A stretch of 64,000 bases of DNA from Halomonas sp. M20 (lineage in GTDB: Bacteria > Pseudomonadota > Gammaproteobacteria > Pseudomonadales > Halomonadaceae): positions 1-64,000 of the forward strand of contig NZ_JACNMQ010000004.1 of NCBI RefSeq assembly GCF_020622265.1, given 5' to 3'. A program made the position numbers and the translations under genes. Of this stretch, positions 1 through 64,000 are shown piece by piece. How positions within the stretch are numbered: position 1 is the first letter of the stretch; every line of letters starts with the position of its first letter. The notes under the pieces were generated by a model. That model saw only the letters and a program-made list of their open reading frames with translations. It was not told where the DNA came from and searched no databases.

Positions 1-170
1 GGGAGGCGGAACAATCCTGCTCAAGGGTCAAACGTCTCTTGACGAGTCGCTTGCCTCGATCTAGATGACTGGCATCCGATCGCTCACAAGCGCCCACATG
101 AATTACCTGATCAATTGTTAAAGAGCGGTGCTGGTGCCTCTCGGGTGACCCCTCGTCGGCAGCAGCGGAT
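1..170 (-). other. rRNA operon leader (16S gene lies outside the window, to the left)
   Basis: This stretch holds no credible protein gene. Read on the minus strand it runs from a strong promoter (175-203) through a boxA element (115-126) into sequence that looks like the 5' leader of a 16S rRNA precursor. The mature 16S gene is not in the window and would start left of position 1. A boxA also occurs in 16S-23S spacers, but the promoter just upstream argues for the operon start. Confidence 0.65.
115..126 (-). promoter_or_regulatory. boxA antitermination element of the rRNA leader
   Basis: The minus strand reads GCTCTTTAACAA, the classic boxA of gammaproteobacterial rRNA operons, which recruits NusB/NusE so that RNA polymerase resists Rho termination. 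It lies about 50 bases downstream of the predicted start of transcription. Confidence 0.75.
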
Positions 171-174
171 GCGT

Positions 175-203
175 ACTTTACGGATCCAGATCGGGCCTGA
201 CAA
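175..203 (-). promoter_or_regulatory. rRNA operon promoter
   Basis: On the minus strand a -35 box TTGTCA (198-203) and a -10 box TAAAGT (175-180) are 17 bases apart. An A/T-rich stretch just upstream of the -35 box (about 211-228) resembles an UP element. The boxA downstream supports its identity as an rrn promoter. Confidence 0.6.
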
Positions 204-293
204 GCCCTTTGGATGAAAAAATTTTAGTTCATGGTATCGAATGGTGCCAAGGTTATTTTTATAGTCTGAAAAGACGATAGATGAGTGCAAGTT

Positions 294-314
294 GAGCGGC
301 CCCAGGGGCCGCTC
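294..314 (-). terminator. hairpin after prpD, before the rrn promoter
   Basis: Two perfect 10-base arms (GAGCGGCCCC / GGGGCCGCTC) flank a single A. The hairpin lies 15 bases past the prpD stop, between the prp operon and the rRNA promoter on the same strand. There is no clear U-tract, so it may end the prp message inefficiently or protect its 3' end. Confidence 0.5.
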
Positions 315-328
315 GCACAAAGCCTATC

Positions 329-1813
329 TTAGATGACGAATAGGTCCATGAACTCATTGACCGGCGTACCCTCGAGCGCCTTCTGCTGCCTGCATAGATC
401 GAAGATTTTCTGGCTGCGACCTGCCGGAAAACGCGTTGCAAGATTGGCCTTGAACTTCTCTTCCAGCAGAGGAATGCCTTCGTCGCGACGGCGCCGATGC
501 CCGACCGGGTATTCGACGATCACCTGCTCGGTCTTGTTGCCGTCCTTGAAGAACACTTGCACCCCATTGGCGATGGAGCGCTTGTCGTCCTCCAGATATT
601 CCCGGGTGTAGCGCTCATCCTCGACCACTTCCATTTTCTCACGCAACTCGTCGATGATCGGGTTGGCCTCATGGAAGCTGTCTTCGTAGTGCTCGGCGAC
701 GAGGTTGCCGAAAATTAAAGGTACGGCGGTCATGTACTGCAGACAGTGATCCCGATCCGCAGGGTTGGCCAGTTTACCCACCTTGGAAATGATGCGAATC
801 GCCGACTCATGGGTGGTAATGACGATTTTGTCGATGTCATCGAGACGATCCTTGACCTGGGGGTGCAGCAGAACGGCAGCTTCACAGGCGGTCTGGGAAT
901 GGAATTCGGCGGGGAAGGAAATCTTGAACAGGATGTTTTCCATTACATAGGTGCCGTAGCCCTGAGAAAAACTGAAGCGACGCTTTTCTTCTGGCTTGAT
1001 CTGGTGATCCTTGTTGGACTTGGTAAACAGCACATCGTAGAACCCCCACTGAGGCGCAGTCAGCGCGCTGGGAATACCCATTTCGTCCTTGAGCGCAATG
1101 TCTGCCAGCCGCACCCCGCGAGAAGTCGCATCACCCGCGGCCCAGGACTTGCGCGACCCTGCGTTGGGCGCATGACGATAGGTACGCAGGCTCTGGCCAT
1201 CGACCCAGGCGTGAGAGAGCGCTGCCAGCACTTGCTCACGATCGCCCCCCATCAGCTTGGCGACCACGGCGGTGGTGGCCACCTTGACCAACACCACATG
1301 ATCGAGCCCCACGCGGTTGAAGGAGTTTTCGAGCGCAATGACGCCCTGGATCTCGTGTGCCATGATCATGGCTTCGAGTACGTCGCGCATGATCAACGCC
1401 GATTTGCCCACGGCCAGACGCTTCTGAGATAGATAATCGGCGACGGCCAGGATGCCGCCCAGGTTATCCGAGGGATGCCCCCATTCCGCGGCCAGCCAGG
1501 TGTCGTTGTAGTCCAGCCAGCGGATGATGCAACCGATGTCCCAGGCCGCCTTGACCGGATCGAGCCGAAACGAGGTGCCAGGGACACGAGCACCATGGGG
1601 CACGAGGGTTCCTTCGACCAATGGCCCCAGATGCTTGGTGCACTCAGGGAAGCGCAGCGCCAGCAAGCCGCAGCCCAGGGTATCCATCAGACAGTTGCGG
1701 GCCGTATCCAGCGCCTCCGAGCTCTTGATCTTGTAGTCGAGCACATAGTCGGCAATCTTCTGCAGCTCTTCGTCATAATCCGGACGAACATTGGCTTCCA
1801 CGTTGGCACTCAT
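329..1813 (-). CDS. prpD: 2-methylcitrate dehydratase PrpD
   Basis: 494 aa, about the length of E. coli PrpD. It belongs to the MmgE/PrpD family, cytoplasmic enzymes that dehydrate 2-methylcitrate to 2-methyl-cis-aconitate in the methylcitrate cycle, which breaks down propionyl-CoA. Family sequence runs through the whole protein, including the N-terminal [13 protein letters not shown] and the [17 protein letters not shown] region. It is the last gene of the minus-strand operon GntR-prpB-prpC-acnD-prpF-prpD, 53 bases after prpF. It coexists with AcnD/PrpF, which catalyse the same carbon flow by an iron-sulfur route, so the step looks redundant. Confidence 0.93.
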
Positions 1814-1866
1814 TGCTCTCCCCTCTTGCTGATGAAAAAACTCCTACTCCCCAAAGCCTAGCTCAT

Positions 1867-3057
1867 CTAAAAGCTATCGCCGGGCACGCGAACTAAACCC
1901 TCCATCAATATCCGCGCGCTGCGGCTCATGATGGCCTTGGTCGCCGTCCATTGGCCATTCACCTCGCTGACCTCGGCACCCACCTGCAAGGTGCCGGAAG
2001 GATGACCGAAGCTCACGGACGTGCGCGCTCCCCCGCCGGCAGCAAGATTGACCAGAGTGCCCGGCACCGCCGCCGCCACGCTGATCGCCACTGCTGCGGT
2101 ACCCATCATGGCATGGTGCAGCTTGCCCATGGATAGCGCGCGCACCAGCAGATCGATGTCGCTTGCCTCCACCTGCTTACCGCTGGAGGAAAGGTAATTC
2201 GCCGGTGGCGCAACAAAAGCGACCTTGGGGGTGTGCTGGCGACTGGCGGCCTGGTCGACATGCTCGATCAGACCCATGCGCACCGCGCCGTGAGCACGAA
2301 TGGCCTCGAAACGTGCCAGGGCGCGAGTATCGCTGTTGATCGCCTCTTGTAATTCTGTGGCCGTATAACCAATATCCGTGGCATTGACGAAAATGGTCGG
2401 AATACCGGCATTGATCAGTGTCGCCTTGAGCCGGCCGCCGGCTATCACCTCTTCCGGCACCTCGAGCTCGTCGATCACGCTGCCGGTGGGAAACATGGCC
2501 CCGTCACCGTCCGCCGGATCGGTGAACTCCACCGCCACCTCGGCGGCCGGAAACATCACGCCGTCGAGTTCGAAGTCACCGGTTTCCTGGACCTTGCCAT
2601 CGGTCATCGGCACCCGGGCCACGAGAGTCTTTTCGATATTGGCCTGCCAGATGCGCACCGTGGCGATGCCGTTGTCGGGAATGCGCTTCGCATCGATCAG
2701 ACCGCTTTCGATGGCGAAGGGCCCCACCGCCGCGGAAAGATTGCCGCAGTTGCCGCTCCAGTCGACGAAGGGCTTGTCGATGGAGACCTGGCCGAACAGA
2801 TAGTCGACGTCGTGATCCGGCGAGGCGCTTTTCGACAGGATCACCGTCTTGCTGGTACTCGAGGTCGCCCCGCCCATACCGTCGATCTGCTTCTGGTACG
2901 GGTCGGGGCTTCCGATCACTCGCAACAGGAGTGCATCTCGCGCCGGCCCGGGGCGCTGGGCGGCTTCCGGCAGATCATCGAGGCGAAAGAACACACCCTT
3001 GCTGGTGCCGCCACGCATATAGGTGGCGGGGATTCGAACCTGAGGAGTCTGGCTCAT
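1867..3057 (-). CDS. prpF: 2-methylaconitate cis-trans isomerase PrpF
   Basis: 396 aa from the ATG at 3057. An upstream in-frame start at 3096 would add residues that overlap acnD and do not resemble the family. PrpF proteins start close to the motif RGGTSKGVFFRL seen here at about residues 12-23. PrpF has the diaminopimelate epimerase-like fold and works with AcnD, isomerising its trans product to 2-methyl-cis-aconitate. The start codon follows the acnD stop after one base (TGA-C-ATG), so the two are translationally coupled, fitting their obligate partnership. Confidence 0.93.
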   Translation of the reverse strand: MSQTPQVRIPATYMRGGTSKGVFFRLDDLPEAAQRPGPARDALLLRVIGSPDPYQKQIDGMGGATSSTSKTVILSKSASPDHDVDYLFGQVSIDKPFVDWSGNCGNLSAAVGPFAIESGLIDAKRIPDNGIATVRIWQANIEKTLVARVPMTDGKVQETGDFELDGVMFPAAEVAVEFTDPADGDGAMFPTGSVIDELEVPEEVIAGGRLKATLINAGIPTIFVNATDIGYTATELQEAINSDTRALARFEAIRAHGAVRMGLIEHVDQAASRQHTPKVAFVAPPANYLSSSGKQVEASDIDLLVRALSMGKLHHAMMGTAAVAISVAAAVPGTLVNLAAGGGARTSVSFGHPSGTLQVGAEVSEVNGQWTATKAIMSRSARILMEGLVRVPGDSF

Positions 3058-3058
3058 G

Positions 3059-5695
3059 TCAGGCCACCTCTTCGGCTTCGAGGAAGTCCTGGGCAAAGCG
3101 CTGCAATACGCCCCCCGCGGAGTAGATCGAGACCTCTTCTTGAGTATCCAGACGACAGATTACTGGCACCTCCAGGGTCTCGCCATTGCGACGGTGGATC
3201 ACCAGGGTCATGGTGGCCCGCGGGGTGAAATCGCCGGTCACATCGAACGTTTCGGTACCGTCCAGCTCCAGCGTCTTTCGGGTCGTGCCCGGCTGAAACT
3301 CCAGCGGCAGCACGCCCATGCCCACCAGATTGGTACGGTGAATGCGCTCGAAGCCCTCGGCAACAATGACCTCCACCCCGGCCAGACGCACGCCCTTGGC
3401 CGCCCAGTCCCGAGACGACCCCTGACCATAGTCCGCGCCAGCCACGATGATCAGAGGCTGCTTGCGTTCCATGTAGGTCTCGATCGCTTCCCACATACGC
3501 ATCGTCTTGCCTTCCGGCTCTACCCGGGCCAGGGAGCCCTGGATCACGTTGCCGTTTTCGTCCCGCACCATTTCGTTCATCAGCTTGGGATTGGCAAAGG
3601 TCGCGCGTTGAGCGGTCAGGTGATCGCCCCGGTGGGTGGCGTAGGAATTGAAGTCCTCTTCCGGCAGGCCCATCTTGTGCAGATATTCACCGGCGGCGCT
3701 GTCCATCATGATGGCATTCGACGGCGACAGGTGATCCGTGGTGATGTTGTCCGGCAGTATTGCCAGGGGGCGCATTCCCTTCATGGTGCGCTCGGCCCTC
3801 AATGCGCCTTCCCAATACGGCGGTCGACGAATATAGGTGCTCATCTCGCGCCAGTCGTATAGCGGGCTTTCCGCTTCTTCCACCTTGCCCAGATCGAACA
3901 TGGGGATATAGATTTGCCGGAACTGCTCCGGCTTGACGCTTTCCTTGACGATGGCGTCGATCTCCTCGTCTGAGGGCCAGATATCCTTCAGGGTGACCGG
4001 GTCGCCCTGCTCGTCCGTACCCAGCACGTCCTGCTCGATGTCAAAGCGCACGGTGCCGGCAATGGCGTAGGCGACCACCAGCGGTGGCGAGGCGAGAAAG
4101 GCCTGCTTGGCATAGGGATGGATACGCCCATCGAAGTTACGATTACCCGAGAGCACTGCCGTGGCGTACAGATCGCGATCGATGACCTCCTGCTGAATCT
4201 TGGGGTCCAGGGCGCCGCTCATGCCGTTACAGGTGGTGCAGGCGTAGGCGACGATGCCAAAGCCAAGCTTTTCGAGCTCCGGGAGCAGCCCGGCGTCTTC
4301 CAGATACAGGCGCGCGACCTTGGACCCTGGCGCAAAGGACGATTTCACCCAGGGCTTGCGGATCAGTCCCAGCTCGTTGGCCTTTTTCGCCAGCAGGCCG
4401 GCGGCTACGACGTTGCGCGGATTCGAGGTATTGGTGCAGGAGGTGATGGCGGCGATGATCACCGCGCCATCCGGCATCTTGCCCTCCCTCTCTTCCGCCA
4501 GCGCCTTGTCGCTGTCCTTATAAGAGCGTACGGCGATGCCGCGCTCCTGCAAATCCGTGGTCGCCACCCGCCGATGCGGGTTCGATGGCCCGGCCACGTT
4601 GCGTACCACGCTCGACAGATCGAACTCCAGCACCCGCTCGTACTCGGCATCCACCAGATCCTCCGCCCACAGGCCGGTTTCCTTGGCGTACTGCTCGACC
4701 AGGGCGACCTGTTCCGGTTCGCGTCCGGTCAATTTCAGGTAGTCGATTGTCTGCTCGTCGATATAGAACATACCGGCGGAGGCACCGAATTCCGGGGTCA
4801 TATTGGAGATGGTGGCCCGGTCGCCGATGGTGAGATCCTTCGCACCTTCCCCAAAGAATTCTAGGTAGGCCGAAACCACTTTCTGGTTGCGCAGGAATTC
4901 GGTAATCGCCAGCACGATATCCGTAGCGGTGATGCCGGGTGGACGCTTGCCGGTCAGCTTGACGCCGACGATGTCCGGCAGGCGCATCATGGAAGGCCGG
5001 CCCAGCATCACGGTTTCCGCCTCGAGCCCGCCAACCCCGATGGCAATCACGCCCAGACAGTCGATGTGGGGCGTATGGCTATCGGTGCCCACGCAGGTAT
5101 CCGGAAAGGCTACGCGCCGCCCCTGCTCATCCGGGCGCACCTGGATCACCGGCGACATTTTCTCCAGGTTGATCTGGTGCATGATGCCGTTGCCCGCCGG
5201 GATCACGTCCACGTTCTTGAAGGCGGTCTTGGTCCAGTCGATGAAGTGGAAACGATCCTCGTTGCGGCGATCCTCGATGGCCCGGTTGGCATCGAATGCG
5301 TCCTTCTCGAAACCCGCGTGTTCGACGGCCAGAGAGTGATCGACGATTAACTGGGTCGGCACCACCGGATTGACCTTGGCCGGGTCACCGCCTTTTTCGG
5401 CGATGGCGTCCCGCAAGCCGGCGAGATCCACCAGGGCGGTCTGGCCCAGGATGTCGTGGCACACCACCCGAGCCGGATACCAGGGAAAATCCAGATCGCG
5501 GCGGCGTTCGATCAGCTGCTTGAGGGAATCGGTGAGCATCGCCGGATCGCAGCGACGCACCAGCTGCTCCGCCAGCACGCGGGAGGTATAAGGTAGTTTG
5601 GCGTGGGCGCCGGATCGGATCGCCTCGATTGCCTCGCGGGTATCGAAGTAGTCCAGATCGATGCCGGGTAGGCGTTTGCGATAGTCGGTGTTCAT
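3059..5695 (-). CDS. acnD: Fe/S-dependent 2-methylisocitrate dehydratase AcnD
   Basis: 878 aa, aconitase superfamily. It dehydrates 2-methylcitrate to 2-methyl-trans-aconitate, which PrpF isomerises. The three cysteines that hold the [4Fe-4S] cluster are visible: Cys420 in AITSCTNTSN, and Cys486 and Cys489 in ACTTCNG. The swivelling C-terminal domain, with the motif ADYGQGSSRDWAAKG, is also present. Its place between prpC and prpF distinguishes it from the TCA enzyme AcnA, which it closely resembles. A 12-bp hairpin (5733-5760) separates it from prpC. Confidence 0.93.
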   Translation of the reverse strand: MNTDYRKRLPGIDLDYFDTREAIEAIRSGAHAKLPYTSRVLAEQLVRRCDPAMLTDSLKQLIERRRDLDFPWYPARVVCHDILGQTALVDLAGLRDAIAEKGGDPAKVNPVVPTQLIVDHSLAVEHAGFEKDAFDANRAIEDRRNEDRFHFIDWTKTAFKNVDVIPAGNGIMHQINLEKMSPVIQVRPDEQGRRVAFPDTCVGTDSHTPHIDCLGVIAIGVGGLEAETVMLGRPSMMRLPDIVGVKLTGKRPPGITATDIVLAITEFLRNQKVVSAYLEFFGEGAKDLTIGDRATISNMTPEFGASAGMFYIDEQTIDYLKLTGREPEQVALVEQYAKETGLWAEDLVDAEYERVLEFDLSSVVRNVAGPSNPHRRVATTDLQERGIAVRSYKDSDKALAEEREGKMPDGAVIIAAITSCTNTSNPRNVVAAGLLAKKANELGLIRKPWVKSSFAPGSKVARLYLEDAGLLPELEKLGFGIVAYACTTCNGMSGALDPKIQQEVIDRDLYATAVLSGNRNFDGRIHPYAKQAFLASPPLVVAYAIAGTVRFDIEQDVLGTDEQGDPVTLKDIWPSDEEIDAIVKESVKPEQFRQIYIPMFDLGKVEEAESPLYDWREMSTYIRRPPYWEGALRAERTMKGMRPLAILPDNITTDHLSPSNAIMMDSAAGEYLHKMGLPEEDFNSYATHRGDHLTAQRATFANPKLMNEMVRDENGNVIQGSLARVEPEGKTMRMWEAIETYMERKQPLIIVAGADYGQGSSRDWAAKGVRLAGVEVIVAEGFERIHRTNLVGMGVLPLEFQPGTTRKTLELDGTETFDVTGDFTPRATMTLVIHRRNGETLEVPVICRLDTQEEVSIYSAGGVLQRFAQDFLEAEEVA

Positions 5696-5732
5696 TTAAA
5701 CGGGTATCCATCGGATAGTGTTTAGATCGTAA

Positions 5733-5760
5733 ATGGCCGTGGCGTCGCCGCCACGGCCAT
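5733..5760 (-). repeat. intercistronic hairpin between prpC and acnD
   Basis: Perfect 12-base arms (ATGGCCGTGGCG / CGCCACGGCCAT) flank a 4-base loop in the 84-base gap between prpC and acnD. On the minus strand it is followed by TTTACG, too few U residues for a strong terminator. It may be an RNA-stability or partial-termination element that sets expression of the upstream prpBC against the downstream genes. Confidence 0.6.
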
Positions 5761-5779
5761 GAAATCTTCTAACCAGCGT

Positions 5780-6907
5780 TCAGTCGCGCTGCTCGATGGG
5801 CAACCACTCCTGCTTCTCCGGCCCAGTGTAGTCCGCGTTGGGTCGGATGATGCGGTTGTTCTCCCGCTGCTCGAAGACGTGGGCGCACCAGCCCGAGAGG
5901 CGCGAACAGACGAATATCGGGGTGAACAGCTTGGTCGGAATGCCCATGAAGTGATAGGCACTGGCATGGAAGAAGTCGGCGTTGCAGAACAGCTTCTTCT
6001 CCCGCCACATGACCTCCTCAACCCGTTCGGAAACCTGATAAAGCCGATCGTCCCCTGCTTCCTTGGCAAGCTCCTTCGACCACTTCTTGATCATGGCATT
6101 GCGCGGGTCGGAATCCTTGTAGACCGCATGGCCGAAGCCCATGATCTTCTCCTTGCGCTCGAGCTTGCCCATGATTTCGCGCTCGGCTTCATCCGACGAC
6201 TGCCAGTCCTCGATCATGGCCATGGCGGCTTCGTTGGCGCCGCCGTGCAGCGGCCCCCGCAGCGAGCCGATGGCACCGGTCACGCAGCTATGAATATCGG
6301 ATAGCGTCGAGGCACATACGCGAGCGGTGAAGGTCGAGGCGTTGAACTCATGCTCGGCGTAGAGGATCAACGAGACATTCATCACCTTGGCATGCAGCTC
6401 CGATGCCGGCTTGCCGTGCAGCAGGTGCAGGAAGTGGCCACCGATGGATTCGTCGTCGGTATCGGTGTCGATACGCACGCCGTCGTGGGAGTAGCGATAC
6501 CAGTAGTTGATGATGCCGGGAAACGCCGCCAGCATGCGATCGCTTTGGTCCTGCTGCTCGTCGAAACTTTGCTCGGTTTCGAGATTACCCAGCATGGAGG
6601 CACCGGTGCGCATCACGTCCATCGGATGGGCATCCGCCGGAATCTCTTCCAGTACCCGTTTGAGCGCCTCCGGCAAATCGCGCAAGCCTTTGAGCTTGGC
6701 CACATAATCGTTCAATTCTTGCTGATTGGGCAGCTTGCCCTTGAGCAACAGATAGGCCACTTCTTCGAAGCGGGCATGATCCGCCAGGTCGTGAATATCG
6801 TAACCGCGATAGGTCAGGCCGGAACCTTCCTTGCCCACGGTGCATAGTGCTGTACTACCGGCGCTCTGGCCGCGCAGGCCGGCGCCATTGGTCGGTTTGT
6901 CTGCCAT
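5780..6907 (-). CDS. prpC: 2-methylcitrate synthase PrpC
   Basis: 375 aa, citrate synthase family. It condenses propionyl-CoA with oxaloacetate to 2-methylcitrate and CoA. Active-site histidine regions are clear: GPLHGGANEAAM (about 218-229) and MGFGHAVYK (about 256-264), with the Asp-containing C-terminal block following. It is shorter than the hexameric TCA citrate synthase (about 430 aa), as PrpC proteins are. Second metabolic gene of the operon, 48 bases after prpB. It probably retains some activity with acetyl-CoA, as known relatives do. Confidence 0.93.
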   Translation of the reverse strand: MADKPTNGAGLRGQSAGSTALCTVGKEGSGLTYRGYDIHDLADHARFEEVAYLLLKGKLPNQQELNDYVAKLKGLRDLPEALKRVLEEIPADAHPMDVMRTGASMLGNLETEQSFDEQQDQSDRMLAAFPGIINYWYRYSHDGVRIDTDTDDESIGGHFLHLLHGKPASELHAKVMNVSLILYAEHEFNASTFTARVCASTLSDIHSCVTGAIGSLRGPLHGGANEAAMAMIEDWQSSDEAEREIMGKLERKEKIMGFGHAVYKDSDPRNAMIKKWSKELAKEAGDDRLYQVSERVEEVMWREKKLFCNADFFHASAYHFMGIPTKLFTPIFVCSRLSGWCAHVFEQRENNRIIRPNADYTGPEKQEWLPIEQRD

Positions 6908-6955
6908 GATGGATCTCCAGATATTCCCTGTTTGGTTGATAGCGTATCGCGTTAT

Positions 6956-7837
6956 TCAGTCGTTGCCCTTGCCGGTAAACAGCTCATCCAGCTTGCGCTC
7001 GAAAGTGTGATAGTCGAGAAAATCGTAAAGCTCGTCTCGAGTCTGCATAAGCTCGACGACATCCTTCTGATCACCTTTCTCGAGGATGTTGCGATAGACC
7101 TTGAGGGCCGCTGCGTTCATGGCCCGGAACGCCGACAGCGGATACAGCACCATGCGGCAACCCACCTCATCCAGCTCTTTTTGGGTGAACAACGGCGTGG
7201 CGCCGAACTCGGTGATGTTGGCGAGTATTGGTGCCTCCACCCCCTCGCAAAAGGCGCGGTAGTCATCCAACGTATGCACCGCCTCGGCAAAGATGGCATC
7301 CGCGCCGGCCTCGATGCAGGCATTGGCCCGGTCGATTGCTGCTTCGAGCCCCTCCATCTGGAAGGCATCCGTGCGAGCAATGAGATAGAAAGCTGGGTCC
7401 TGTTTAGCATCCGCGGCGGCCTTGATGCGATCGACCATCTCCTGCTTGGAAACGATCTCCTTATTGGGACGGTGGCCACAGCGCTTCTGGGCCACCTGGT
7501 CCTCGAGATGCACCGCTGCCACGCCTGCCCGCTCCATTTCGCGAATGGTGCGCGCCACGTTGAAAGCGCCGCCCCAACCGGTATCGATATCCACCAGTAG
7601 CGGCAGATCCGTGGCGGCGGTGATACGCCGCGCATCTTCAACCACATCGTTCATGGTGGTCATGCCCAGATCAGGCAACCCGAAGGAGGCGTTGGCCACC
7701 CCGCCCCCGGAAAGATAGATCGCCTGGTGACCGACCTTCTTCGCCATGAGAGCGGTGTAGGCGTTGATGGTGCCGACGATGGGAAGCGGTCGATTGGCTT
7801 CGAGAGCGCTACGAAAGCGTGTACCGGGTGTGCTCAT
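6956..7837 (-). CDS. prpB: 2-methylisocitrate lyase PrpB
   Basis: 293 aa, isocitrate lyase/PEP mutase superfamily. It cleaves 2-methylisocitrate to pyruvate and succinate, the last step of the methylcitrate cycle. The signature KRCGH with the catalytic Cys is present at about residue 119, and the metal-binding acidic motif DIDTGWGG at about 83-90. The start codon overlaps the end of the regulator gene by 4 bases (ATGA), so the two are co-translated. Confidence 0.94.
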
Positions 7838-8565
7838 GACGGAATCCTCTGGGGGGAAGGCGTGGAACTGGTTTCCTGCTGCAATACGATGGCATAGCGA
7901 TTGGCGACGTTCTCTCGAGATGCACTGATATGACGGCGCATCAGCAATTCGGAGAGCTCCTCGTCACCCGCCTCGATGGCATCGACGATACGATGATGCT
8001 CGACGAAGGCCCGCTGTGGCCGCGTGCCGCTGGCGCTGAACTGGGTACGATAGAGTCTTACAAGATAGTAGAGATCGTCACACAGGATCGTCGTCAGCAT
8101 GCGATTGTGGCTACCCAGCACGATGCGGAAGTGAAAATCGAGATCGCCTTCACGCTGATAATAGGCCTCACCGCTTTTTAGATCCGCCTGATCCTCATGT
8201 ACCGCCAGAACACTGCGCAATCCGGCGATCTCTTCCGTCGTCATGTGCCGGGCTGCCAGCCGGGCCGCCATGCTTTCGAGCGCCTCGCGCACATCGAACA
8301 ACTCGATCAGCTCCTGCATCGATAGCTTGACCACCCGAGCACCTACGTGAGGCACCCGCTCAATCAGCCGATGGGTCTCGAGGCGGCGCATGGCTTCTCG
8401 CAACGGACCGCGAGAGATGCCGTAAACCTTCGATAACCCCGGTTCGGTGATCTTCGTGCCCGGCGCCAGTTCACCGCGAACGATCGCGTCCTGGAGCTGG
8501 TTGAAGACACGTTCGGCAAGGGTACGAACTTCCGGCACTTCGCTGTTCTCGATAGTCAAAGTCAT
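7834..8565 (-). CDS. GntR/FCD-family regulator of the propionate operon
   Basis: 243 aa from the ATG at 8565 (first residues [13 protein letters not shown]). A TTG at 8580 is in frame but lies inside the operator, so I prefer the ATG; neither has a good ribosome binding site. Residues about 10-80 form a GntR winged helix ([15 protein letters not shown]) and the rest is an FCD ligand-binding domain. As first gene of the operon, 4 bases into prpB, it is very probably the prp repressor (called PrpR in some genomes, unrelated to the sigma-54 PrpR of enteric bacteria). The palindromes at 8570-8581 and 8687-8698 are its likely operators. Confidence 0.9.
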
Positions 8566-8569
8566 TGCG

Positions 8570-8581
8570 ATTGTCGACAAT
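8570..8581. promoter_or_regulatory. palindromic operator 1 of the prp operon
   Basis: A perfect 12-bp palindrome ATTGTCGACAAT immediately upstream of the regulator ATG. It sits just after the predicted transcription start, where a bound GntR repressor would block transcription. An identical copy lies at 8687-8698. Confidence 0.8.
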
Positions 8582-8595
8582 TATGGTGTCTGCAG

Positions 8596-8624
8596 ACTCT
8601 AGTCACACTCTCACCAAGGGTCAA
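8596..8624 (-). promoter_or_regulatory. predicted promoter of the prp operon
   Basis: The minus strand carries TTGACC (8619-8624) and TAGAGT (8596-8601) with a 17-base spacer. Transcription would start near 8588, placing operator 1 at about +8 to +19. Confidence 0.55.
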
Positions 8625-8686
8625 TAGGCTATGAGTCCGATGCGCTCATATACATTAGTGGCATTTGTCACAGGATTACCACTCCG

Positions 8687-8698
8687 ATTGTCGACAAT
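8687..8698. promoter_or_regulatory. palindromic operator 2 of the prp operon
   Basis: A second exact copy of ATTGTCGACAAT, 117 bases from operator 1 and about 100 bases upstream of the predicted start of transcription. The spacing would allow repressor looping, or control of the divergent pabB side (gene start 8804). Confidence 0.75.
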
Positions 8699-8803
8699 CA
8701 ATTACCAATGAGATCAATACACATGCATTTCATTTACGTGCCGCAACAGGACAAATTGATCAAGGATGCCTAGAATGGGTGCCTTGCCAAGGGGATCCAT
8801 TGC

Positions 8804-10201
8804 ATGAAACCACGGCTGCTCATCACGCCGCTGCCCTATCACCAGAATCCGTTGACGCTTTTTACTTGTCTAGCCCAACGACCAGGTGCCGTGCTGCTCG
8901 ACAGTGGTCGTCCTGATGCGCCAGGCGGTCGTTACGACATTCTTTCAAGCGACCCCTGCGCCGTTCTCACGCTCGATCAGCAGGGCCAGGTGCACTGTGA
9001 TGCCGATATCCCATTGCCGACCGCGCCATTCGCCGCGCAACAAGCCTTGCTTGATACACTTGACCTTGCCCCCCCTGATAGTGAGCTACCGTTCCTTGGC
9101 GGATTGATCGGCTACTGGGGGTATGATCTTGGATCAGAGACTGGAGGTTCGCTGAATCAATTCCGGGATGTCGTGACACTGCCACGAAGCCGCCTGGGTC
9201 TTTATGATTGGGCCGTAATTCAGGATCATGAACAGCGCCAGACCTGGCTGGTCGCTACCGCCGAGCGGCGTGAACAGGTTCAGGCATGGCTGAATCGCGC
9301 ACCTGCTTCCACCAGTCCCTTTGCTCTCACGAGCGTTTTCTGTGCGGAAATGGATCGCGCCGGATACGGCCAGCGCTTTCGTGATGTACAGAAGTATCTG
9401 CAGGCCGGAGATTGCTACCAGATCAATCTGGCTCAGCGCTTTAGTGCCGGTTACAAGGGCGATCCCTGGCAGGCATATTGTTTGCTGCGCCAGGCAACTC
9501 CAACGCCCTTTGGAGGCTACCTGGCCTGGCAGGACAAGGCGGTCATGTCGCTGTCTCCGGAGCGCTTCATCGAGGTGCGTGGCGATCGCGTGGAAACCCG
9601 CCCCATCAAGGGCACTCGGCCCCGGGGGACCACGCTCGAGATGGACAAAGTCTATGCTGAAGAGCTTGTGCAAAGCCCCAAGGACCGTGCCGAAAACGTC
9701 ATGATCGTCGATCTGCTGCGCAACGATCTAGGCCGAGTATGCCGGCCAGGTAGCGTACAGGTGCCGCAGCTTTGTCAATTGGAAAGCTATGCCAACGTCC
9801 ACCATCTGGTAAGCGTGGTAACCGGCGAGCTGGGGCAGGGAAAAACCCCACTCGACCTGCTTGCCGCTGCCTTTCCCGGGGGGTCGATTACCGGTGCCCC
9901 CAAGGTACGCGCCATGCAGATCATCGACGAACTGGAACCGAGTCGTCGCAGCGTGTATTGCGGCAGCCTGGGCTATGTCGATATTCGCGGCCACATGGAT
10001 ACCTCGATCGCGATTCGCACGGTCCTGGCGGATGCCGACCGATTACATCTGTGGGGCGGTGGCGGGCTGGTGGCGGACTCCGACGAAGAAGCCGAATATC
10101 GCGAAACACTCCATAAGATCGGCCGGTTGATGGATGCCCTGACTCATGCCGAGTCCATCGCAGAAGGGAGCCAACAGTCATATGATGCTCAGGAACGATA
10201 A
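8804..10201 (+). CDS. pabB: aminodeoxychorismate synthase component I PabB
   Basis: 465 aa, chorismate-binding family. It aminates chorismate to 4-amino-4-deoxychorismate for folate synthesis, with ammonia from a glutaminase subunit (PabA/TrpG) not encoded here. The N-terminal half is the anthranilate synthase component I-like domain. The catalytic half contains RPIKGTRPRG (about 267-276), where Lys in a PIKG motif marks PabB-type enzymes, and DLLRNDLGRVC and PGGSITGAPK further on. Its ATG follows a GGGGA ribosome site. The next gene's GTG directly abuts its stop. Confidence 0.9.
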   Translation: MKPRLLITPLPYHQNPLTLFTCLAQRPGAVLLDSGRPDAPGGRYDILSSDPCAVLTLDQQGQVHCDADIPLPTAPFAAQQALLDTLDLAPPDSELPFLGGLIGYWGYDLGSETGGSLNQFRDVVTLPRSRLGLYDWAVIQDHEQRQTWLVATAERREQVQAWLNRAPASTSPFALTSVFCAEMDRAGYGQRFRDVQKYLQAGDCYQINLAQRFSAGYKGDPWQAYCLLRQATPTPFGGYLAWQDKAVMSLSPERFIEVRGDRVETRPIKGTRPRGTTLEMDKVYAEELVQSPKDRAENVMIVDLLRNDLGRVCRPGSVQVPQLCQLESYANVHHLVSVVTGELGQGKTPLDLLAAAFPGGSITGAPKVRAMQIIDELEPSRRSVYCGSLGYVDIRGHMDTSIAIRTVLADADRLHLWGGGGLVADSDEEAEYRETLHKIGRLMDALTHAESIAEGSQQSYDAQER

Positions 10202-11275
10202 GTGACTACTACAAGCTCTACTGCGATTCGCCGTTCCGATAGCGTCGAACGCTATCTGGCGCGAAGGCGACGCCACCTTTTTCTTCTTGCCTTTTTGTCG
10301 GCGCTGACGCTGCTCTCTTTTTTCACCGATGTCGCCATCGGGCCCGGCCATTACTCACCCAAGAGTGTACTCACGGCGCTACTGACCCCTGCTGCTGCAT
10401 CGGACATCGTCAATATCGTGGTGTGGGAGATACGTCTACCCGTCGCTGCGATGGCGGTACTGGTTGGCATTAGCCTGGCCCTGGCCGGCGCCGGAATGCA
10501 GACCATCCTCAACAATCCACTGGCGGATCCTTTCACCCTGGGGATCTCATCCGCGGCCAGCGTCGGCGCCGCCCTGGCGATCATCTTCGGAGCAGGAGTG
10601 GCGCCGCTGGCCGGCACTCTTCTGGTCACCGGCAATGCGTTCGTCTTCGCCATGCTCGCCACCGTGATTATCTGGGGGATAAATTGCCTGCGCGGCGTGA
10701 ACGTGCAGACCATGGTATTGATGGGAATTGCCATCATGTTCTTCTTCAATGCCCTGCTGGGATTGTTGCAGTACCTGGCTTCCGCCCAAGCGCTGCAGCA
10801 ACTCATCTTCTGGTCGCTAGGGAGTCTAGGCAAATCCAGTTGGGACAAGATCGGCTTGATGCTGATAAGCCTTGCCGTCTGCATTCCCGTGTTCGTTCGA
10901 GCACGCTGGCAACTGACCGCCCTGCGCCTGGGAGAACTACATGCCAAGGCTATGGGCATCAACGTGGGCCGGCTGCGTTTGACGGTATTATTATGTAGCT
11001 CACTGCTGGCGGCCACGGCGGTGGCCTTCGTCGGTACCATCGGTTTCGTCGGCCTGGTCGGGCCGCATATTGCGCGACTGTTGGTGGGGGAAGATCAGCG
11101 TATCTTTCTGCCCATGGCAGCGCTGTGTGGTGGCTTGATCATGTCCGTGGCATCGATTCTTTCCAAGACGCTGATACCGGGCATTCTTTCCCCCATCGGT
11201 ATTATCACCGCCCTGATCGGTCTACCGTTTTTCGTTTCACTCATACTCAAGAGTCGTAAGGAATTCTGGGGATGA
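10202..11275 (+). CDS. FecCD-family ABC transporter permease
   Basis: 357 aa, inner-membrane permease of the BtuC/FecCD/FhuB family for import of iron-siderophores, haem or cobalamin. About 9-10 hydrophobic segments follow a charged N-terminus, and the family motif [19 protein letters not shown] is at about residues 279-297. The GTG start directly abuts the pabB stop, with AGGA about 8 bases upstream inside pabB. It overlaps the ATPase gene by 4 bases. No periplasmic binding protein or TonB-dependent receptor is nearby, so the substrate cannot be told from context. Confidence 0.85.
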
Positions 11276-12060
11276 GCTTACGTATCGAACGTTTGAGCTG
11301 CCGCCTGGGGGACAAACAGATTCTCGACAACATCGAAGGTTTACTGGCGAAACCGGGTGAAATCACCGCCCTGCTCGGCCCCAATGGCGCTGGCAAATCG
11401 ACGTTACTCAAGGGCATCGCCGGTCTGGAGCGGCTTGCGCCGTGCAGCAGGATCAGCCTTGATGGCATGGCGCTGACGGGCGTTTCCCCTGCCGTTCGGG
11501 CCGAGCATCTCTACTATTTGCCGCAACAACCCGGTTCGAGTTCGGCTCTCACCGTTTTCGAAGCCATCATGTTGGCACGACGGACTCGCATAAAGGAAAA
11601 CGGTCGCCAAGGGCTTTACCGGGTGCGGGACATGCTGCGCGATCTAGAGCTTGAGGAGATGGCGGAACGGACTTTAGCCACACTGTCTGGGGGGGAGCGT
11701 CAACGGGTCGCCCTGGCCCAGGCCATGGTGCGGGAACCTCGGGTCTTACTGCTCGACGAGCCCACCAGCGCCCTCGATCTGCATCATCAATTGCAGGTAC
11801 TGGACTGGTTGTCTCGCCGAGCACAGGAGAGCGCCATGATCCTGGTCATGGCCATTCACGATCTCAATCTGGCGGCACGCTTCGCTGCGCATATGTGGAT
11901 GCTCAAGGCGGGACATACGGCTGCCTGGGGTGGTCCAGGCGACGTTCTCACCCCGGCACGTCTGCGGGATGTCTATGCCATTGAAGCCCAGGTCGAATGG
12001 TCCGAAAACGCCCCGCCTAGGATCACGCCCCTGACCGCAACTCGCCGGTTGGGTATATAA
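11272..12060 (+). CDS. ABC transporter ATP-binding protein, FecE/BtuD type
   Basis: 262 aa. Walker [10 protein letters not shown] (about 36-44), ABC signature LSGGERQR (about 138-145), Walker B VLLLDEPT (about 158-165) and the switch histidine in MAIHDLN are all present, so the ATPase should be active. It powers the FecCD permease encoded immediately upstream (4-base ATGA overlap). The pair would need a binding protein from elsewhere in the genome. Confidence 0.88.
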
Positions 12061-12159
12061 GTATCTAACCAAACAGTATTGGGGCAAACCGCTCCCCGCT
12101 TGTTAGGGTAGCAATCATTATCCGCGACAGCGTCGCACCGCAGTTTTCAGGAGAGTCGG

Positions 12160-12780
12160 ATGAACCTGGATATAAACGCTATCAACGAGCAATTCGGCAA
12201 GGATCCAGAGGGGCTTGTTCGTTGGGCACTAAGCCTGGACGAATACGCTATCTGCACGACCAATTTTCGCCCCTTCGAAGCCGTGATCCTCCACATGGTG
12301 ACTCGGGAAAGGCCGGATATCCCTGTTCTATGGATGGATTCAGGCTATAACACCGAAGCAACCTACCGATTTGCCGATGCTATTAGTCGGCGTCTAGCGC
12401 TGAATCTGCACACCTATCATCCGCGGCGCTCTCGCGCTCATCGCGAGGCTCTCGAGGGTGCAACTCCTTCGATAGACGATCCTCGGCACCCAAGCTTTAC
12501 CGAAGAAGTGAAGCTAGAACCTTTCGAGCGAGCCTTGCGCGAAATGGCACCTCGAACATGGTTTACCGCACTGCGTGCCGAAGATTCGCCACAGCGAGCA
12601 CAAATGCAACCGGTCTCGGTAAACGCCGATGGCTTGCTCAAGATCGCCCCGCTGCTGAATTGGAGCGCTCGCGATATGCATCAGTATCTGCAGCAATGGG
12701 ATTTGCCCAACAACTTCGATTACTTCGATCCTACCAAGGTGGAAGAGAAGCGGGAGTGTGGGCTGCATCTACAACACTAG
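12160..12780 (+). CDS. cysH: phosphoadenylyl-sulfate reductase CysH
   Basis: 206 aa, shorter than E. coli CysH (244 aa) mainly at the N-terminus, where sequence starts close to the nucleotide-binding region. It has the PAPS reductase fold, with LWMDSGYNTEATYRFAD (about 60-76) and the C-terminal catalytic ECGLH (about 199-203). The paired cysteines that bind a [4Fe-4S] cluster in APS reductases are absent, so it should use PAPS and thioredoxin or glutaredoxin, reducing PAPS to sulfite. AGGAG precedes the ATG. It converges on cysB with a 7-base gap; trxA lies 1.3 kb downstream. Confidence 0.85.
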   Translation: MNLDINAINEQFGKDPEGLVRWALSLDEYAICTTNFRPFEAVILHMVTRERPDIPVLWMDSGYNTEATYRFADAISRRLALNLHTYHPRRSRAHREALEGATPSIDDPRHPSFTEEVKLEPFERALREMAPRTWFTALRAEDSPQRAQMQPVSVNADGLLKIAPLLNWSARDMHQYLQQWDLPNNFDYFDPTKVEEKRECGLHLQH

Positions 12781-12787
12781 GCAGCGA

Positions 12788-14071
<1,284 letters not shown>

Positions 14072-14395
14072 ATGGCTAATAATATTGACGTTACCGCCAC
14101 CAATTTCGAGCAGGAAGTGCTCAATGCCGAGACGCCGGTTCTGCTGAAGTTCTGGGCACCCTGGTGTGGGCCGTGCAAGATGATGTCGCCAGTGGTCGAG
14201 GAAGTCGCCGACGAAAAGAAAGAACAAATCAAGGTTGTCAGCGTCAATGTAGACGATGCACCAGAAATCGCCGCTGAACACGGCGTTCGTGGCGTTCCTA
14301 CGGTCATGCTGTTCAAATCCGGCGCCAAGGTGGCCTCGCTGGTAGGCGCCCAGTCCAAGTCTCAGCTGTCCCAGTTCATCGAACAAAACGCCTGA
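14072..14395 (+). CDS. trxA: thioredoxin 1 TrxA
   Basis: 107 aa, the usual thioredoxin length, with the active site WCGPC at residues 31-35 and the cis-proline motif GVPTVMLF further on. It is the cytoplasmic disulfide reductant that feeds ribonucleotide reductase, methionine sulfoxide reductase and PAPS reductase. cysH, whose product uses thioredoxin, lies close by. It is monocistronic, with a TGGAGAG ribosome site and a hairpin terminator at 14431-14456. Confidence 0.95.
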   Translation: MANNIDVTATNFEQEVLNAETPVLLKFWAPWCGPCKMMSPVVEEVADEKKEQIKVVSVNVDDAPEIAAEHGVRGVPTVMLFKSGAKVASLVGAQSKSQLSQFIEQNA

Positions 14396-14430
14396 ACTGC
14401 CGCATTCGACGATGCCTGCTGATGCTATTA

Positions 14431-14456
14431 AATCGCCCTGCCTTGCCAGGGCGATT
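14431..14456 (+). terminator. terminator after trxA
   Basis: 10-base arms AATCGCCCTG / CAGGGCGATT with a 6-base loop, followed by CAATTT. It lies between the converging trxA and AI-2E permease genes and may serve both. Confidence 0.65.
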
Positions 14457-14496
14457 CAATTTCCAGCGCTACCCGATAGTCATACCATCAACTACT

Positions 14497-15573
14497 TTAC
14501 GCAGCGTTTCCCCGATCGTGTCTACGCCCGAGCTTTCCGCCCATCATCCTGGCCAGCCAGATGGTATTTGGGTGGCTGTTGAGCGCGATCTTCAAAGTCA
14601 TGGTCAAAGGCACCGCCAGCAGCATGCCGATTGGCCCCAATATCCACCCCCACACCACCAATGACATGAAGGCTGCCAGTGTGGACAGACCCAATGTCTG
14701 GCCCATGACTCGCGGTTCGATCAGGTTGCCCATGATGAAGTTGACCAATAGATAGCACAGCCCTAAAAGACCTGCTTGCGCGGCCCCGCCATCCGGCGTC
14801 ACCAGCATCAAAAATACTGCGGGTATCGCAGCCAGCGCCGAGCCGATATTGGGGATGAAATTGAGTAGGAAAGCCAGCGTGGCGAACAGCAGAGGGAAAC
14901 TGGATCCCGTGGCCCAGCAGGCGATAAAAATAAGAACACCAGTGACCAGGCTGATTAGCGTCTTGACCGCCAGATAGTGTCTCAAGTTGTAGCTGAATTC
15001 ATTGAAACGACGCAGACTAGGTGCCGGATTTTCCAAAGCGATGGCAATCTTGGTGCGAAAGCTCAACGTCTCGAAGAGCATGAAACCTACTAGCAGAACG
15101 ATCAATAAGCTCTGGGACAATAGCGTACCGATGCTTTCGAGCAACGACGGAATGAACTGCGAAAGAGTCGAAAAATCCAGCCACTGGGAGATGGTCCCCG
15201 GTTGAAGATAGCCACTCAGGCCTGGCGCCCAGCCTATGAACAGATAGTACTGAGCCACCAACTCCTTCTTGAGTTCGGGTATTGCTTGCATAAAAGCGGC
15301 CATGCTGCCGGCCAGCAGTATGCTCAACATCATCACAACAAGACCAAAGATCACCAGGGTGATCAATACCGATATCTGCTTACTCAAGCCTTTTTTATGT
15401 AACCACTGAACCGGCGCATTGCAGATGACGGCAATGAACAATGAAAGGATGAGCGGCACCAGTATAGCAGCCCCCAACTTCATGCCGGCAATGATGATTA
15501 CCAAGGATGCCAACCCTACCAGCAGATTGAGCGGTATATCCCGTCTAACGTCTTCTTCTATATCGTTTTGCAT
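14497..15573 (-). CDS. AI-2E family transporter (PerM/TqsA-like permease)
   Basis: 358 aa integral membrane protein of the AI-2E transporter family (Pfam AI-2E_transport), with about 7-8 hydrophobic segments and the family pattern FIPNIGSALAAIPAV at about residues 239-253. Members include the autoinducer-2 exporter TqsA, PerM and Na+/H+ antiporters described in halophiles, so the substrate cannot be named. It is a single gene converging on trxA. The first residues are charged and cytoplasmic. Confidence 0.82.
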   Translation of the reverse strand: MQNDIEEDVRRDIPLNLLVGLASLVIIIAGMKLGAAILVPLILSLFIAVICNAPVQWLHKKGLSKQISVLITLVIFGLVVMMLSILLAGSMAAFMQAIPELKKELVAQYYLFIGWAPGLSGYLQPGTISQWLDFSTLSQFIPSLLESIGTLLSQSLLIVLLVGFMLFETLSFRTKIAIALENPAPSLRRFNEFSYNLRHYLAVKTLISLVTGVLIFIACWATGSSFPLLFATLAFLLNFIPNIGSALAAIPAVFLMLVTPDGGAAQAGLLGLCYLLVNFIMGNLIEPRVMGQTLGLSTLAAFMSLVVWGWILGPIGMLLAVPLTMTLKIALNSHPNTIWLARMMGGKLGRRHDRGNAA

Positions 15574-15647
15574 GGAGGCCTTCCTGGCGCTGTACCTTCA
15601 TTATCATGATGACAAGACGGTGCTGCACTGGTCTGTCGAATACGAAC

Positions 15648-15672
15648 AAAAAAGGTGGGTTTTCACCCACCT
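15648..15672 (-). terminator. terminator after the acyl-CoA dehydrogenase gene
   Basis: The minus strand reads AGGTGGGT, loop GAAA, ACCCACCT, then a run of T residues: a textbook Rho-independent terminator 24 bases past the stop codon. Confidence 0.85.
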
Positions 15673-15695
15673 CTTCACCGTCTTCTTTGAGGATA

Positions 15696-17507
15696 CTATA
15701 TTTCGAAACCTAGTCCGAAGTTCTCTGCAGGCATGGCCATCAACGATTCCCCACCGGCACGGATCATATCGACATGACCACGAGTCCGCGGCAAGAGACG
15801 CTGGAAATAGAAGCGTGCCGTATCCAGCTTGGCCTGATAGAACGCCGACTCACCAATGCTGGTTGCCAGTGCTTGACCGGCTGTACGCGCCGCACGCGCC
15901 CATAGATAAGCAAGCGTGACATAGCCGGAATAAAGCAGATAGTCGACGCTGGCGGCTCCCACCTCTTCACGGTCTTGCATGGCCTTCATGCCCACAGCCA
16001 TGGTCAGCTCGCCCCACTCGGCATTGAGTTTGGAAAGTGGCTCGATGAACTCCTTGAGCCCGGCGTTATTGGCCTCGGACTGACAGAACTTGTGAATTTC
16101 CTTAGTGAACACTTTCAGGGTTTCCCCCTGGCTCATCAACACCTTGCGACCGAGAAGATCCAGGGCCTGGATACCGGTCGTGCCTTCGTAGAGCCGAGTG
16201 ATACGGGCGTCGCGGACAAATTGCTCCATTCCCCACTCCTGAACGAAACCGTGCCCGCCGAACACTTGCATACCTTCGTTAGTCGCCTCGAAACCCAACT
16301 CGGTCAGAAAAGCCTTCACGATAGGGGTCAACAATCCCAATAATGTTTCGGCGCGCTCACGCTCCGCGGCATCACTACCATATTCGGTGACATCCACCAG
16401 CTGGGCGGTATACATCACCAGCATGCGTCCGCCTTCCGCCAGCGACTTCTGGGTTAGCAGCATGCGTCGTACATCCGGGTGCACGATGATCGGGTCGGCG
16501 GGTTTATCCGGCGCCTTGGGGCCGGACAAGGCTCGCATCTGCAGGCGATCTCGCGCATAGACCAATGAGTTCTGGAAACTCGCCTCCATCAGCCCCAGCC
16601 CTTGAACGCCGACCCCGATGCGCGCCACGTTCATCATGGTGAACATGCAAGCCAAGCCTTTATGCGGCTGCCCGACCAAAAAGCCCTTGGCCTCGTCGAA
16701 GTTCATCACGCAGGTGGCATTCGCGTGAATGCCCATCTTGTGCTCCAGCGAGCCACAGGTGACGCCATTGCGTTCGCCGGGATTCCCTTCGGCGTCTGGC
16801 ATGAATTTGGGAACGACGAACAGCGAAATGCCCTTGGAGCCTTCCGGTGCATCCGGGAGCTTGGCCAGCACCAGATGCACGATATTCTCTGCAAGATCGT
16901 GCTCCCCGGCAGAAATGAAGATCTTGGTACCGGTGACCTGATAAGCGCCGTCGTCGGTCGGAATAGCCCGAGTCTTGATCAATCCCAGGTCGGTACCGCA
17001 ATGGGGTTCGGTAAGGCACATGGTGCCGGTCCAGACGCCCTCCACCAGTTTGGTCAGATAGGCACTCTTCTGCTCGTCGGTACCATGATGACGCAATGCA
17101 TCAGCCGCACCGTGGGAGAGCCCCGGATACATACCCCAGGCCAGGTTGCTGGCGCAGATCATCTCCGAAAGCGCCATGCCTAATGACGCCGGCAGGCCCT
17201 GCCCACCATGTTCGGGATCGGACGACAGCCCAGGCCAGCCGCCTTCGACGTATTGGGCGTAGGCCTGCTTGAACCCCTTGGGTGTTCTGACCTCGCCTCC
17301 TTCCAGGTGACAGCCTTCGTGATCGCCGCTGGTATTGAGTGGCAACAGCACGTCGCGAGCGAAACGTCCGCCCTCTTCGAGAATCGCGGCGACGAGATCC
17401 GGCGAAGCATCGTCGCCTTTGCCAATACGGGCGTAATGATCTGGATAAGCCAACATTTCGTCCATGACGAAACGCATATCTCGTAGTGGGGCCTGGTAAT
17501 CGGGCAT
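15696..17507 (-). CDS. acyl-CoA dehydrogenase (FadE/DmdC-type, about 600 aa)
   Basis: 603 aa from the ATG at 17507, which has AGGAG 8 bases upstream; a GTG at 17516 is less likely. It has the acyl-CoA dehydrogenase fold (N-terminal, middle and C-terminal domains, FAD-bound) plus the extra C-terminal domain of the large subfamily that includes DmdC (3-methylmercaptopropionyl-CoA dehydrogenase). Visible family blocks are MCLTEPHCGTDLG and YEGTTGIQALDLLGRKV. The catalytic Glu is expected in the latter. It makes a double bond in an acyl-CoA, passing electrons to ETF. Substrate unknown. Two palindromes upstream (17553-17608) suggest TetR-type control. Confidence 0.85.
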   Translation of the reverse strand: MPDYQAPLRDMRFVMDEMLAYPDHYARIGKGDDASPDLVAAILEEGGRFARDVLLPLNTSGDHEGCHLEGGEVRTPKGFKQAYAQYVEGGWPGLSSDPEHGGQGLPASLGMALSEMICASNLAWGMYPGLSHGAADALRHHGTDEQKSAYLTKLVEGVWTGTMCLTEPHCGTDLGLIKTRAIPTDDGAYQVTGTKIFISAGEHDLAENIVHLVLAKLPDAPEGSKGISLFVVPKFMPDAEGNPGERNGVTCGSLEHKMGIHANATCVMNFDEAKGFLVGQPHKGLACMFTMMNVARIGVGVQGLGLMEASFQNSLVYARDRLQMRALSGPKAPDKPADPIIVHPDVRRMLLTQKSLAEGGRMLVMYTAQLVDVTEYGSDAAERERAETLLGLLTPIVKAFLTELGFEATNEGMQVFGGHGFVQEWGMEQFVRDARITRLYEGTTGIQALDLLGRKVLMSQGETLKVFTKEIHKFCQSEANNAGLKEFIEPLSKLNAEWGELTMAVGMKAMQDREEVGAASVDYLLYSGYVTLAYLWARAARTAGQALATSIGESAFYQAKLDTARFYFQRLLPRTRGHVDMIRAGGESLMAMPAENFGLGFEI

Positions 17508-17552
17508 GATGAACACTCCTGAATGAACGGCATAGTGGTTGCCGCACCACTA

Positions 17553-17568
17553 TCAAACGTGCGTTTGA
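17553..17568. promoter_or_regulatory. palindromic operator 1 before the acyl-CoA dehydrogenase
   Basis: TCAAACGTGCGTTTGA, two perfect 7-base half-sites around TG, 45 bases upstream of the dehydrogenase start. The style matches operators of TetR-family fatty-acid regulators such as PsrA (CAAAC..GTTTG). Confidence 0.6.
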
Positions 17569-17592
17569 AATTATGTCAGCCATCGAGTCAAG

Positions 17593-17608
17593 TCAAGCGT
17601 TCGTTTGA
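17593..17608. promoter_or_regulatory. palindromic operator 2 before the acyl-CoA dehydrogenase
   Basis: TCAAGCGTTCGTTTGA, the same palindrome with one mismatch, placed 40 bases (about four helical turns) from operator 1 and 61 bases before the AraC-type gene on the other strand. Confidence 0.55.
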
Positions 17609-17668
17609 ATTAGGCGGTTGTTTGCGCAAAGGCTATGCTGTTCGTCATAGCCCAAAAAGGAAAACAGA

Positions 17669-18428
17669 GTGAAAAACGAAGACGCTACGGGCATTCGTTT
17701 CTGGCGCGATGACCAGCTACCTTTCCTGGAGGCTCGTGGCGTGGAGGATGGTCGGCGTGTGTGTTACGACAAACATACCCACACGACCTTCTCTATCGGC
17801 GTAATCACTGCCGGACACAGTACCTATCTGAACGGAAACACACGTCAGACGGTTGCGGAAGGCTCGGTCGTGATGATGAATCCGGAAGAGGTTCATGCCT
17901 GCAATCCCACCGAAAACCAACCCTGGTCATATCGCATGTTCTATGTGGATACATCCTGGCTTGGCGATTTACAGCGCACTCTGGGATTCAGCCACGGTGG
18001 GGATTTTCAGCCTTTCTCGATGGTGGCCACTAGGGATCCGCTGCTTTATCGCGGCTTGAACCATCTTTATGCAACGCTTATCGATCAAGACAGCGATGTC
18101 TTGCACAAACACAGCACTGCCATCGAGTTTTTCTCGACCCTCCAGCAACGATCACGTCCCGCCTCGATCATCTCCTGGCCTGAGAATCAAAAGGTCAGCC
18201 GCGCCGCCGAATTCATTTCCGAGCATTGTGTCGAGGCCTTGACCCTCGAGATGATTGCCAGCGCCGCGGAGATGTCGCCGTCTCACCTGATTCGTGCCTT
18301 CAAACGCCGCTACGGCATGACGCCTCATGCCTATCTGACCAATCGTCGTGTGCAGTACGGCCTGGCCAGACTCCGGCGCGGGCACGCCATCCGAGGCCGT
18401 ATTGAACAAAATGCGCATTTGCGCGTAG
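17669..18428 (+). pseudogene. AraC-family regulator, 3'-truncated
   Basis: GTG start after AAAGGAAAACAGA. About 241 residues match the AraC family: an N-terminal cupin-like sensor (about 15-110) and the first helix-turn-helix (about 175-235, with SPSHLIRAFKRRYGMTPHAYLTNRR). Family similarity stops near 18391. The second helix-turn-helix and the usual C-terminal ATPGQYR-like end are missing. The same frame then runs on as antisense of the SDR gene to 18721, while the +1 frame stops at 18426-18428. I read this as a gene that lost about 130 bases of its 3' end. AraC proteins normally need both helix-turn-helix motifs. It is divergent from the acyl-CoA dehydrogenase, its likely former target. Confidence 0.65.
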
Positions 18429-18438
18429 AGAAGAAAGA

Positions 18439-19200
18439 TCACTGCATACGAATACCGCCATCCAGACGAATCACTTCGCCATTGAGCATGGTGTTGGTCA
18501 CGATCTGCTCCGCCAGTGCAGCATATTCCGCGCCCTTTCCCAACCGCTTGGGAAACGGTACCGCCGCGGAGAGTGATGCCACCGCCTCCTCGGGTATACC
18601 GCTCATCATCGGTGTCTCGAACACCCCCGGGGCGATGGTCATCACCCGGATGCCCTGGCGCGAAAGCTCGCGCGCCAGGGGCAGCGTCATACCGGCAACA
18701 CCCGCCTTGGACGCGCTGTAGGCGGCCTGTCCCACCTGGCCATCAAAGGCGGCAATCGAGGCGGTATCGACGATGACACCGCGCTCCCCGTCCTCGCCTT
18801 CCGGCGGATTCTTGGCCATGGCGGCGGCGGCCAGACGCAGCACGTTGAAGGTGCCAATCAAATTGATGTTGATCGTTTTTGCAAAGGCCTCGAGATCTGC
18901 TGGGTTGCCTTCCCGGTCGAGTAACTTGGCCACGCTGACCACACCGGCACAGTGCACCACACCGTGCAATCCGCCCAGATTGACAGCATGATCCACGGCG
19001 GCCTGCATATCCTCGGGGCTGGTGATATCGCCTTGGCAGGCCAGCGCCGAGTCCCCCAATCGGGTCGCGACGGCCTCGACAGCGTCACTCAGATCACACA
19101 GCACCACCTTGGCGCCACTGGCCACCAGGCGCTCCGCGGTGGCCGCGCCTAGCCCCGAGGCGGCCCCGGTAATCAGAAAATTGCGCTCCTGCACATGCAT
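18439..19200 (-). CDS. short-chain dehydrogenase, 3-hydroxyacyl-CoA dehydrogenase (HSD17B10-like)
   Basis: 253 aa from the ATG at 19200, which overlaps the stop of the acyl-CoA synthetase gene by one base (TGATG); a GTG at 19203 would add one residue. Classical SDR: NAD-binding TGAASGLG (about 11-18) and catalytic YSASK (about 159-163). It resembles type II 3-hydroxyacyl-CoA dehydrogenases that oxidise 3-hydroxyacyl-CoAs with NAD+. With the synthetase and the divergent thiolase it completes most of a beta-oxidation-like route. Confidence 0.85.
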
Positions 19201-20858
19201 CACGATGTCTCCTTATCGTCGGCGGCTTCGGCACGCAGCTTGAAGCGCTGAATCTTGCCGCTGGGGGTCTTGGGCAGGGTGTCGACGAACGCGATCTCTC
19301 GTGGATAGGCATGAGACGACAGGCGATCCCGCACCCGCTGGCGAATTTCATCCGCCAATGCCTCGCTCGGCTCGAAACCATCGCGGAGCACCACGTAAGA
19401 TTTGATTACCTCACCCCGGATTGAATCCGGCTTGCCCACCGCCGCGGATTCCGCCACGGCGGGATGGGCCATGACGGAGTTCTCCACGTCGGTCGGCCCG
19501 ACCCGGTAACCGGCGGTGGTAATGATGTCGTCGTTACGGCCGGCGAAGCAAAAGGTGCCGTCGGCTTCACGCACCACCACGTCGCCAGTCAAATAATAGC
19601 CTTCGGCAAAAGGCTCTTTCTCCTGCCAGGTGTAGCCGGGAAAGAAGTGCGCCGGTGAAGCGGCGATATCCACCCCCAGCACACCGGGCTCCCCTACCGG
19701 CAGCTCATTGTATTCCGCATCCAATACCGCGAGGCGATAACCCGGCAATGGCGTGCCCATTCCCCCTACCGGTTTTGGATGCTCAAGGGCATGGTGATTG
19801 CAGCAGGTCATGCCGGTTTCGGTCTGGCCATAGTGATCCATTACCGGGCAACCTAACGCGCCCTCGACCCAACTCACCACCTCGGTATTCAAAGGTTCGC
19901 CGGCGGAACTCGTTACCCGCAGCGAGAGCTTGTCTTTTGCCTCATCGAACAGGTTTGAGGCCTTCATCAAACGGTAGGCGGTGGGGGCAGCGGCGAAGTT
20001 GGTAATCCCGTGCTTGATCATGAAATCAAGCGCGCCCTGAGCATCGAAGGCCGTCTCGCAAAAATGCGTGGTGGCGCCCAACAACAGCGGACCTGCGATC
20101 GCGTAGTAGAGCCCGTAGGCCCAGCCCGGGTCCGCCATATTCCAGAAGCGATCCTCCACCCGCAGATCGATGGCCAATTCCATGTACAGGGCAAAGGCGG
20201 ATAGCGCCGACAAAGGCACCGCCACCCCTTTGGGCTTGCCCACGGTGCCAGAGGTGAACATCTGCAGGAAAGGCGCGCTAGGATCGAGTCGTGGCGGCTC
20301 TGTTTCTATCGCCGGATGCGCTATGGCGGCTTTCCAATCGAGATCTTCCTTATGTTCATTGTCAGCGTCGCTGATACGCAGTACCGGTGGGCACTGGCTG
20401 AGATCATCTAATTTATGCCGGTTTGCCTGATCGGTGATGACGAGACGCGCACCCGCTCGGGCCAGTCGAAAATCCACGGCATCGGGGCCGAAGGCGGTGA
20501 ACAAGGGCTGATAGACGGCACCGATACGCCAAGTCGCCAACACCGCAATCATCAACTCAGGCGTGCGCGGCAACATGCAGGCGATACGATCCCCTGCGCC
20601 AAGGCCTGCCGATTGCAACCACCCTGCCAGGCGCGCGCTGGCCTGTTCCAGTTCCGCATAGCTCCAGCGAGTCACCCCACCCTGGGTGTCTTCATGTACC
20701 AAAGCGATACGCTCGCCATTGCCCTCGCGCAGGTGGCGGGCGCAGCAGGCATCGAAGGCATTCAGCTTTCCATCCTGATGATCATCCAGCCGGGCCACTG
20801 TCTCATCGATCGAGAAGCGATCCATATAGGATGCGTAATCCTTGGGTACTGTTGTCAT
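19200..20858 (-). CDS. AMP-forming acyl-CoA synthetase
   Basis: 552 aa, ANL adenylate-forming superfamily, of the acetyl-/medium-chain type rather than the FadD type. The AMP-binding loop [11 protein letters not shown] is at about 210-220, the second core motif [11 protein letters not shown] at about 340-350, and the C-terminal Lys motif [13 protein letters not shown] near the end. It activates a carboxylic acid to its CoA thioester with ATP. The acid is not known; short- to medium-chain or branched acids fit. First gene of a two-gene operon with the SDR, with a palindrome at 20879-20896 in its promoter region. Confidence 0.85.
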
Positions 20859-20878
20859 TGTTCGACTCCCTGTTTTTC

Positions 20879-20896
20879 GTTAACGTAAACGTCAAC
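20879..20896. promoter_or_regulatory. imperfect palindrome before the acyl-CoA synthetase
   Basis: GTTAACGTAAACGTCAAC matches its own reverse complement at 14 of 18 positions. It lies 20 bases upstream of the synthetase ATG. The ACGT-nn-ACGT pattern is reminiscent of operators of MerR-type LiuR/AtuR regulators of branched-chain acyl-CoA breakdown, from memory of that motif. Confidence 0.45.
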
Positions 20897-21047
20897 CAAT
20901 ATTGACTGTAGCTTGCCCGACCCGGGTGCCTCGGTAAACCCTAGCCAGAGTGTTGCAAAGGCACAAGGGAACATGCCCGTCGCGTCTTTAGACCAAGGGA
21001 TAAACAGTACCGCAATCCATTGCACAAGGTCGTCAAGAAGGCTTCAC

Positions 21048-21068
21048 TAAAGACACTGCTTGTCTTTA
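21048..21068. repeat. inverted repeat in the thiolase leader
   Basis: TAAAGACA and TGTCTTTA, perfect 8-base arms around 5 bases, 46 bases before the thiolase ATG. It could be an operator or an mRNA leader hairpin. Confidence 0.45.
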
Positions 21069-21114
21069 TTCAATCCAGCATTGCTCTACCGTTCATCTTT
21101 TTTAGGAGAACACC

Positions 21115-22302
21115 ATGACCGCCTCATCCGATGTCGTGATTCTTTCCGGCGCCCGCACGCCCATGGGTGGAATGCTCGGCAGCCTGTCCAGCCTTACCGC
21201 CCCGGAGCTGGGGGCAGCCGCCATCCGCGCCGCCATCGAACGTGCCGGCATAGATGCCAGCAGCATAGACGAGGGCATCATCGGCTGCGTGCTGCCCGGC
21301 GGGGTCAAGCAAGGGCCTGGACGCCAAGCCATGCGCAAGGCCGGCATTCCGGATGGCATCGGCGCCACTACCATCAACAAACTATGCGGTTCCGGCATGA
21401 AGGCCACCATGATGGCTCACGATCTGATTCGCGCCGGCAGCGGCAACATTCTGCTGGCCGGCGGTATGGAATCGATGTCCAATGCACCGCATGTGCTGAC
21501 CAAGGCCCGCAGCGGCTATCGTCTCGGCCACGGCGAACTCAAGGACCACATGTTCCTCGACGGTCTGGAGGACGCCGAGACCGGCAAACTGATGGGCGCC
21601 TTCGCTCAGCAGGTGGCGGATGAGCGCGGCTATTCTCGGGAGCGCATGGACGATTTCGCCATAGCTTCTCTCGAGCGTGCCATGGCGGCTCACGAGAAAG
21701 GCGAGCTGAGCGGCGAAATGGTATCGGTCACGGTCACCACCCGCGCCGGCGAAAGCGTCGTCGAGCGCGACGAACAGCCCTTCCAGGCCAAGCTCGACAA
21801 GATTCGCGGCCTGCGCCCGGCCTTTGCCAAGGACGGCACCATCACCGCCGCCAATGCCAGTTCCATCTCCGATGGCGCCTCGGCTTTGATCCTGGCAAGC
21901 TCCGAGGCCGCCGAGCGCGAGGGTGCCAGGCCCCTTGCCCGCATTCTCGGCCATAGCACCCACTCCCAGCATCCAAGCGAATTCACCATCGCCCCGGTGG
22001 GTGCTATCGACAAGCTACTGAAAAAACTCGACTGGCGAGCGAGTGATGTCGACCTGTTCGAGATCAACGAAGCCTTCGCCGTAGTTACCTTGATGGCCAT
22101 GGACGACCACGACATCCCACACGACAAGGTCAACGTGTTCGGCGGCGCCTGCGCTCAGGGTCATCCGATCGGCTCCACTGGCTCGCGGATCATCGCCACC
22201 CTGCTCAATGCCCTGCGCCAGCGTGGTGGCAAGCGCGGCATCGCCAGCCTGTGCATTGGGGGAGGCGAGGCGACGGCGGTGGCGGTCGAACTGATCGACT
22301 GA
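21115..22302 (+). CDS. acetyl-CoA C-acyltransferase (thiolase)
   Basis: 395 aa. The acyl-carrying Cys91 in KLCGSGMKA, the NEAFA motif, and the second catalytic Cys in GGACAQGHPIGSTGSR near the C-terminus are all present. It cleaves 3-ketoacyl-CoA with CoA, or condenses two acetyl-CoA. The length and the GHPIG context fit the PhaA/AtoB biosynthetic-type subfamily as well as degradative thiolases. Strong TAGGAGA ribosome site. It is divergent from the synthetase-SDR operon, with which it probably works, and followed by a strong terminator. Confidence 0.9.
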   Translation: MTASSDVVILSGARTPMGGMLGSLSSLTAPELGAAAIRAAIERAGIDASSIDEGIIGCVLPGGVKQGPGRQAMRKAGIPDGIGATTINKLCGSGMKATMMAHDLIRAGSGNILLAGGMESMSNAPHVLTKARSGYRLGHGELKDHMFLDGLEDAETGKLMGAFAQQVADERGYSRERMDDFAIASLERAMAAHEKGELSGEMVSVTVTTRAGESVVERDEQPFQAKLDKIRGLRPAFAKDGTITAANASSISDGASALILASSEAAEREGARPLARILGHSTHSQHPSEFTIAPVGAIDKLLKKLDWRASDVDLFEINEAFAVVTLMAMDDHDIPHDKVNVFGGACAQGHPIGSTGSRIIATLLNALRQRGGKRGIASLCIGGGEATAVAVELID

Positions 22303-22316
22303 TCGTCGCTGCACCG

Positions 22317-22350
22317 ACGCCCGCCTTATCTACCGGAAGGCGGGCGTTTT
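22317..22350 (+). terminator. terminator after the thiolase gene
   Basis: 11-base arms ACGCCCGCCTT / AAGGCGGGCGT, 9-base loop, then TTT. It also lies at the end of the converging fetB gene and may act in both directions. Confidence 0.8.
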
Positions 22351-23153
22351 CATGACTGAGGTACCGACAGACGATCTAGCCTCAGCCGCTCCCTGCCATC
22401 GAACAGTCGGCGACTGCCCGCCGCTACTGCCGCCAGGGTGCCGAATCCGGTGCCCAAAGTGATGGTGAACATGATGAGGATCTGATACTTGACCGCCAAA
22501 GCCGGCGCGGTGCCGGCGAGGATCTGACCGGTCATCATGCCCGGCAGGCTGACCACCCCGGCGGCGGCCATGGCATTGATCATGGGCATCAGACCGCTAC
22601 GCATCGCCTCACGGCGAATGTCGCCGATCGCCTCCTGCCAAGGCTGGCCAAGCATTAGGCGATTCTCGATCACACCGCGCTGACGCCAAGCGGTATCCGT
22701 CAGACGATCCAGGGCCAATGCCGCCCCGGTCATGGTATTGCCGAGCATCATGCCGAGCAGCGGGATGGCATACTGCGGTTGATACCAGGGCTCCGGACCG
22801 ATGATCACGGTCAAGGTCAATATCGCAACGGTAAACGAGGAGAGAAACATCGCCAGGGTGCCGATGCCAAAAGCCCAGCCGCCGCGCAGGCGGCGCTTCT
22901 GGCGCGCCATCACCTCGCGACCGGCGATCAACAACATGCCCAACGCCATCAACGCCACCCAATGGAGTTGCGCCGAGGCGAACAGAGCCTCCAGCACCAG
23001 GCCGACAAGGGCAAGCTGGATCGCGGTGCGCGCCGCGGCGATCAGCAGGCTCCGGCTCATGCCCAGACGGACTGCCGTCATACAGCCGGCCAACGCTACG
23101 ACCAGCAGCGCCGCCAGTGCCAGTTGCCACCAGGAGAGTGCGATCACGTCCAT
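22350..23153 (-). CDS. fetB: FetB-like ABC permease (UPF0014 family)
   Basis: 267 aa from the ATG at 23153 ([12 protein letters not shown]). An open frame extends upstream to 23438, but that part is out-of-frame shadow of fetA. It has about 6-7 hydrophobic segments and the family core PLLGMMLGNTMTGAALALDRL and MIGMM-like loops of YbbM/FetB. FetAB in E. coli is an iron exporter that relieves oxidative stress; the assignment of substrate here rests on family only. It overlaps fetA by 10 bases. Confidence 0.8.
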   Translation of the reverse strand: MDVIALSWWQLALAALLVVALAGCMTAVRLGMSRSLLIAAARTAIQLALVGLVLEALFASAQLHWVALMALGMLLIAGREVMARQKRRLRGGWAFGIGTLAMFLSSFTVAILTLTVIIGPEPWYQPQYAIPLLGMMLGNTMTGAALALDRLTDTAWRQRGVIENRLMLGQPWQEAIGDIRREAMRSGLMPMINAMAAAGVVSLPGMMTGQILAGTAPALAVKYQILIMFTITLGTGFGTLAAVAAGSRRLFDGRERLRLDRLSVPQS

Positions 23154-23839
23154 GGGCTCGCCTCTTCGTTTGCCGTGCTGTTCACCAGTTGCCCCGCCTC
23201 GATACGCAAATGACGATCGGCAACGCGAGCAATCTGAGCGCCATGATGGGCGACCCAGAGCACCGGCCAGCCTTCCTGGCGAATGCGTGACGTGAGCCAA
23301 GCCTCGACGCGATGCACGTTGGCTTCGTCCAGGTTGGCGGTGGGTTCGTCGAGCAGCAGAGCCGAAGGTTTCCGGCACAATGCACGCAGCAGCGCCAGGC
23401 GCTGCTTCTCCCCGGAGGAGAGCCGGCTGATCTGCCACTCCAGCACCGTGCGCTCGAAGCCCAGCGCTTCGATATCAGAGATATCCGGCTCGTCGGCGAA
23501 GTGCTCGCCAACGCTATCCGCCCACCAGTGGCTCTCCGCCGGCACCAGCATGACAGCTCGACGCCAAAGATGCCCCACCATGCTGGACTGCTCTTCTTCA
23601 CCTAGCCGAACCTCGCCGCCGTGAGGCTCCAGATCCGCCAAGGCACGCAACATTCGGCTCTTGCCCGAGCCGCTGGCTCCAGAGAGGCAGACAATTTCGC
23701 CCGGTGCCACTGTCAAGTGAACCGGGACCAGAAGATCGTCCAGACTCACTCCATCGAGACGCAAGGATTCGTTTGTGGCCACTCCTCCCCCATGGACTCG
23801 CCCGTGTAGGGCGAGCATAGCAACTTTGGAGTCAACCAT
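23144..23839 (-). CDS. fetA: FetA-like ABC ATP-binding protein
   Basis: 231 aa. Walker [10 protein letters not shown] (about 54-62), signature [15 protein letters not shown] (about 139-153), Walker [12 protein letters not shown] (about 159-169). The partner of the permease that follows (10-base overlap). Its start lies 8 bases inside the end of pstB, so the pair is transcriptionally and translationally joined to the phosphate importer operon. It is shorter than PstB and of the YbbL/FetA type. Confidence 0.8.
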
Positions 23840-24713
23840 AGCGCCCGGTAATGTAGTCCTCCGCCTTTTTGGTATGGGGGTTGGAGAACATCAGCCGCGT
23901 ATCGTTGTATTCGATCAGCTCACCGAGATGGAAAAACGCCGTGTAATCCGCGACCCGCGCCGCCTGCTGCATGTTGTGGGTCACCGTGACGATGGTGAAC
24001 TGTTGCTTGAGCTTGTCCATCAGATCCTCAATGGTCGCCGTCGATATCGGGTCCAGCGCCGAGGTTGGTTCATCCATGAGGATCACGTCCGGCTTCACCG
24101 CAATCGCTCGGGCAATACATAACCGTTGCTGTTGACCACCGGAGAGTGAGGTGCCCGGCTGATGAAGCTTATCCTTGACTTCGTTCCACAACCCGGCGGC
24201 GCGTAGCGCCTGTTCCACCAACTCATCCTGTTCCGCCTTACGGCTCACCAGATCATGCATGCGCGGCGCGTAGGCGATATTTTCATAGATCGATTTGGGA
24301 AACGGATTGGGCTTCTGGAACACCATGCCCACCCGCCGACGCAGGGCGATCTCGTCCATCTTGGGATCGTTGACATCTCGTCCGTCCATCTCCACCAGCC
24401 CTTCGATCTTGACGCTGCGAATCAGATCGTTCATGCGATTGAGACACCGCAGAAAGGTCGACTTGCCGCAACCGGAAGGGCCGATCAACGCGGTAACGTT
24501 GTGCTGATAGACATCGATATTGATGTTCTTTAACGCCTGATTGGTGCCATACCAGAGATTGAGATCACGCACGCGGATGCTCAACTCGTGACACGCATCC
24601 TCGTTGATATTGACGGGGTTTCCCTGGGTCGAGGGCTGTGCCGGCTTAGACACCGACTCCTTCGAGAGCTCCGCGGGGTCGGCTTCTCGATTGGCAAGCT
24701 GTTCGTTGAGCAT
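23832..24713 (-). CDS. pstB: phosphate ABC transporter ATPase PstB
   Basis: 293 aa, with a roughly 40-residue N-terminal extension compared with E. coli PstB (257 aa). Walker [10 protein letters not shown] (about 78-86), signature [14 protein letters not shown], Walker [14 protein letters not shown] are intact. It powers high-affinity phosphate import through PstA/PstC. The gene lies 37 bases after pstA and overlaps fetA by 8 bases. The usual next gene phoU is absent. Confidence 0.95.
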
Positions 24714-24750
24714 AAGAGTTTCCTGGTCAAGTCATGAATATGGAGGATGC

Positions 24751-25917
24751 TTACCAGCGCCGTTCAAATTTCTTGCGCATCCATACTGCGGTGGCATTAA
24801 GCGAGATGAGCACGGCAAGCAGAACCAATATGCCGCCGGCGGTCTTCTCGACGAAGGCGCGATCCGGCTCGCCGGCCCAGGTGAATATCTGCGCCGGCAT
24901 CACCGTGGCGGCATCGGTAAAGGAGGCGGTTACGTCGGGGATGAAGGCCACCATGCCGATGATGATCAGCGGTGCGGTTTCGCCCATGGCCTGGGCCAGA
25001 CCGATGATCGAGCCGGTAAGAATGCCCGGAAAGGACAATGGCAGCACATGATCCCGCACTACCTGCCAACGGGAGCAGCCGACCCCGAAGGCCGCCTGAC
25101 GAATGGTGTCCGGCACGCTGCGTAAGGCGGTTCGCGTGGCAATGATGATCACCGGGAGCGTCATCAAGGCCAGGGTCAGCCCCCCGACCAGCGGGGTCGA
25201 GCGCGGCACGCCAAAGAAGTTGATATAGATGGCCAGGCCCAACAGGCCAAACAGGATCGATGGGACTGCCGCCAGGTTATTGATATTGATCTCGATGATC
25301 TGGGTCAGCCAGTTGTCCGTGGCGAACTCTTCAAGGTACACCGCCGTCATCACGCCGATGGGAAAACACACCAGCATGGTCACGATCAGCGTCATCACCG
25401 TACCCACCGCCGCGGAGGCAATGCCGGCAAGCTCCGGCATCTTCGAGTCGCCGGCGGTGAAAAAGCGAGTATTGAACCTGAGTTCCACCTGCCCTTTCGC
25501 CAGCAGATCGTCGATGACGACCATCTGATCGTCCTTGAGTCGCGTATGGTGGCCCTTGAGATACTGATCCACCGCACTATCCGCCAGCGCCCACTCCATG
25601 CGAGTGGTGCCCGTCAAATCCGGGTTGTCCCGCATCCTCATGGGCAAAGTGCGCAGGAAACCTCGGCTCACCAGACGCCGTACATCCTCGTTCACCGCCG
25701 CCGGCGGCATCTTCTGGCTCTGCTCGCTGTAGGTGACTTCTACCTGGATCTGCGCTTGTTGAAACGCCGGCAAGCCTTTCACCAGCATGTCGCTGATGAA
25801 CACCACCAGAAAGGTCGCCGCCAGCGCAAGCGCTCCCATGGAGAGCCATTTCAGTCGGGCCGTCTTGTGATGGCGACGCTTGAGCTGAGCGGTGATCTCG
25901 TCGAAGGATTGGCTCAT
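24751..25917 (-). CDS. pstA: phosphate ABC transporter permease PstA
   Basis: 388 aa, longer than E. coli PstA (296 aa). The extra length is a periplasmic segment between the first hydrophobic stretch (about 25-48) and the permease core (from about 170), as in many marine bacteria. The permease EAA-like loop is around ALRSVPDTIRQAAFGVGCSRWQVV. It forms the inner-membrane channel with PstC. 19 bases after pstC. Confidence 0.92.
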   Translation of the reverse strand: MSQSFDEITAQLKRRHHKTARLKWLSMGALALAATFLVVFISDMLVKGLPAFQQAQIQVEVTYSEQSQKMPPAAVNEDVRRLVSRGFLRTLPMRMRDNPDLTGTTRMEWALADSAVDQYLKGHHTRLKDDQMVVIDDLLAKGQVELRFNTRFFTAGDSKMPELAGIASAAVGTVMTLIVTMLVCFPIGVMTAVYLEEFATDNWLTQIIEININNLAAVPSILFGLLGLAIYINFFGVPRSTPLVGGLTLALMTLPVIIIATRTALRSVPDTIRQAAFGVGCSRWQVVRDHVLPLSFPGILTGSIIGLAQAMGETAPLIIIGMVAFIPDVTASFTDAATVMPAQIFTWAGEPDRAFVEKTAGGILVLLAVLISLNATAVWMRKKFERRW

Positions 25918-25936
25918 GGGGTCATCCTTTGCATTC

Positions 25937-27193
25937 TCATAGTTCGTTGGAGCGATATTTTTCGCGGAAGCGACGAATCATGATCACCGAGACCATGTTC
26001 AGCACCAGGGTCACCACGAACAGCACCAACCCCAGGGCAAACGCAGAGAGGGTTTCGGCACTCTCGAACTCCTGATCCCCAGTCAAGGCGGCAACGATAC
26101 GCACCGTCACCGTGGTCATGTCCTCCAGCGGGTTGGCGGTCAGATTGGGTCGCATGCCTGCGGCCATGACCACGATCATGGTCTCCCCCAGGGCCCGGGA
26201 GACCGCCAGTAGGGATGCGGAGATGATGCCGGGAATGGCGGCAGGCAAGACCACGCTGGTGATGGTCTCCGCCTTGGTCATCCCTAATGCCAGGGAGCCT
26301 TCGCGCATGCTATCCGGCACCGCGTTAATCACATCGTCGGAAAGCGACGAGATGAACGGAATGATCATGATGCCCATGACGATGCCCGGGGCCAGGGCAT
26401 TATTGAAGGAGGCATCCAATCCGAAGAAACCTGCGACATCGACGATGATCGGCGCCACGGTAATGGCGGCAAAAAAGCCGTAGACCACCGTGGGAATACC
26501 CGCGAGCACTTCCAGTACCGGCTTGGCCAGGGTGCGCACTCGAGCCGGAGAGAATTCCGCCATGTAGACGGCGGCCATGAGGCCGATGGGGATCGCTACC
26601 AGCATGGCAATCAGAGTGATGAGAAAGGTACCGGCAAACAGCGGCACCGACCCGAACTGGGCCGCACTGGCACCTTCGTCGGCGCGTCCGGCAGCGGCCA
26701 GGAAGCTATTGCCCGGTGCCCAAGTGGTACCGGTAATGAACTCCCAGAAGCTTTGCATTTGAAAGAAGCGAACTGCCTCGAACACGATCGAGATCAGAAT
26801 ACCCAGGGTCGTCACGATGGAGACCATTGCCGCCGCTGCCAAAATAGTGCGGATCACCCTCTCGATGGCTTGACGCGCGTGAAAATCCGGACGCACCTGG
26901 GAAAGACCAATCAGCAAGCCGATAACGGCCACCCCCAGACTGGCCCCAAGCAGATAGAGCGTGGGAATGTCCGCTCCGAGAAGCAGCAGGACGAAGGCGC
27001 CCAAGGCGGCCACCAACAGCGCGGGGCCGGCGGTGCTCAGTACCGAAAACCAGGCGTATTGGTCAGGTTGAGCGGCCATCGCCGTACCATGGGTACGAAG
27101 ATGCGAGGCCCGGGCACGCGCCAGAAAAAAGGCCGCCAATCCCAGGAAGATGAGTACGGCAGAAAACAGCAGATAAATTTGGTTGATCGGCAT
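25937..27193 (-). CDS. pstC: phosphate ABC transporter permease PstC
   Basis: 418 aa, longer than E. coli PstC (319 aa). An N-terminal region with two or three extra hydrophobic segments (about 5-110) precedes the conserved core (from about 115), which carries the loop SMREGSLALGMTKAETITSVV at about 300. Partner of PstA in the inner membrane. Separated from pstS by 99 bases that contain a strong hairpin, which probably lowers its expression relative to the binding protein. Confidence 0.92.
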   Translation of the reverse strand: MPINQIYLLFSAVLIFLGLAAFFLARARASHLRTHGTAMAAQPDQYAWFSVLSTAGPALLVAALGAFVLLLLGADIPTLYLLGASLGVAVIGLLIGLSQVRPDFHARQAIERVIRTILAAAAMVSIVTTLGILISIVFEAVRFFQMQSFWEFITGTTWAPGNSFLAAAGRADEGASAAQFGSVPLFAGTFLITLIAMLVAIPIGLMAAVYMAEFSPARVRTLAKPVLEVLAGIPTVVYGFFAAITVAPIIVDVAGFFGLDASFNNALAPGIVMGIMIIPFISSLSDDVINAVPDSMREGSLALGMTKAETITSVVLPAAIPGIISASLLAVSRALGETMIVVMAAGMRPNLTANPLEDMTTVTVRIVAALTGDQEFESAETLSAFALGLVLFVVTLVLNMVSVIMIRRFREKYRSNEL

Positions 27194-27245
27194 CAGAACT
27201 CTCGTGTGATGAACCCAAAAATCAACAGGACCCTATCTCGGCATA

Positions 27246-27269
27246 GGCCGATAGCAAATGCTATCGGCC
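27246..27269 (-). repeat. intercistronic hairpin between pstS and pstC
   Basis: Perfect 10-base arms GGCCGATAGC / GCTATCGGCC around a 4-base loop. No U-tract follows, so it looks like a 3'-end stabiliser that lets the pstS message outlast the rest of the operon, as known for other binding-protein genes. Confidence 0.65.
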
Positions 27270-27292
27270 CATCCTGTGACTTCCAGAAGCGC

Positions 27293-28318
27293 TTACTTCA
27301 GCGCAGAAAGCTCAAGCGTTTCCTTACCCTTCACCGCGTCGCGCTCGGCTTGACGCTCTTCTTCCGGCAGCGGGATCAGCCCCAGTCCTTGTAGATAACC
27401 CATCGGCGCGATCATCTGCTCGCTCATGAACAGATCGGCATATTCATACATCGCCGGCACCTCATCGGCATGCTGATTCTTCACGTAGAAGAACATCGAG
27501 CGTGATACCGGGTATTCACCGGAGCTGATCGCCTCGGGCTCGGGGGCTACGCCATCGATCGAAGCGCCGTTCAAACTATCGGCATTTTCTTCGAGGAAGG
27601 AGTAACCGAAGATACCGAAAGCATCTGTATTCTCGGAAAGGCGTTGCACGATGAGGTTGTCGTTCTCGCCCGCATCGATATAGGCGCCATCGGAACGAAT
27701 GTCGGTGTAAACTTCGCCGCCGTAGGCATCCATATCTTCCGAGGCGGCTTCCATGACCAGTTCTTCGAAGGCGTCCCGAGTACCGGAGGTGGTGGGCGGA
27801 CCATAGACAGCGATCTCACGATCCGGCAAGGAGGCGTCGATATCGCTCCACTTCTTGTAAGGATTGTCGACCAGTTCGCCATTCTCATCACCGCTTTGGG
27901 GCACCTTGGCGGCCAGGGCCATGAAGAGCTGCTCCCGGGTGACGTCGATGGAGTCGTTGCTGTTCGACTGCGCGAAGGCGATGCCGTCATAACCGATCTT
28001 GGCCTCGGTAATGTCGGTCACGCCGTTCTCTTGGCAGCGCTCGAATTCCGAGGTTTTCATGCGTCTAGAGGCATTGGTGATATCCGGCGTCCCCTCGCCG
28101 ACCCCGTTGCAGAACAGTCGCAGACCACCGCCGGAGCCGGTGGACTCGATCACCGGGGTTGGATAGTCGGTAGTGGCACCAAACTCCTCGGCAACGTAAC
28201 TGGCGAACGGATAGACGGTGCTGGAACCGACGATACGCATCTGGTCCCGTGCTTGGGCGACACCGGCGACACTGAATACGGCGGCGGCGATAGCGGTTGT
28301 CCTGAAGATGCGATTCAT
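27293..28318 (-). CDS. pstS: phosphate-binding protein PstS
   Basis: 341 aa. A cleavable Sec signal (about 1-24, ending AGVAQA) shows export to the periplasm; no lipobox. The mature protein opens with MRIVGSSTVYPFASYVAEEF, the phosphate-binding pattern of the PstS/SphX type, and has the ESTGSGGGLRLFCNG phosphate loop at about 59-73. First gene of pstSCAB. A Pho box lies 61 bases upstream of its start. Confidence 0.94.
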   Translation of the reverse strand: MNRIFRTTAIAAAVFSVAGVAQARDQMRIVGSSTVYPFASYVAEEFGATTDYPTPVIESTGSGGGLRLFCNGVGEGTPDITNASRRMKTSEFERCQENGVTDITEAKIGYDGIAFAQSNSNDSIDVTREQLFMALAAKVPQSGDENGELVDNPYKKWSDIDASLPDREIAVYGPPTTSGTRDAFEELVMEAASEDMDAYGGEVYTDIRSDGAYIDAGENDNLIVQRLSENTDAFGIFGYSFLEENADSLNGASIDGVAPEPEAISSGEYPVSRSMFFYVKNQHADEVPAMYEYADLFMSEQMIAPMGYLQGLGLIPLPEEERQAERDAVKGKETLELSALK

Positions 28319-28348
28319 GCGCTAACTCCTGTCGATGAGCGTGATCAA

Positions 28349-28374
28349 CCTTGGCAAGACACAGGATGCCAAGG
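28349..28374. repeat. inverted repeat in the pstS promoter/leader
   Basis: CCTTGGCA and TGCCAAGG, 8-base arms around 10 bases, between the Pho box and the pstS start. It may form a leader hairpin. Confidence 0.4.
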
Positions 28375-28378
28375 AAAA

Positions 28379-28396
28379 ATGACAGGTTCATGACAG
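28379..28396 (-). promoter_or_regulatory. Pho box (PhoB operator) of the pst operon
   Basis: The minus strand reads CTGTCATGAACCTGTCAT: two exact CTGTCAT direct repeats separated by 4 bases, the consensus binding site of phosphorylated PhoB. It indicates induction of pstSCAB, and probably of the joined fetAB, on phosphate starvation. Confidence 0.88.
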
Positions 28397-28461
28397 GAAC
28401 AAAGAGAAGAGAACGAAGGCGATAAATGTGTGCTTCCAAGGCTACCTGGAGAAGCGTTTTC

Positions 28462-29649
28462 TTAGTTGCGCAAGGCCTTACCACACAACACCCGCACCCC
28501 CAGATTGCCAAGGACGGTGGCTCCCAACATCACCAGCACCACGGGCCAGGCACTGTAGACCTCGAAGATTCCTACCAGCACCCCCGCCAGCGCTCCGCAG
28601 GAGAACTGGATGCTGCCTAGCAGCGCCGTGGCGGTGGCGCTCATTCTGGGGAAATGATCGAGCATCGACGACATGGCATTGGGGCTGATCAAGCCCTGCA
28701 TGCCGACAAAGACGATCATCAGCGGCGCCACCACGTAGAGCGACCCCAGTCCGAGCAGCAGAACCGCTGCCAGTAGTAGCCCGCTTGCCAACTGCACTCC
28801 CAGCCCCAGCAACAGATTGCGCTGAGGAGAGCTATATCTGAGCAGGCGAATGTTGAGCCGGTTCGAGCCCGCCATAACGATGACGTTGGCGCCGAAAACG
28901 AAGGGATAGACCGCCGGCGAAAGCCCGAAATACTCCATGTACAGGAAAGGCGAACCGGTGATGAAGGCGAACATCCCCGCAAAGGACATGGCCACCGCAC
29001 CGATGTAGCCCATCGCCTCCCGGTGGCGTAACACGGCAAGGTAGTTGTTCAGCACCTGGCTGAATCCCGGCGCATCGGGATCGCGCCCCCGGGTTTCCGG
29101 CAGATAACGCTTGAGCAGCCAAAGTACGAAGCCCGCATACATCGCAAGAAAGACGAAAATCGACCACCAGTCCGCCAGATAGAGCAGCAAACTACCCAGC
29201 GCCGGTGCGATCAGAGGCGCCAGCAGCATGATCATGACCATGGTAGACAACACCTTGGCCGCCTCGCGCCCGCTGAAGCAGTCCCGCACGATAGCTGCGG
29301 AATTGACCACTGACGCCCCACCGCCTAGAGCCTGCACGAACCGCAGCAGCCACAGCATTTCAAGGGTCTCGACTTGGGTAAGGGCCAGACTGGCCAGCAC
29401 GAACACGCTGATGCCGGTAAACAGTATCGGCCGACGCCCCAGACGATCGGAGAGCGGTCCGAACACCAACTGCCCCAGAGCGAACCCGGCCAGAAAAATA
29501 CTGATCGACAGCTGGGTGTGATGCACGCTCGCATTTATGGCCTCGGCCAGGGCCGGAATCGCCGGCAGATAGGCATCGATGGCAAAAGGCGCCAGGGCGG
29601 TATTGGCTGCCACCAGCAGCGCGATACGCCGAGGATCCACTTTCTGCAT
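28462..29649 (-). CDS. Bcr/CflA-family multidrug efflux MFS transporter
   Basis: 395 aa, twelve hydrophobic segments. The MFS motif FGPLSDRLGRRPILFTG lies between segments 2 and 3 (about 62-78), and the DHA1 subfamily pattern LRFVQALGGGASVVNSAAIVRD follows (about 101-122). It would export small drugs or metabolites with protons. Single gene on the minus strand. It reads towards pstS, with a weak imperfect hairpin after the stop. Confidence 0.87.
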   Translation of the reverse strand: MQKVDPRRIALLVAANTALAPFAIDAYLPAIPALAEAINASVHHTQLSISIFLAGFALGQLVFGPLSDRLGRRPILFTGISVFVLASLALTQVETLEMLWLLRFVQALGGGASVVNSAAIVRDCFSGREAAKVLSTMVMIMLLAPLIAPALGSLLLYLADWWSIFVFLAMYAGFVLWLLKRYLPETRGRDPDAPGFSQVLNNYLAVLRHREAMGYIGAVAMSFAGMFAFITGSPFLYMEYFGLSPAVYPFVFGANVIVMAGSNRLNIRLLRYSSPQRNLLLGLGVQLASGLLLAAVLLLGLGSLYVVAPLMIVFVGMQGLISPNAMSSMLDHFPRMSATATALLGSIQFSCGALAGVLVGIFEVYSAWPVVLVMLGATVLGNLGVRVLCGKALRN

Positions 29650-29730
29650 GAGCTTCCTTGTAGTGCCTAAATGGCGCCGTCAGCGACATGACAATGACGA
29701 ATGAGAGGATCGAGGATGATAGCAGAACCA

Positions 29731-29755
29731 CGGAAGCGATGGCTTATCGCTTCCG
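29731..29755 (-). terminator. hairpin after the STAS gene
   Basis: 10-base arms CGGAAGCGAT / ATCGCTTCCG around 5 bases, about 90 bases past the end of the KAS III-mlaA-PP2C-STAS operon. It has no U-tract, so termination is likely but not certain. Confidence 0.5.
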
Positions 29756-29846
29756 CTGTCTGGAACCCCTGGGTGCTCTATTGCACAAGGCCGTGCCATT
29801 TAATTTGGAGGTCGGCCTGCCAGTCGGTACTTGCTGGCGAGGCTTG

Positions 29847-30365
29847 TCAGTGTGGCGCGCCATGAGTCGACTTGATCTCCTCGGCTTCGAGTAGCTCCAC
29901 CAAGGGTTGAAACTCCTTGCGATTGTGCTCACTCATGCGCATTAGAATGCGATGGGATTCGAGAACACGCTGCTGCAGTTCCTCCTTATCGGCCTCTACC
30001 CGAGGCAGATCCTTCAACTCTTCGGGTTCGTCGATAGAAGAAGATGTCAAAATGAAATAGCGCGCAAACCCCATGACATCAAGTAGCCGGCGTATATCGG
30101 GATGATCCGCCACGATTGTCGGAGGGTACTCGATGCGTCCTTTAACCGCGATGGCGACTTTCGCAAGAAAGCCCAGCGCGGTGGAGTCCACGTTGGATGC
30201 CTCACGTAAATCGATGATGACGCTCTTGAGCCCCGGCGTAGCCGCGAGGCGCTGGGCCTGGTTGTCCAGCGTGGCGCACAGGGTCAAGCGAACGTCGCCG
30301 CATAGCTTGAGAACGAACACGCCATCATCGAAAGCCGCTTTCAGCCGCCCTTCATGAGTTATCAT
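29847..30365 (-). CDS. STAS-domain anti-sigma factor antagonist-like protein
   Basis: 172 aa. Residues about 1-105 form a STAS domain of the SpoIIAA/RsbV type, with the phosphorylatable serine/threonine region at LREASNVDSTALGFLAKV (about 54-71; Asp-Ser-Thr). A charged, probably helical tail of about 65 residues follows. It is the natural substrate of the PP2C phosphatase encoded just upstream (14-base overlap). The cognate kinase/anti-sigma factor is not in the window. Last gene of a four-gene operon. Confidence 0.85.
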   Translation of the reverse strand: MITHEGRLKAAFDDGVFVLKLCGDVRLTLCATLDNQAQRLAATPGLKSVIIDLREASNVDSTALGFLAKVAIAVKGRIEYPPTIVADHPDIRRLLDVMGFARYFILTSSSIDEPEELKDLPRVEADKEELQQRVLESHRILMRMSEHNRKEFQPLVELLEAEEIKSTHGAPH

Positions 30366-31530
30366 GATCGAATCCGCTTAGCCTCATAATGGTCAGATCA
30401 TCCGGAAGAGACTGATGCTCCGAATTACCGCTCTCGGGATCGGCTGCCTTGACTCCCAGCATCACCCGCAGGGCCGGTACGTCGGAACATTGAATTATTC
30501 GCGCGTGCAACTCGTCGAGACGCTGCTCGATACTATTGCCAGACAAGCATTCCAGCACCCCATCCGAACATAGCCACAGGCAAAAGTTCTCCGGTAGCTC
30601 ACAGCCGTAGGAGGGATAAACGGTACCGGGAAAAAGGCCAACCGGCATACCCTCGCCTTCCAGTGTCACTAGCTCCGCCTTGCTGATCAACATGGGCATG
30701 GGCAGTTGCGCACCCAAAGAATAGTGGAGATAGCGTAGTTCACGATCGATGACGCCGACAAACACGGTGGCATGCTTGCCGATGCCGGTATCCAACAACT
30801 CATCATTGAGTTGCTTGAGCCATATCGAGGGCAAGGATGACGGTGCCTCGTTGCCTCGCTCCTGAAGCCAACGGTTGCAAAGATACTTGAGCAGTACCGT
30901 CACGAACGCGGACGAGGCGCCATGACCTGACACATCGGCGAAATAGAAAACGCTGTAGCGCTCGTCGATGCGCTGAAAATCTAGAAAGTCGCCGGAAAGA
31001 TAAAGCGACGGGGTCAACGAGTACGTACATTGCACGCCATTGATCGTTTGCGACATTGCCGGCAGCAGCTTGCGCTGTATCTGCCCCCCGGACTGCTGGT
31101 CGAGGCGCAGCATGGCCAGGTGGGTCTCGAGAACGTCGTTTTGTTCCAGCAGATCCGCGCACTCCTGCACCTGCCGGGCGTCCGCGGCATGACGAGCCAG
31201 CGCGTTGACGATCAGACGCTCCAGCAGTGCAGCATGGTGCAACGGCTCGAGCAGATACTCACGCACTCCTGCAGCAAACGCCTCTTCGAGCTCGGTATCC
31301 GCTTGGGCGTCCGCAACGGCAATGACGGACCACCATTCGATCAATGAGGGCCATTGCCCGCTCTCTACCGCTCGCACATGGGCGACGACCAGCGCCGCTT
31401 CGGCGGGCAGTGCCTGGTCATCTTCCGGCACGATGACATCGAAACCCTGGGTAGCGATCATTTGCGCCAAGGCGTCACGTTCGCTGCCGGGCAGATCCAG
31501 AATCGCGATGAGAACGCTCGAGCGAGCCAT
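30352..31530 (-). CDS. receiver-like/SpoIIE PP2C phosphatase fusion
   Basis: 392 aa from the ATG at 31530; an upstream start at 31614 would run into mlaA. Residues about 4-115 have the shape of a response-regulator receiver, but the phospho-acceptor Asp is missing (LVVAHVRAV at about 47-55) and the conserved Lys is Glu (YLLEP at about 92-96), so it should not be phosphorylated normally. A short helical linker leads to a SpoIIE-type PP2C domain (about 150-380) with metal ligands in SGD (179-181), DVSGHG (199-204) and SDG, all intact. It should dephosphorylate the adjacent STAS protein. Confidence 0.85.
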   Translation of the reverse strand: MARSSVLIAILDLPGSERDALAQMIATQGFDVIVPEDDQALPAEAALVVAHVRAVESGQWPSLIEWWSVIAVADAQADTELEEAFAAGVREYLLEPLHHAALLERLIVNALARHAADARQVQECADLLEQNDVLETHLAMLRLDQQSGGQIQRKLLPAMSQTINGVQCTYSLTPSLYLSGDFLDFQRIDERYSVFYFADVSGHGASSAFVTVLLKYLCNRWLQERGNEAPSSLPSIWLKQLNDELLDTGIGKHATVFVGVIDRELRYLHYSLGAQLPMPMLISKAELVTLEGEGMPVGLFPGTVYPSYGCELPENFCLWLCSDGVLECLSGNSIEQRLDELHARIIQCSDVPALRVMLGVKAADPESGNSEHQSLPDDLTIMRLSGFDHDNS

Positions 31531-31543
31531 GGTGGCCTCTATC

Positions 31544-32284
31544 CTAGTCGGCGAAGTCGCTGTCATTGAAATCGAAGTCATCGCTTGCGAACGGGTCGTC
31601 TCCCGTTCTGCCATCGTTCACCTCGAAGCGACGCAGTTGCAGATAGGTATCCCGCAAGAAGACATAGCGGTCTCCACTGATCAGCTTCTCCTGCTCCAGC
31701 AGGCTGGCGCGCACATTGACCAGCTGCAACGCGCGTATGGCATAGCGCACACTATCTTCTTCGACATAGGTCAGCGGATAGGTATACCAGTCTACCGGCA
31801 GTGCCGAGGTATCCCGCACGGTGCTCGAGCCGAGCAGCGGCAGCACGACATAAGGACCTTCGGCTACGCCCCATACCCCCAGCGTCTGGCCAAAGTCCTC
31901 TTCTCTCGCCATCCACTCCATGCGGCTGGCAGGATCCAGCACCCCGCCTAGCCCCAGGGTCGTGTTAACCAGAAAACGCCCCGACGCGATTCCGGCATTG
32001 TTCCACTTCCACTGCAGCACACTGTTAAGAACGGTGCGCAGCTCTCCCAGGTTGGAAAAGAAGTTACCTACACCGGTTTGGATCGGGTCCGGCGTGATGG
32101 TGTCATAGCCCTTAGCAACCGGCTTCAACGCATAGCGATCAAGGGTGTCGTTGAAAGCGAATACTTTTCTGTTGAACCCTTCCCAAGGGTCGACGGGTTT
32201 TTCCTGCTGCGCGCCTTGGCTGGCGCAGCCGGTCAGCAATGCCCCCATTACTAGACCTGTCAATAACTTACTATGATTTTTCAT
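31544..32284 (-). CDS. mlaA: MlaA (VacJ) outer-membrane lipoprotein
   Basis: 246 aa with a lipoprotein signal: lipobox LTGC, lipidated Cys20. The MlaA family core begins DPWEGFNRKVFAFND (about 32-46). MlaA removes mislocalised phospholipids from the outer leaflet of the outer membrane and passes them to MlaC. The other mla genes are not here. The operon setting (after KAS III, before PP2C and STAS genes) is also seen for vacJ in Pseudomonas, from memory. The C-terminus is rich in Asp and Phe. Confidence 0.92.
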   Translation of the reverse strand: MKNHSKLLTGLVMGALLTGCASQGAQQEKPVDPWEGFNRKVFAFNDTLDRYALKPVAKGYDTITPDPIQTGVGNFFSNLGELRTVLNSVLQWKWNNAGIASGRFLVNTTLGLGGVLDPASRMEWMAREEDFGQTLGVWGVAEGPYVVLPLLGSSTVRDTSALPVDWYTYPLTYVEEDSVRYAIRALQLVNVRASLLEQEKLISGDRYVFLRDTYLQLRRFEVNDGRTGDDPFASDDFDFNDSDFAD

Positions 32285-33408
32285 TTCTTTGCCTTACGTA
32301 AAATAATGCTGCCGGCACTGTAACCGGCACCAAAAGAGCACACGACACCCAAGGCGCCATCCGCCAGATCGTCGTGATGTAAATGCAGTGCAATGATCGA
32401 TCCTGCCGAGCTGGTATTGGCATAGCGATCGAGAATGATAGGTGCCTGCCCTGGAGTCGGGTCTGCGCCCAGTACCCGCCGTGCAATCAAGTCGTTCATA
32501 TGGCGGTTGGCCTGATGCAGCCACAGGCGCGTAAGCTGATCGCCGGTCATCTGCAAGGACGCCAGATGATCGATGATCAGTTGCGCCACCATCGGGCATA
32601 CCTCCTTGAATACCCGACGCCCTTCCTGTACGAACAGCTTGTCTTCGGCAAGAGGATCGCTGTCGGTTACTCGATTGAGAAAGCCGGCGTTGTTACGAAT
32701 GGCATTCGAATAACGGGTTACCAGGCGGGTTCCAAGAATCTCGAAGCGCGATGTCGCAATCGCGACGTCGTCGGCTTCGATGACGATGGCGGTACAGGCA
32801 TCACCGAAGATGAAATGGCTATCCCGGTCGCGAAAATTGAGATGCGCGGAACAGATTTCCGGATTGACGACCAGCGCCCGTTTCACGCTGCCATTACCCA
32901 CGGCATTGGCGGCCGTTTCGATGGCAAAGGTCGCGGAACTGCAGGCTACGTTCATGTCGAAGGCATAACCCCCAGCGCCCAAGGCCGCCTGCAACTCCAC
33001 GGCAACCGCCGGATAGGAGCGCTCGAGATTGGAGCAGGCAACGATGACCAGATCGATATCACTGGCCGCAACCTGGGCCCGGTCCAGGGCTTCCCGAGCC
33101 GCCGCCAAGCCCATCTCGCACTGGATCGAGTGTTCGTCGTTGGCACGTTGCGGCAAACGAGGCCGCATGCGCTCAGGGTCGAGAATACCCTCGGCATCCA
33201 GCACGTAGCGGCTGTGAATACCCGAGGCCTTGACGATGAATTCCGTGCTGGAATGCGCCAACGGCTCACGTTCGCCCCGCTCGATGGCCTCCGCGTGGCG
33301 CGCATTCTCGCTATCGACCCAAGTATTGAAAGACGCTACCAGCGCGTCGTTGTCGATGGCATGCTCCGGGGTGTAAAGCCCCGTGCCGGTAATCACCGCA
33401 TGTGTCAT
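32281..33408 (-). CDS. beta-ketoacyl-ACP synthase III family protein (FabH-like)
   Basis: 375 aa, somewhat longer than housekeeping FabH (about 317 aa), with an insertion at about 30-95. The Cys-His-Asn triad is complete: Cys156 in MNVACSSATF, His298 in WLHQAN, Asn331 in YANTSSAGS. It condenses an acyl-CoA with malonyl-ACP, or makes a related C-C bond. The length and position away from fab genes suggest a specialised KAS III. It overlaps mlaA by 4 bases, linking lipid synthesis and lipid transport. Confidence 0.87.
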   Translation of the reverse strand: MTHAVITGTGLYTPEHAIDNDALVASFNTWVDSENARHAEAIERGEREPLAHSSTEFIVKASGIHSRYVLDAEGILDPERMRPRLPQRANDEHSIQCEMGLAAAREALDRAQVAASDIDLVIVACSNLERSYPAVAVELQAALGAGGYAFDMNVACSSATFAIETAANAVGNGSVKRALVVNPEICSAHLNFRDRDSHFIFGDACTAIVIEADDVAIATSRFEILGTRLVTRYSNAIRNNAGFLNRVTDSDPLAEDKLFVQEGRRVFKEVCPMVAQLIIDHLASLQMTGDQLTRLWLHQANRHMNDLIARRVLGADPTPGQAPIILDRYANTSSAGSIIALHLHHDDLADGALGVVCSFGAGYSAGSIILRKAKK

Positions 33409-33466
33409 TGGCTCTCTCCTGGCGGCGACCAGCCAATAGCCGTCGCGTCCATTCTCGATATTTCAA

Positions 33467-36400
33467 TCATCCCCGACCGGTAATTTCGGCCCAGCGACGC
33501 TCGAGCCGCTTGACCGAGACCGGTTCGCGGGTGCCCAACTGCTGGGCGAACAGCGATACCCGAAGCTCTTCGAGCCACCAACCAAACTCGTCGAGGGCTA
33601 ACACCTCGTCACCATTTTGTTGCTGCGCTTTGCGACGGTTGGCCAGCCGTGACTCGAAATCCTGTACCTGCTGCATTAGCATCTGATCGCGCATACGCTC
33701 CCGAGGCGCCTTTTCGAGACGAATCTGCGCCGCCTGCATGTAGCGCGGATATTCATTGAGCCAGTCGCCGGCGTCACTGATGAAGCCGGGATGCACCAAC
33801 CGTTGCATCTGCGCTTTTAGATCGCCATACACCAGCGCCAGCGCCATGCTGAGATTACCTTTCAAGGCCTGGGTCACCGCCAGATGACCTTCCAACGCCT
33901 TATGCAGCGTACCGATCAAGGATTCGCCATAGGGCACCAGCTCGTGGCGCTGCGCTGCCAAGCGCGCCTCGAAATCCTCCTGGGAGCGCGGCAAAGGGTC
34001 GAAGGCAATCTCATGCAGGAAAACCCCTTCGACCAAGTCCTCGATCAGCTGCGCTTTGCTGCCCGTCTTGGCAAACAACAATGCGCAGCGATCCAACCCC
34101 TTGAGGTGCTTGAGCGATTTCACCTGATCCGGCAAACGCTGCATGGCCAGGCGTTTGATGCCCTGACGGTGTGCCTGCCGGGCTTTATCCGGGTGATCGA
34201 ACAGCGTGATGGCCAATGAGCGGTCACGGTCAGCTCGCGACGTGCCTTCAACCAACGCAGGATAGGCCGCCACTCGTATGCCCGCCTGAACGGTGGAATA
34301 GGACTCTGCCAGGGGCGCTGCGGGCAATTCATCTACCTCTTCCGCTGCATCGGCGGTTTCACTCAATGCTTGAGCGCCGGCTCTTGCGGCTTCGGAGAAG
34401 CGCTTTTCGAGAGCGGATAAATCGCGCCCCTGTCCAAGAAAGTGCCCCTCGTGATCCACTACCTTGAGATTCATGGTCAGATGTGGTGGCAACTGCTCTC
34501 TGCGCCAATCCTCGGGGGCCAGCCTCAGCCCCGTCTTGACCCGCAGGAACTCACCCAGCGCCTCGGTCAATGGCACGTTGGCCTGCGCCACGGCCGCGAG
34601 CGCCGCGTCGACCCAATCCGGAATCGGCACGACCTGACGACGCACCGACTTGGGCAGCGACTTGAGCAGCGCGATACACTTTTCCCGCAGCAGCCCCGGC
34701 ACCAGCCAATCGAGCCGATGGCGCGGCAGTTGCGACAGCATCGTGGCCGGTACGGTCATGGTTACCCCGTCATCTTCGGCATCCGGCGCGAAATGATAGC
34801 TCAGCGGATAGCTCACGCCGTTCAATATCAGCGTATCCGGGTACTGAACGGTGCTGACGTCATCGACACTTCGCGCCAGCAGCGTCGCTTTGTCGAGTTT
34901 CAGCAGGTTCGGGTCGTCGGCTTCCGCCTTGCGCCGCCAGTGCTCGAATCTTTTGCCGTTGACGATACCTTCCGGCAACAGCTGATCGTAGAAATCGAAC
35001 AGTGTTTCTTCATCAACCAGAATATCGCGCTTTCGCGCCCGATCTTCAAGGTTTTCCACCTCATCGATCAATGCTCGGTTATGCGTGAAAAACTCTGCCT
35101 TGGTCCGATACTCGCCTTCGACCAGGGCGCGACGAATGAATATTTCCCGCGCCTCTTGCGACGCGATCGGCCCATAGTGCACCTTGCGTCGCGCCACGAT
35201 CGGCAGGCCGAACAGGGTTACCTGCTCGAAGGCCACCACCTGGGCGCGTTTCATTTCCCAATGCGGTTCGCTGTAGCTGCGCTTGGTCAGCTGATCTGCC
35301 AACGGCTCGATCCACTCCGGCTGGATACGGGCGGCCTGCCGCGCGAAGAGTCGCGAGGTTTCGACCAGCTCCCCGGCCATGACCCATTTGGGTGTCTTCT
35401 TGGCCAACCCCGACCCGGGATGGATCATGAAGCGGCGATTGCGCGCCCCCAGGTATTCGCGGTTTTCGATGAACTGGCCGATATTCGACAATAGTCCGGT
35501 CAACAGCGCCTGGTGCAAACGAAGATGCTGCTGCTTGAGCGCGGTACGGTCCGCTTCTTCCGCTTTCTCCGCATCGATGGCCACGGGCGGTGGCGCTGCC
35601 GGCAGATGAATCTCCATATCCCGCAGCAGCTGGCGCAATTGGCGATAGGTATCGTGCCATTCCCGCACCCGCATGTAGTTGATGTAGTGCTCGCGACACC
35701 AGCGCCGCAGCTGATTGCCGGAAAGGTCTTCTCGAGCGCGCTCGAACCCTGTCCAGAGATTGAGCCAGGCAACGAAATCCGAGTCGGGATCTTCCCAGCG
35801 TTTGTGGGCCTGATCCGCGGCCTGACGCTTCTCCGCCGGGCGCTCCCGCGGGTCCTGTACCGAGAGCGCACTGACTACGATGAGCACTTCGCGCAGGCAC
35901 TCTCCCTCGGCGCCGGCAAGCACCATCCGCGCCAGACGCGGATCGATGGGCAATCGCGCCAATCGCCGGCCGGTTTTCGTCAAGCGGTTGCCCTCATCCA
36001 CCGCACCGAGTTCGAACAGCAGACGAAAACCATCCTTGATGAAGCGTGAATCCGGTGCGTCGACGAAGGGAAACGCGGCGATATCCCCCAGCTTCAAGGA
36101 GAGCATTGACAGAATGACCGAGGCCAGGTTGGTGCGCTGTATCTCCGGCTCGGTGAACTCGGACCGGGCGAGGAAGTCTTCCTCGCTGTAAAGGCGAATG
36201 CACACCCCTTCGGCAATACGCCCGCAGCGGCCCTTGCGCTGGTCCGCACTGGCCTGGCTCACCGGTTCGATGGGCAGGCGCTGCACCTTGGCCCGGTAGC
36301 TGTAGCGACTGATGCGCACCAGCCCCGGGTCGATCACATAGCGAATACCCGGTACCGTGAGGGAGGTTTCCGCCACGTTGGTCGACAGTACGATGCGGCG

Positions 36401-37528
36401 CCCGGTGTGGGATTGAAATACCCGGTTCTGCTCTGCGTTGGACAGCCGTGCGTAAAGCGGCAACACTTCCGTATGCCTGAAATCCGCGCGACGCAAGGTG
36501 TCCGCGGTTTCGCGAATCTCTCGCTCACCGGGCAGAAAGATCAACACGTCACGAGGGCCATTGAACCAGCGCTTCTCTCGCTCGACCGCCTCGATCTCCT
36601 CCATGGCATGTAGGATTCCCTCTTGCAGGGTGCGATCGCCTTCATCGTCCGCCTCACGCACCAGGGGACGATAGTGGACCTCTACCGGATAGGTGCGGCC
36701 GGAAACCTGCACCACCGGTGCCGGTGTCGGATCGCCCTGCGGCTGGGGAGCGGCGAAATGCGCGGCAAAACGCTCCACGTCGATGGTGGCCGAGGTGATA
36801 ATGATCTTTAGATCCGGGCGGCGGGCCATCAAGCGCTTGAGATAGCCCAGCAGGAAATCGATGTTGAGGCTGCGCTCGTGGGCCTCGTCGATGATGATCG
36901 CTTCGTAACGGCTGAGATCCGGGTCGTTCTGGGTCTCGGCGAGCAGAATGCCGTCGGTCATCAGCTTGACCAGGGTGCGTTCGTTGGTCTGATCCGTGAA
37001 GCGGACCTGATAGCCGACCTGCTCGCCCAAGGGCACTTCCAATTCTTCTGCAAGCCGCGTTGCAACGGAGCGGGCCGCCAGACGCCGGGGCTGGGTATGA
37101 CCGATCAGCCCACGCCGCCCCAAGCCAAGTTCCAGGCACATCTTGGGCAGCTGGGTGGTTTTGCCGGAGCCTGTCTCGCCCGCCACGACCACGACCTGAT
37201 GAGATTCGAGCGCCTTGAGCAATTCCTCCCGATGTTCGACGACGGGAAGCGCTGGCGGATAGTTCAGGCTGACGATTTGATTGCGCCGCAGGGAGAGCTT
37301 TTCCCGGGAAGCCTGCAGACGCTGGTTGATCTCCGCAAGCCCTCTATCCACGGGCTTGCCCTGCCGCACACGACGCTCGAGCCCATCCAGGCGCGGCTTC
37401 AGTTTCACAGCGTCCTGCAATAGGCAGTCGTCGAGTCGCGCCTTGAGGGCAGTCAGTTCGGCGTGTTGTGTAACAGTAGAAGAAGATGAGAGCGTGCTGC
37501 TCAAGGACAACCTCGTTGGAGATGGCAT
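33467..37528 (-). CDS. hrpA: ATP-dependent RNA helicase HrpA
   Basis: 1353 aa, close to E. coli HrpA (1300 aa). DEAH-box helicase: Walker A AGETGSGKTTQ (about 116-126), IIIDEAHERSLN (about 211-222) and SATID (about 245-249), then helicase C, HA2, OB-fold and the long DUF3418 C-terminal region. It acts on mRNA and stalled ribosomes in the cytoplasm. No truncation is seen. Single gene; a GTGTAACAG-rich 5' end precedes conserved sequence. Confidence 0.94.
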   Translation of the reverse strand: MPSPTRLSLSSTLSSSSTVTQHAELTALKARLDDCLLQDAVKLKPRLDGLERRVRQGKPVDRGLAEINQRLQASREKLSLRRNQIVSLNYPPALPVVEHREELLKALESHQVVVVAGETGSGKTTQLPKMCLELGLGRRGLIGHTQPRRLAARSVATRLAEELEVPLGEQVGYQVRFTDQTNERTLVKLMTDGILLAETQNDPDLSRYEAIIIDEAHERSLNIDFLLGYLKRLMARRPDLKIIITSATIDVERFAAHFAAPQPQGDPTPAPVVQVSGRTYPVEVHYRPLVREADDEGDRTLQEGILHAMEEIEAVEREKRWFNGPRDVLIFLPGEREIRETADTLRRADFRHTEVLPLYARLSNAEQNRVFQSHTGRRIVLSTNVAETSLTVPGIRYVIDPGLVRISRYSYRAKVQRLPIEPVSQASADQRKGRCGRIAEGVCIRLYSEEDFLARSEFTEPEIQRTNLASVILSMLSLKLGDIAAFPFVDAPDSRFIKDGFRLLFELGAVDEGNRLTKTGRRLARLPIDPRLARMVLAGAEGECLREVLIVVSALSVQDPRERPAEKRQAADQAHKRWEDPDSDFVAWLNLWTGFERAREDLSGNQLRRWCREHYINYMRVREWHDTYRQLRQLLRDMEIHLPAAPPPVAIDAEKAEEADRTALKQQHLRLHQALLTGLLSNIGQFIENREYLGARNRRFMIHPGSGLAKKTPKWVMAGELVETSRLFARQAARIQPEWIEPLADQLTKRSYSEPHWEMKRAQVVAFEQVTLFGLPIVARRKVHYGPIASQEAREIFIRRALVEGEYRTKAEFFTHNRALIDEVENLEDRARKRDILVDEETLFDFYDQLLPEGIVNGKRFEHWRRKAEADDPNLLKLDKATLLARSVDDVSTVQYPDTLILNGVSYPLSYHFAPDAEDDGVTMTVPATMLSQLPRHRLDWLVPGLLREKCIALLKSLPKSVRRQVVPIPDWVDAALAAVAQANVPLTEALGEFLRVKTGLRLAPEDWRREQLPPHLTMNLKVVDHEGHFLGQGRDLSALEKRFSEAARAGAQALSETADAAEEVDELPAAPLAESYSTVQAGIRVAAYPALVEGTSRADRDRSLAITLFDHPDKARQAHRQGIKRLAMQRLPDQVKSLKHLKGLDRCALLFAKTGSKAQLIEDLVEGVFLHEIAFDPLPRSQEDFEARLAAQRHELVPYGESLIGTLHKALEGHLAVTQALKGNLSMALALVYGDLKAQMQRLVHPGFISDAGDWLNEYPRYMQAAQIRLEKAPRERMRDQMLMQQVQDFESRLANRRKAQQQNGDEVLALDEFGWWLEELRVSLFAQQLGTREPVSVKRLERRWAEITGRG

Positions 37529-37536
37529 AAGACAAA

Positions 37537-37559
37537 TTGCCCCGGCAGTGCCAGGGCAA
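37537..37559 (-). terminator. hairpin between fadD and hrpA
   Basis: TTGCCC / GGGCAA with inner GGCA / TGCC arms, 48 bases past the fadD stop and just before hrpA. No strong U-tract; weak terminator at best. Confidence 0.4.
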
Positions 37560-37606
37560 ATAATGCATTATATCGCTTGAATGGCGGGTAGCCTAATCGA
37601 TCGCAT

Positions 37607-39289
37607 TCATCGTGACGATAGCGTTTTGTCTCCTTTGTCGTCACGCAGTTCGCGACGCAGCACCTTCCCTACATTGGTCTTGGGCAGTTCATCGCGAAAC
37701 TCGATCAACTTGGGTACCTTGTAGGCCGCCAGCTCCTTGCGGCACCAGGCACGTAGTGTCTCCGCGTCCAGGCTGGGTGTACGAGCGACCACGAAGAGCT
37801 TGATGGTTTCACCGTTGGTCTCATCCGGCACGCCGACAGCCGCCGCCTCGATCACCTCGGGATGGGCGACGACCACATCCTCAACTTCATTGGGATAGAC
37901 GTTGAAACCGGAGACGATAATCATATCCTTCTTGCGATCGACGATGCGGATATAGCCATCCTCTTGCAGCACCGCGACATCGCCGGTACGCAGCCAGCCT
38001 TCATCGTCGATTACCTTGGCGGTATCTTGCGGGCGCTGCCAGTAGCCTTTCATCACCTGAGGGCCTTTCACGCATAGCTCCCCTATCTCACCCAGAGGCA
38101 AACGCTTGTCATCCGCATCGATGACCATGACCGAGGTCCCCGACACCGGTTTGCCGATGGTGCCCAGCTGAATCGCCTCCGGCGGGTTGAAGGAGACGAT
38201 GGGCGAGGTCTCCGTCAGACCGTAGCCTTCGGTTACCGGGCAACCGGTCACCTCTTCCCAGCGCTTGGCCACCGCCTTGGTCAGCGCCATGCCGCCGGAA
38301 ATGGTCAACTTCAAGGCAGAAAAGTCCAGTGAGCGAAAGTCCTCGCGGTTGCACAAGGCGTTGAATAGGGTGTTGAGCCCCACGAAACCAGTGTATCGGA
38401 TCGACTTCAACGTCTTGATGAAGCCATCTATATCCCGTGGATTGGTAATCAGTACGGTGTGATTGCCCGTGTTCATCATCAGCATGCAATTAACGGTAAA
38501 GGTATAGATGTGATAGACCGGCAGCGGTGCCACGATGGTTTCGCTGCCCTCATTGAACACGCCCGACATCTGCACCCGGGCCTGCAGCATATTGGCGATC
38601 AGATTGGTATGGGTGAGCATCGCCCCCTTGGCAAGCCCCGTGGTGCCGCCGGTATATTGCAGTGCTGCGGTGTCCTCGGCATTACGAGGAACATCGCTGT
38701 GTTCAAGCCCATGGCCTTTCTCCAGAGCCTGACGAAAGCCGACATGGCCGGGCAGCGAATAGCGCGGCACCATTTTCTTGACGTGCTTGACCACGACATT
38801 GATCAGCTGGCGCTTGGGGAACCCATGCAGATCGCCAATCTCGGTGACTAGGACGTGCTCGATGTCCGTACGCTCGACAATGCGCTCCAGCTTGTCCGCG
38901 ACGTTGGCAAGAATGACGATCGCCTTGGCCCCGGAATCGCTGAACTGATGCTGCATCTCCCGCTCCGTATAGAGCGGATTGGTGTTGACCACCACCAGGC
39001 CAGCACGCAGTGCACCGAATACCGCTACGGGAAACTGCAGGACATTGGGCAACTGAATGGCAATCCGATCGCCGGGCTCGAGATCGGTTTCATGCTGCAG
39101 CCAGGCGGCAAAGTCCGCTGACAGACGCCCCAGCTCCTGGTAGGTCAGCACTTTTCCCATGCAACTGAAGGCAGGCTTGTCGGAAAAACGCTCGACCGAG
39201 GCATGAAAGATATCCATCACCGAGGTGTAGGCATCCATCCCCTCGAGCGGTGGACCGGACAGGATGGATTCAGTGGTGTGCTGGCTCAT
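37607..39289 (-). CDS. fadD: long-chain fatty acid-CoA ligase FadD
   Basis: 560 aa from the ATG at 39289, matching E. coli FadD (561 aa). An in-frame start at 39391 would add an unrelated 34-residue lead. AMP-binding loop YTGGTTGLAKGAMLTH at about 211-226; FadD linker/fatty-acyl signature GWLRTGDVAVLQEDGYIRIVDRKKDMIIV-type region at about 435-465; C-terminal Lys in PKTNVGKVLRREL. It activates long-chain fatty acids at the inner face of the membrane. Confidence 0.92.
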   Translation of the reverse strand: MSQHTTESILSGPPLEGMDAYTSVMDIFHASVERFSDKPAFSCMGKVLTYQELGRLSADFAAWLQHETDLEPGDRIAIQLPNVLQFPVAVFGALRAGLVVVNTNPLYTEREMQHQFSDSGAKAIVILANVADKLERIVERTDIEHVLVTEIGDLHGFPKRQLINVVVKHVKKMVPRYSLPGHVGFRQALEKGHGLEHSDVPRNAEDTAALQYTGGTTGLAKGAMLTHTNLIANMLQARVQMSGVFNEGSETIVAPLPVYHIYTFTVNCMLMMNTGNHTVLITNPRDIDGFIKTLKSIRYTGFVGLNTLFNALCNREDFRSLDFSALKLTISGGMALTKAVAKRWEEVTGCPVTEGYGLTETSPIVSFNPPEAIQLGTIGKPVSGTSVMVIDADDKRLPLGEIGELCVKGPQVMKGYWQRPQDTAKVIDDEGWLRTGDVAVLQEDGYIRIVDRKKDMIIVSGFNVYPNEVEDVVVAHPEVIEAAAVGVPDETNGETIKLFVVARTPSLDAETLRAWCRKELAAYKVPKLIEFRDELPKTNVGKVLRRELRDDKGDKTLSSR

Positions 39290-39455
39290 GGGCCACTCTC
39301 CGCATTTTTGTCGCTCGATAGCGATTTCTTGTTGTTGCCCCGACCGGCGGCACTTGAAAAGCGCATCTGGAGGAGCGTTAGCGTTTGGCATCAGACTAAC
39401 AGCGTCGACTACTTTAAAACACCCGCTTGAAACTAGGGTTTATATTCTGCCAGAT

Positions 39456-40244
39456 TTATACATCGGCAGCCGAGTAACGGGCCAGTACCTCCCCCTGGCG
39501 CCATACCAGCAACTCTCCCGGGTCCATTCGCTGCCATGCCTCGTTGTCGGTCAATGCCTCCGTAGCAATCACCGATACGATGTCATTGCAGGTCGTGTGC
39601 TCGACAAAATCGATCACCAGATCCGCATCGCGCAGCTGTGCTTTACCGAAGGGGGCTCGCCGGGTGATATGGACGAGCTTCGTCGAACAGAAACAGTAAA
39701 GACGCTGACCGTCGGAAAGGAGCAGATTGAATACGCCTAGGGTTCTCAACCGTTCACACAACCGGTGAAGGGCCGCCCACAACAGCCTCGGTTCTTCCGG
39801 TGGCTCGGGAAATTGCTGGCGCAGTTCGCCTAGCAGCCAGCAGAACGCATGTTCGCTGTCGGTACTGCCCACCGGGCGATAGAACGATAATTCGAGTGTT
39901 TGCCAATCTTCGAGCTGGCCATTGTGGGCATAGCACCACTGGCGCCCCCACATCTCCCGGGTATAGGGATGAGTGTTGGCCAGACCGACTGCTCCGACGT
40001 TGGCCTGACGAATATGACTGATCACGATGTTCGACTTGATCGGATAGTCGCAGATCAAGCGGGCGATGGGGGATGCGGAGGAAGGGTGAGGATCCCGAAA
40101 CTCGCGATATCCCCCCTGTTCATAAAAGGCAATGCCCCAGCCGTCGCCGTGGGGGCCGGTGTCGCCGCCCCGACGCAGGAAACCGCTGAAACTGAAACAG
40201 ATATCCGTAGGTACGTTGGCACTCATGCCAAGCAATTCACACAT
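39456..40244 (-). CDS. class II glutamine amidotransferase, YafJ family
   Basis: 262 aa from the ATG at 40244; the in-frame region upstream overlaps the VWA gene and is not family-like. Cys2 (MCELLGMSA) is the N-terminal nucleophile once Met1 is removed. The Ntn-hydrolase blocks GDGWGIAFYE and NTHPYTREMWGRQWCYAHNGQL follow. It hydrolyses glutamine to ammonia, but the acceptor of YafJ proteins is not established. Its start is 8 bases inside the upstream VWA gene, so the two are co-translated. Confidence 0.85.
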   Translation of the reverse strand: MCELLGMSANVPTDICFSFSGFLRRGGDTGPHGDGWGIAFYEQGGYREFRDPHPSSASPIARLICDYPIKSNIVISHIRQANVGAVGLANTHPYTREMWGRQWCYAHNGQLEDWQTLELSFYRPVGSTDSEHAFCWLLGELRQQFPEPPEEPRLLWAALHRLCERLRTLGVFNLLLSDGQRLYCFCSTKLVHITRRAPFGKAQLRDADLVIDFVEHTTCNDIVSVIATEALTDNEAWQRMDPGELLVWRQGEVLARYSAADV

Positions 40245-42042
40245 GCGGCTCCTCTCTTTGATGACGATGCCGGTGAGTGGCGCGGCGCCGCCATACCGCA
40301 ATGATACACAGCAAAACGATGCCAGCGGCAATCGCCAGCCAGGCCGCAGGGTCGTCGTAATGTTCCCGCACCAGACGCGGCACCGTGTTGGCGATACGGC
40401 TTAGCTTCGTGTTGAGTTTTTCCGCAAGGGAAGCATCTGACTTGGCGTCAATGGGGGCCTGTTCCATACGCTCACCGCTAAGCCCCTGGCGATCCAGACT
40501 GGCATCACCCAAACCTCTGCGCGCGTCGTCATTGAGGATCAACACCGGTAATTCGAGCACGCGAGTTTCACTACCCAAGGTTGCGGTGGCCGTCAAACGA
40601 AGCGGCAGCGAGATATCCGGATCAAGCTCCGGGAGCTCGATACGCCACTGCGTCGAGTCGACGGTAACCACGGGGAGCTCTTTACCTTGCAGCTGTGCTT
40701 TTATACGCGTGTTGTCATCGCTTAGAAGCGGGTATTCGCCTTGCAGCTTGACCCTGGTGGCGGGCTGATCGACCTGGGCGCTGACCGCTGGCAGTACGTT
40801 GACCGCTTGCTGACGCAAACGCTGAAAACCTTCACTGCTCGCTATCAACGACAATCGAGCGTTACCGACGAAATCCGGCGCGGGCAGACTCCCTGAAAAA
40901 TGCCCGTTGTCGGAGGTCAGTTGTACCGAGCGAACGGTTTGCCCTTGCGCGTTTGCAAGCTCGGCACGAAGCGTCAGGTCGGCGGGCTTGCCATCCGGTT
41001 TTTGGAGAGCGCCTTGCCCTTCCACCCAGGCTTCGAGCCGAGTGACGAAATCCATGTAGAGCTCCGTGGGCAATTCGGCGCTGCGCAGAGACAGGGATGA
41101 ATCGATATTGATACGGCTACCCTTTCCGATGGGGCCGTCGATGCGCCACTGCCCTGACTCGGGTTCAGGCACGGTGATGATATCGAAGCGATTCTGCGTC
41201 TGCCATTGAACGCTATCCGGGTGATCGTCGGCGGTATAACGCTCGCCATTGGGGCCGATCAGCGTCAACTGCGATGCACCAGGACCATGAAACAGAAGGG
41301 CTGAGAAGCCGTCAACTTGTCCATCGATTGCAAAATGGCCATCTTCCAGAGGCACTTGATCGACGGGAAAAATACGATCGACCACGTCCAGGAAGGCACG
41401 TAACAATGCCTCGGGGGTTTCAGCAACCACGGCAAGCCCGCCCGTCTTGCCCGCCATTTGCCGCGCCAGGGACTGATCCACGTCCGGCGAGAAGGCAATG
41501 GTATGAATGACGACGCCCTCCTTGGCGAGCCTGGGAATCAGCTCGTTCAACAATCGCTTGCGAGAGGCGGCATCCTGTTGGCGTTTGTCGTTGCCATTGG
41601 CGGGAATATCGACGACGCCATCGGTGAACAGAATCAAATTTCGTCTTGTTCCATTCGCGCCGGCCTGGACGGTTTCCCGTACCGCACGCTCAATATCGGT
41701 GAACTGCTGATAATTGGACAGCTCGGGCTTGAGCGCCAACGCCCGTTGGCGCCAAGCTGAGTCGACGGTCGAGGCTGGCAGCGGGTTGTTCACCTCGCTC
41801 CCGAACGTCCATAGCCCGCCTGTAACGCCCGAGGGTAGCAGAGAGACCAATAACTCGAGCGCGCTATTCCCCAACCGGTTGGGATCGTTTTGTTTCATGC
41901 TACCGGATACATCGACTACCAGGCGCACGTCGGCATCGTCGCTCTTTTCGACGCCGCTTCCGTTTTTTTCCTGAGCCCAGCTACCAGAGCCCTCGAGCAG
42001 GAAGAACATCAACATTCCGGCAACCAGTACGCGCATTGTCAT
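40237..42042 (-). CDS. VWA-domain membrane protein
   Basis: 601 aa. A signal peptide or anchor (about 1-23) is followed by a von Willebrand A domain (about 38-215) with an intact metal site, DVSGS (44-48), and FTDGV further on. A long beta-rich region comes next (about 230-500), then one transmembrane segment (about 565-583) and a basic, His-rich tail facing the cytoplasm. The VWA part would be periplasmic. The layout resembles a conserved VWA family in gammaproteobacteria (possibly TIGR03503), of unknown function. It overlaps the amidotransferase gene downstream by 8 bases and follows a small membrane protein gene by 7 bases. Confidence 0.78.
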   Translation of the reverse strand: MTMRVLVAGMLMFFLLEGSGSWAQEKNGSGVEKSDDADVRLVVDVSGSMKQNDPNRLGNSALELLVSLLPSGVTGGLWTFGSEVNNPLPASTVDSAWRQRALALKPELSNYQQFTDIERAVRETVQAGANGTRRNLILFTDGVVDIPANGNDKRQQDAASRKRLLNELIPRLAKEGVVIHTIAFSPDVDQSLARQMAGKTGGLAVVAETPEALLRAFLDVVDRIFPVDQVPLEDGHFAIDGQVDGFSALLFHGPGASQLTLIGPNGERYTADDHPDSVQWQTQNRFDIITVPEPESGQWRIDGPIGKGSRINIDSSLSLRSAELPTELYMDFVTRLEAWVEGQGALQKPDGKPADLTLRAELANAQGQTVRSVQLTSDNGHFSGSLPAPDFVGNARLSLIASSEGFQRLRQQAVNVLPAVSAQVDQPATRVKLQGEYPLLSDDNTRIKAQLQGKELPVVTVDSTQWRIELPELDPDISLPLRLTATATLGSETRVLELPVLILNDDARRGLGDASLDRQGLSGERMEQAPIDAKSDASLAEKLNTKLSRIANTVPRLVREHYDDPAAWLAIAAGIVLLCIIAVWRRRATHRHRHQREEPHV

Positions 42043-42049
42043 CGTCCTC

Positions 42050-42481
42050 TCAACTCACCACCGGGTCCCGCCGTGGCGAAGAAGTGGCCTGCGCGGGATT
42101 CTGCCCATCGTGTCGTTGCTCCGCGCCTGAAGAGCGTTGACGCAACCATCCCCATAGCAAGGCGCCTAACGCGATTCCCAGCCCGGCCCCTAATAACAGC
42201 AACACCAGTGCGCTGCCAAACGTCTTCGATGCATTCTGTAAAAACGCAACCCCGCTCACGACCACCGCCGGCGCCAGGCCTTCGTGGGCCGCTTGACCCT
42301 CGACGCGAGACAGCGTGAACCCGGCAGGCATCCACAATACGCCTGCCACCAGCCCCGTGATCGCGAACCGTGGCAACCGGGGCAGCCAGCGAATCCCGAG
42401 GTAGCCAGTCACTAGTACAAACAGCGACAATGCAAGATAACTCAGCCATAGCAATGGCATGGAATCGGATATCAACATCAC
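42050..42481 (-). CDS. small membrane protein of unknown function
   Basis: 143 aa from the GTG at 42481, or 142 from the ATG at 42478; AGGA lies 6 bases before the former. I do not recognise the family. Three hydrophobic segments are visible (about 8-30, 41-56, 94-113), then a hydrophilic tail rich in Gln, Arg and Ser. It lies 7 bases before the VWA gene and is probably co-transcribed with it. It is divergent from oligopeptidase B. Confidence 0.65.
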   Translation of the reverse strand: MMLISDSMPLLWLSYLALSLFVLVTGYLGIRWLPRLPRFAITGLVAGVLWMPAGFTLSRVEGQAAHEGLAPAVVVSGVAFLQNASKTFGSALVLLLLGAGLGIALGALLWGWLRQRSSGAEQRHDGQNPAQATSSPRRDPVVS

Positions 42482-42527
42482 TCTATTTCCTTGTCCTGAA
42501 CTCGTTGATCATGGTACACCGCACCCA

Positions 42528-44585
42528 ATGAAAGCACAGCCGCCGATTAGCCCTTCGCACCGCTCGCCTATCACGCACTTCAAACGCAACGATGATCCTC
42601 ATTGGCATTGGCTCGAAAATCGCGACGATGCCCAGGTCATCGATTTCCTCGAACAGGTCAATGCCCAGTGCGCCCAGTGGTTGTCGCCACTCGAACCTCT
42701 GATCGAGGATCTTTACCGAGGGCATCTGTCCCGGCGAGAACTGGCGGTTTCCAGCCTGAAAACTCCGCTGGAGCGCTTTACCTACTGGAGCGAAACCGCC
42801 GCGGACGCGGATTATTCACACTGGTGGCGCCATCCCAACGATGATGATACCGCCAGACAGTCGGTGCTCGATCTTGAAGCAAGAGCCACGGAACAGCCCT
42901 TTTTCGAGCTTGGGGATCTGGCCATCTCACCGGATGAAACCTTGATTGCCTGGACCGAGGACACTCAAGGGAACGAATACTTCGATCTTTATCTGCGTCA
43001 GTTGCCGAATGGCGCACCGCGCAAACTCTTGAGCGACATCGGTCCGGAACTGGTCTGGGCAGAGGATGATCGCACGCTCTTGTATACCCGCTACGATGCG
43101 ACTCAGCGCCCCGCCAGCGTCTGGTGTTTCATGCTGGACACCCAGAATTCACAGCGGATCTTCGAAGAGAGCGATACCGAGTTCTGGGTCGGCATGGGCA
43201 AAACCCGCTCACGCCGATGGCTGGTACTGGAAACTGCCTCGAAGGACACCTCGGAGTGCCACCTGATCCCCGCTCACGCGCCGGCAACACCGCCCCGCTG
43301 CGTAAAACCCCGGGAAAGCGGCGTGGAGTATGGCATCGATCATCGCCCGGGCCACTTCTATATTCTGCACAATCGCGAAGCGCCCCACTTTCGGCTCGAT
43401 GTAGCCCCGGAAGACGACCCCGATCAGTGGCACCCCTTGTTGTCCCACCGCCAGACCCACACCCTGGAAGACATCGATGCCTTCGAGTGGGGCCTGGTGA
43501 TCGCGGAACGCGACCACCATGAAGCACAGATGCAACTTCGGGTCATGATATTCGATTCTCGCCATGTGCTTGGTCAGGATTATCGCCTGCCGCTGCCGGA
43601 GTCGCCCTGCAGCCTGATGCTGGGAGATACGCCGGATTTCGACGCACGCAAACTGCGGTTGCACGAAGAGTCTTTCACATTGCCGCCCCGCTGGATCGAA
43701 CACGACCTGGACAATGGCGAGCGCCGCCTGCTCAAGGCCATGCCAATCCATGGCGATCTGCTCCCGGATCAACTGGTCTCCCGGCGACTATGGGCAACGG
43801 CTTCGGATGGTGAACGCATTCCGGTGTCAATCGTGGCCCGCAGGGATTTACTCGGCAAGAAACCACTGCCGACCCTGCTGTACGGCTATGGCGCCTATGG
43901 CGAGGTGCTCGACCCCTGGTTTTCGGTTTCTCGCCTGGAGCTTTTATCCCGAGGCGTGGCCTTTGCGGTGGCCCACGTTCGCGGTGGCGGCGATCGCGGC
44001 GAACCCTGGTATCTGGCCGGTAAGCTCGAGCACAAGGAGAACAGCTTTCACGACTTCCTGGCGACTCGTGACGCGCTGGTAGAGGCAGACCTGGCGGACG
44101 GTGAGCGTATTGCCGCCTATGGCGCCAGCGCAGGCGGCCTGCTGGTAGGGGCCAGTCTCAATCTCGACCCTGAGGCATTTTGTGCCGCGGTTCTCGATGT
44201 GCCCTTCGTCGATGTACTGCGCACCATGGAAAATCCGGATCTACCCCTGACCACCGCGGAATATACCGAATGGGGCAACCCTGAGGAGCCGGAGGCTCGG
44301 CGGCGCATACGCGCATACTCGCCCCTGGACAATCTGACGACTCAGCCCTACCCGGCAGTGTTCCTGCAAGGCAGCTGGCACGATTCACGGGTACCCTATT
44401 GGGAGCCGGCCAAGCTCTATGCACGTTTGACGGAAATGGATACTGCGCGAGGGCCGGTACTGCTGCACACCGACATGGAAGCAGGTCATGGAGGCGCGTC
44501 CGGCCGCTTCAAGGCATGGCGGGACAATGCACGTCAGGATGGGTTCATTCTTTGGGCTCTGGGATTGGTAAAAACGGCTGTTTGA
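42528..44585 (+). CDS. ptrB: oligopeptidase B (S9A serine peptidase)
   Basis: 685 aa from the ATG at 42528, equal to E. coli PtrB (686 aa); an ATG at 42459 would overlap the divergent gene. N-terminal seven-bladed propeller (about 70-400) and C-terminal alpha/beta hydrolase with the nucleophile in GASAGG, Asp in SWHDSRVPYWEP and His in EAGHGGASGR. It cleaves small peptides after Arg or Lys in the cytoplasm. It overlaps no neighbour. No clear ribosome site. Confidence 0.9.
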   Translation: MKAQPPISPSHRSPITHFKRNDDPHWHWLENRDDAQVIDFLEQVNAQCAQWLSPLEPLIEDLYRGHLSRRELAVSSLKTPLERFTYWSETAADADYSHWWRHPNDDDTARQSVLDLEARATEQPFFELGDLAISPDETLIAWTEDTQGNEYFDLYLRQLPNGAPRKLLSDIGPELVWAEDDRTLLYTRYDATQRPASVWCFMLDTQNSQRIFEESDTEFWVGMGKTRSRRWLVLETASKDTSECHLIPAHAPATPPRCVKPRESGVEYGIDHRPGHFYILHNREAPHFRLDVAPEDDPDQWHPLLSHRQTHTLEDIDAFEWGLVIAERDHHEAQMQLRVMIFDSRHVLGQDYRLPLPESPCSLMLGDTPDFDARKLRLHEESFTLPPRWIEHDLDNGERRLLKAMPIHGDLLPDQLVSRRLWATASDGERIPVSIVARRDLLGKKPLPTLLYGYGAYGEVLDPWFSVSRLELLSRGVAFAVAHVRGGGDRGEPWYLAGKLEHKENSFHDFLATRDALVEADLADGERIAAYGASAGGLLVGASLNLDPEAFCAAVLDVPFVDVLRTMENPDLPLTTAEYTEWGNPEEPEARRRIRAYSPLDNLTTQPYPAVFLQGSWHDSRVPYWEPAKLYARLTEMDTARGPVLLHTDMEAGHGGASGRFKAWRDNARQDGFILWALGLVKTAV

Positions 44586-44603
44586 GCCAAGAAGTTGCAG
44601 CCT

Positions 44604-45053
44604 TCAGTCTTCGCAGGGCAGTACGGCGATGATGTGGTCTTCCCATCTGTCCTCGGGTACATCGCGCTCGGAAACGGCAAAATCGGCAACGCTGATACGA
44701 GCGCGGTGCACACTTTGGGGATCCCCGGAAACTAGAGGATGCCAATCCGCCAGGCCTCGTCCTTCATGAAGCCGGCGATAGGCGCAGGAGTCCGGCAGCC
44801 AATGAAACTCCCGCAGGGTCTGTAGATTCATCTGGGTGCAGGCGGGTACGCGGGCGAAACGATGGGTGTAATCCTGACAACGGCATTGCCGGGTATCGAG
44901 CAGTTTGCAGGCGACGTCCAAGGTGAGGACCTCGCCGCTGTCTTCATCCTCGAGCTTTATCAGACAGCAGCGCCCACAGCCATCGCATAGCGCCTCCCAC
45001 TCCTGGTGATCCATTTCTTCCAGAGAGAAGCGTTCCCAGAAACGGTTGCGCAT
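44604..45053 (-). CDS. YcgN-family Cys-cluster protein (UPF0260)
   Basis: 149 aa, the size of E. coli YcgN. The N-terminal CDGCGRCC (about 24-31) and a later CRCQDY form the metal-binding Cys cluster of the CxxCxxCC family. Function is unknown; a zinc or iron-sulfur site is likely. It follows ycgL on the minus strand with 23 bases between. The same order is found in Enterobacteria, where the two are neighbours. Confidence 0.85.
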
Positions 45054-45076
45054 ATCGCCTCCTGATTACGACTATA

Positions 45077-45367
45077 TCAGTACCGCGCTTCGGTAGGCGT
45101 GCGATACAAATCAAGTAGATATTCCTCCTTGGCCGGAGGCAGTTGAAAATAGAAGCCCTTTTCATCGATGGCTTGCATTATCCGGGCAGCGTCCACGCGA
45201 GCCAGTTTCTTGTCTTCACTGAGCAACAGCGTCATGACGGATATGGGCTTGCCGAAACCCTCGAGTAGCGCCTCCGGCACGTCGACGAGACCTCTGGCCT
45301 TATCGACATACAGATACATCTCCTCCTTGCGCGAACTCTTGAACACCTCACACAACAATCTGTGCAT
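45077..45367 (-). CDS. YcgL-domain protein
   Basis: 96 aa, matching the YcgL family: FKSSRKEEMYLYVDKARG near the N-terminus and FYFQLPPAKEEYLL towards the end. Small cytoplasmic protein of unknown function. Its ATG shares a base with the stop of rnd (TGATG), so the two are translationally coupled. Confidence 0.87.
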   Translation of the reverse strand: MHRLLCEVFKSSRKEEMYLYVDKARGLVDVPEALLEGFGKPISVMTLLLSEDKKLARVDAARIMQAIDEKGFYFQLPPAKEEYLLDLYRTPTEARY

Positions 45368-46533
45368 CAGTCACTCCTCGCAGCATGACAATCAACCCGA
45401 CTATCGCATAGCGCATGCTCGAAGGAGTCGTTGAGCAATTCACCCCGCCACCCGGAGGGCAGCGGCAATGGCAAGTGTTTCATATCCGCAATCACCAACT
45501 CCTCGAGCTGGCGGCGGCGTGCCAGTATCTCCGCAGCGATCCCGAGCTGCCGTGCCTTGTCGCTGACGACCTGCTTGAGCGCCTTGAGCCGACGCTTGAA
45601 AGGCCCGGTCAGCGGTGAAGGCAGCGCTTCCGGGAGCTGCTGCGGTGAAAGACCCGCCGTGTTGCTGACTATCGACAACAACATATCCCCTTCGCGCTTG
45701 ACCATTGTCGGTTTGACACCCTCGACGGAGGCCAACTCGTAGCGATTGCGCGGTTGGGCATCCGCAATTGCGAACAGAACCTTGTCACTGACCAGCCAGT
45801 TGCGTGGCATGTTGCGCTCTCGAACCTCTGCTTCCCGCCAGAGGGTCAGCTGTCGGTAGGTTGCCGTCGCCCGTGGTTTGAGACGCCATAGTTGGCGATT
45901 GCGGCGATACCACTCGTTGTCTTCAGCCGGATCACGGCCTGCCTGGGCCACCAGCGTGGCACAATCCGCTTCGAGCCATTCCAGGCGACCCTGCTTCATT
46001 AGTGCTTCACGCTGCTGAGGCCAGATGATGGGTAGATACGCCACATCCAAAGCCGCGTAGCGACACTGCGCTTCGCTGAGCGGTCGTTCCAGCCAATCGG
46101 AACGGGTTTCGTCCTTGGCCAGCACATCGCCAGTCCAGTACTCCACCAGGCGCTGATAGCTCATGGCCGCATCTTCGCCCAGTAGCGCTTGAGCCAGCTG
46201 CGTATCGATCAACGGTGCTACCGGCACACCGGCCCAATTGGACAACACTTCCAGATCCTCGCCGCAGGCATGCAGCAGCTTGAGCGGCCCTTCCGGCCCC
46301 AGTAGTCGCAAGAGTGCCGTATTGGGCTCCAGCGCCTGAGGATCGATGAGATACACCTCGTTTCCAGCACTCAACTGGATAAGGGCGGGTATAGGGTGAA
46401 AACTGGATTCTCGAATGAACTCGGTGTCCAGTGCCAGAAAGCGTGCCTCGGCAAGCGTACCGCATGCCTGTTCGAGAGCAGCCGGGGTATCGATCCAATG
46501 TAATGCAGGAGTTAGGGCGGGGGTTAGCGACAT
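45367..46533 (-). CDS. rnd: ribonuclease D
   Basis: 388 aa (E. coli 375). The DEDD 3'-5' exonuclease domain begins with LALDTEFIRESSF (about 33-45, holding the first Asp and Glu). The later Tyr-Asp motif appears as CRYAALDVAYL (about 161-171). HRDC domains fill the rest. It trims the 3' ends of tRNA and other small RNAs. It lies downstream of recR by 45 bases in the same direction and overlaps ycgL by one base. Confidence 0.92.
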   Translation of the reverse strand: MSLTPALTPALHWIDTPAALEQACGTLAEARFLALDTEFIRESSFHPIPALIQLSAGNEVYLIDPQALEPNTALLRLLGPEGPLKLLHACGEDLEVLSNWAGVPVAPLIDTQLAQALLGEDAAMSYQRLVEYWTGDVLAKDETRSDWLERPLSEAQCRYAALDVAYLPIIWPQQREALMKQGRLEWLEADCATLVAQAGRDPAEDNEWYRRNRQLWRLKPRATATYRQLTLWREAEVRERNMPRNWLVSDKVLFAIADAQPRNRYELASVEGVKPTMVKREGDMLLSIVSNTAGLSPQQLPEALPSPLTGPFKRRLKALKQVVSDKARQLGIAAEILARRRQLEELVIADMKHLPLPLPSGWRGELLNDSFEHALCDSRVDCHAARSD

Positions 46534-46578
46534 GGTGACTTCAGTTATCTATTGAATACTTGTTGTGGATGGGGCGAA

Positions 46579-47184
46579 TCATTCACTGCCAAAGGGCAGA
46601 CGGCCATTGAAGGCACGACTCAGCGTACCGCCATCGACATACTCCAATTCACCGCCCATGGGCACTCCATAGGCCAGCCGCGACAGGCGTATGCCCCGTT
46701 CACGCAACTGTTCGGCAATATAGTGTGCCGTGGCCTCGCCTTCGATGGTCGGATTGGTCGCAAGAATGACCTCTTCGACTCCCCCTTCATCGAGACGACC
46801 ATCGAGTCGGTCGAGCCCGATGTCTTCAGGGCCTATGCCATCGAGAGGGGAAAGATGACCATGTAGGACATAGTACTGCCCACGATACCCCCCTGCTTCT
46901 TCGATGGCGAGCATGTCCGCAGGCGATTCGACAACGCACAGCAGAGCCTCGTCTCGGCGGGAGCTGCTGCACAGCGCGCAGATGCTCTCTTCCGTGAGAG
47001 TCCGGCAGCGCTGGCAATAGCCAACTTCCGCGAGTGCGCGCCCCAGCACCTCCGTCAACCGTTGCCCACCCTCGCGATCCCGCTCCAGTAGATGCAGCGC
47101 CATGCGCTGGGCGGTCTTGGGCCCTACCCCGGGAAGTACCCTGAGGGTTTCCAGCAGTCGGTCGACCAGCGGCGAAAACCCCAT
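46579..47184 (-). CDS. recR: recombination mediator protein RecR
   Basis: 201 aa, same as E. coli RecR. Zinc-finger cysteines CQRC...CALC at about 57-72, followed by the Toprim domain ([16 protein letters not shown], about 81-96). It works with RecO and RecF to load RecA onto gaps. Its start shares a base with the ybaB stop (TGATG or ATGA type overlap at 47184), giving the conserved dnaX-ybaB-recR order. Confidence 0.95.
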
Positions 47185-47510
47185 TAAAACGGCATCTTGA
47201 AGCCGGGAGGTAGATTCAAACCGGAAGTGGCCTCTTCCATCTTGGCCTTGGAGGCGCTTTCGACCTTGCGCACTGCATCGTTGACCGCGGCGGCAAGGAG
47301 ATCCTCGAGCATCTCCTTGTCCTCTTCCATGAGCGAAGGATCGATCTCGACCTTGCTCACGTCATGGCGCCCATTCATGGTGACCTTGATCATGCCAGCG
47401 CCGGCTTCACCGAGCACTTCGGCCTGGGCGATCTCTTCCTGCACCTGCTGCATCTTTTCCTGCATTTCCTGGGCCTGCTTCATCAGGTTGCCCATTCCGC
47501 CCTTGAACAT
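47184..47510 (-). CDS. ybaB: YbaB/EbfC nucleoid-associated protein
   Basis: 108 aa, as in E. coli (109 aa). N-terminal Met- and Gln-rich helix ([19 protein letters not shown]), then the [21 protein letters not shown] core. It is a small DNA-binding protein that forms dimers. Directly between dnaX and recR, overlapping recR. Confidence 0.94.
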
Positions 47511-47539
47511 GTTGTTACCTCTATGCGTTGTTTATGGAG

Positions 47540-49555
47540 TCAATCGGCCTGCGCAGCAGGCGCGACGGTCTGTTCCAGTAGACGAGCGCCAAATGCCTGC
47601 TCTAGCTGCTGAATGTGGGGATCGCCCCGCAAGGCTTCAACCGCCACCGCATGACGCTCTGTGGTTTCACGATCGCTGCGTAGCTTGGGCGTCTCGATGT
47701 TCTCGGGAATGGCTTGTGGCTCCACGCTTACACGCCGCTCGATTCCGATCTCGGAGAGCGCACGCTGGATGCGCTCGACATGAACATCTGCGTTCATGGC
47801 CGCTTGGCTCGGATCGAGCCGCAGCTGCACCCGGGCACCATCATCCTCATCCAGAATGCAGTGGGCCGCCAGGTTACGCGTCAAGCCGGATAGCGTCAGG
47901 CGCGGAAACAGGGCCAGCCAGGCATCATGATCCAGCATATCCGGCACCTGGGACAGCACAGGCTTTTCCTGAGGTTGTGGCGCTTCTTTTTCTTGCGATA
48001 GCGACGCTTCGTCAGGGTCCGAAGCATGCGCTTCTGCGGCAGCCTCATCTTTCTGAAAATTCTCGCCGGCCTCTACCTTTGCGTCTTCTATCGGTTCTTC
48101 TTTGGCAGGTTCTTCTTCAGGCTCCTCTACCGGGATCGGCTCATCTTCTGGCTCTTCTACCGGTTCTTTCCCGGCCTCTACCAAGGCCCCGTCAGCAGAC
48201 GCAGGTGGAGCTTCCGGCAAGGCTTCCCAAGGCGGTAGATCCTGCAACGCATCCGCTTGATGCGCGCTGTCGACTTCAAGCCCCTCCTCGTCATGCCGGG
48301 CGTTCTGTTGATCGTCGCGCTCCGCGTTCTCCGCTGAGGAAGGCATGGAAGAGGATGCATCCTGGGCAGATGTCGATGAAGACGAGGGCGCCGGCTGAGC
48401 GTGACTGGATTCACCACGAAGCGGCAGCGGTGTCTGAGGCGGCTTGGGAACGCCTTGAGGACGAAATGCCAGCATGCGCAGCAGGGCCATCTCCAGAGCA
48501 GTGCGCGCATCCGGAGCGCTGTCCATATCGGCCCGACCCTGCAAACCGATCTGGTAATAAAGTTGTACGTCTTCCGCGGTGAAACGCGCAGCTAGCGCAA
48601 GCAGCTCGTCCCGATCGCCGTGACCGTTATCGAGGGCATCCGGCACCATCTGGGCAATGGCAAGGCGATGAAGAACGCCGGTCAAGTCATCCAGTACGCC
48701 GGCGAAGTCCGGCCCCTGCTCTGCCAATGCGGCAATTTCATTCAACACTCGCGCGGCATCCACGTCAGCCAGGGCCTCGACGAGTGCCAGCAACAGGCGC
48801 TGATCCAGCGTTCCCAGCATGGCGGCTACGTCGGCGCGAACAATCCTTCCCTGCCCGAAGGCGATGGCTTGATCCGTGAGGCTCATGGCATCGCGCATGG
48901 AGCCATCCGCCGCCTTGCCCAGCAGCCACAGGGCATCTCGTTCGAAGGCCACGTCTTCGGCGGCCAACACCCGATCCAGATGTTCGACGATGCGCTCCGG
49001 AGACATGTTCTTGAGAGTAAATTGCAGGCAGCGGGACAGTACCGTAACCGGCAACTTCTGCGGGTCCGTGGTGGCCAGCAAGAACTTCACGTGAGGGGGC
49101 GGCTCTTCCAGCGTCTTCAGCAGCGCATTGAAGCTGTGAGTGGAGAGCATGTGCACCTCGTCGATGAGATACACCTTGTAGCGCCCCTGGGCCGGCGCAT
49201 ACTGCACGTTGTCCAGCAGTTCCCGTGTGTCCTCCACCTTGGTACGCGAAGCCGCATCCACCTCGATCAGATCGACAAAACGGCCCTCGTCGATGGCGCG
49301 ACAGCTGTCGCACTCGCCGCAGGGTTGCGAAGTAACGCCTTCATCGCCGCGGCCGCCTGCGGTGCAGTTCAGGCATTTGGCCAAAATGCGCGCCAGGGTC
49401 GTTTTGCCCACCCCGCGTGTACCGGTAAACAGATAGGCATGGTGCAGCCGGCCCTGATCCAACGCGTTGACCAGCGCACGCTGCACATGCTCTTGGCCTA
49501 CCAGCTCATGGAAGGTGCGCGGACGCCATTTACGGGCCAATACCTGATAGCTCAT
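47540..49555 (-). CDS. dnaX: DNA polymerase III subunits gamma/tau DnaX
   Basis: 671 aa from the ATG at 49555 (MSYQVLARKWRPRTF), the universal DnaX start; an in-frame extension to 49654 does not look real. Clamp-loader AAA+ domain with Walker A GTRGVGKTT (about 45-53), a Cys4 zinc module (CLNC, CGECDSC) and the DEVHM Walker B. After about residue 370 comes a long linker of Pro/Glu-rich repeats (EEPEDEPIPVEEPEEEP) and then the tau C-terminal domain, which binds the polymerase alpha subunit. I see no A AAA AAG slippery site, so a separate gamma form is not evident. Confidence 0.95.
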   Translation of the reverse strand: MSYQVLARKWRPRTFHELVGQEHVQRALVNALDQGRLHHAYLFTGTRGVGKTTLARILAKCLNCTAGGRGDEGVTSQPCGECDSCRAIDEGRFVDLIEVDAASRTKVEDTRELLDNVQYAPAQGRYKVYLIDEVHMLSTHSFNALLKTLEEPPPHVKFLLATTDPQKLPVTVLSRCLQFTLKNMSPERIVEHLDRVLAAEDVAFERDALWLLGKAADGSMRDAMSLTDQAIAFGQGRIVRADVAAMLGTLDQRLLLALVEALADVDAARVLNEIAALAEQGPDFAGVLDDLTGVLHRLAIAQMVPDALDNGHGDRDELLALAARFTAEDVQLYYQIGLQGRADMDSAPDARTALEMALLRMLAFRPQGVPKPPQTPLPLRGESSHAQPAPSSSSTSAQDASSSMPSSAENAERDDQQNARHDEEGLEVDSAHQADALQDLPPWEALPEAPPASADGALVEAGKEPVEEPEDEPIPVEEPEEEPAKEEPIEDAKVEAGENFQKDEAAAEAHASDPDEASLSQEKEAPQPQEKPVLSQVPDMLDHDAWLALFPRLTLSGLTRNLAAHCILDEDDGARVQLRLDPSQAAMNADVHVERIQRALSEIGIERRVSVEPQAIPENIETPKLRSDRETTERHAVAVEALRGDPHIQQLEQAFGARLLEQTVAPAAQAD

Positions 49556-49946
49556 TGAGCGCGGATTCCTTGCGGAGAGGATGATCGGTTTGCGGGAAGC
49601 GCCACGACTTCCAACCCATATTCTAGCCGTTAGAGGGAGCCGCGCAAAGCGCAACGCCTGGGCATGAAAAAGCGCTCATTATGCGCCGAATTAATTTAAA
49701 TCTGCCGTTTGCTGGTCCGGGTAATTTTGAATAAAGACGGAAAAATCCGCATACTGGGGGCCTCTTCGCACTTATTTCATACAAGCACGCTTGTCCATGA
49801 GCGTGTACTTACCGTGATGATTTCATGTCATCATGGCCGACCAGTAGCGGCATAGCGCCTAGTCGCACGCTATTTCTGTATTTTCGTATGGTCTTGAAAA
49901 TCGAATTCACAACTGAAAGTCATATCCATGACAATGGAGAAAACTG
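49556..49946. other. dnaX-BCCT divergent intergenic region
   Basis: 391 bases with no gene. It carries a predicted plus-strand promoter (49727-49755) and an inverted repeat TGATGA/TCATCA (49815-49833) that might bind a regulator of the transporter. The long leader (about 190 bases) between this promoter and the first BCCT gene could carry osmotic control. Confidence 0.4.
49727..49755 (+). promoter_or_regulatory. predicted promoter of the first BCCT gene
   Basis: TTGAAT (49727-49732) and CATACT (49750-49755), spacer 17 bases, in the dnaX-BCCT gap. Confidence 0.4.
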
Positions 49947-51587
49947 ATGGGGAACAATTCCAATTCAAGCAATACGCCAGAATCAAATGAAGGGACCGAA
50001 GGCATTCCCTCGCCGGAAGGCCGAACCAATCTGATCGATACCGATTACGTGATCGGTCAGGACAATATTCAGACCAAGAAACTCGGCATCGACGTGGACC
50101 TTCATGGCAAGGTCTTCATGGTATCGTCGCTGCTGGTTCTGTTTTTCGTCGTGATCACCCTGGCCTTTCCGGACCAGTCAGGGCCGCTTTTCAACGGCGC
50201 GAGAACCTGGTTAACCGGCAATCTCAGTTGGGTATTCCTGTTCGCCGCCAATATCTTCGTATTGTTGACGGTGGTTCTGATTTTTACTCCCCTGGGCAAG
50301 GTGCGCCTGGGCGGTCCCAAGTCCACGCCAGACTTCAGCTATGCCGGCTGGTTTGCCATGCTCTTTGCTGCGGGCATGGGCATTGGGTTGATGTTTTATG
50401 GTGTGGCGGAACCGCTGACTCACTTCAACACGGCATTTGAAGGTGGCGACTGGGCACCATTGAGCGGCGCTCAGGGTGATCAGCAGGGCGCCATTTCACT
50501 CAGTATGGCGGCTACCATATTTCACTGGGGCCTGCACCCCTGGGCAACCTATGCAGTGGTGGCATTGGCCTTGGCGCTATTTTCCTATAACAAGGGACTG
50601 CCGCTGACCATGCGCTCGATTTTCTACCCCATTCTCGGGGAGCGCGTATGGGGCTGGCCGGGGCATATCATCGATATCCTGGCGGTGTTTGCCACCTTGT
50701 TCGGCCTGGCTACCTCCCTGGGTCTAGGAGCCACTCAGGCATCGGCTGGGCTTCATTACCTGTTCGATACGCCGAACAACAACGTCACCATGGTGGTGTT
50801 GATCATAGGTATCACTCTCGTGGCGCTGGGCTCGGTGGTCGCCGGTGTGGACAAGGGCGTACAGCGTCTCTCCCAGGTCAACATGGGCCTGGCGTTTTTA
50901 CTGTTGCTGTTCGTGATCGTCGTTGGCCCGACTCTGATGATCGCCACCGGTTTCTTTGAAAACCTGCTCTCCTACTTCAAGGAACTACCGGCGCTATCCA
51001 ACCCCTTCGGCCGCGAGGATAGCAGCTTCATGGGGGGGTGGACCGCCTTCTACTGGGCCTGGTGGATCTCCTGGTCACCGTTTGTGGGCATGTTCATCGC
51101 CCGGGTCAGCCGTGGGCGCACGGTGCGTGAATTCCTGATTGCCGTGCTGTTGGTACCCATGCTGGTGTCGGTGCTATGGATGACTGCCTTCGGAGGTACC
51201 GCCATCGAGCAGTACACTGCCGGCTTCGAGGGGGTCGCGGATGCCGCCGTCGAGCTGCAGCTGTTCGAGATGCTTGGCCAGCTGCCGCTATCGGCCATCA
51301 CGTCCTTCGTTGGCATCGTGCTGGTCATGGTGTTCTTCATCACCTCCTCTGACTCCGGCTCGCTGGTAATCGACTCCATTACCTCCGGTGGCAAGGTGGA
51401 TGCACCCAAGTCGCAGCGTATCTTCTGGGCGCTCATCGAAGGGGCGATTGCCATTGCGCTGCTGCTGGGCGGCGGCCTGGAAGCATTGCAGGCCGCCGTG
51501 CTTACTACCGGACTGCCCTTTGCCCTGGTTCTGCTGGCGGGCTGTTATGCCATCGTCAAGGGACTGATGAGCGAACCACGCAGCTAG
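49947..51587 (+). CDS. BCCT transporter 1 (glycine betaine/choline/ectoine type)
   Basis: 546 aa, twelve hydrophobic segments, betaine/carnitine/choline transporter family. The Na+-coupled glycine motif GMGIG is at 143-147, and the Trp-rich FYWAWWISWSP at about 358-368, as in BetP. A short acidic N-terminal tail of about 55 residues (NLIDTDYVIGQDN) is shared with the two following paralogs. It would import compatible solutes under high salt; the exact substrate cannot be told. TGGAG lies 8 bases before the ATG, and its own terminator follows. Confidence 0.88.
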   Translation: MGNNSNSSNTPESNEGTEGIPSPEGRTNLIDTDYVIGQDNIQTKKLGIDVDLHGKVFMVSSLLVLFFVVITLAFPDQSGPLFNGARTWLTGNLSWVFLFAANIFVLLTVVLIFTPLGKVRLGGPKSTPDFSYAGWFAMLFAAGMGIGLMFYGVAEPLTHFNTAFEGGDWAPLSGAQGDQQGAISLSMAATIFHWGLHPWATYAVVALALALFSYNKGLPLTMRSIFYPILGERVWGWPGHIIDILAVFATLFGLATSLGLGATQASAGLHYLFDTPNNNVTMVVLIIGITLVALGSVVAGVDKGVQRLSQVNMGLAFLLLLFVIVVGPTLMIATGFFENLLSYFKELPALSNPFGREDSSFMGGWTAFYWAWWISWSPFVGMFIARVSRGRTVREFLIAVLLVPMLVSVLWMTAFGGTAIEQYTAGFEGVADAAVELQLFEMLGQLPLSAITSFVGIVLVMVFFITSSDSGSLVIDSITSGGKVDAPKSQRIFWALIEGAIAIALLLGGGLEALQAAVLTTGLPFALVLLAGCYAIVKGLMSEPRS

Positions 51588-51855
51588 ATGCTCGCAATCC
51601 GTGGGGTAAGGCTTTATAAGAAAAGCCTTACCCCTTTTGCGCTCTGCCGGAAAAATGGCTGCGTGCCCATACGGCATTAAAAATTGGTCAAAATACTTAT
51701 TTATACTTTGTAAACCCAGTTTTTCGCCAATTTTTGCCTTGCCTAGCCATCGCTTGCCGGTTTTTCAGACAAAGCTTAGTTATACTTCCCCGCTGCATGC
51801 CTTACGCAAACAATTCTTATGAAAAAACTCTTACGAAAACAACAAGGAGACGCTC
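51588..51855. other. gap between BCCT genes 1 and 2
   Basis: 268 bases holding the terminator of gene 1 (51603-51638) and an A/T-rich stretch before gene 2. TATACT at 51781-51786 could be a -10 box without a good -35, as in stress (sigma S) promoters. Gene 2 therefore probably has its own promoter. Confidence 0.4.
51603..51638 (+). terminator. terminator after BCCT 1
   Basis: 13-base arms GGGGTAAGGCTTT / AAAGCCTTACCCC with a 6-base loop, then TTTT. Its stem is similar to that of the terminator after BCCT 2. Confidence 0.9.
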
Positions 51856-53520
51856 TTGAGCGATAAACCATCCTCCCCCTCGACGAACGACGAAAGCACC
51901 GAAGGCGTTCCAGCGCCGACCGGCAAATCCAATCTGATCGACACGGACTACGTCATTGGCCAGGACAACGTCAGCGGCCGTAAATTCGGCATGGCCATCG
52001 ATCTTCACGGCAAGGTCTTCAGCATCTCAGCCCTGGTGATCGTATTCTTCGTCGTTCTGGTATTGGCGCTGCAAACCGAGGTCGAGCCGATCTTCAGTGG
52101 CGTACTCAGTTGGCTCACCGGCAAGCTGGACTGGTTCTTCATCCTGGCCGCCAACGTCTTTGTACTCTTGTGCCTTGGATTGGTGGTATCACCGCTGGGC
52201 AAGGTACGCATCGGTGGCATGAACGCCAAACCGGACTTCAGCTATGCGGGTTGGTTCGCCATGCTGTTTGCCGCCGGCATGGGCATCGGACTGATGTTCT
52301 ATGGCGTTTCGGAACCGATATCGCATTTCTCCTCTTCCATGGGAGGCATCACGGCAGGTGATGGCGGCGCCAGAACCGACTGGGCGCCTCTAGGTGCCGC
52401 GGGGGGCGATGCGGAAGCCGCCATGGAGCTTGGCATGGCCGCCACCATCTTCCATTGGGGCCTGCACCCTTGGGCAATCTACGCCATCGTCGCGCTGTCC
52501 CTGGCGATCTTTTCCTATAACAAGGGCCTGCCGCTGACCATGCGCTCGATCTTCTACCCGATCCTGGGTGAGCGCGTCTGGGGGTGGCCGGGTCATATCA
52601 TCGATATCCTGGCGGTCTTCGCCACCCTGTTCGGTCTGGCAACCTCGCTAGGGTTTGGCGCCTCCCAGGCGACTGCGGGGCTTGGCTACCTGTTTGGCAT
52701 CCCGGACAACAACGTCACCATGGTAGTGCTGATTCTGGGCATCACCCTGGTCGCTCTGCTATCGGTGGTGGCGGGTGTCGACAAGGGCGTACAGCGGCTT
52801 TCACAACTGAACATGGGCCTGGCCTTTCTGCTGCTGCTGTTCGTGATCTTCGTCGGCCCTACGATGGCGATTCTCACGGGCTTTTTCGAAAACTTGGGTT
52901 CTTACGTGATTCATTTACCAGCGCTATCAAACCCCTTCGGCCGCGAGGACGACAACTTCCGCCAAGGCTGGACCGCCTTCTACTGGGCCTGGTGGATCAG
53001 CTGGTCACCGTTTGTGGGCATGTTCATTGCCCGGGTCAGCCGCGGACGCAGCGTGCGCGAATTCCTGATCGCCGTGTTGCTGGTGCCGTCATTGATTTCG
53101 GTGCTTTGGATGACCGCCTTCGGGGGAACCGCCATCAACCAAATCGTTACCGAGAACTTCGAGGGCGTCAAAGACGCCGCCCTGGAGCTGCAGCTGTTCG
53201 TCATGCTGGGTCAGCTACCCCTGACGGCGGTCACGTCCTTCGTGGGTATCGTGCTGGTCATGGTCTTTTTCATCACTTCCTCGGACTCGGGTTCCCTGGT
53301 AATCGATACCATCACCTCCGGCGGCAAGGTCGATGCTCCCACGGGCCAGCGTGTCTTCTGGGCGCTCATTGAAGGCATCATTGCGATTGCGCTATTGCTG
53401 GGTGGCGGGCTGACCGCACTGCAAGCCATGGCAGTTTCCACTGGCCTGCCCTTCACGCTAATACTGCTGGCGGGCTGCTACGGCATCGTCAAGGGACTGA
53501 TGAGCGAGCCCCGTAGCTGA
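51856..53520 (+). CDS. BCCT transporter 2
   Basis: 554 aa with a TTG start at 51856, placed 5 bases after a perfect AAGGAGA (51844-51850); no ATG is better placed. Twelve hydrophobic segments, GMGIG at 141-145 and FYWAWWISWSPFVG intact, so it should be a working sodium-coupled solute importer. The shared N-terminal tail and core show it arose from the same ancestor as BCCT 1 and 3. The TTG start is expected to limit its translation. Confidence 0.88.
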   Translation: MSDKPSSPSTNDESTEGVPAPTGKSNLIDTDYVIGQDNVSGRKFGMAIDLHGKVFSISALVIVFFVVLVLALQTEVEPIFSGVLSWLTGKLDWFFILAANVFVLLCLGLVVSPLGKVRIGGMNAKPDFSYAGWFAMLFAAGMGIGLMFYGVSEPISHFSSSMGGITAGDGGARTDWAPLGAAGGDAEAAMELGMAATIFHWGLHPWAIYAIVALSLAIFSYNKGLPLTMRSIFYPILGERVWGWPGHIIDILAVFATLFGLATSLGFGASQATAGLGYLFGIPDNNVTMVVLILGITLVALLSVVAGVDKGVQRLSQLNMGLAFLLLLFVIFVGPTMAILTGFFENLGSYVIHLPALSNPFGREDDNFRQGWTAFYWAWWISWSPFVGMFIARVSRGRSVREFLIAVLLVPSLISVLWMTAFGGTAINQIVTENFEGVKDAALELQLFVMLGQLPLTAVTSFVGIVLVMVFFITSSDSGSLVIDTITSGGKVDAPTGQRVFWALIEGIIAIALLLGGGLTALQAMAVSTGLPFTLILLAGCYGIVKGLMSEPRS

Positions 53521-53558
53521 TATCCGGCCAATAGATAGCGAAAACGCTTACGCATAAA

Positions 53559-53596
53559 GGGGCAAGGCTTTTCAACAGAAAGGCTTGCCCCTTTTT
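53559..53596 (+). terminator. terminator after BCCT 2
   Basis: GGGGCAAG / CTTGCCCC stem extended by a C-TTT/AAA-G part across one mismatch, then TTTTT. It closely resembles the terminator after BCCT 1. Confidence 0.88.
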
Positions 53597-53645
53597 GATT
53601 CTATTTTCTCGAGATACGTCTTGCACAAACGACAAGGAGATGCTC

Positions 53646-55307
53646 TTGGACAAGAAATCATCAACCTCATCGACTAACGATGACATCAGTGAAGGCATTC
53701 CCACTCCGGAAGGACCCACCAACCTCATCGATACCGATTACGTGATCGGGCAGGACAACATCACGACCCGCAAATTCGGCGTGAATGTCGATCTGCACGG
53801 CAAGGTCTTTCTCGTATCGTCCTTGATGGTGGTATTTTTTGTCGTCATCACCCTGGCGTTTCAAAACGAGGTCGAACCGATTTTCGGCAGCATGCGCACC
53901 TGGCTGACCGGCAATCTAGCCTGGTTCTTCATGCTGGCGGCGGATATCTTCGTGCTGTTGTGCGTCGGTCTGATCGTTTCGCCCTACGGCAAGATCAGGC
54001 TTGGGGGCAAGCATGCGAAGCCGGATTTCAGCTACACCGGCTGGATCGCCATGCTGTTTGCCGCGGGCATGGCCATCGGCCTGATATTTTATGGCGTCGC
54101 CGAACCGATCACCCACTTCAGCAACGCCTCCGGCGGTATCGTCACCGAGAGCGGCCTGCGCACGGATTCGGCGCCTCTCGGCGCGGCGTCCGATGACTCC
54201 GCCAGGGCCACGCAGCTCGCCATGGCGGCCACCATCTTTCACTGGGGGCTGCATCCCTGGGCCATCTATGCGGTGGTTGCCCTGGCGCTGGCGCTCTTTA
54301 CCTTCAACAAGGGCCTGCCGTTGACCATGCGCTCCATCTTCTATCCCATCCTGGGAGAGCGTATCTGGGGTTGGCCAGGGCATCTCATCGATATCCTGGC
54401 GGTATTCGCCACCCTCTTTGGTCTAGCCACCTCCCTTGGCATCGGGGCTTCCCAGGCAACCGCGGGCATGGAGCATCTGTTCGGCATTCCGAACAACAAC
54501 ATCACCATGGTGCTGCTGATCATGGGCATCACCGCCATCGCCCTGCTCTCCATCCTGGCAGGCATGGACAAGGGCGTGCAGCGTCTTTCTCAGATCAACA
54601 TGGTGCTGGCGTTCCTGCTGCTGGTATTCGTGATCGCCGTGGGGCCGACCCTGTATCTCATTGGCGGCTTCTTCAAGAACCTGGCTTCCTACGTAACTCA
54701 TCTACCGGCCCTGTCCAACCCCTTCGGTCGTGACGACAGAGGTTTCGTCGAGGACTGGACCGCCTTCTACTGGGCCTGGTGGATCAGCATCACGCCGCTG
54801 GTGGGCATGTTCGTCGCCCGCATCAGCCGGGGCCGCAGTGTGCGGGAATTCCTGGTTGCCGTGCTGCTGATCCCTTCGGTGGTGTCGATCATCTGGATGA
54901 CCGCTTTCGGCAATACCGCCATCCACCAGGTCGTTGCCGATGGGTTCCAAGGCGTCGAGAATGCGGATCTTGAACTTCAGCTCTTCGTCATGCTGGGCCA
55001 GTTGCCCTTTTCGTCGATCACGTCGTTTCTGGGCATCGTGCTGGTCATCGTCTTCTTCACCACCACGTCGGATTCCGGCTCCCTGGTCATCGACTCTCTC
55101 GCCGCCGGGGGCAAGGTCAACGCCCCCAGAGTTCAGCGCGTCTTCTGGGCCATCATCGAGGGCGTCATTGCCATCGCTCTGCTGCTGGGCGGGGGTTTGA
55201 CGGCGCTTCAGGCGGGGGTCATCTCCACGGGCCTGCCTTTCACCCTGGTGCTGCTTGCCTGCTGCTACGCCATCGTCAAGGGGCTCATGAGCGAGCCGCG
55301 TGGCTGA
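53646..55307 (+). CDS. BCCT transporter 3 (divergent substrate motifs)
   Basis: 553 aa from the TTG at 53646, chosen because AAGGAGA (53634-53640) sits 5 bases upstream exactly as in BCCT 2; an open frame from 53595 and an ATG at 53640 overlapping the ribosome site are less likely. Twelve hydrophobic segments. The glycine motif is GMAIG (141-145) instead of GMGIG, and the Trp-rich stretch reads WAWWISITP instead of WAWWISWSP. Both are in the substrate/sodium path of BetP, so this paralog probably has a different substrate or coupling. Strong bidirectional terminator follows. Confidence 0.87.
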   Translation: MDKKSSTSSTNDDISEGIPTPEGPTNLIDTDYVIGQDNITTRKFGVNVDLHGKVFLVSSLMVVFFVVITLAFQNEVEPIFGSMRTWLTGNLAWFFMLAADIFVLLCVGLIVSPYGKIRLGGKHAKPDFSYTGWIAMLFAAGMAIGLIFYGVAEPITHFSNASGGIVTESGLRTDSAPLGAASDDSARATQLAMAATIFHWGLHPWAIYAVVALALALFTFNKGLPLTMRSIFYPILGERIWGWPGHLIDILAVFATLFGLATSLGIGASQATAGMEHLFGIPNNNITMVLLIMGITAIALLSILAGMDKGVQRLSQINMVLAFLLLVFVIAVGPTLYLIGGFFKNLASYVTHLPALSNPFGRDDRGFVEDWTAFYWAWWISITPLVGMFVARISRGRSVREFLVAVLLIPSVVSIIWMTAFGNTAIHQVVADGFQGVENADLELQLFVMLGQLPFSSITSFLGIVLVIVFFTTTSDSGSLVIDSLAAGGKVNAPRVQRVFWAIIEGVIAIALLLGGGLTALQAGVISTGLPFTLVLLACCYAIVKGLMSEPRG

Positions 55308-55330
55308 GTCAGTCTATCGAAACCGGTGTT

Positions 55331-55357
55331 AAAAAAAGCGGCCATGGCCGCTTTTTT
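55331..55357. terminator. bidirectional terminator after BCCT 3
   Basis: GCGGCC/GGCCGC palindrome flanked by seven A residues on one side and six T residues on the other, serving BCCT 3 (plus) and the exonuclease gene (minus), whose ends face each other. Confidence 0.92.
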
Positions 55358-55376
55358 CATACCCAACTGCCTGTAC

Positions 55377-56099
55377 TCAGCACCACAGATCGCTGATTGG
55401 GGTCTGCGGTGAATAGTGCCGAGCGATCTGAGCCTGGAACAGCTCCGCCGTCGCCAGCGCGTCCAGCAAGGCGTGATGCCCGGTATAGAACGGTAGATGA
55501 TAACGCTCCCTGCTTTCCGCCAGGCGCAACGAAGCAGAGGGGCGCCCGCTGAGCCGCTTCAACCAGGCCCAGCGCCGTTTGCGATGCACTCGCGCCTCCA
55601 ATTGCATGGTATCAATCATGGGAAACAGCAGATTCTCGCCCATTCGGGTACGGGTAGCGCGATTGAGGAAGGGACGCTCGATGTTGCGGTAATGCACCAC
55701 CACCAGACTGCCTGCGAGAACCTCCAGCAGTTCCGCGAGTATGTCGCCAAGATCCGGCGCCGTCTCGATCTCGGAGTGGGTGATGTGATGAAACGTGATG
55801 GATTGCTCGCTTAATGGCTGGCGCGGCTGCACTACCCAATAGTGGCTTTGCGCAAGGGGAATGCGCTTGAGCGTAAAGGGCTGGGCGCCAACGCTGACGA
55901 TACCGTGGCGTACTGCATCGAGCCCGGTGGTTTCCAGATCCAGGGCCACCAATGGCACGTCACCGATGGGCGTTTGCGGATCTGGAATACCCGCAGAGTA
56001 AAAACGCCGAAGACCAGAATCCCGCGCCACCTGGGCGCAGCTTGCCATGTAGTCCGCCCAGTTTGTCTGATCGTGCTTGCTTGAAAGAAGAGACGTCAT
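55377..56099 (-). CDS. DnaQ-like 3'-5' exonuclease
   Basis: 240 aa from the ATG at 56099, in a 4-base ATGA overlap with the upstream gene; the frame runs open to 56534 but only as antisense-like sequence. The RNase T/DnaQ DEDDh fold is shown by VALDLETTGLD (about 56-66, first Asp and Glu) and HHALLDALATAEL near the C-terminus (catalytic His and last Asp). It resembles the stand-alone epsilon-like exonucleases found next to DUF294/CBS proteins. Substrate unknown. Confidence 0.82.
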   Translation of the reverse strand: MTSLLSSKHDQTNWADYMASCAQVARDSGLRRFYSAGIPDPQTPIGDVPLVALDLETTGLDAVRHGIVSVGAQPFTLKRIPLAQSHYWVVQPRQPLSEQSITFHHITHSEIETAPDLGDILAELLEVLAGSLVVVHYRNIERPFLNRATRTRMGENLLFPMIDTMQLEARVHRKRRWAWLKRLSGRPSASLRLAESRERYHLPFYTGHHALLDALATAELFQAQIARHYSPQTPISDLWC

Positions 56100-58012
56100 A
56101 TTTCGGTTCGGCGGCCCTTCGTTGGTATCGGATAGCGAAATTTGATGAACTTTTGCGCATGACTCAGTGTTTCGAAGGCCGCCTTCAGATAGTGCCGGTC
56201 GCGGCTGGATATGCTCTCCGGCTCGATGTTGTTGTCCGGTTGCTGCCCTGCCTCTATATCCATTACCTGATGGCGCAGGCGCACCATGGAAATGAACTCT
56301 AGCGCATGACCGAGCCTTGCGCTGCCCCCTTCGGGAAGTATTCGAGCCGCATTGATGGCCTCGAGACGATTGAAGGTATTCTGGGCGTTTGAGCCGCAGG
56401 CCAGGGCATGCACCCGCACCAGATCCACAAAGGGCGCGGTGCCCCGGCGCTTGAGATTGATGGAGTTGTCGTGCTTGCCATCCTTTTCCATCACGAAGGT
56501 GCGAAAGAACCCCAGCGGCGGCGTACGGTTGCATGCATTACGGGCCATTGCGGCAAGAAACAAGGGGCTCTGCGAGGCCTTGCTCGCAACCAGGTCCTGC
56601 AACTGCTCGACGAACACTTCCTCGCCATACACGCCGTCCAGATCGAAGAAGATCGAGCTGTCGAGCAGACGCTCGGGGTTGGGCTCGTCGATCCAGGTCG
56701 AGAAGTACGTTTTCCACACGGACAACGGTTGCCGCCAACGGGAATTGGTGGCCATGATGTCGCCCTTGCAATAGCTGTATCCGCAGGCTGCCAAGCCATC
56801 GCTGACGAAGGTGGCAAGCTTCAGGAAGTAGTCGTCGTGGTCTGCAGAGACGAAATCGTCGCTCAAGACCAGGGCGTTGTCCTGATCCGTGACGATGGCC
56901 TGTTCATCCCGCGCCATGGAGCCAAGTGCCATGAAACAAAAGGGAATCGGCGCCGGGCCAATCTCTTCCTGGGCAAGCTCGATTAACCGCCGGGTAAAGC
57001 TGCGACCGATGCTGGACAACGCACGGCCGATCATCTGGGAATCCGCCCCTTCCGACACCAGCTGCACGAAGGCTGAATGCACTTCGACACTCAGACGTTT
57101 GAGCCCCTCGACATTGGACTGACTGAAGATATTGCTGACCAGATAAAGGCTGCTATGGGTCTCATAGCGTACGATATCCGATAGATGCAATATGCCGATC
57201 GGGCGACGACGATGTAGCACCGGCAGGTGGTGTACATTGTTACGCAGCATGCAGAGCATGGCTTCGTACAAGGACTCCTCGGATTGTACGGTAATCGGGT
57301 CCTTGGACATCACCTCGGTTACCGGTGACTCCGGCGTCACGCCGGCGGCCAGCACTCGGGTACAGAAGTCGCGGTCCGTCAAGATTCCTGCCAGCTTCCA
57401 GGCTTGGCCATCCGCCAGGGTAAACTGCCGTGAATGATCTTCATCCGGAAAGCTGAGTACGAGTACCGCGGTTGACGACTCATCGCGCATGCGCATGGCG
57501 GTCTCCTGCAGCGTCGCCGATGGCTCGACCATGGTGGGATAGCGTCGGATCAACTTGCGCACTCGGGACGTCATCATGTCGCTATTATGACGCTGCTGCT
57601 CCACGGTAGTCTTCAGTGCCGACCCACCCTCCTCGACGTAGTCGGCGAAATCGTCGTTTTCCTCGCAAAGACGCTCGAACACGGTTTCGGGAATGAAGTA
57701 GATCAGCGTATCTTCGATCGCCCGCACCGGAAATTGGACGCCTCGGCGGCGTAACAAATCGGAGTAACCAAAGATGTCACCTTCACTCAAGCGGTTGTAG
57801 AGACTCCCGCTGCGGCGATACATCTCCACGGCGCCGCTACGGATATAACACAGCTCGTGGGTTTCCTGATCCCGGGCCAGTATTTCGGTATCCGCCCGGT
57901 AATAGCTGACCTGAACCTCGCTTGCTGCCGCATCGAGCAATTCATCGGATAGGCGATCAAAGGGTGCGAACCGCCCGAGATGGTCGCGGATTTCCAGCAA
58001 TTCGGTATTCAT
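56096..58012 (-). CDS. cNMP-binding/CBS/DUF294 nucleotidyltransferase-like protein
   Basis: 638 aa. Domains in order: cyclic-nucleotide-binding-like (about 15-125), paired CBS domains (about 155-280), a DUF294 nucleotidyltransferase-like domain with GSMARDEQAIVTDQDNALV (about 382-400, keeping the G-S and D-x-D motif), and the DUF294 C-terminal helical region (from about 490). Cytoplasmic, probably a signalling protein sensing adenylates or cNMP. It overlaps the exonuclease gene. In other gammaproteobacteria such pairs sit next to acetate/solute symporters; here the BCCT genes are adjacent. Confidence 0.87.
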   Translation of the reverse strand: MNTELLEIRDHLGRFAPFDRLSDELLDAAASEVQVSYYRADTEILARDQETHELCYIRSGAVEMYRRSGSLYNRLSEGDIFGYSDLLRRRGVQFPVRAIEDTLIYFIPETVFERLCEENDDFADYVEEGGSALKTTVEQQRHNSDMMTSRVRKLIRRYPTMVEPSATLQETAMRMRDESSTAVLVLSFPDEDHSRQFTLADGQAWKLAGILTDRDFCTRVLAAGVTPESPVTEVMSKDPITVQSEESLYEAMLCMLRNNVHHLPVLHRRRPIGILHLSDIVRYETHSSLYLVSNIFSQSNVEGLKRLSVEVHSAFVQLVSEGADSQMIGRALSSIGRSFTRRLIELAQEEIGPAPIPFCFMALGSMARDEQAIVTDQDNALVLSDDFVSADHDDYFLKLATFVSDGLAACGYSYCKGDIMATNSRWRQPLSVWKTYFSTWIDEPNPERLLDSSIFFDLDGVYGEEVFVEQLQDLVASKASQSPLFLAAMARNACNRTPPLGFFRTFVMEKDGKHDNSINLKRRGTAPFVDLVRVHALACGSNAQNTFNRLEAINAARILPEGGSARLGHALEFISMVRLRHQVMDIEAGQQPDNNIEPESISSRDRHYLKAAFETLSHAQKFIKFRYPIPTKGRRTEI

Positions 58013-58126
58013 GAGCAGACATCCAGGTCATTGGTCGATCGAGGAATTGTCAAAAGGATGAACTGTCGGGTCAAGAAAAGACCACATACGTGAAAGGACG
58101 ATGAGGCGAGCAGTCTTCATGTTGGA

Positions 58127-58238
<112 letters not shown>

Positions 58239-58524
58239 GCAGAACCGTCAAGCGCAGCACAGCGCTCAACGACTCGAAGGCAAGCTCCTGAACTTTCAGG
58301 AGCTTGTTCAGCGAGACCGCAATATACCAGCGGCCCGAGCCGTCATCAAGGTCGGATACCGACGTAGAAGCTTCATCATGCCATGGGTAACGCTTGATTA
58401 CCCCGGCACGACAAAAGTCCACGGTTTTATTGGCGCCATTGGCTGCTATGCTTACAAAGGAATGAGGAGCCGAACGTCTCATGGCGACTCACTGTTTATA
58501 CAATAATTATCAGGGAGTAGATTC
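58239..58524. other. gap between ffs and the ATP-grasp gene
   Basis: 286 bases without a recognised gene. It holds a striking 26-base inverted repeat (58281-58306). The ffs promoter should lie just right of 58238 on the minus strand; no perfect match is seen. AGGGAG precedes the ATP-grasp ATG. Confidence 0.45.
58281..58306. repeat. 26-base inverted repeat upstream of ffs
   Basis: Perfect 12-base arms CAAGCTCCTGAA / TTCAGGAGCTTG around 2 bases. No U-tract on either strand, so not an ordinary terminator; 43 bases upstream of the 5' end of ffs. Confidence 0.6.
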
Positions 58525-59748
58525 ATGGAAAAGAATCCTGACAAGGGTTACGTTGCGATGCTTGGCTGGAGCCTGAGTGCCATCGAGGCGCTGGATCGCT
58601 TTGACCGGCGCTACGTCATCGTGGCACCGGACTGGGCGGAAGAGTATTGCAAGGAACATGACATTCCTTATCTTGCCTGGAATTTCGAACGTCTCAACGA
58701 CCGTTCGATGGAAATTGCTGAAACCCTCAATGACATGGGAGTCGATGTTGCCATTCCGCTTTTCGAGGAAACCGTGGAGTGGGCCGGTGCAATCAACTCG
58801 GTGCTGATGGATAACCCGCGGCTGTACGGGCAGGCTCTATTGCTGCGCGACAAGGCATTGATGAAGCGTCGTGCTCAGCTTGGCGGTATTCGCGTAGGCA
58901 TCTTCGAGGAAGCCCACGACAAGTCCGATGTCATTCGCTTTCTCAAGCGCGTCAACCAGACCCTACTCAAACTCGATGGCGACCCCAACGACCCCATTCA
59001 CCTGAAGGCCTTCGATAAAGCGGGCTGCCTCGGCCATCGGGTCATCCGTACCCCGGACGAGATCGATACGATTCCCGACGAGGAATTCCCGGTCTTGATG
59101 GAGAGCCACCTGGACGGCTGGGAATTCGCCGTCGAGGCGTGGGTACACGACGGCAAGATTCGCTTTCTGAATATTTCCGAGTACGTGACCCTGGGCTATT
59201 CCGTCTTCGTGCCTGCGACCCCGGAGCTTGAAAAGTACCGGGAAGCGATCACTCGCCAGATCGAGAAACTGATCAAGACCTTCGATATCGAATTTGGCTT
59301 CATCCATCCCGAGTACTTCGTCACCAGTGACGGAGAAATGTACTTTGGTGAAGTCGCCTACCGTCCGCCGGGTTTCAAGGTCTTCGAGCTGCTCGAACGC
59401 GCCTACGGCTTCAACGCCTATCAAGGGCTGGTGTTGTCCTTCGACCCCAAGACCACCGAGGAGGAAATCACGAACTTCTTTCCCAAGGAGGTGGTGGATG
59501 CCAAGGGCCATGCAGGCTGCTTCGGGGTCTATCCGCGCCGGAGGGTGGTCAGCAAGCTCGAGATTCCTGAGGAAACGGAACAGCACGAGTACTTCGAGTC
59601 TCATGAATTGACGGCTCCGCTGGAAGAGACCGTGACCAAGCGCACTGCATTTGGTACGCACTGGGGACTGATCTATTTCTTCGGCGACGATCCGCATACC
59701 ATGCGCGATCTGTTGAAGCATCAGGAAGAGCTCGATTTCTACGTATGA
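58525..59748 (+). CDS. ATP-grasp ligase-like protein
   Basis: 407 aa. ATP-grasp enzymes join a carboxylate, via an acyl phosphate, to an amine or similar nucleophile. The N-terminal region (1-95) resembles a pre-ATP-grasp domain. Nucleotide-binding features are LLRDKALMKRR (Lys110), HLKAFDKAGCLG (Lys161), LMESHLDGWEFAVEAWVHDG (Glu193, Glu204) and GEVAYRPPGFKVFELLERAYGF (Glu276, Arg280), the last being the metal-binding E-x-x-x-R pattern. A C-terminal domain of about 95 residues follows. No known substrate. Operon with the next gene, 28 bases downstream. AGGGAG ribosome site. Confidence 0.82.
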   Translation: MEKNPDKGYVAMLGWSLSAIEALDRFDRRYVIVAPDWAEEYCKEHDIPYLAWNFERLNDRSMEIAETLNDMGVDVAIPLFEETVEWAGAINSVLMDNPRLYGQALLLRDKALMKRRAQLGGIRVGIFEEAHDKSDVIRFLKRVNQTLLKLDGDPNDPIHLKAFDKAGCLGHRVIRTPDEIDTIPDEEFPVLMESHLDGWEFAVEAWVHDGKIRFLNISEYVTLGYSVFVPATPELEKYREAITRQIEKLIKTFDIEFGFIHPEYFVTSDGEMYFGEVAYRPPGFKVFELLERAYGFNAYQGLVLSFDPKTTEEEITNFFPKEVVDAKGHAGCFGVYPRRRVVSKLEIPEETEQHEYFESHELTAPLEETVTKRTAFGTHWGLIYFFGDDPHTMRDLLKHQEELDFYV

Positions 59749-59776
59749 GCAGACTGCAGCATGCCAAGGAGCTTGC

Positions 59777-61789
59777 TTGACTAATCAAGGAGAAAACGCC
59801 GGCGACCTGCAAAGGTCGCTTGCGAATCTGGATGAGGCAATCGACATCCTTGCCCGAACACCGGATTATGCCAAAGCCACCAAAACCAGTCGGGTGCTGA
59901 CGGCGTTGCGCCGTATCATGATGATGGAAGGCGGCTTTGATGCGATCGAGCAACGCGCCGCACCATTAGAGACGGCGGGCATCTTCAACGGCTCCGACTG
60001 GGCCCAACCACAAATATTGCAACCTGCATTGACCAAGTATTCGCTGCGCTCGGAATCCAGTGACGTAGTGCTGATGGAAACCCTGAGCGAAATACGCCTG
60101 CTGGCAGTTGCCAAGGGTGCCTACCCGCATTCCGCCATTTCCACTGAACAGGCTCATCATTATCTGACCCAGGTACTGGCGCTCAATCTGGAATTGCTGT
60201 TTACGGCCCCCAGCGAAGCAGAGCGAACGCAGCAAGGTAGCCTGGCGCTGTTGACCCGGGGCCTGCTCAGGCATCTAGCGGAGGGTATCGGCTACGAGCA
60301 TATCGTCGATCAGCTGGTGGACGAGATCTGGCGCGTGCTGCAGCAGCGCCCGATTCAGGTCGAATCCGTCAAGCAGATGATTTTGCAGATTGCCGCCTGT
60401 CGCATCAATCCGAACATCGACCTTGGCGTCAGCGGTCAAGGCGCGGATCGCCTGATCAGCAGCCTATTCGGTACCACCAACGGCTGTCGCGAGGATCCAG
60501 GCCTCGAAATTTATCAGCAGCGCCTGGAAAGCATGGACGCGGCGGCGCTTCAGTTCGAAGCTACCGGCTTCGCCCGAGCGATGCACGATACTGGCCTGGT
60601 CTCGCCCTATCACGCATTGCTGCTGCGCCATCTACTGACGCACAGCGATCATGTTCTGAGCGAGGCCCTAGGCCTTTCCAGCACCGGTCGTGACTGCCTG
60701 CTGTGCTATCACGCCCTGGTCCATGCCATGATCGATCTGGCAGTGCATCCCGAGACCAGCCAGGCCATCTACGGGCTGGCATTGATGCTCGAGCGCGGCA
60801 TCCTATATCAACCGCCGGTGGCGCCGGCCCTGTGGCGCCAGGTAGGGCTCGAGTTGTCACCCTATTCCCAGCAACGCCTGACCCTTGCCTTCGGTGTCAC
60901 GCCTTCTCCCGGTGCGCGGCTGATGGAGGGCGTGCTGTGCATGCTCGGCCAGCCGCTCGGGGTCGGGCAAGGTAACAATCCCACCTGTCAGTCGGCCCGA
61001 GCCCTTTCGATGTGGTCCTACAACGACCCGGACTACCTGCTGCAGATGATCGTCTGGGCCACGCGTGACGACGAGATCATCATGCACTTCGAAGGTCAGC
61101 CGGTCTCTTCCAGGGAAAACCTTGAGGGTGTCGCCAAGACGCTGCCCATGGATCTCGACCCGGTATCGCTGCTGGTGGTGCCGCATCTGGATCGCATCTA
61201 CACCGAAATGGGACGGCGCTGCATGGCCCGGGGCGAAGACCCGCACCGCTGGGTCAATCCGGAATTCCACGGTTGGTGGGCCGGACGCGGTTTCCGGATT
61301 GCCGTGGATGTCGCTACCGGCAAGCTGTTTCAGCTGGAAAATTTCCTGCGCCACTTCTATGCCTGCTACCACCCTTACTACAATGGCAATCAACCGCTGA
61401 TTCACCCCCAACCCGCGGGGGTCGCGGTCACCGATAGCGCTGCGCGCTTCATCGGATGGCATGCCATTTCACTGCTGCGGGTGAGCCTGGACCCGCAACA
61501 GGTCATGCGCATGTACTTCTTCAATCCCAACAACGATAGCGGTCAGGATTGGGGGGATGGTGTGGTGGTCAGTACCGCTGGGAACGGCGAGCGTTACGGC
61601 GAGGCCTCCCTACTCTTCGAAGACTTTCTTTCGCGTCTTTATATCTTTCATTACGACCCTCTGGAGCCAGGCGATACCAGCGCTGTCGACGAAGGATACA
61701 TTCAAGAAGTCGTCGCCAAAGTCCAGCGCACCTGGGCCAAGGATCGGATACCCACAGACCCCTTACAGGCTCTAAGCGGTTCGCTTTAA
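59777..61789 (+). CDS. unassigned protein with papain-like (Cys-His-Asn) motifs
   Basis: 670 aa from TTG at 59777 (TTG ACT AAT), 28 bases after the ATP-grasp gene; AGGA lies about 10 bases upstream. I do not recognise the family. Residues 1-370 look helical, with no signal peptide or membrane segment. Residues 385-600 hold candidate catalytic motifs: VGQGNNPTCQSARAL has Gln398 six residues before Cys404, as in papain (Gln19, Cys25), and WHAISLL (His562) leads to YFFNPNNDSG (Asn583), the usual His-then-Asn/Asp order of clan CA. A second His-Asp set (His498, Asp511) is nearby and could be an alternative. Inferred: cysteine peptidase, amidase or acyltransferase acting with the ATP-grasp partner. 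Confidence 0.75.
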   Translation: MTNQGENAGDLQRSLANLDEAIDILARTPDYAKATKTSRVLTALRRIMMMEGGFDAIEQRAAPLETAGIFNGSDWAQPQILQPALTKYSLRSESSDVVLMETLSEIRLLAVAKGAYPHSAISTEQAHHYLTQVLALNLELLFTAPSEAERTQQGSLALLTRGLLRHLAEGIGYEHIVDQLVDEIWRVLQQRPIQVESVKQMILQIAACRINPNIDLGVSGQGADRLISSLFGTTNGCREDPGLEIYQQRLESMDAAALQFEATGFARAMHDTGLVSPYHALLLRHLLTHSDHVLSEALGLSSTGRDCLLCYHALVHAMIDLAVHPETSQAIYGLALMLERGILYQPPVAPALWRQVGLELSPYSQQRLTLAFGVTPSPGARLMEGVLCMLGQPLGVGQGNNPTCQSARALSMWSYNDPDYLLQMIVWATRDDEIIMHFEGQPVSSRENLEGVAKTLPMDLDPVSLLVVPHLDRIYTEMGRRCMARGEDPHRWVNPEFHGWWAGRGFRIAVDVATGKLFQLENFLRHFYACYHPYYNGNQPLIHPQPAGVAVTDSAARFIGWHAISLLRVSLDPQQVMRMYFFNPNNDSGQDWGDGVVVSTAGNGERYGEASLLFEDFLSRLYIFHYDPLEPGDTSAVDEGYIQEVVAKVQRTWAKDRIPTDPLQALSGSL

Positions 61790-61818
61790 AGCCTACTTTT
61801 TCTCGCTTCAAACGAAGG

Positions 61819-61840
61819 CCCCACTGGAATGCCAGTGGGG
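61819..61840. terminator. terminator-like hairpin between the ATP-grasp operon and tctA
   Basis: 9-base arms CCCCACTGG / CCAGTGGGG around AATG, between the two converging operons. Followed by TCTCGTC on the plus strand; no long U-tract. Confidence 0.6.
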
Positions 61841-61857
61841 TCTCGTCAGTACCGATC

Positions 61858-63372
61858 TCAATCGCCTACGCCACCTTTTCCCTTCATGCGCTGACGCAGA
61901 ATCGGCCCGACCAGATAGGGCAGGATCAGACCGACGATTGCCACACTCCATAAACCCATCGCCAGACCGCTGCTCCATAGCACCGTCCAGTCACCATCGG
62001 CAATGTCCAACGCGTGGCGTAAATTCTTCTCCATTTCAGGTCCCAGCAGCAGACCCAGGATGATCGGTACCAGCGGAATCTCCAGCTTGCGCAGGAAATA
62101 GCCCCCTACACCGAAAGCGACCATGAAATAAAGGTCGAACGCGGAATTGCTGATCGAATAGATACCCACGAAGGCCACCATGGTGACAATGGGCAGCAAA
62201 TACATCGGCGGCACGGAGAGCAGCTTGACGAAGATACCCACCATGGGAATGTTCAGCAGCAACAACAGGAAATTACCGATTAGAAGCGCCGCAATCACGC
62301 CCCAGACGATATCCGCGTTCTGGGTGAACATCAGCGGCCCAGGGGTAATGTTCAACGAGATCAACAGCGCCAGCAGCACCGCCGTGGTACCGCTGCCCGG
62401 CACGCCAAGCGTCAACATGGGCACCAGCGCCCCGGACGATGCACCGTTGTTGCCGGCTTCAGGTGCCGCCACCCCGCGGGGGTCGCCCTCGCCAAAGTGT
62501 CCTTTCTTGCCCAGTATCTTCTTTTCCAGGGTATAGCTGATGAAGCTGCCCAGGGACGCGCCTGCCCCTGGCAAGACGCCGGCGATGAACCCCAGCACGC
62601 CTCCGCGAAAGGAGGTTGGCAGTATGGCTACGATATCCCGCCAGGAGAGCTTGAGCTTGTTGACCATCATGGCCGGCTTGCCGCCCCCGGCGCGCTCCTC
62701 GATAAAGAACAATAGTTCGGAAATGGCGAACAGACCGACGATGGCGATGATGAAATCGATGCCTTCATAAAGCTCGAGGATGCCGAAGGTGTAGCGCTGG
62801 GTGCCCGTATTGTCGATACCCACGGTGGCAATCATCAGGCCGATGGCCGCCGCCATGATTGTCTTGACCGGGTTCTTGCCGGTAATACCACCCAGGGTGG
62901 CAAAGGCCAGCACGAACAGAGCGAAATATTCCGCTGCGCCGAAGGTCAGGGCGAACCTGGCCAGCAGCGGTGCCAGAAGGATCAGACCGATGGTGGCAAT
63001 CAAGCTCCCCATGAAAGAGGCCACGGCGGAAATGGCCAGGGCTTCCGCCGCCTTACCCTTCTGCGCCATCGGGTAGCCATCGAGACAGGTCATCATGGCC
63101 GGCTCATCGCCGGGAATGTTCAGCAGGATCGACGAGATGCGTCCGCCGTACATGGCACCCGCATAGACCGCCGTCAGCATGATGAGAGCGGTATCCGGCT
63201 GCAATCCCAGAGAGAACGCCAAGGGGATCAGAATCGCCACCCCATTGGCGGGTCCCAGACCTGGCAATGCGCCGATTAGGGTGCCGAGAAACGCCCCCAG
63301 CAGCGCGAACATCAGGTTATGCGGCTGCAGCGCGACGCCGAACCCATCGATCAAATAATTGAGGGTTTCCAT
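61858..63372 (-). CDS. tctA: tripartite tricarboxylate transporter, large permease TctA
   Basis: 504 aa from the ATG at 63372, which overlaps the tctB stop by one base (TGATG); the frame open to 63612 is antisense-like. About 11-12 membrane segments; the TctA signature GALPGLGPANGVAILIPLAF is at about 35-54, and a second half-repeat GVLPGAGASLGSFISYTLEKK appears at about 265-285, typical of this family. It is the main channel for import of a carboxylate (citrate or another di/tricarboxylate). Confidence 0.94.
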   Translation of the reverse strand: METLNYLIDGFGVALQPHNLMFALLGAFLGTLIGALPGLGPANGVAILIPLAFSLGLQPDTALIMLTAVYAGAMYGGRISSILLNIPGDEPAMMTCLDGYPMAQKGKAAEALAISAVASFMGSLIATIGLILLAPLLARFALTFGAAEYFALFVLAFATLGGITGKNPVKTIMAAAIGLMIATVGIDNTGTQRYTFGILELYEGIDFIIAIVGLFAISELLFFIEERAGGGKPAMMVNKLKLSWRDIVAILPTSFRGGVLGFIAGVLPGAGASLGSFISYTLEKKILGKKGHFGEGDPRGVAAPEAGNNGASSGALVPMLTLGVPGSGTTAVLLALLISLNITPGPLMFTQNADIVWGVIAALLIGNFLLLLLNIPMVGIFVKLLSVPPMYLLPIVTMVAFVGIYSISNSAFDLYFMVAFGVGGYFLRKLEIPLVPIILGLLLGPEMEKNLRHALDIADGDWTVLWSSGLAMGLWSVAIVGLILPYLVGPILRQRMKGKGGVGD

Positions 63373-63824
63373 CAATTTGTCTCCAGCACGCTTAGCAATC
63401 CCCAGGGCAGCGGCAGATCCAACGCATAGGTGAACAGCAGGAATACCACCACCCCTGCGATGAGTCCGGTGAGATATGCCCGCAGCACTGCCGCCCCCAT
63501 GCGCCAGCACAGGGTGCCCACCGCCAGGGTCGTGGCGATGACGAACCCCAGGGGTTGTAGCAACAGCGTATAGGCGATCAGCACGGCAACGGCAATCACC
63601 AGCTCCAGCCATATGCGACCCGGCGGCCAGGCATTATCCGGGTCCGGCTTCACGATCAGGTAAAGACTGGTCAGCGCCAGCACCGCCGCCAACAGAAATG
63701 GAAACGTTTCGGGGCCGACAGCCTCGGCCCCGCCAAACGGTTCTGGAAACTGAGTGGCGCCCCAGCCGTATGCAACGGCCAGGACGAGCATCAGTATGCC
63801 AAAGACACGATCGTTGAGTGCCAT
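63372..63824 (-). CDS. tctB: tripartite tricarboxylate transporter, small permease TctB
   Basis: 150 aa with four hydrophobic segments, the small poorly conserved membrane subunit of the TctABC system. Start codon overlaps the tctC stop by one base (TAATG), and its stop overlaps tctA. Early FGGAEAVGPETFPFLLA is the TctB-type loop. Confidence 0.9.
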   Translation of the reverse strand: MALNDRVFGILMLVLAVAYGWGATQFPEPFGGAEAVGPETFPFLLAAVLALTSLYLIVKPDPDNAWPPGRIWLELVIAVAVLIAYTLLLQPLGFVIATTLAVGTLCWRMGAAVLRAYLTGLIAGVVVFLLFTYALDLPLPWGLLSVLETN

Positions 63825-64000
63825 TATTGAATCAGCCCGATATCCTTGGAGAGGGTTTCGATGTCATCGATCTGCCGCTTGACGAACTCTTCGAATTCAT
63901 CGGCGCTCTTGTGGAAGGGCATCAGACCATTCTGCGTCATGACCTGTTTCCACTCTTCGCTTTCATAAATGGTGTCCATGGCGTCGACCCAATACTGCTT
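63824..64000 (-). CDS. tctC: tripartite tricarboxylate transporter binding protein TctC (C-terminal part)
   Basis: Only the last 58 residues are inside the window; the gene continues to the right. The visible end (WVDAMDTIYESEEWKQVM and a tail ending KDIGLIQ) matches the usual C-terminus of TctC/BugD-like periplasmic binding proteins, where a helix with E-W-K-Q is common. It is first in the tctC-tctB-tctA order, and its TAA shares an A with the tctB ATG. Substrate unknown. Confidence 0.85.
   Translation of the reverse strand, partial: KQYWVDAMDTIYESEEWKQVMTQNGLMPFHKSADEFEEFVKRQIDDIETLSKDIGLIQ

Follow-up and report, generated by a model that had tools for sequence, protein, structure and literature searches.

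What does a gene pair do in which an ATP-grasp ligase is followed by a large protein of no recognised family, and do its genes belong together in other genomes? The pair considered here lies in a 64,000-nucleotide stretch of DNA from the salt-loving bacterium Halomonas sp. M20 (hereafter, the window). The ATP-grasp gene (58525..59748, forward strand; 407 aa, ATP-grasp_4 type) is followed on the same strand by the gene of a 670-aa protein, P670 (59777..61789), which has a TTG start; we read from the sequence a gap of 28 bases between the two (59749..59776, forward strand) and an AAGGAG at 59766-59771 of the same strand ahead of the TTG. The gene coordinates, both protein lengths and the gap given in the initial annotation were all exact. 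Upstream of the pair lies ffs (58133-58229, minus strand; Rfam RF00169), and downstream of P670 are tctA, which is convergent to it, and then tctB. A terminator-like hairpin of nine pairs between P670 and tctA (61819..61840, listed for the minus strand) is weak, one being found versus a mean of 2.7 in shuffles. The description of the pair as an isolated two-gene unit holds for the window, where it stands alone, but not for some relatives, where it has a third neighbour.

An ATP-grasp ligase and a protein outside known families

The first protein had been called a clear ATP-grasp enzyme. It is a weak match by Pfam taken singly, scoring 25.7 bits against PF13535 (ATP-grasp_4) under a gathering cut-off of 27 bits, whereas all 22 members of its alignment (A4) match this family at E<=0.01. 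The nearest solved sequences are 4dim, found at E 1.5e-4 when the 22-member profile was run against the PDB, and the L-amino-acid ligases 4wd3 (E 4e-4) and 3vot (BL00235; E 7e-4), all of which are distant. Lys161 (59005..59007, forward strand) stands opposite a lysine of 4dim and presumably contacts ATP, while Glu263 (in HPE), Glu276 and Arg280 (in GEVAYRPPG), located at 59311..59364 of the forward strand, align with the catalytic-loop motif of 4wd3 and 3vot, and we take them to fill catalytic roles or acidic metal positions. All four are invariant in A4, and the protein has the residues expected of an ATP-grasp ligase. Among the L001-L080 loci having both genes, it is more conserved than P670 (84-99% vs 68-94%).

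For the window's P670, Pfam and NCBIfam returned no family at E<=10, and neither the single sequence nor profiles found a significant PDB sequence match, bearing out the earlier remark that the protein falls into no recognised family. PDB searches with profiles A2 and A3 returned nothing but designed helical proteins and interferon gamma, none with an E below 0.25, and 29 P670 members compared with Pfam hit seven families, one member each (best E 0.056; the C1 propeptide among them at E 0.18); we dismissed both sets as chance matches. A species-level genome collection contains 554 stretches matching P670. One plasmid record, from Halomonas, holds a relative, and none was found in phages or in viral contigs (one scan with a single P670 protein). 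As PADLOC gave no match for the ATP-grasp protein, P670 or the HDAC-type protein described below, we set a defence role aside.

The motifs Gln398-x5-Cys404, His562-Ala563 and Asn583-Pro-Asn, in which the initial annotation had seen the order and spacing of clan CA cysteine peptidases, are present as described. Gln398 (codon 60968..60970), the proposed oxyanion-hole residue, Cys404 (60986..60988), the proposed nucleophile, His562 (61460..61462), the proposed general base, and Asn583 (61523..61525), the proposed third residue, all on the forward strand, do not vary among the 114 aligned P670 sequences, which reach down to 40% identity, and every one of these sequences has Gln six positions before Cys, followed by His and then Asn. 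In total 76 of the 670 positions are invariant, Cys404 being the sole cysteine among them; since the C-terminal half of P670 is densely conserved, invariance by itself is no proof of catalysis.

An AF2 model of P670 was built on 63 sequences (the window protein and 62 relatives) and reached a pTM of 0.34, its N-terminal part alone being usable; the single sequence gave a pLDDT of 38. Helical stretches at about 11-170 and 241-340 were modelled at fair to high confidence. Around the motif, block-mean pLDDT is 31-33 at 391-410 and 44-60 at 561-590 (47 at 561-570), so that inter-residue distances there are untrustworthy; at this low confidence, Cys404 lies near the start of a helix (402-416), His562 just before one strand (564-571) and Asn583 just after another (576-582). 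A Foldseek search of the PDB with the model returned nothing at E<=0.001, the best rows being helical-repeat proteins. The best local hhalign match to a bacterial calpain template (L166) falls on Q-x5-C, and that to a papain-type template (L187) on HA...N...WG, both in catalytic register. Shuffled templates reached these scores in 56 and 21 of 200 cases, respectively, and probabilities against papain-like templates stayed below 2%, within the range of unrelated control families, so we keep the register only as a hint. The remaining papain-type templates, the highest-scoring (L189 and L188) included, and the transglutaminases gave no catalytic-register alignment, and neither Pfam nor hhalign (<2%) yielded a significant match to a known papain-like profile. 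The cysteine-peptidase reading of the initial annotation therefore stands as far as the order of Q-x5-C, His and Asn goes, but its fold finds no significant profile or Foldseek match. We propose that P670 consists of an alpha-helical N-terminal part and a papain-like C-terminal part at about residues 380-640, a plausible reading in that it fits the motif order and the modelled secondary structure.

A conserved module and its third partner

The claim that the two genes form a pair held up in the survey. Of 101 genomes in the family sample, 60 contain P670; the ATP-grasp search matched 63, and 60 after G018, G026 and G044, with weak matches only, were left out and G009, whose gene is split over two frames, was counted as present. 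These are the same 60 genomes. In the class sample of 369 genomes, which overlaps the family sample in a few, P670 was found in 13, at most three first-look candidates being scored per genome, so that absence here is not absolute. Any ATP-grasp match occurred in 34 of these genomes, 13 of them strong (at least 745 bits) and the others at 72 bits or less, and the 13 strong ones are again those having P670. Thus, neither P670 nor a close ATP-grasp was found without the other in the two samples. In the phylum sample 11 of 398 genomes have P670, including one outside the class (G116), where the ATP-grasp gene adjoins it.

Gene order agrees with this picture. Among the best 80 P670 loci, which are ordered by similarity to the window and are not representative of the whole family, 75 have the ATP-grasp gene directly upstream in tandem and five lack a full local copy. 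A further 33 loci comprise 11 tandem pairs in the ATP-grasp>P670 order, three reversed tandems (L129, L158, L159), four divergent (L119, L120, L122, L125) and two convergent (L153, L155) pairs, one untypable locus with a broken gene (L136), and 12 without a full local ATP-grasp. Since tandems in both orders occur together with divergent and convergent pairs, the linkage outlasts rearrangement. In G080, G096, G058 and G039 the ATP-grasp gene beside P670 is reduced to a C-terminal stub, and each genome has a full one elsewhere (77-79% identity); in G762 about 55 kb separate P670 from the ATP-grasp gene. Several genomes have two or three P670 genes and one full ATP-grasp, the window's own having two and one. 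These observations show that the module genes depend on one another across genomes, and support the pair as a real functional unit. Many Halomonas-type loci also have an amino-acid ABC transporter close to the pair; we ascribed this to shared synteny and discounted it as a partner.

A gene for an HDAC-fold Zn amidohydrolase adjoins the pair in five loci (L160, L119, L159, L158 and L013); the L013 copy is cut by the contig end, and the four full copies are 47-75% identical to one another. The protein matches PF00850 at 311 bits, its nearest PDB matches are HDAC6 and HDAH, and the L160 copy contains GHHA, DxDxHHGNG and GGY, which we take to be the Zn-site residues, so that it has both the domain and the site of this enzyme type. 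The close form, defined in the family sample by at least 469 bits (the next matches drop to 223), is present in 33 of the 60 pair-bearing genomes versus none of the 41 others. In the class sample, matches above 330 bits occur in 11 of 13 pair-bearing genomes versus 0 of 356 others; 12 genomes lie beyond 1e-80, of which the 11 at about 334 bits or more are all pair-bearing, and G692, without the pair, has a partial match of 274 bits. The two pair-bearing class genomes without the close form are G640 and the window's own, whose best match is 1e-49. Fisher values for the association are 2e-10 (family) and 2e-19 (class), which overstate independence because the genomes are related; the 11 class genomes cover eight family labels. 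Around 23 unlinked HDAC copies no fourth gene recurs, non-HDAC families appearing in at most two loci each. The ATP-grasp and P670 genes, with or without the HDAC gene, make up a genuine module that is tightly conserved and whose central protein is unclassified; the HDAC partner is an addition to the two-part view of the initial annotation.

Possible substrates and chemistry

Neighbours of certain P670 copies give leads to the amine involved. At L123 the longest P670 reading begins 3 bases past the last gene of an ABC transporter operon of putrescine type. Its proteins match PotF, PotG and PotI best in NCBIfam (below cut-offs), a permease is encoded as well, and the cut-off of the polyamine ATPase model TIGR01187 is passed; at L124 the arrangement recurs with about 190 bases in between. 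The window's own genome has its P670 paralog (L117) about 267 kb away from the window pair; facing this paralog convergently is an operon that encodes two FAD oxidoreductases, an antiporter and, matching 6phr at E 1.5e-124, an acetylpolyamine amidohydrolase. At L208, two genes away from a cluster-type HDAC, there is an operon that by eye looks like that of L117 except in its last gene, and at L018 an aminotransferase and a succinate-semialdehyde-dehydrogenase-like gene adjoin. These neighbours make a diamine, a polyamine or a lysine-like amine the best lead. On the other hand, many of the P670 loci listed have no amine-gene neighbour, the unlinked HDACs share nothing further, and the HDAC partner is unlike the polyamine-deacetylase cluster; thus, we regard such an amine as a hypothesis. 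According to passages of a survey of bacterial deacylases, polyamine deacetylase activity is confined to the ApaH cluster among the enzymes surveyed (PMC11532494), and in view of these passages and its likeness to HDAC6/HDAH, the HDAC partner itself is no argument for polyamines. In fungi, as another paper describes, amides of putrescine, cadaverine and agmatine are built by two enzymes, an ATP-grasp and a distinct amide synthetase, the latter forming the polyamine bond (PMC12568646).

We give a probability of about one half to the reading that the locus is an amide-chemistry module of two enzymes, or three in many relatives, in which P670 has a papain-type active site. Judging from its family, the ATP-grasp enzyme would activate a carboxylate as an acyl phosphate and join it to an amine. 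In P670, Cys404, His562, Asn583 and Gln398 may form a papain-type site that cleaves the amide made in the ATP-grasp step or, alternatively, passes the acyl group on through an acyl-enzyme, as motif order, invariance and modelled secondary structure suggest. In many relatives the HDAC-fold Zn amidohydrolase, again judging from its family, would deacylate that amine or one related to it. A more specific proposal is tentative, with chances well short of even: the ATP-grasp ligase, a new papain-like family and an HDAC-fold deacylase would form a cycle, found mainly in gammaproteobacteria, in which a diamine, a polyamine or a lysine-like amine is conjugated reversibly.

Among the alternatives, modification of a protein or peptide comes first, although we consider it unlikely: the ATP-grasp enzyme would attach a group, for example on lysine, P670 would be the deconjugase, and the HDAC-like enzyme would act on acyl-lysine. 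P670 is large, and its helical stretches (~11-170 and 241-340) could hold a protein partner; the likeness of the HDAC partner to HDAC6/HDAH, the genomes with two or three P670 genes per full ATP-grasp, and the tagging suggested in parts of a paper on the Anbu operon (PMC6376114) point the same way. However, clustering of neighbouring ORFs of at least 120 aa, which a small modifier protein would escape, revealed no recurrent protein partner beside the pair, and certain P670 paralogs adjoin small-amine genes. Quite improbable is the production of a small peptide-like solute or metabolite for coping with salt or nitrogen stress, a pathway in which P670 would act in maturation or transfer. L-amino-acid ligases are among the nearest solved relatives of the ATP-grasp protein, and the best 80 loci come mostly from genera that we take to be halophilic or marine; yet that list follows similarity to the window and does not stand for the whole family, no transporter or additional biosynthetic gene belongs to the window module, and the osmolyte dipeptide genes already known look different. 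We likewise give a low chance to P670 being no cysteine enzyme but a protein that partners the ATP-grasp and uses Cys404, His562 and Asn583 for structure or metal binding. The 76 invariant positions, many not catalytic-looking, and the want of a significant fold or profile match might suggest this; against it, the four residues follow the order and spacing of clan CA, and in the low-confidence model Cys lies where a helix starts and two strands lie between His and Asn.

Comparison with known systems

The amide-chemistry module resembles several known systems in part. With the L-amino-acid ligases 4wd3 and 3vot, the ATP-grasp protein shares the loop motif H-x-E...E-(V/I)-x-x-R-x-x-G in register; it differs in that the sequences are very distant and in that it goes with P670. 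The third partner is akin to class II HDAC/HDAH deacylases, having the PF00850 domain and HDAC6 and HDAH as its best PDB matches; an acetylpolyamine amidohydrolase does adjoin the P670 paralog of the window's own genome, whereas the HDAC partner resembles HDAC6/HDAH instead. To our knowledge no deacylase has been linked to an ATP-grasp, and the survey of bacterial deacylases (PMC11532494) does not use the term 'ATP-grasp' in its main text. The Anbu operon, as described in parts of its report (PMC6376114), comprises an ATP-grasp, alpha-E, a transglutaminase-like protein and Anbu, with unconfirmed roles, and on that description it similarly clusters an ATP-grasp with a papain-superfamily-type candidate and a hydrolase; however, P670 has no Pfam transglutaminase match, and no alpha-E, transglutaminase or Anbu gene was recognised by eye among the listed neighbours of the pair.

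Our searches of the open literature showed no account of the ATP-grasp and P670 pair or of the triad with HDAC, and the co-travelling genes suggest a pathway, so far undescribed, that makes and breaks amides. The P670 family is conserved, has no Pfam, NCBIfam or PDB match and is bound to one ATP-grasp subfamily, and the HDAC partner gives the system a testable chemistry. A parallel in logic is glutathionylspermidine synthetase/amidase, a bifunctional enzyme with a CHAP amidase and an ATP-grasp-type ligase whose amine substrate is a polyamine. The module would share its make/break pairing of an ATP-driven amide ligase with a cysteine amidase, but in the window the parts are separate genes, an HDAC-like third gene accompanies them in many relatives, and neither CHAP nor GSP_synth is found in the window proteins (Pfam, E<=10). 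The module would be a new make/break amide system, and P670, should its fold be confirmed, a new papain-like family; the three-enzyme cycle, if true, would be a counterpart, based on amides, to the chemistry of glutathionylspermidine or gamma-glutamylputrescine.

Surroundings of the pair in the window

The minus-strand gene upstream of the ATP-grasp/P670 pair (56096-58012) encodes a DUF294 nucleotidyltransferase that carries CBS and cNMP-binding domains; an exonuclease gene adjoins it.

P670 copies and their neighbours

An additional copy of P670, the orphan 670-aa protein, is found outside the window in the same genome (G000:C10:328397-330364, corresponding to L117:7398-9365). This copy is 56% identical, has no ATP-grasp gene of its own, and is convergent with an acetylpolyamine amidohydrolase operon. 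At two other loci, L123:941-6870 and L124:5280-11458, a putrescine-type ABC transporter operon is followed by a P670 paralog. Genes for a formamidase and an aliphatic amidase are located upstream of P670 in L153:1880-4617, and an amidase gene is likewise close to P670 in locus L130.

The ATP-grasp gene in other genomes

In genome G009, the ATP-grasp gene adjoining P670 (L136, G009:C10:753415-754598) is broken into two frames, reflecting either a frameshift or an assembly error. In genome G762, where P670 is far away, an aldehyde dehydrogenase gene adjoins the ATP-grasp gene on the same strand (L206:7031-9953).
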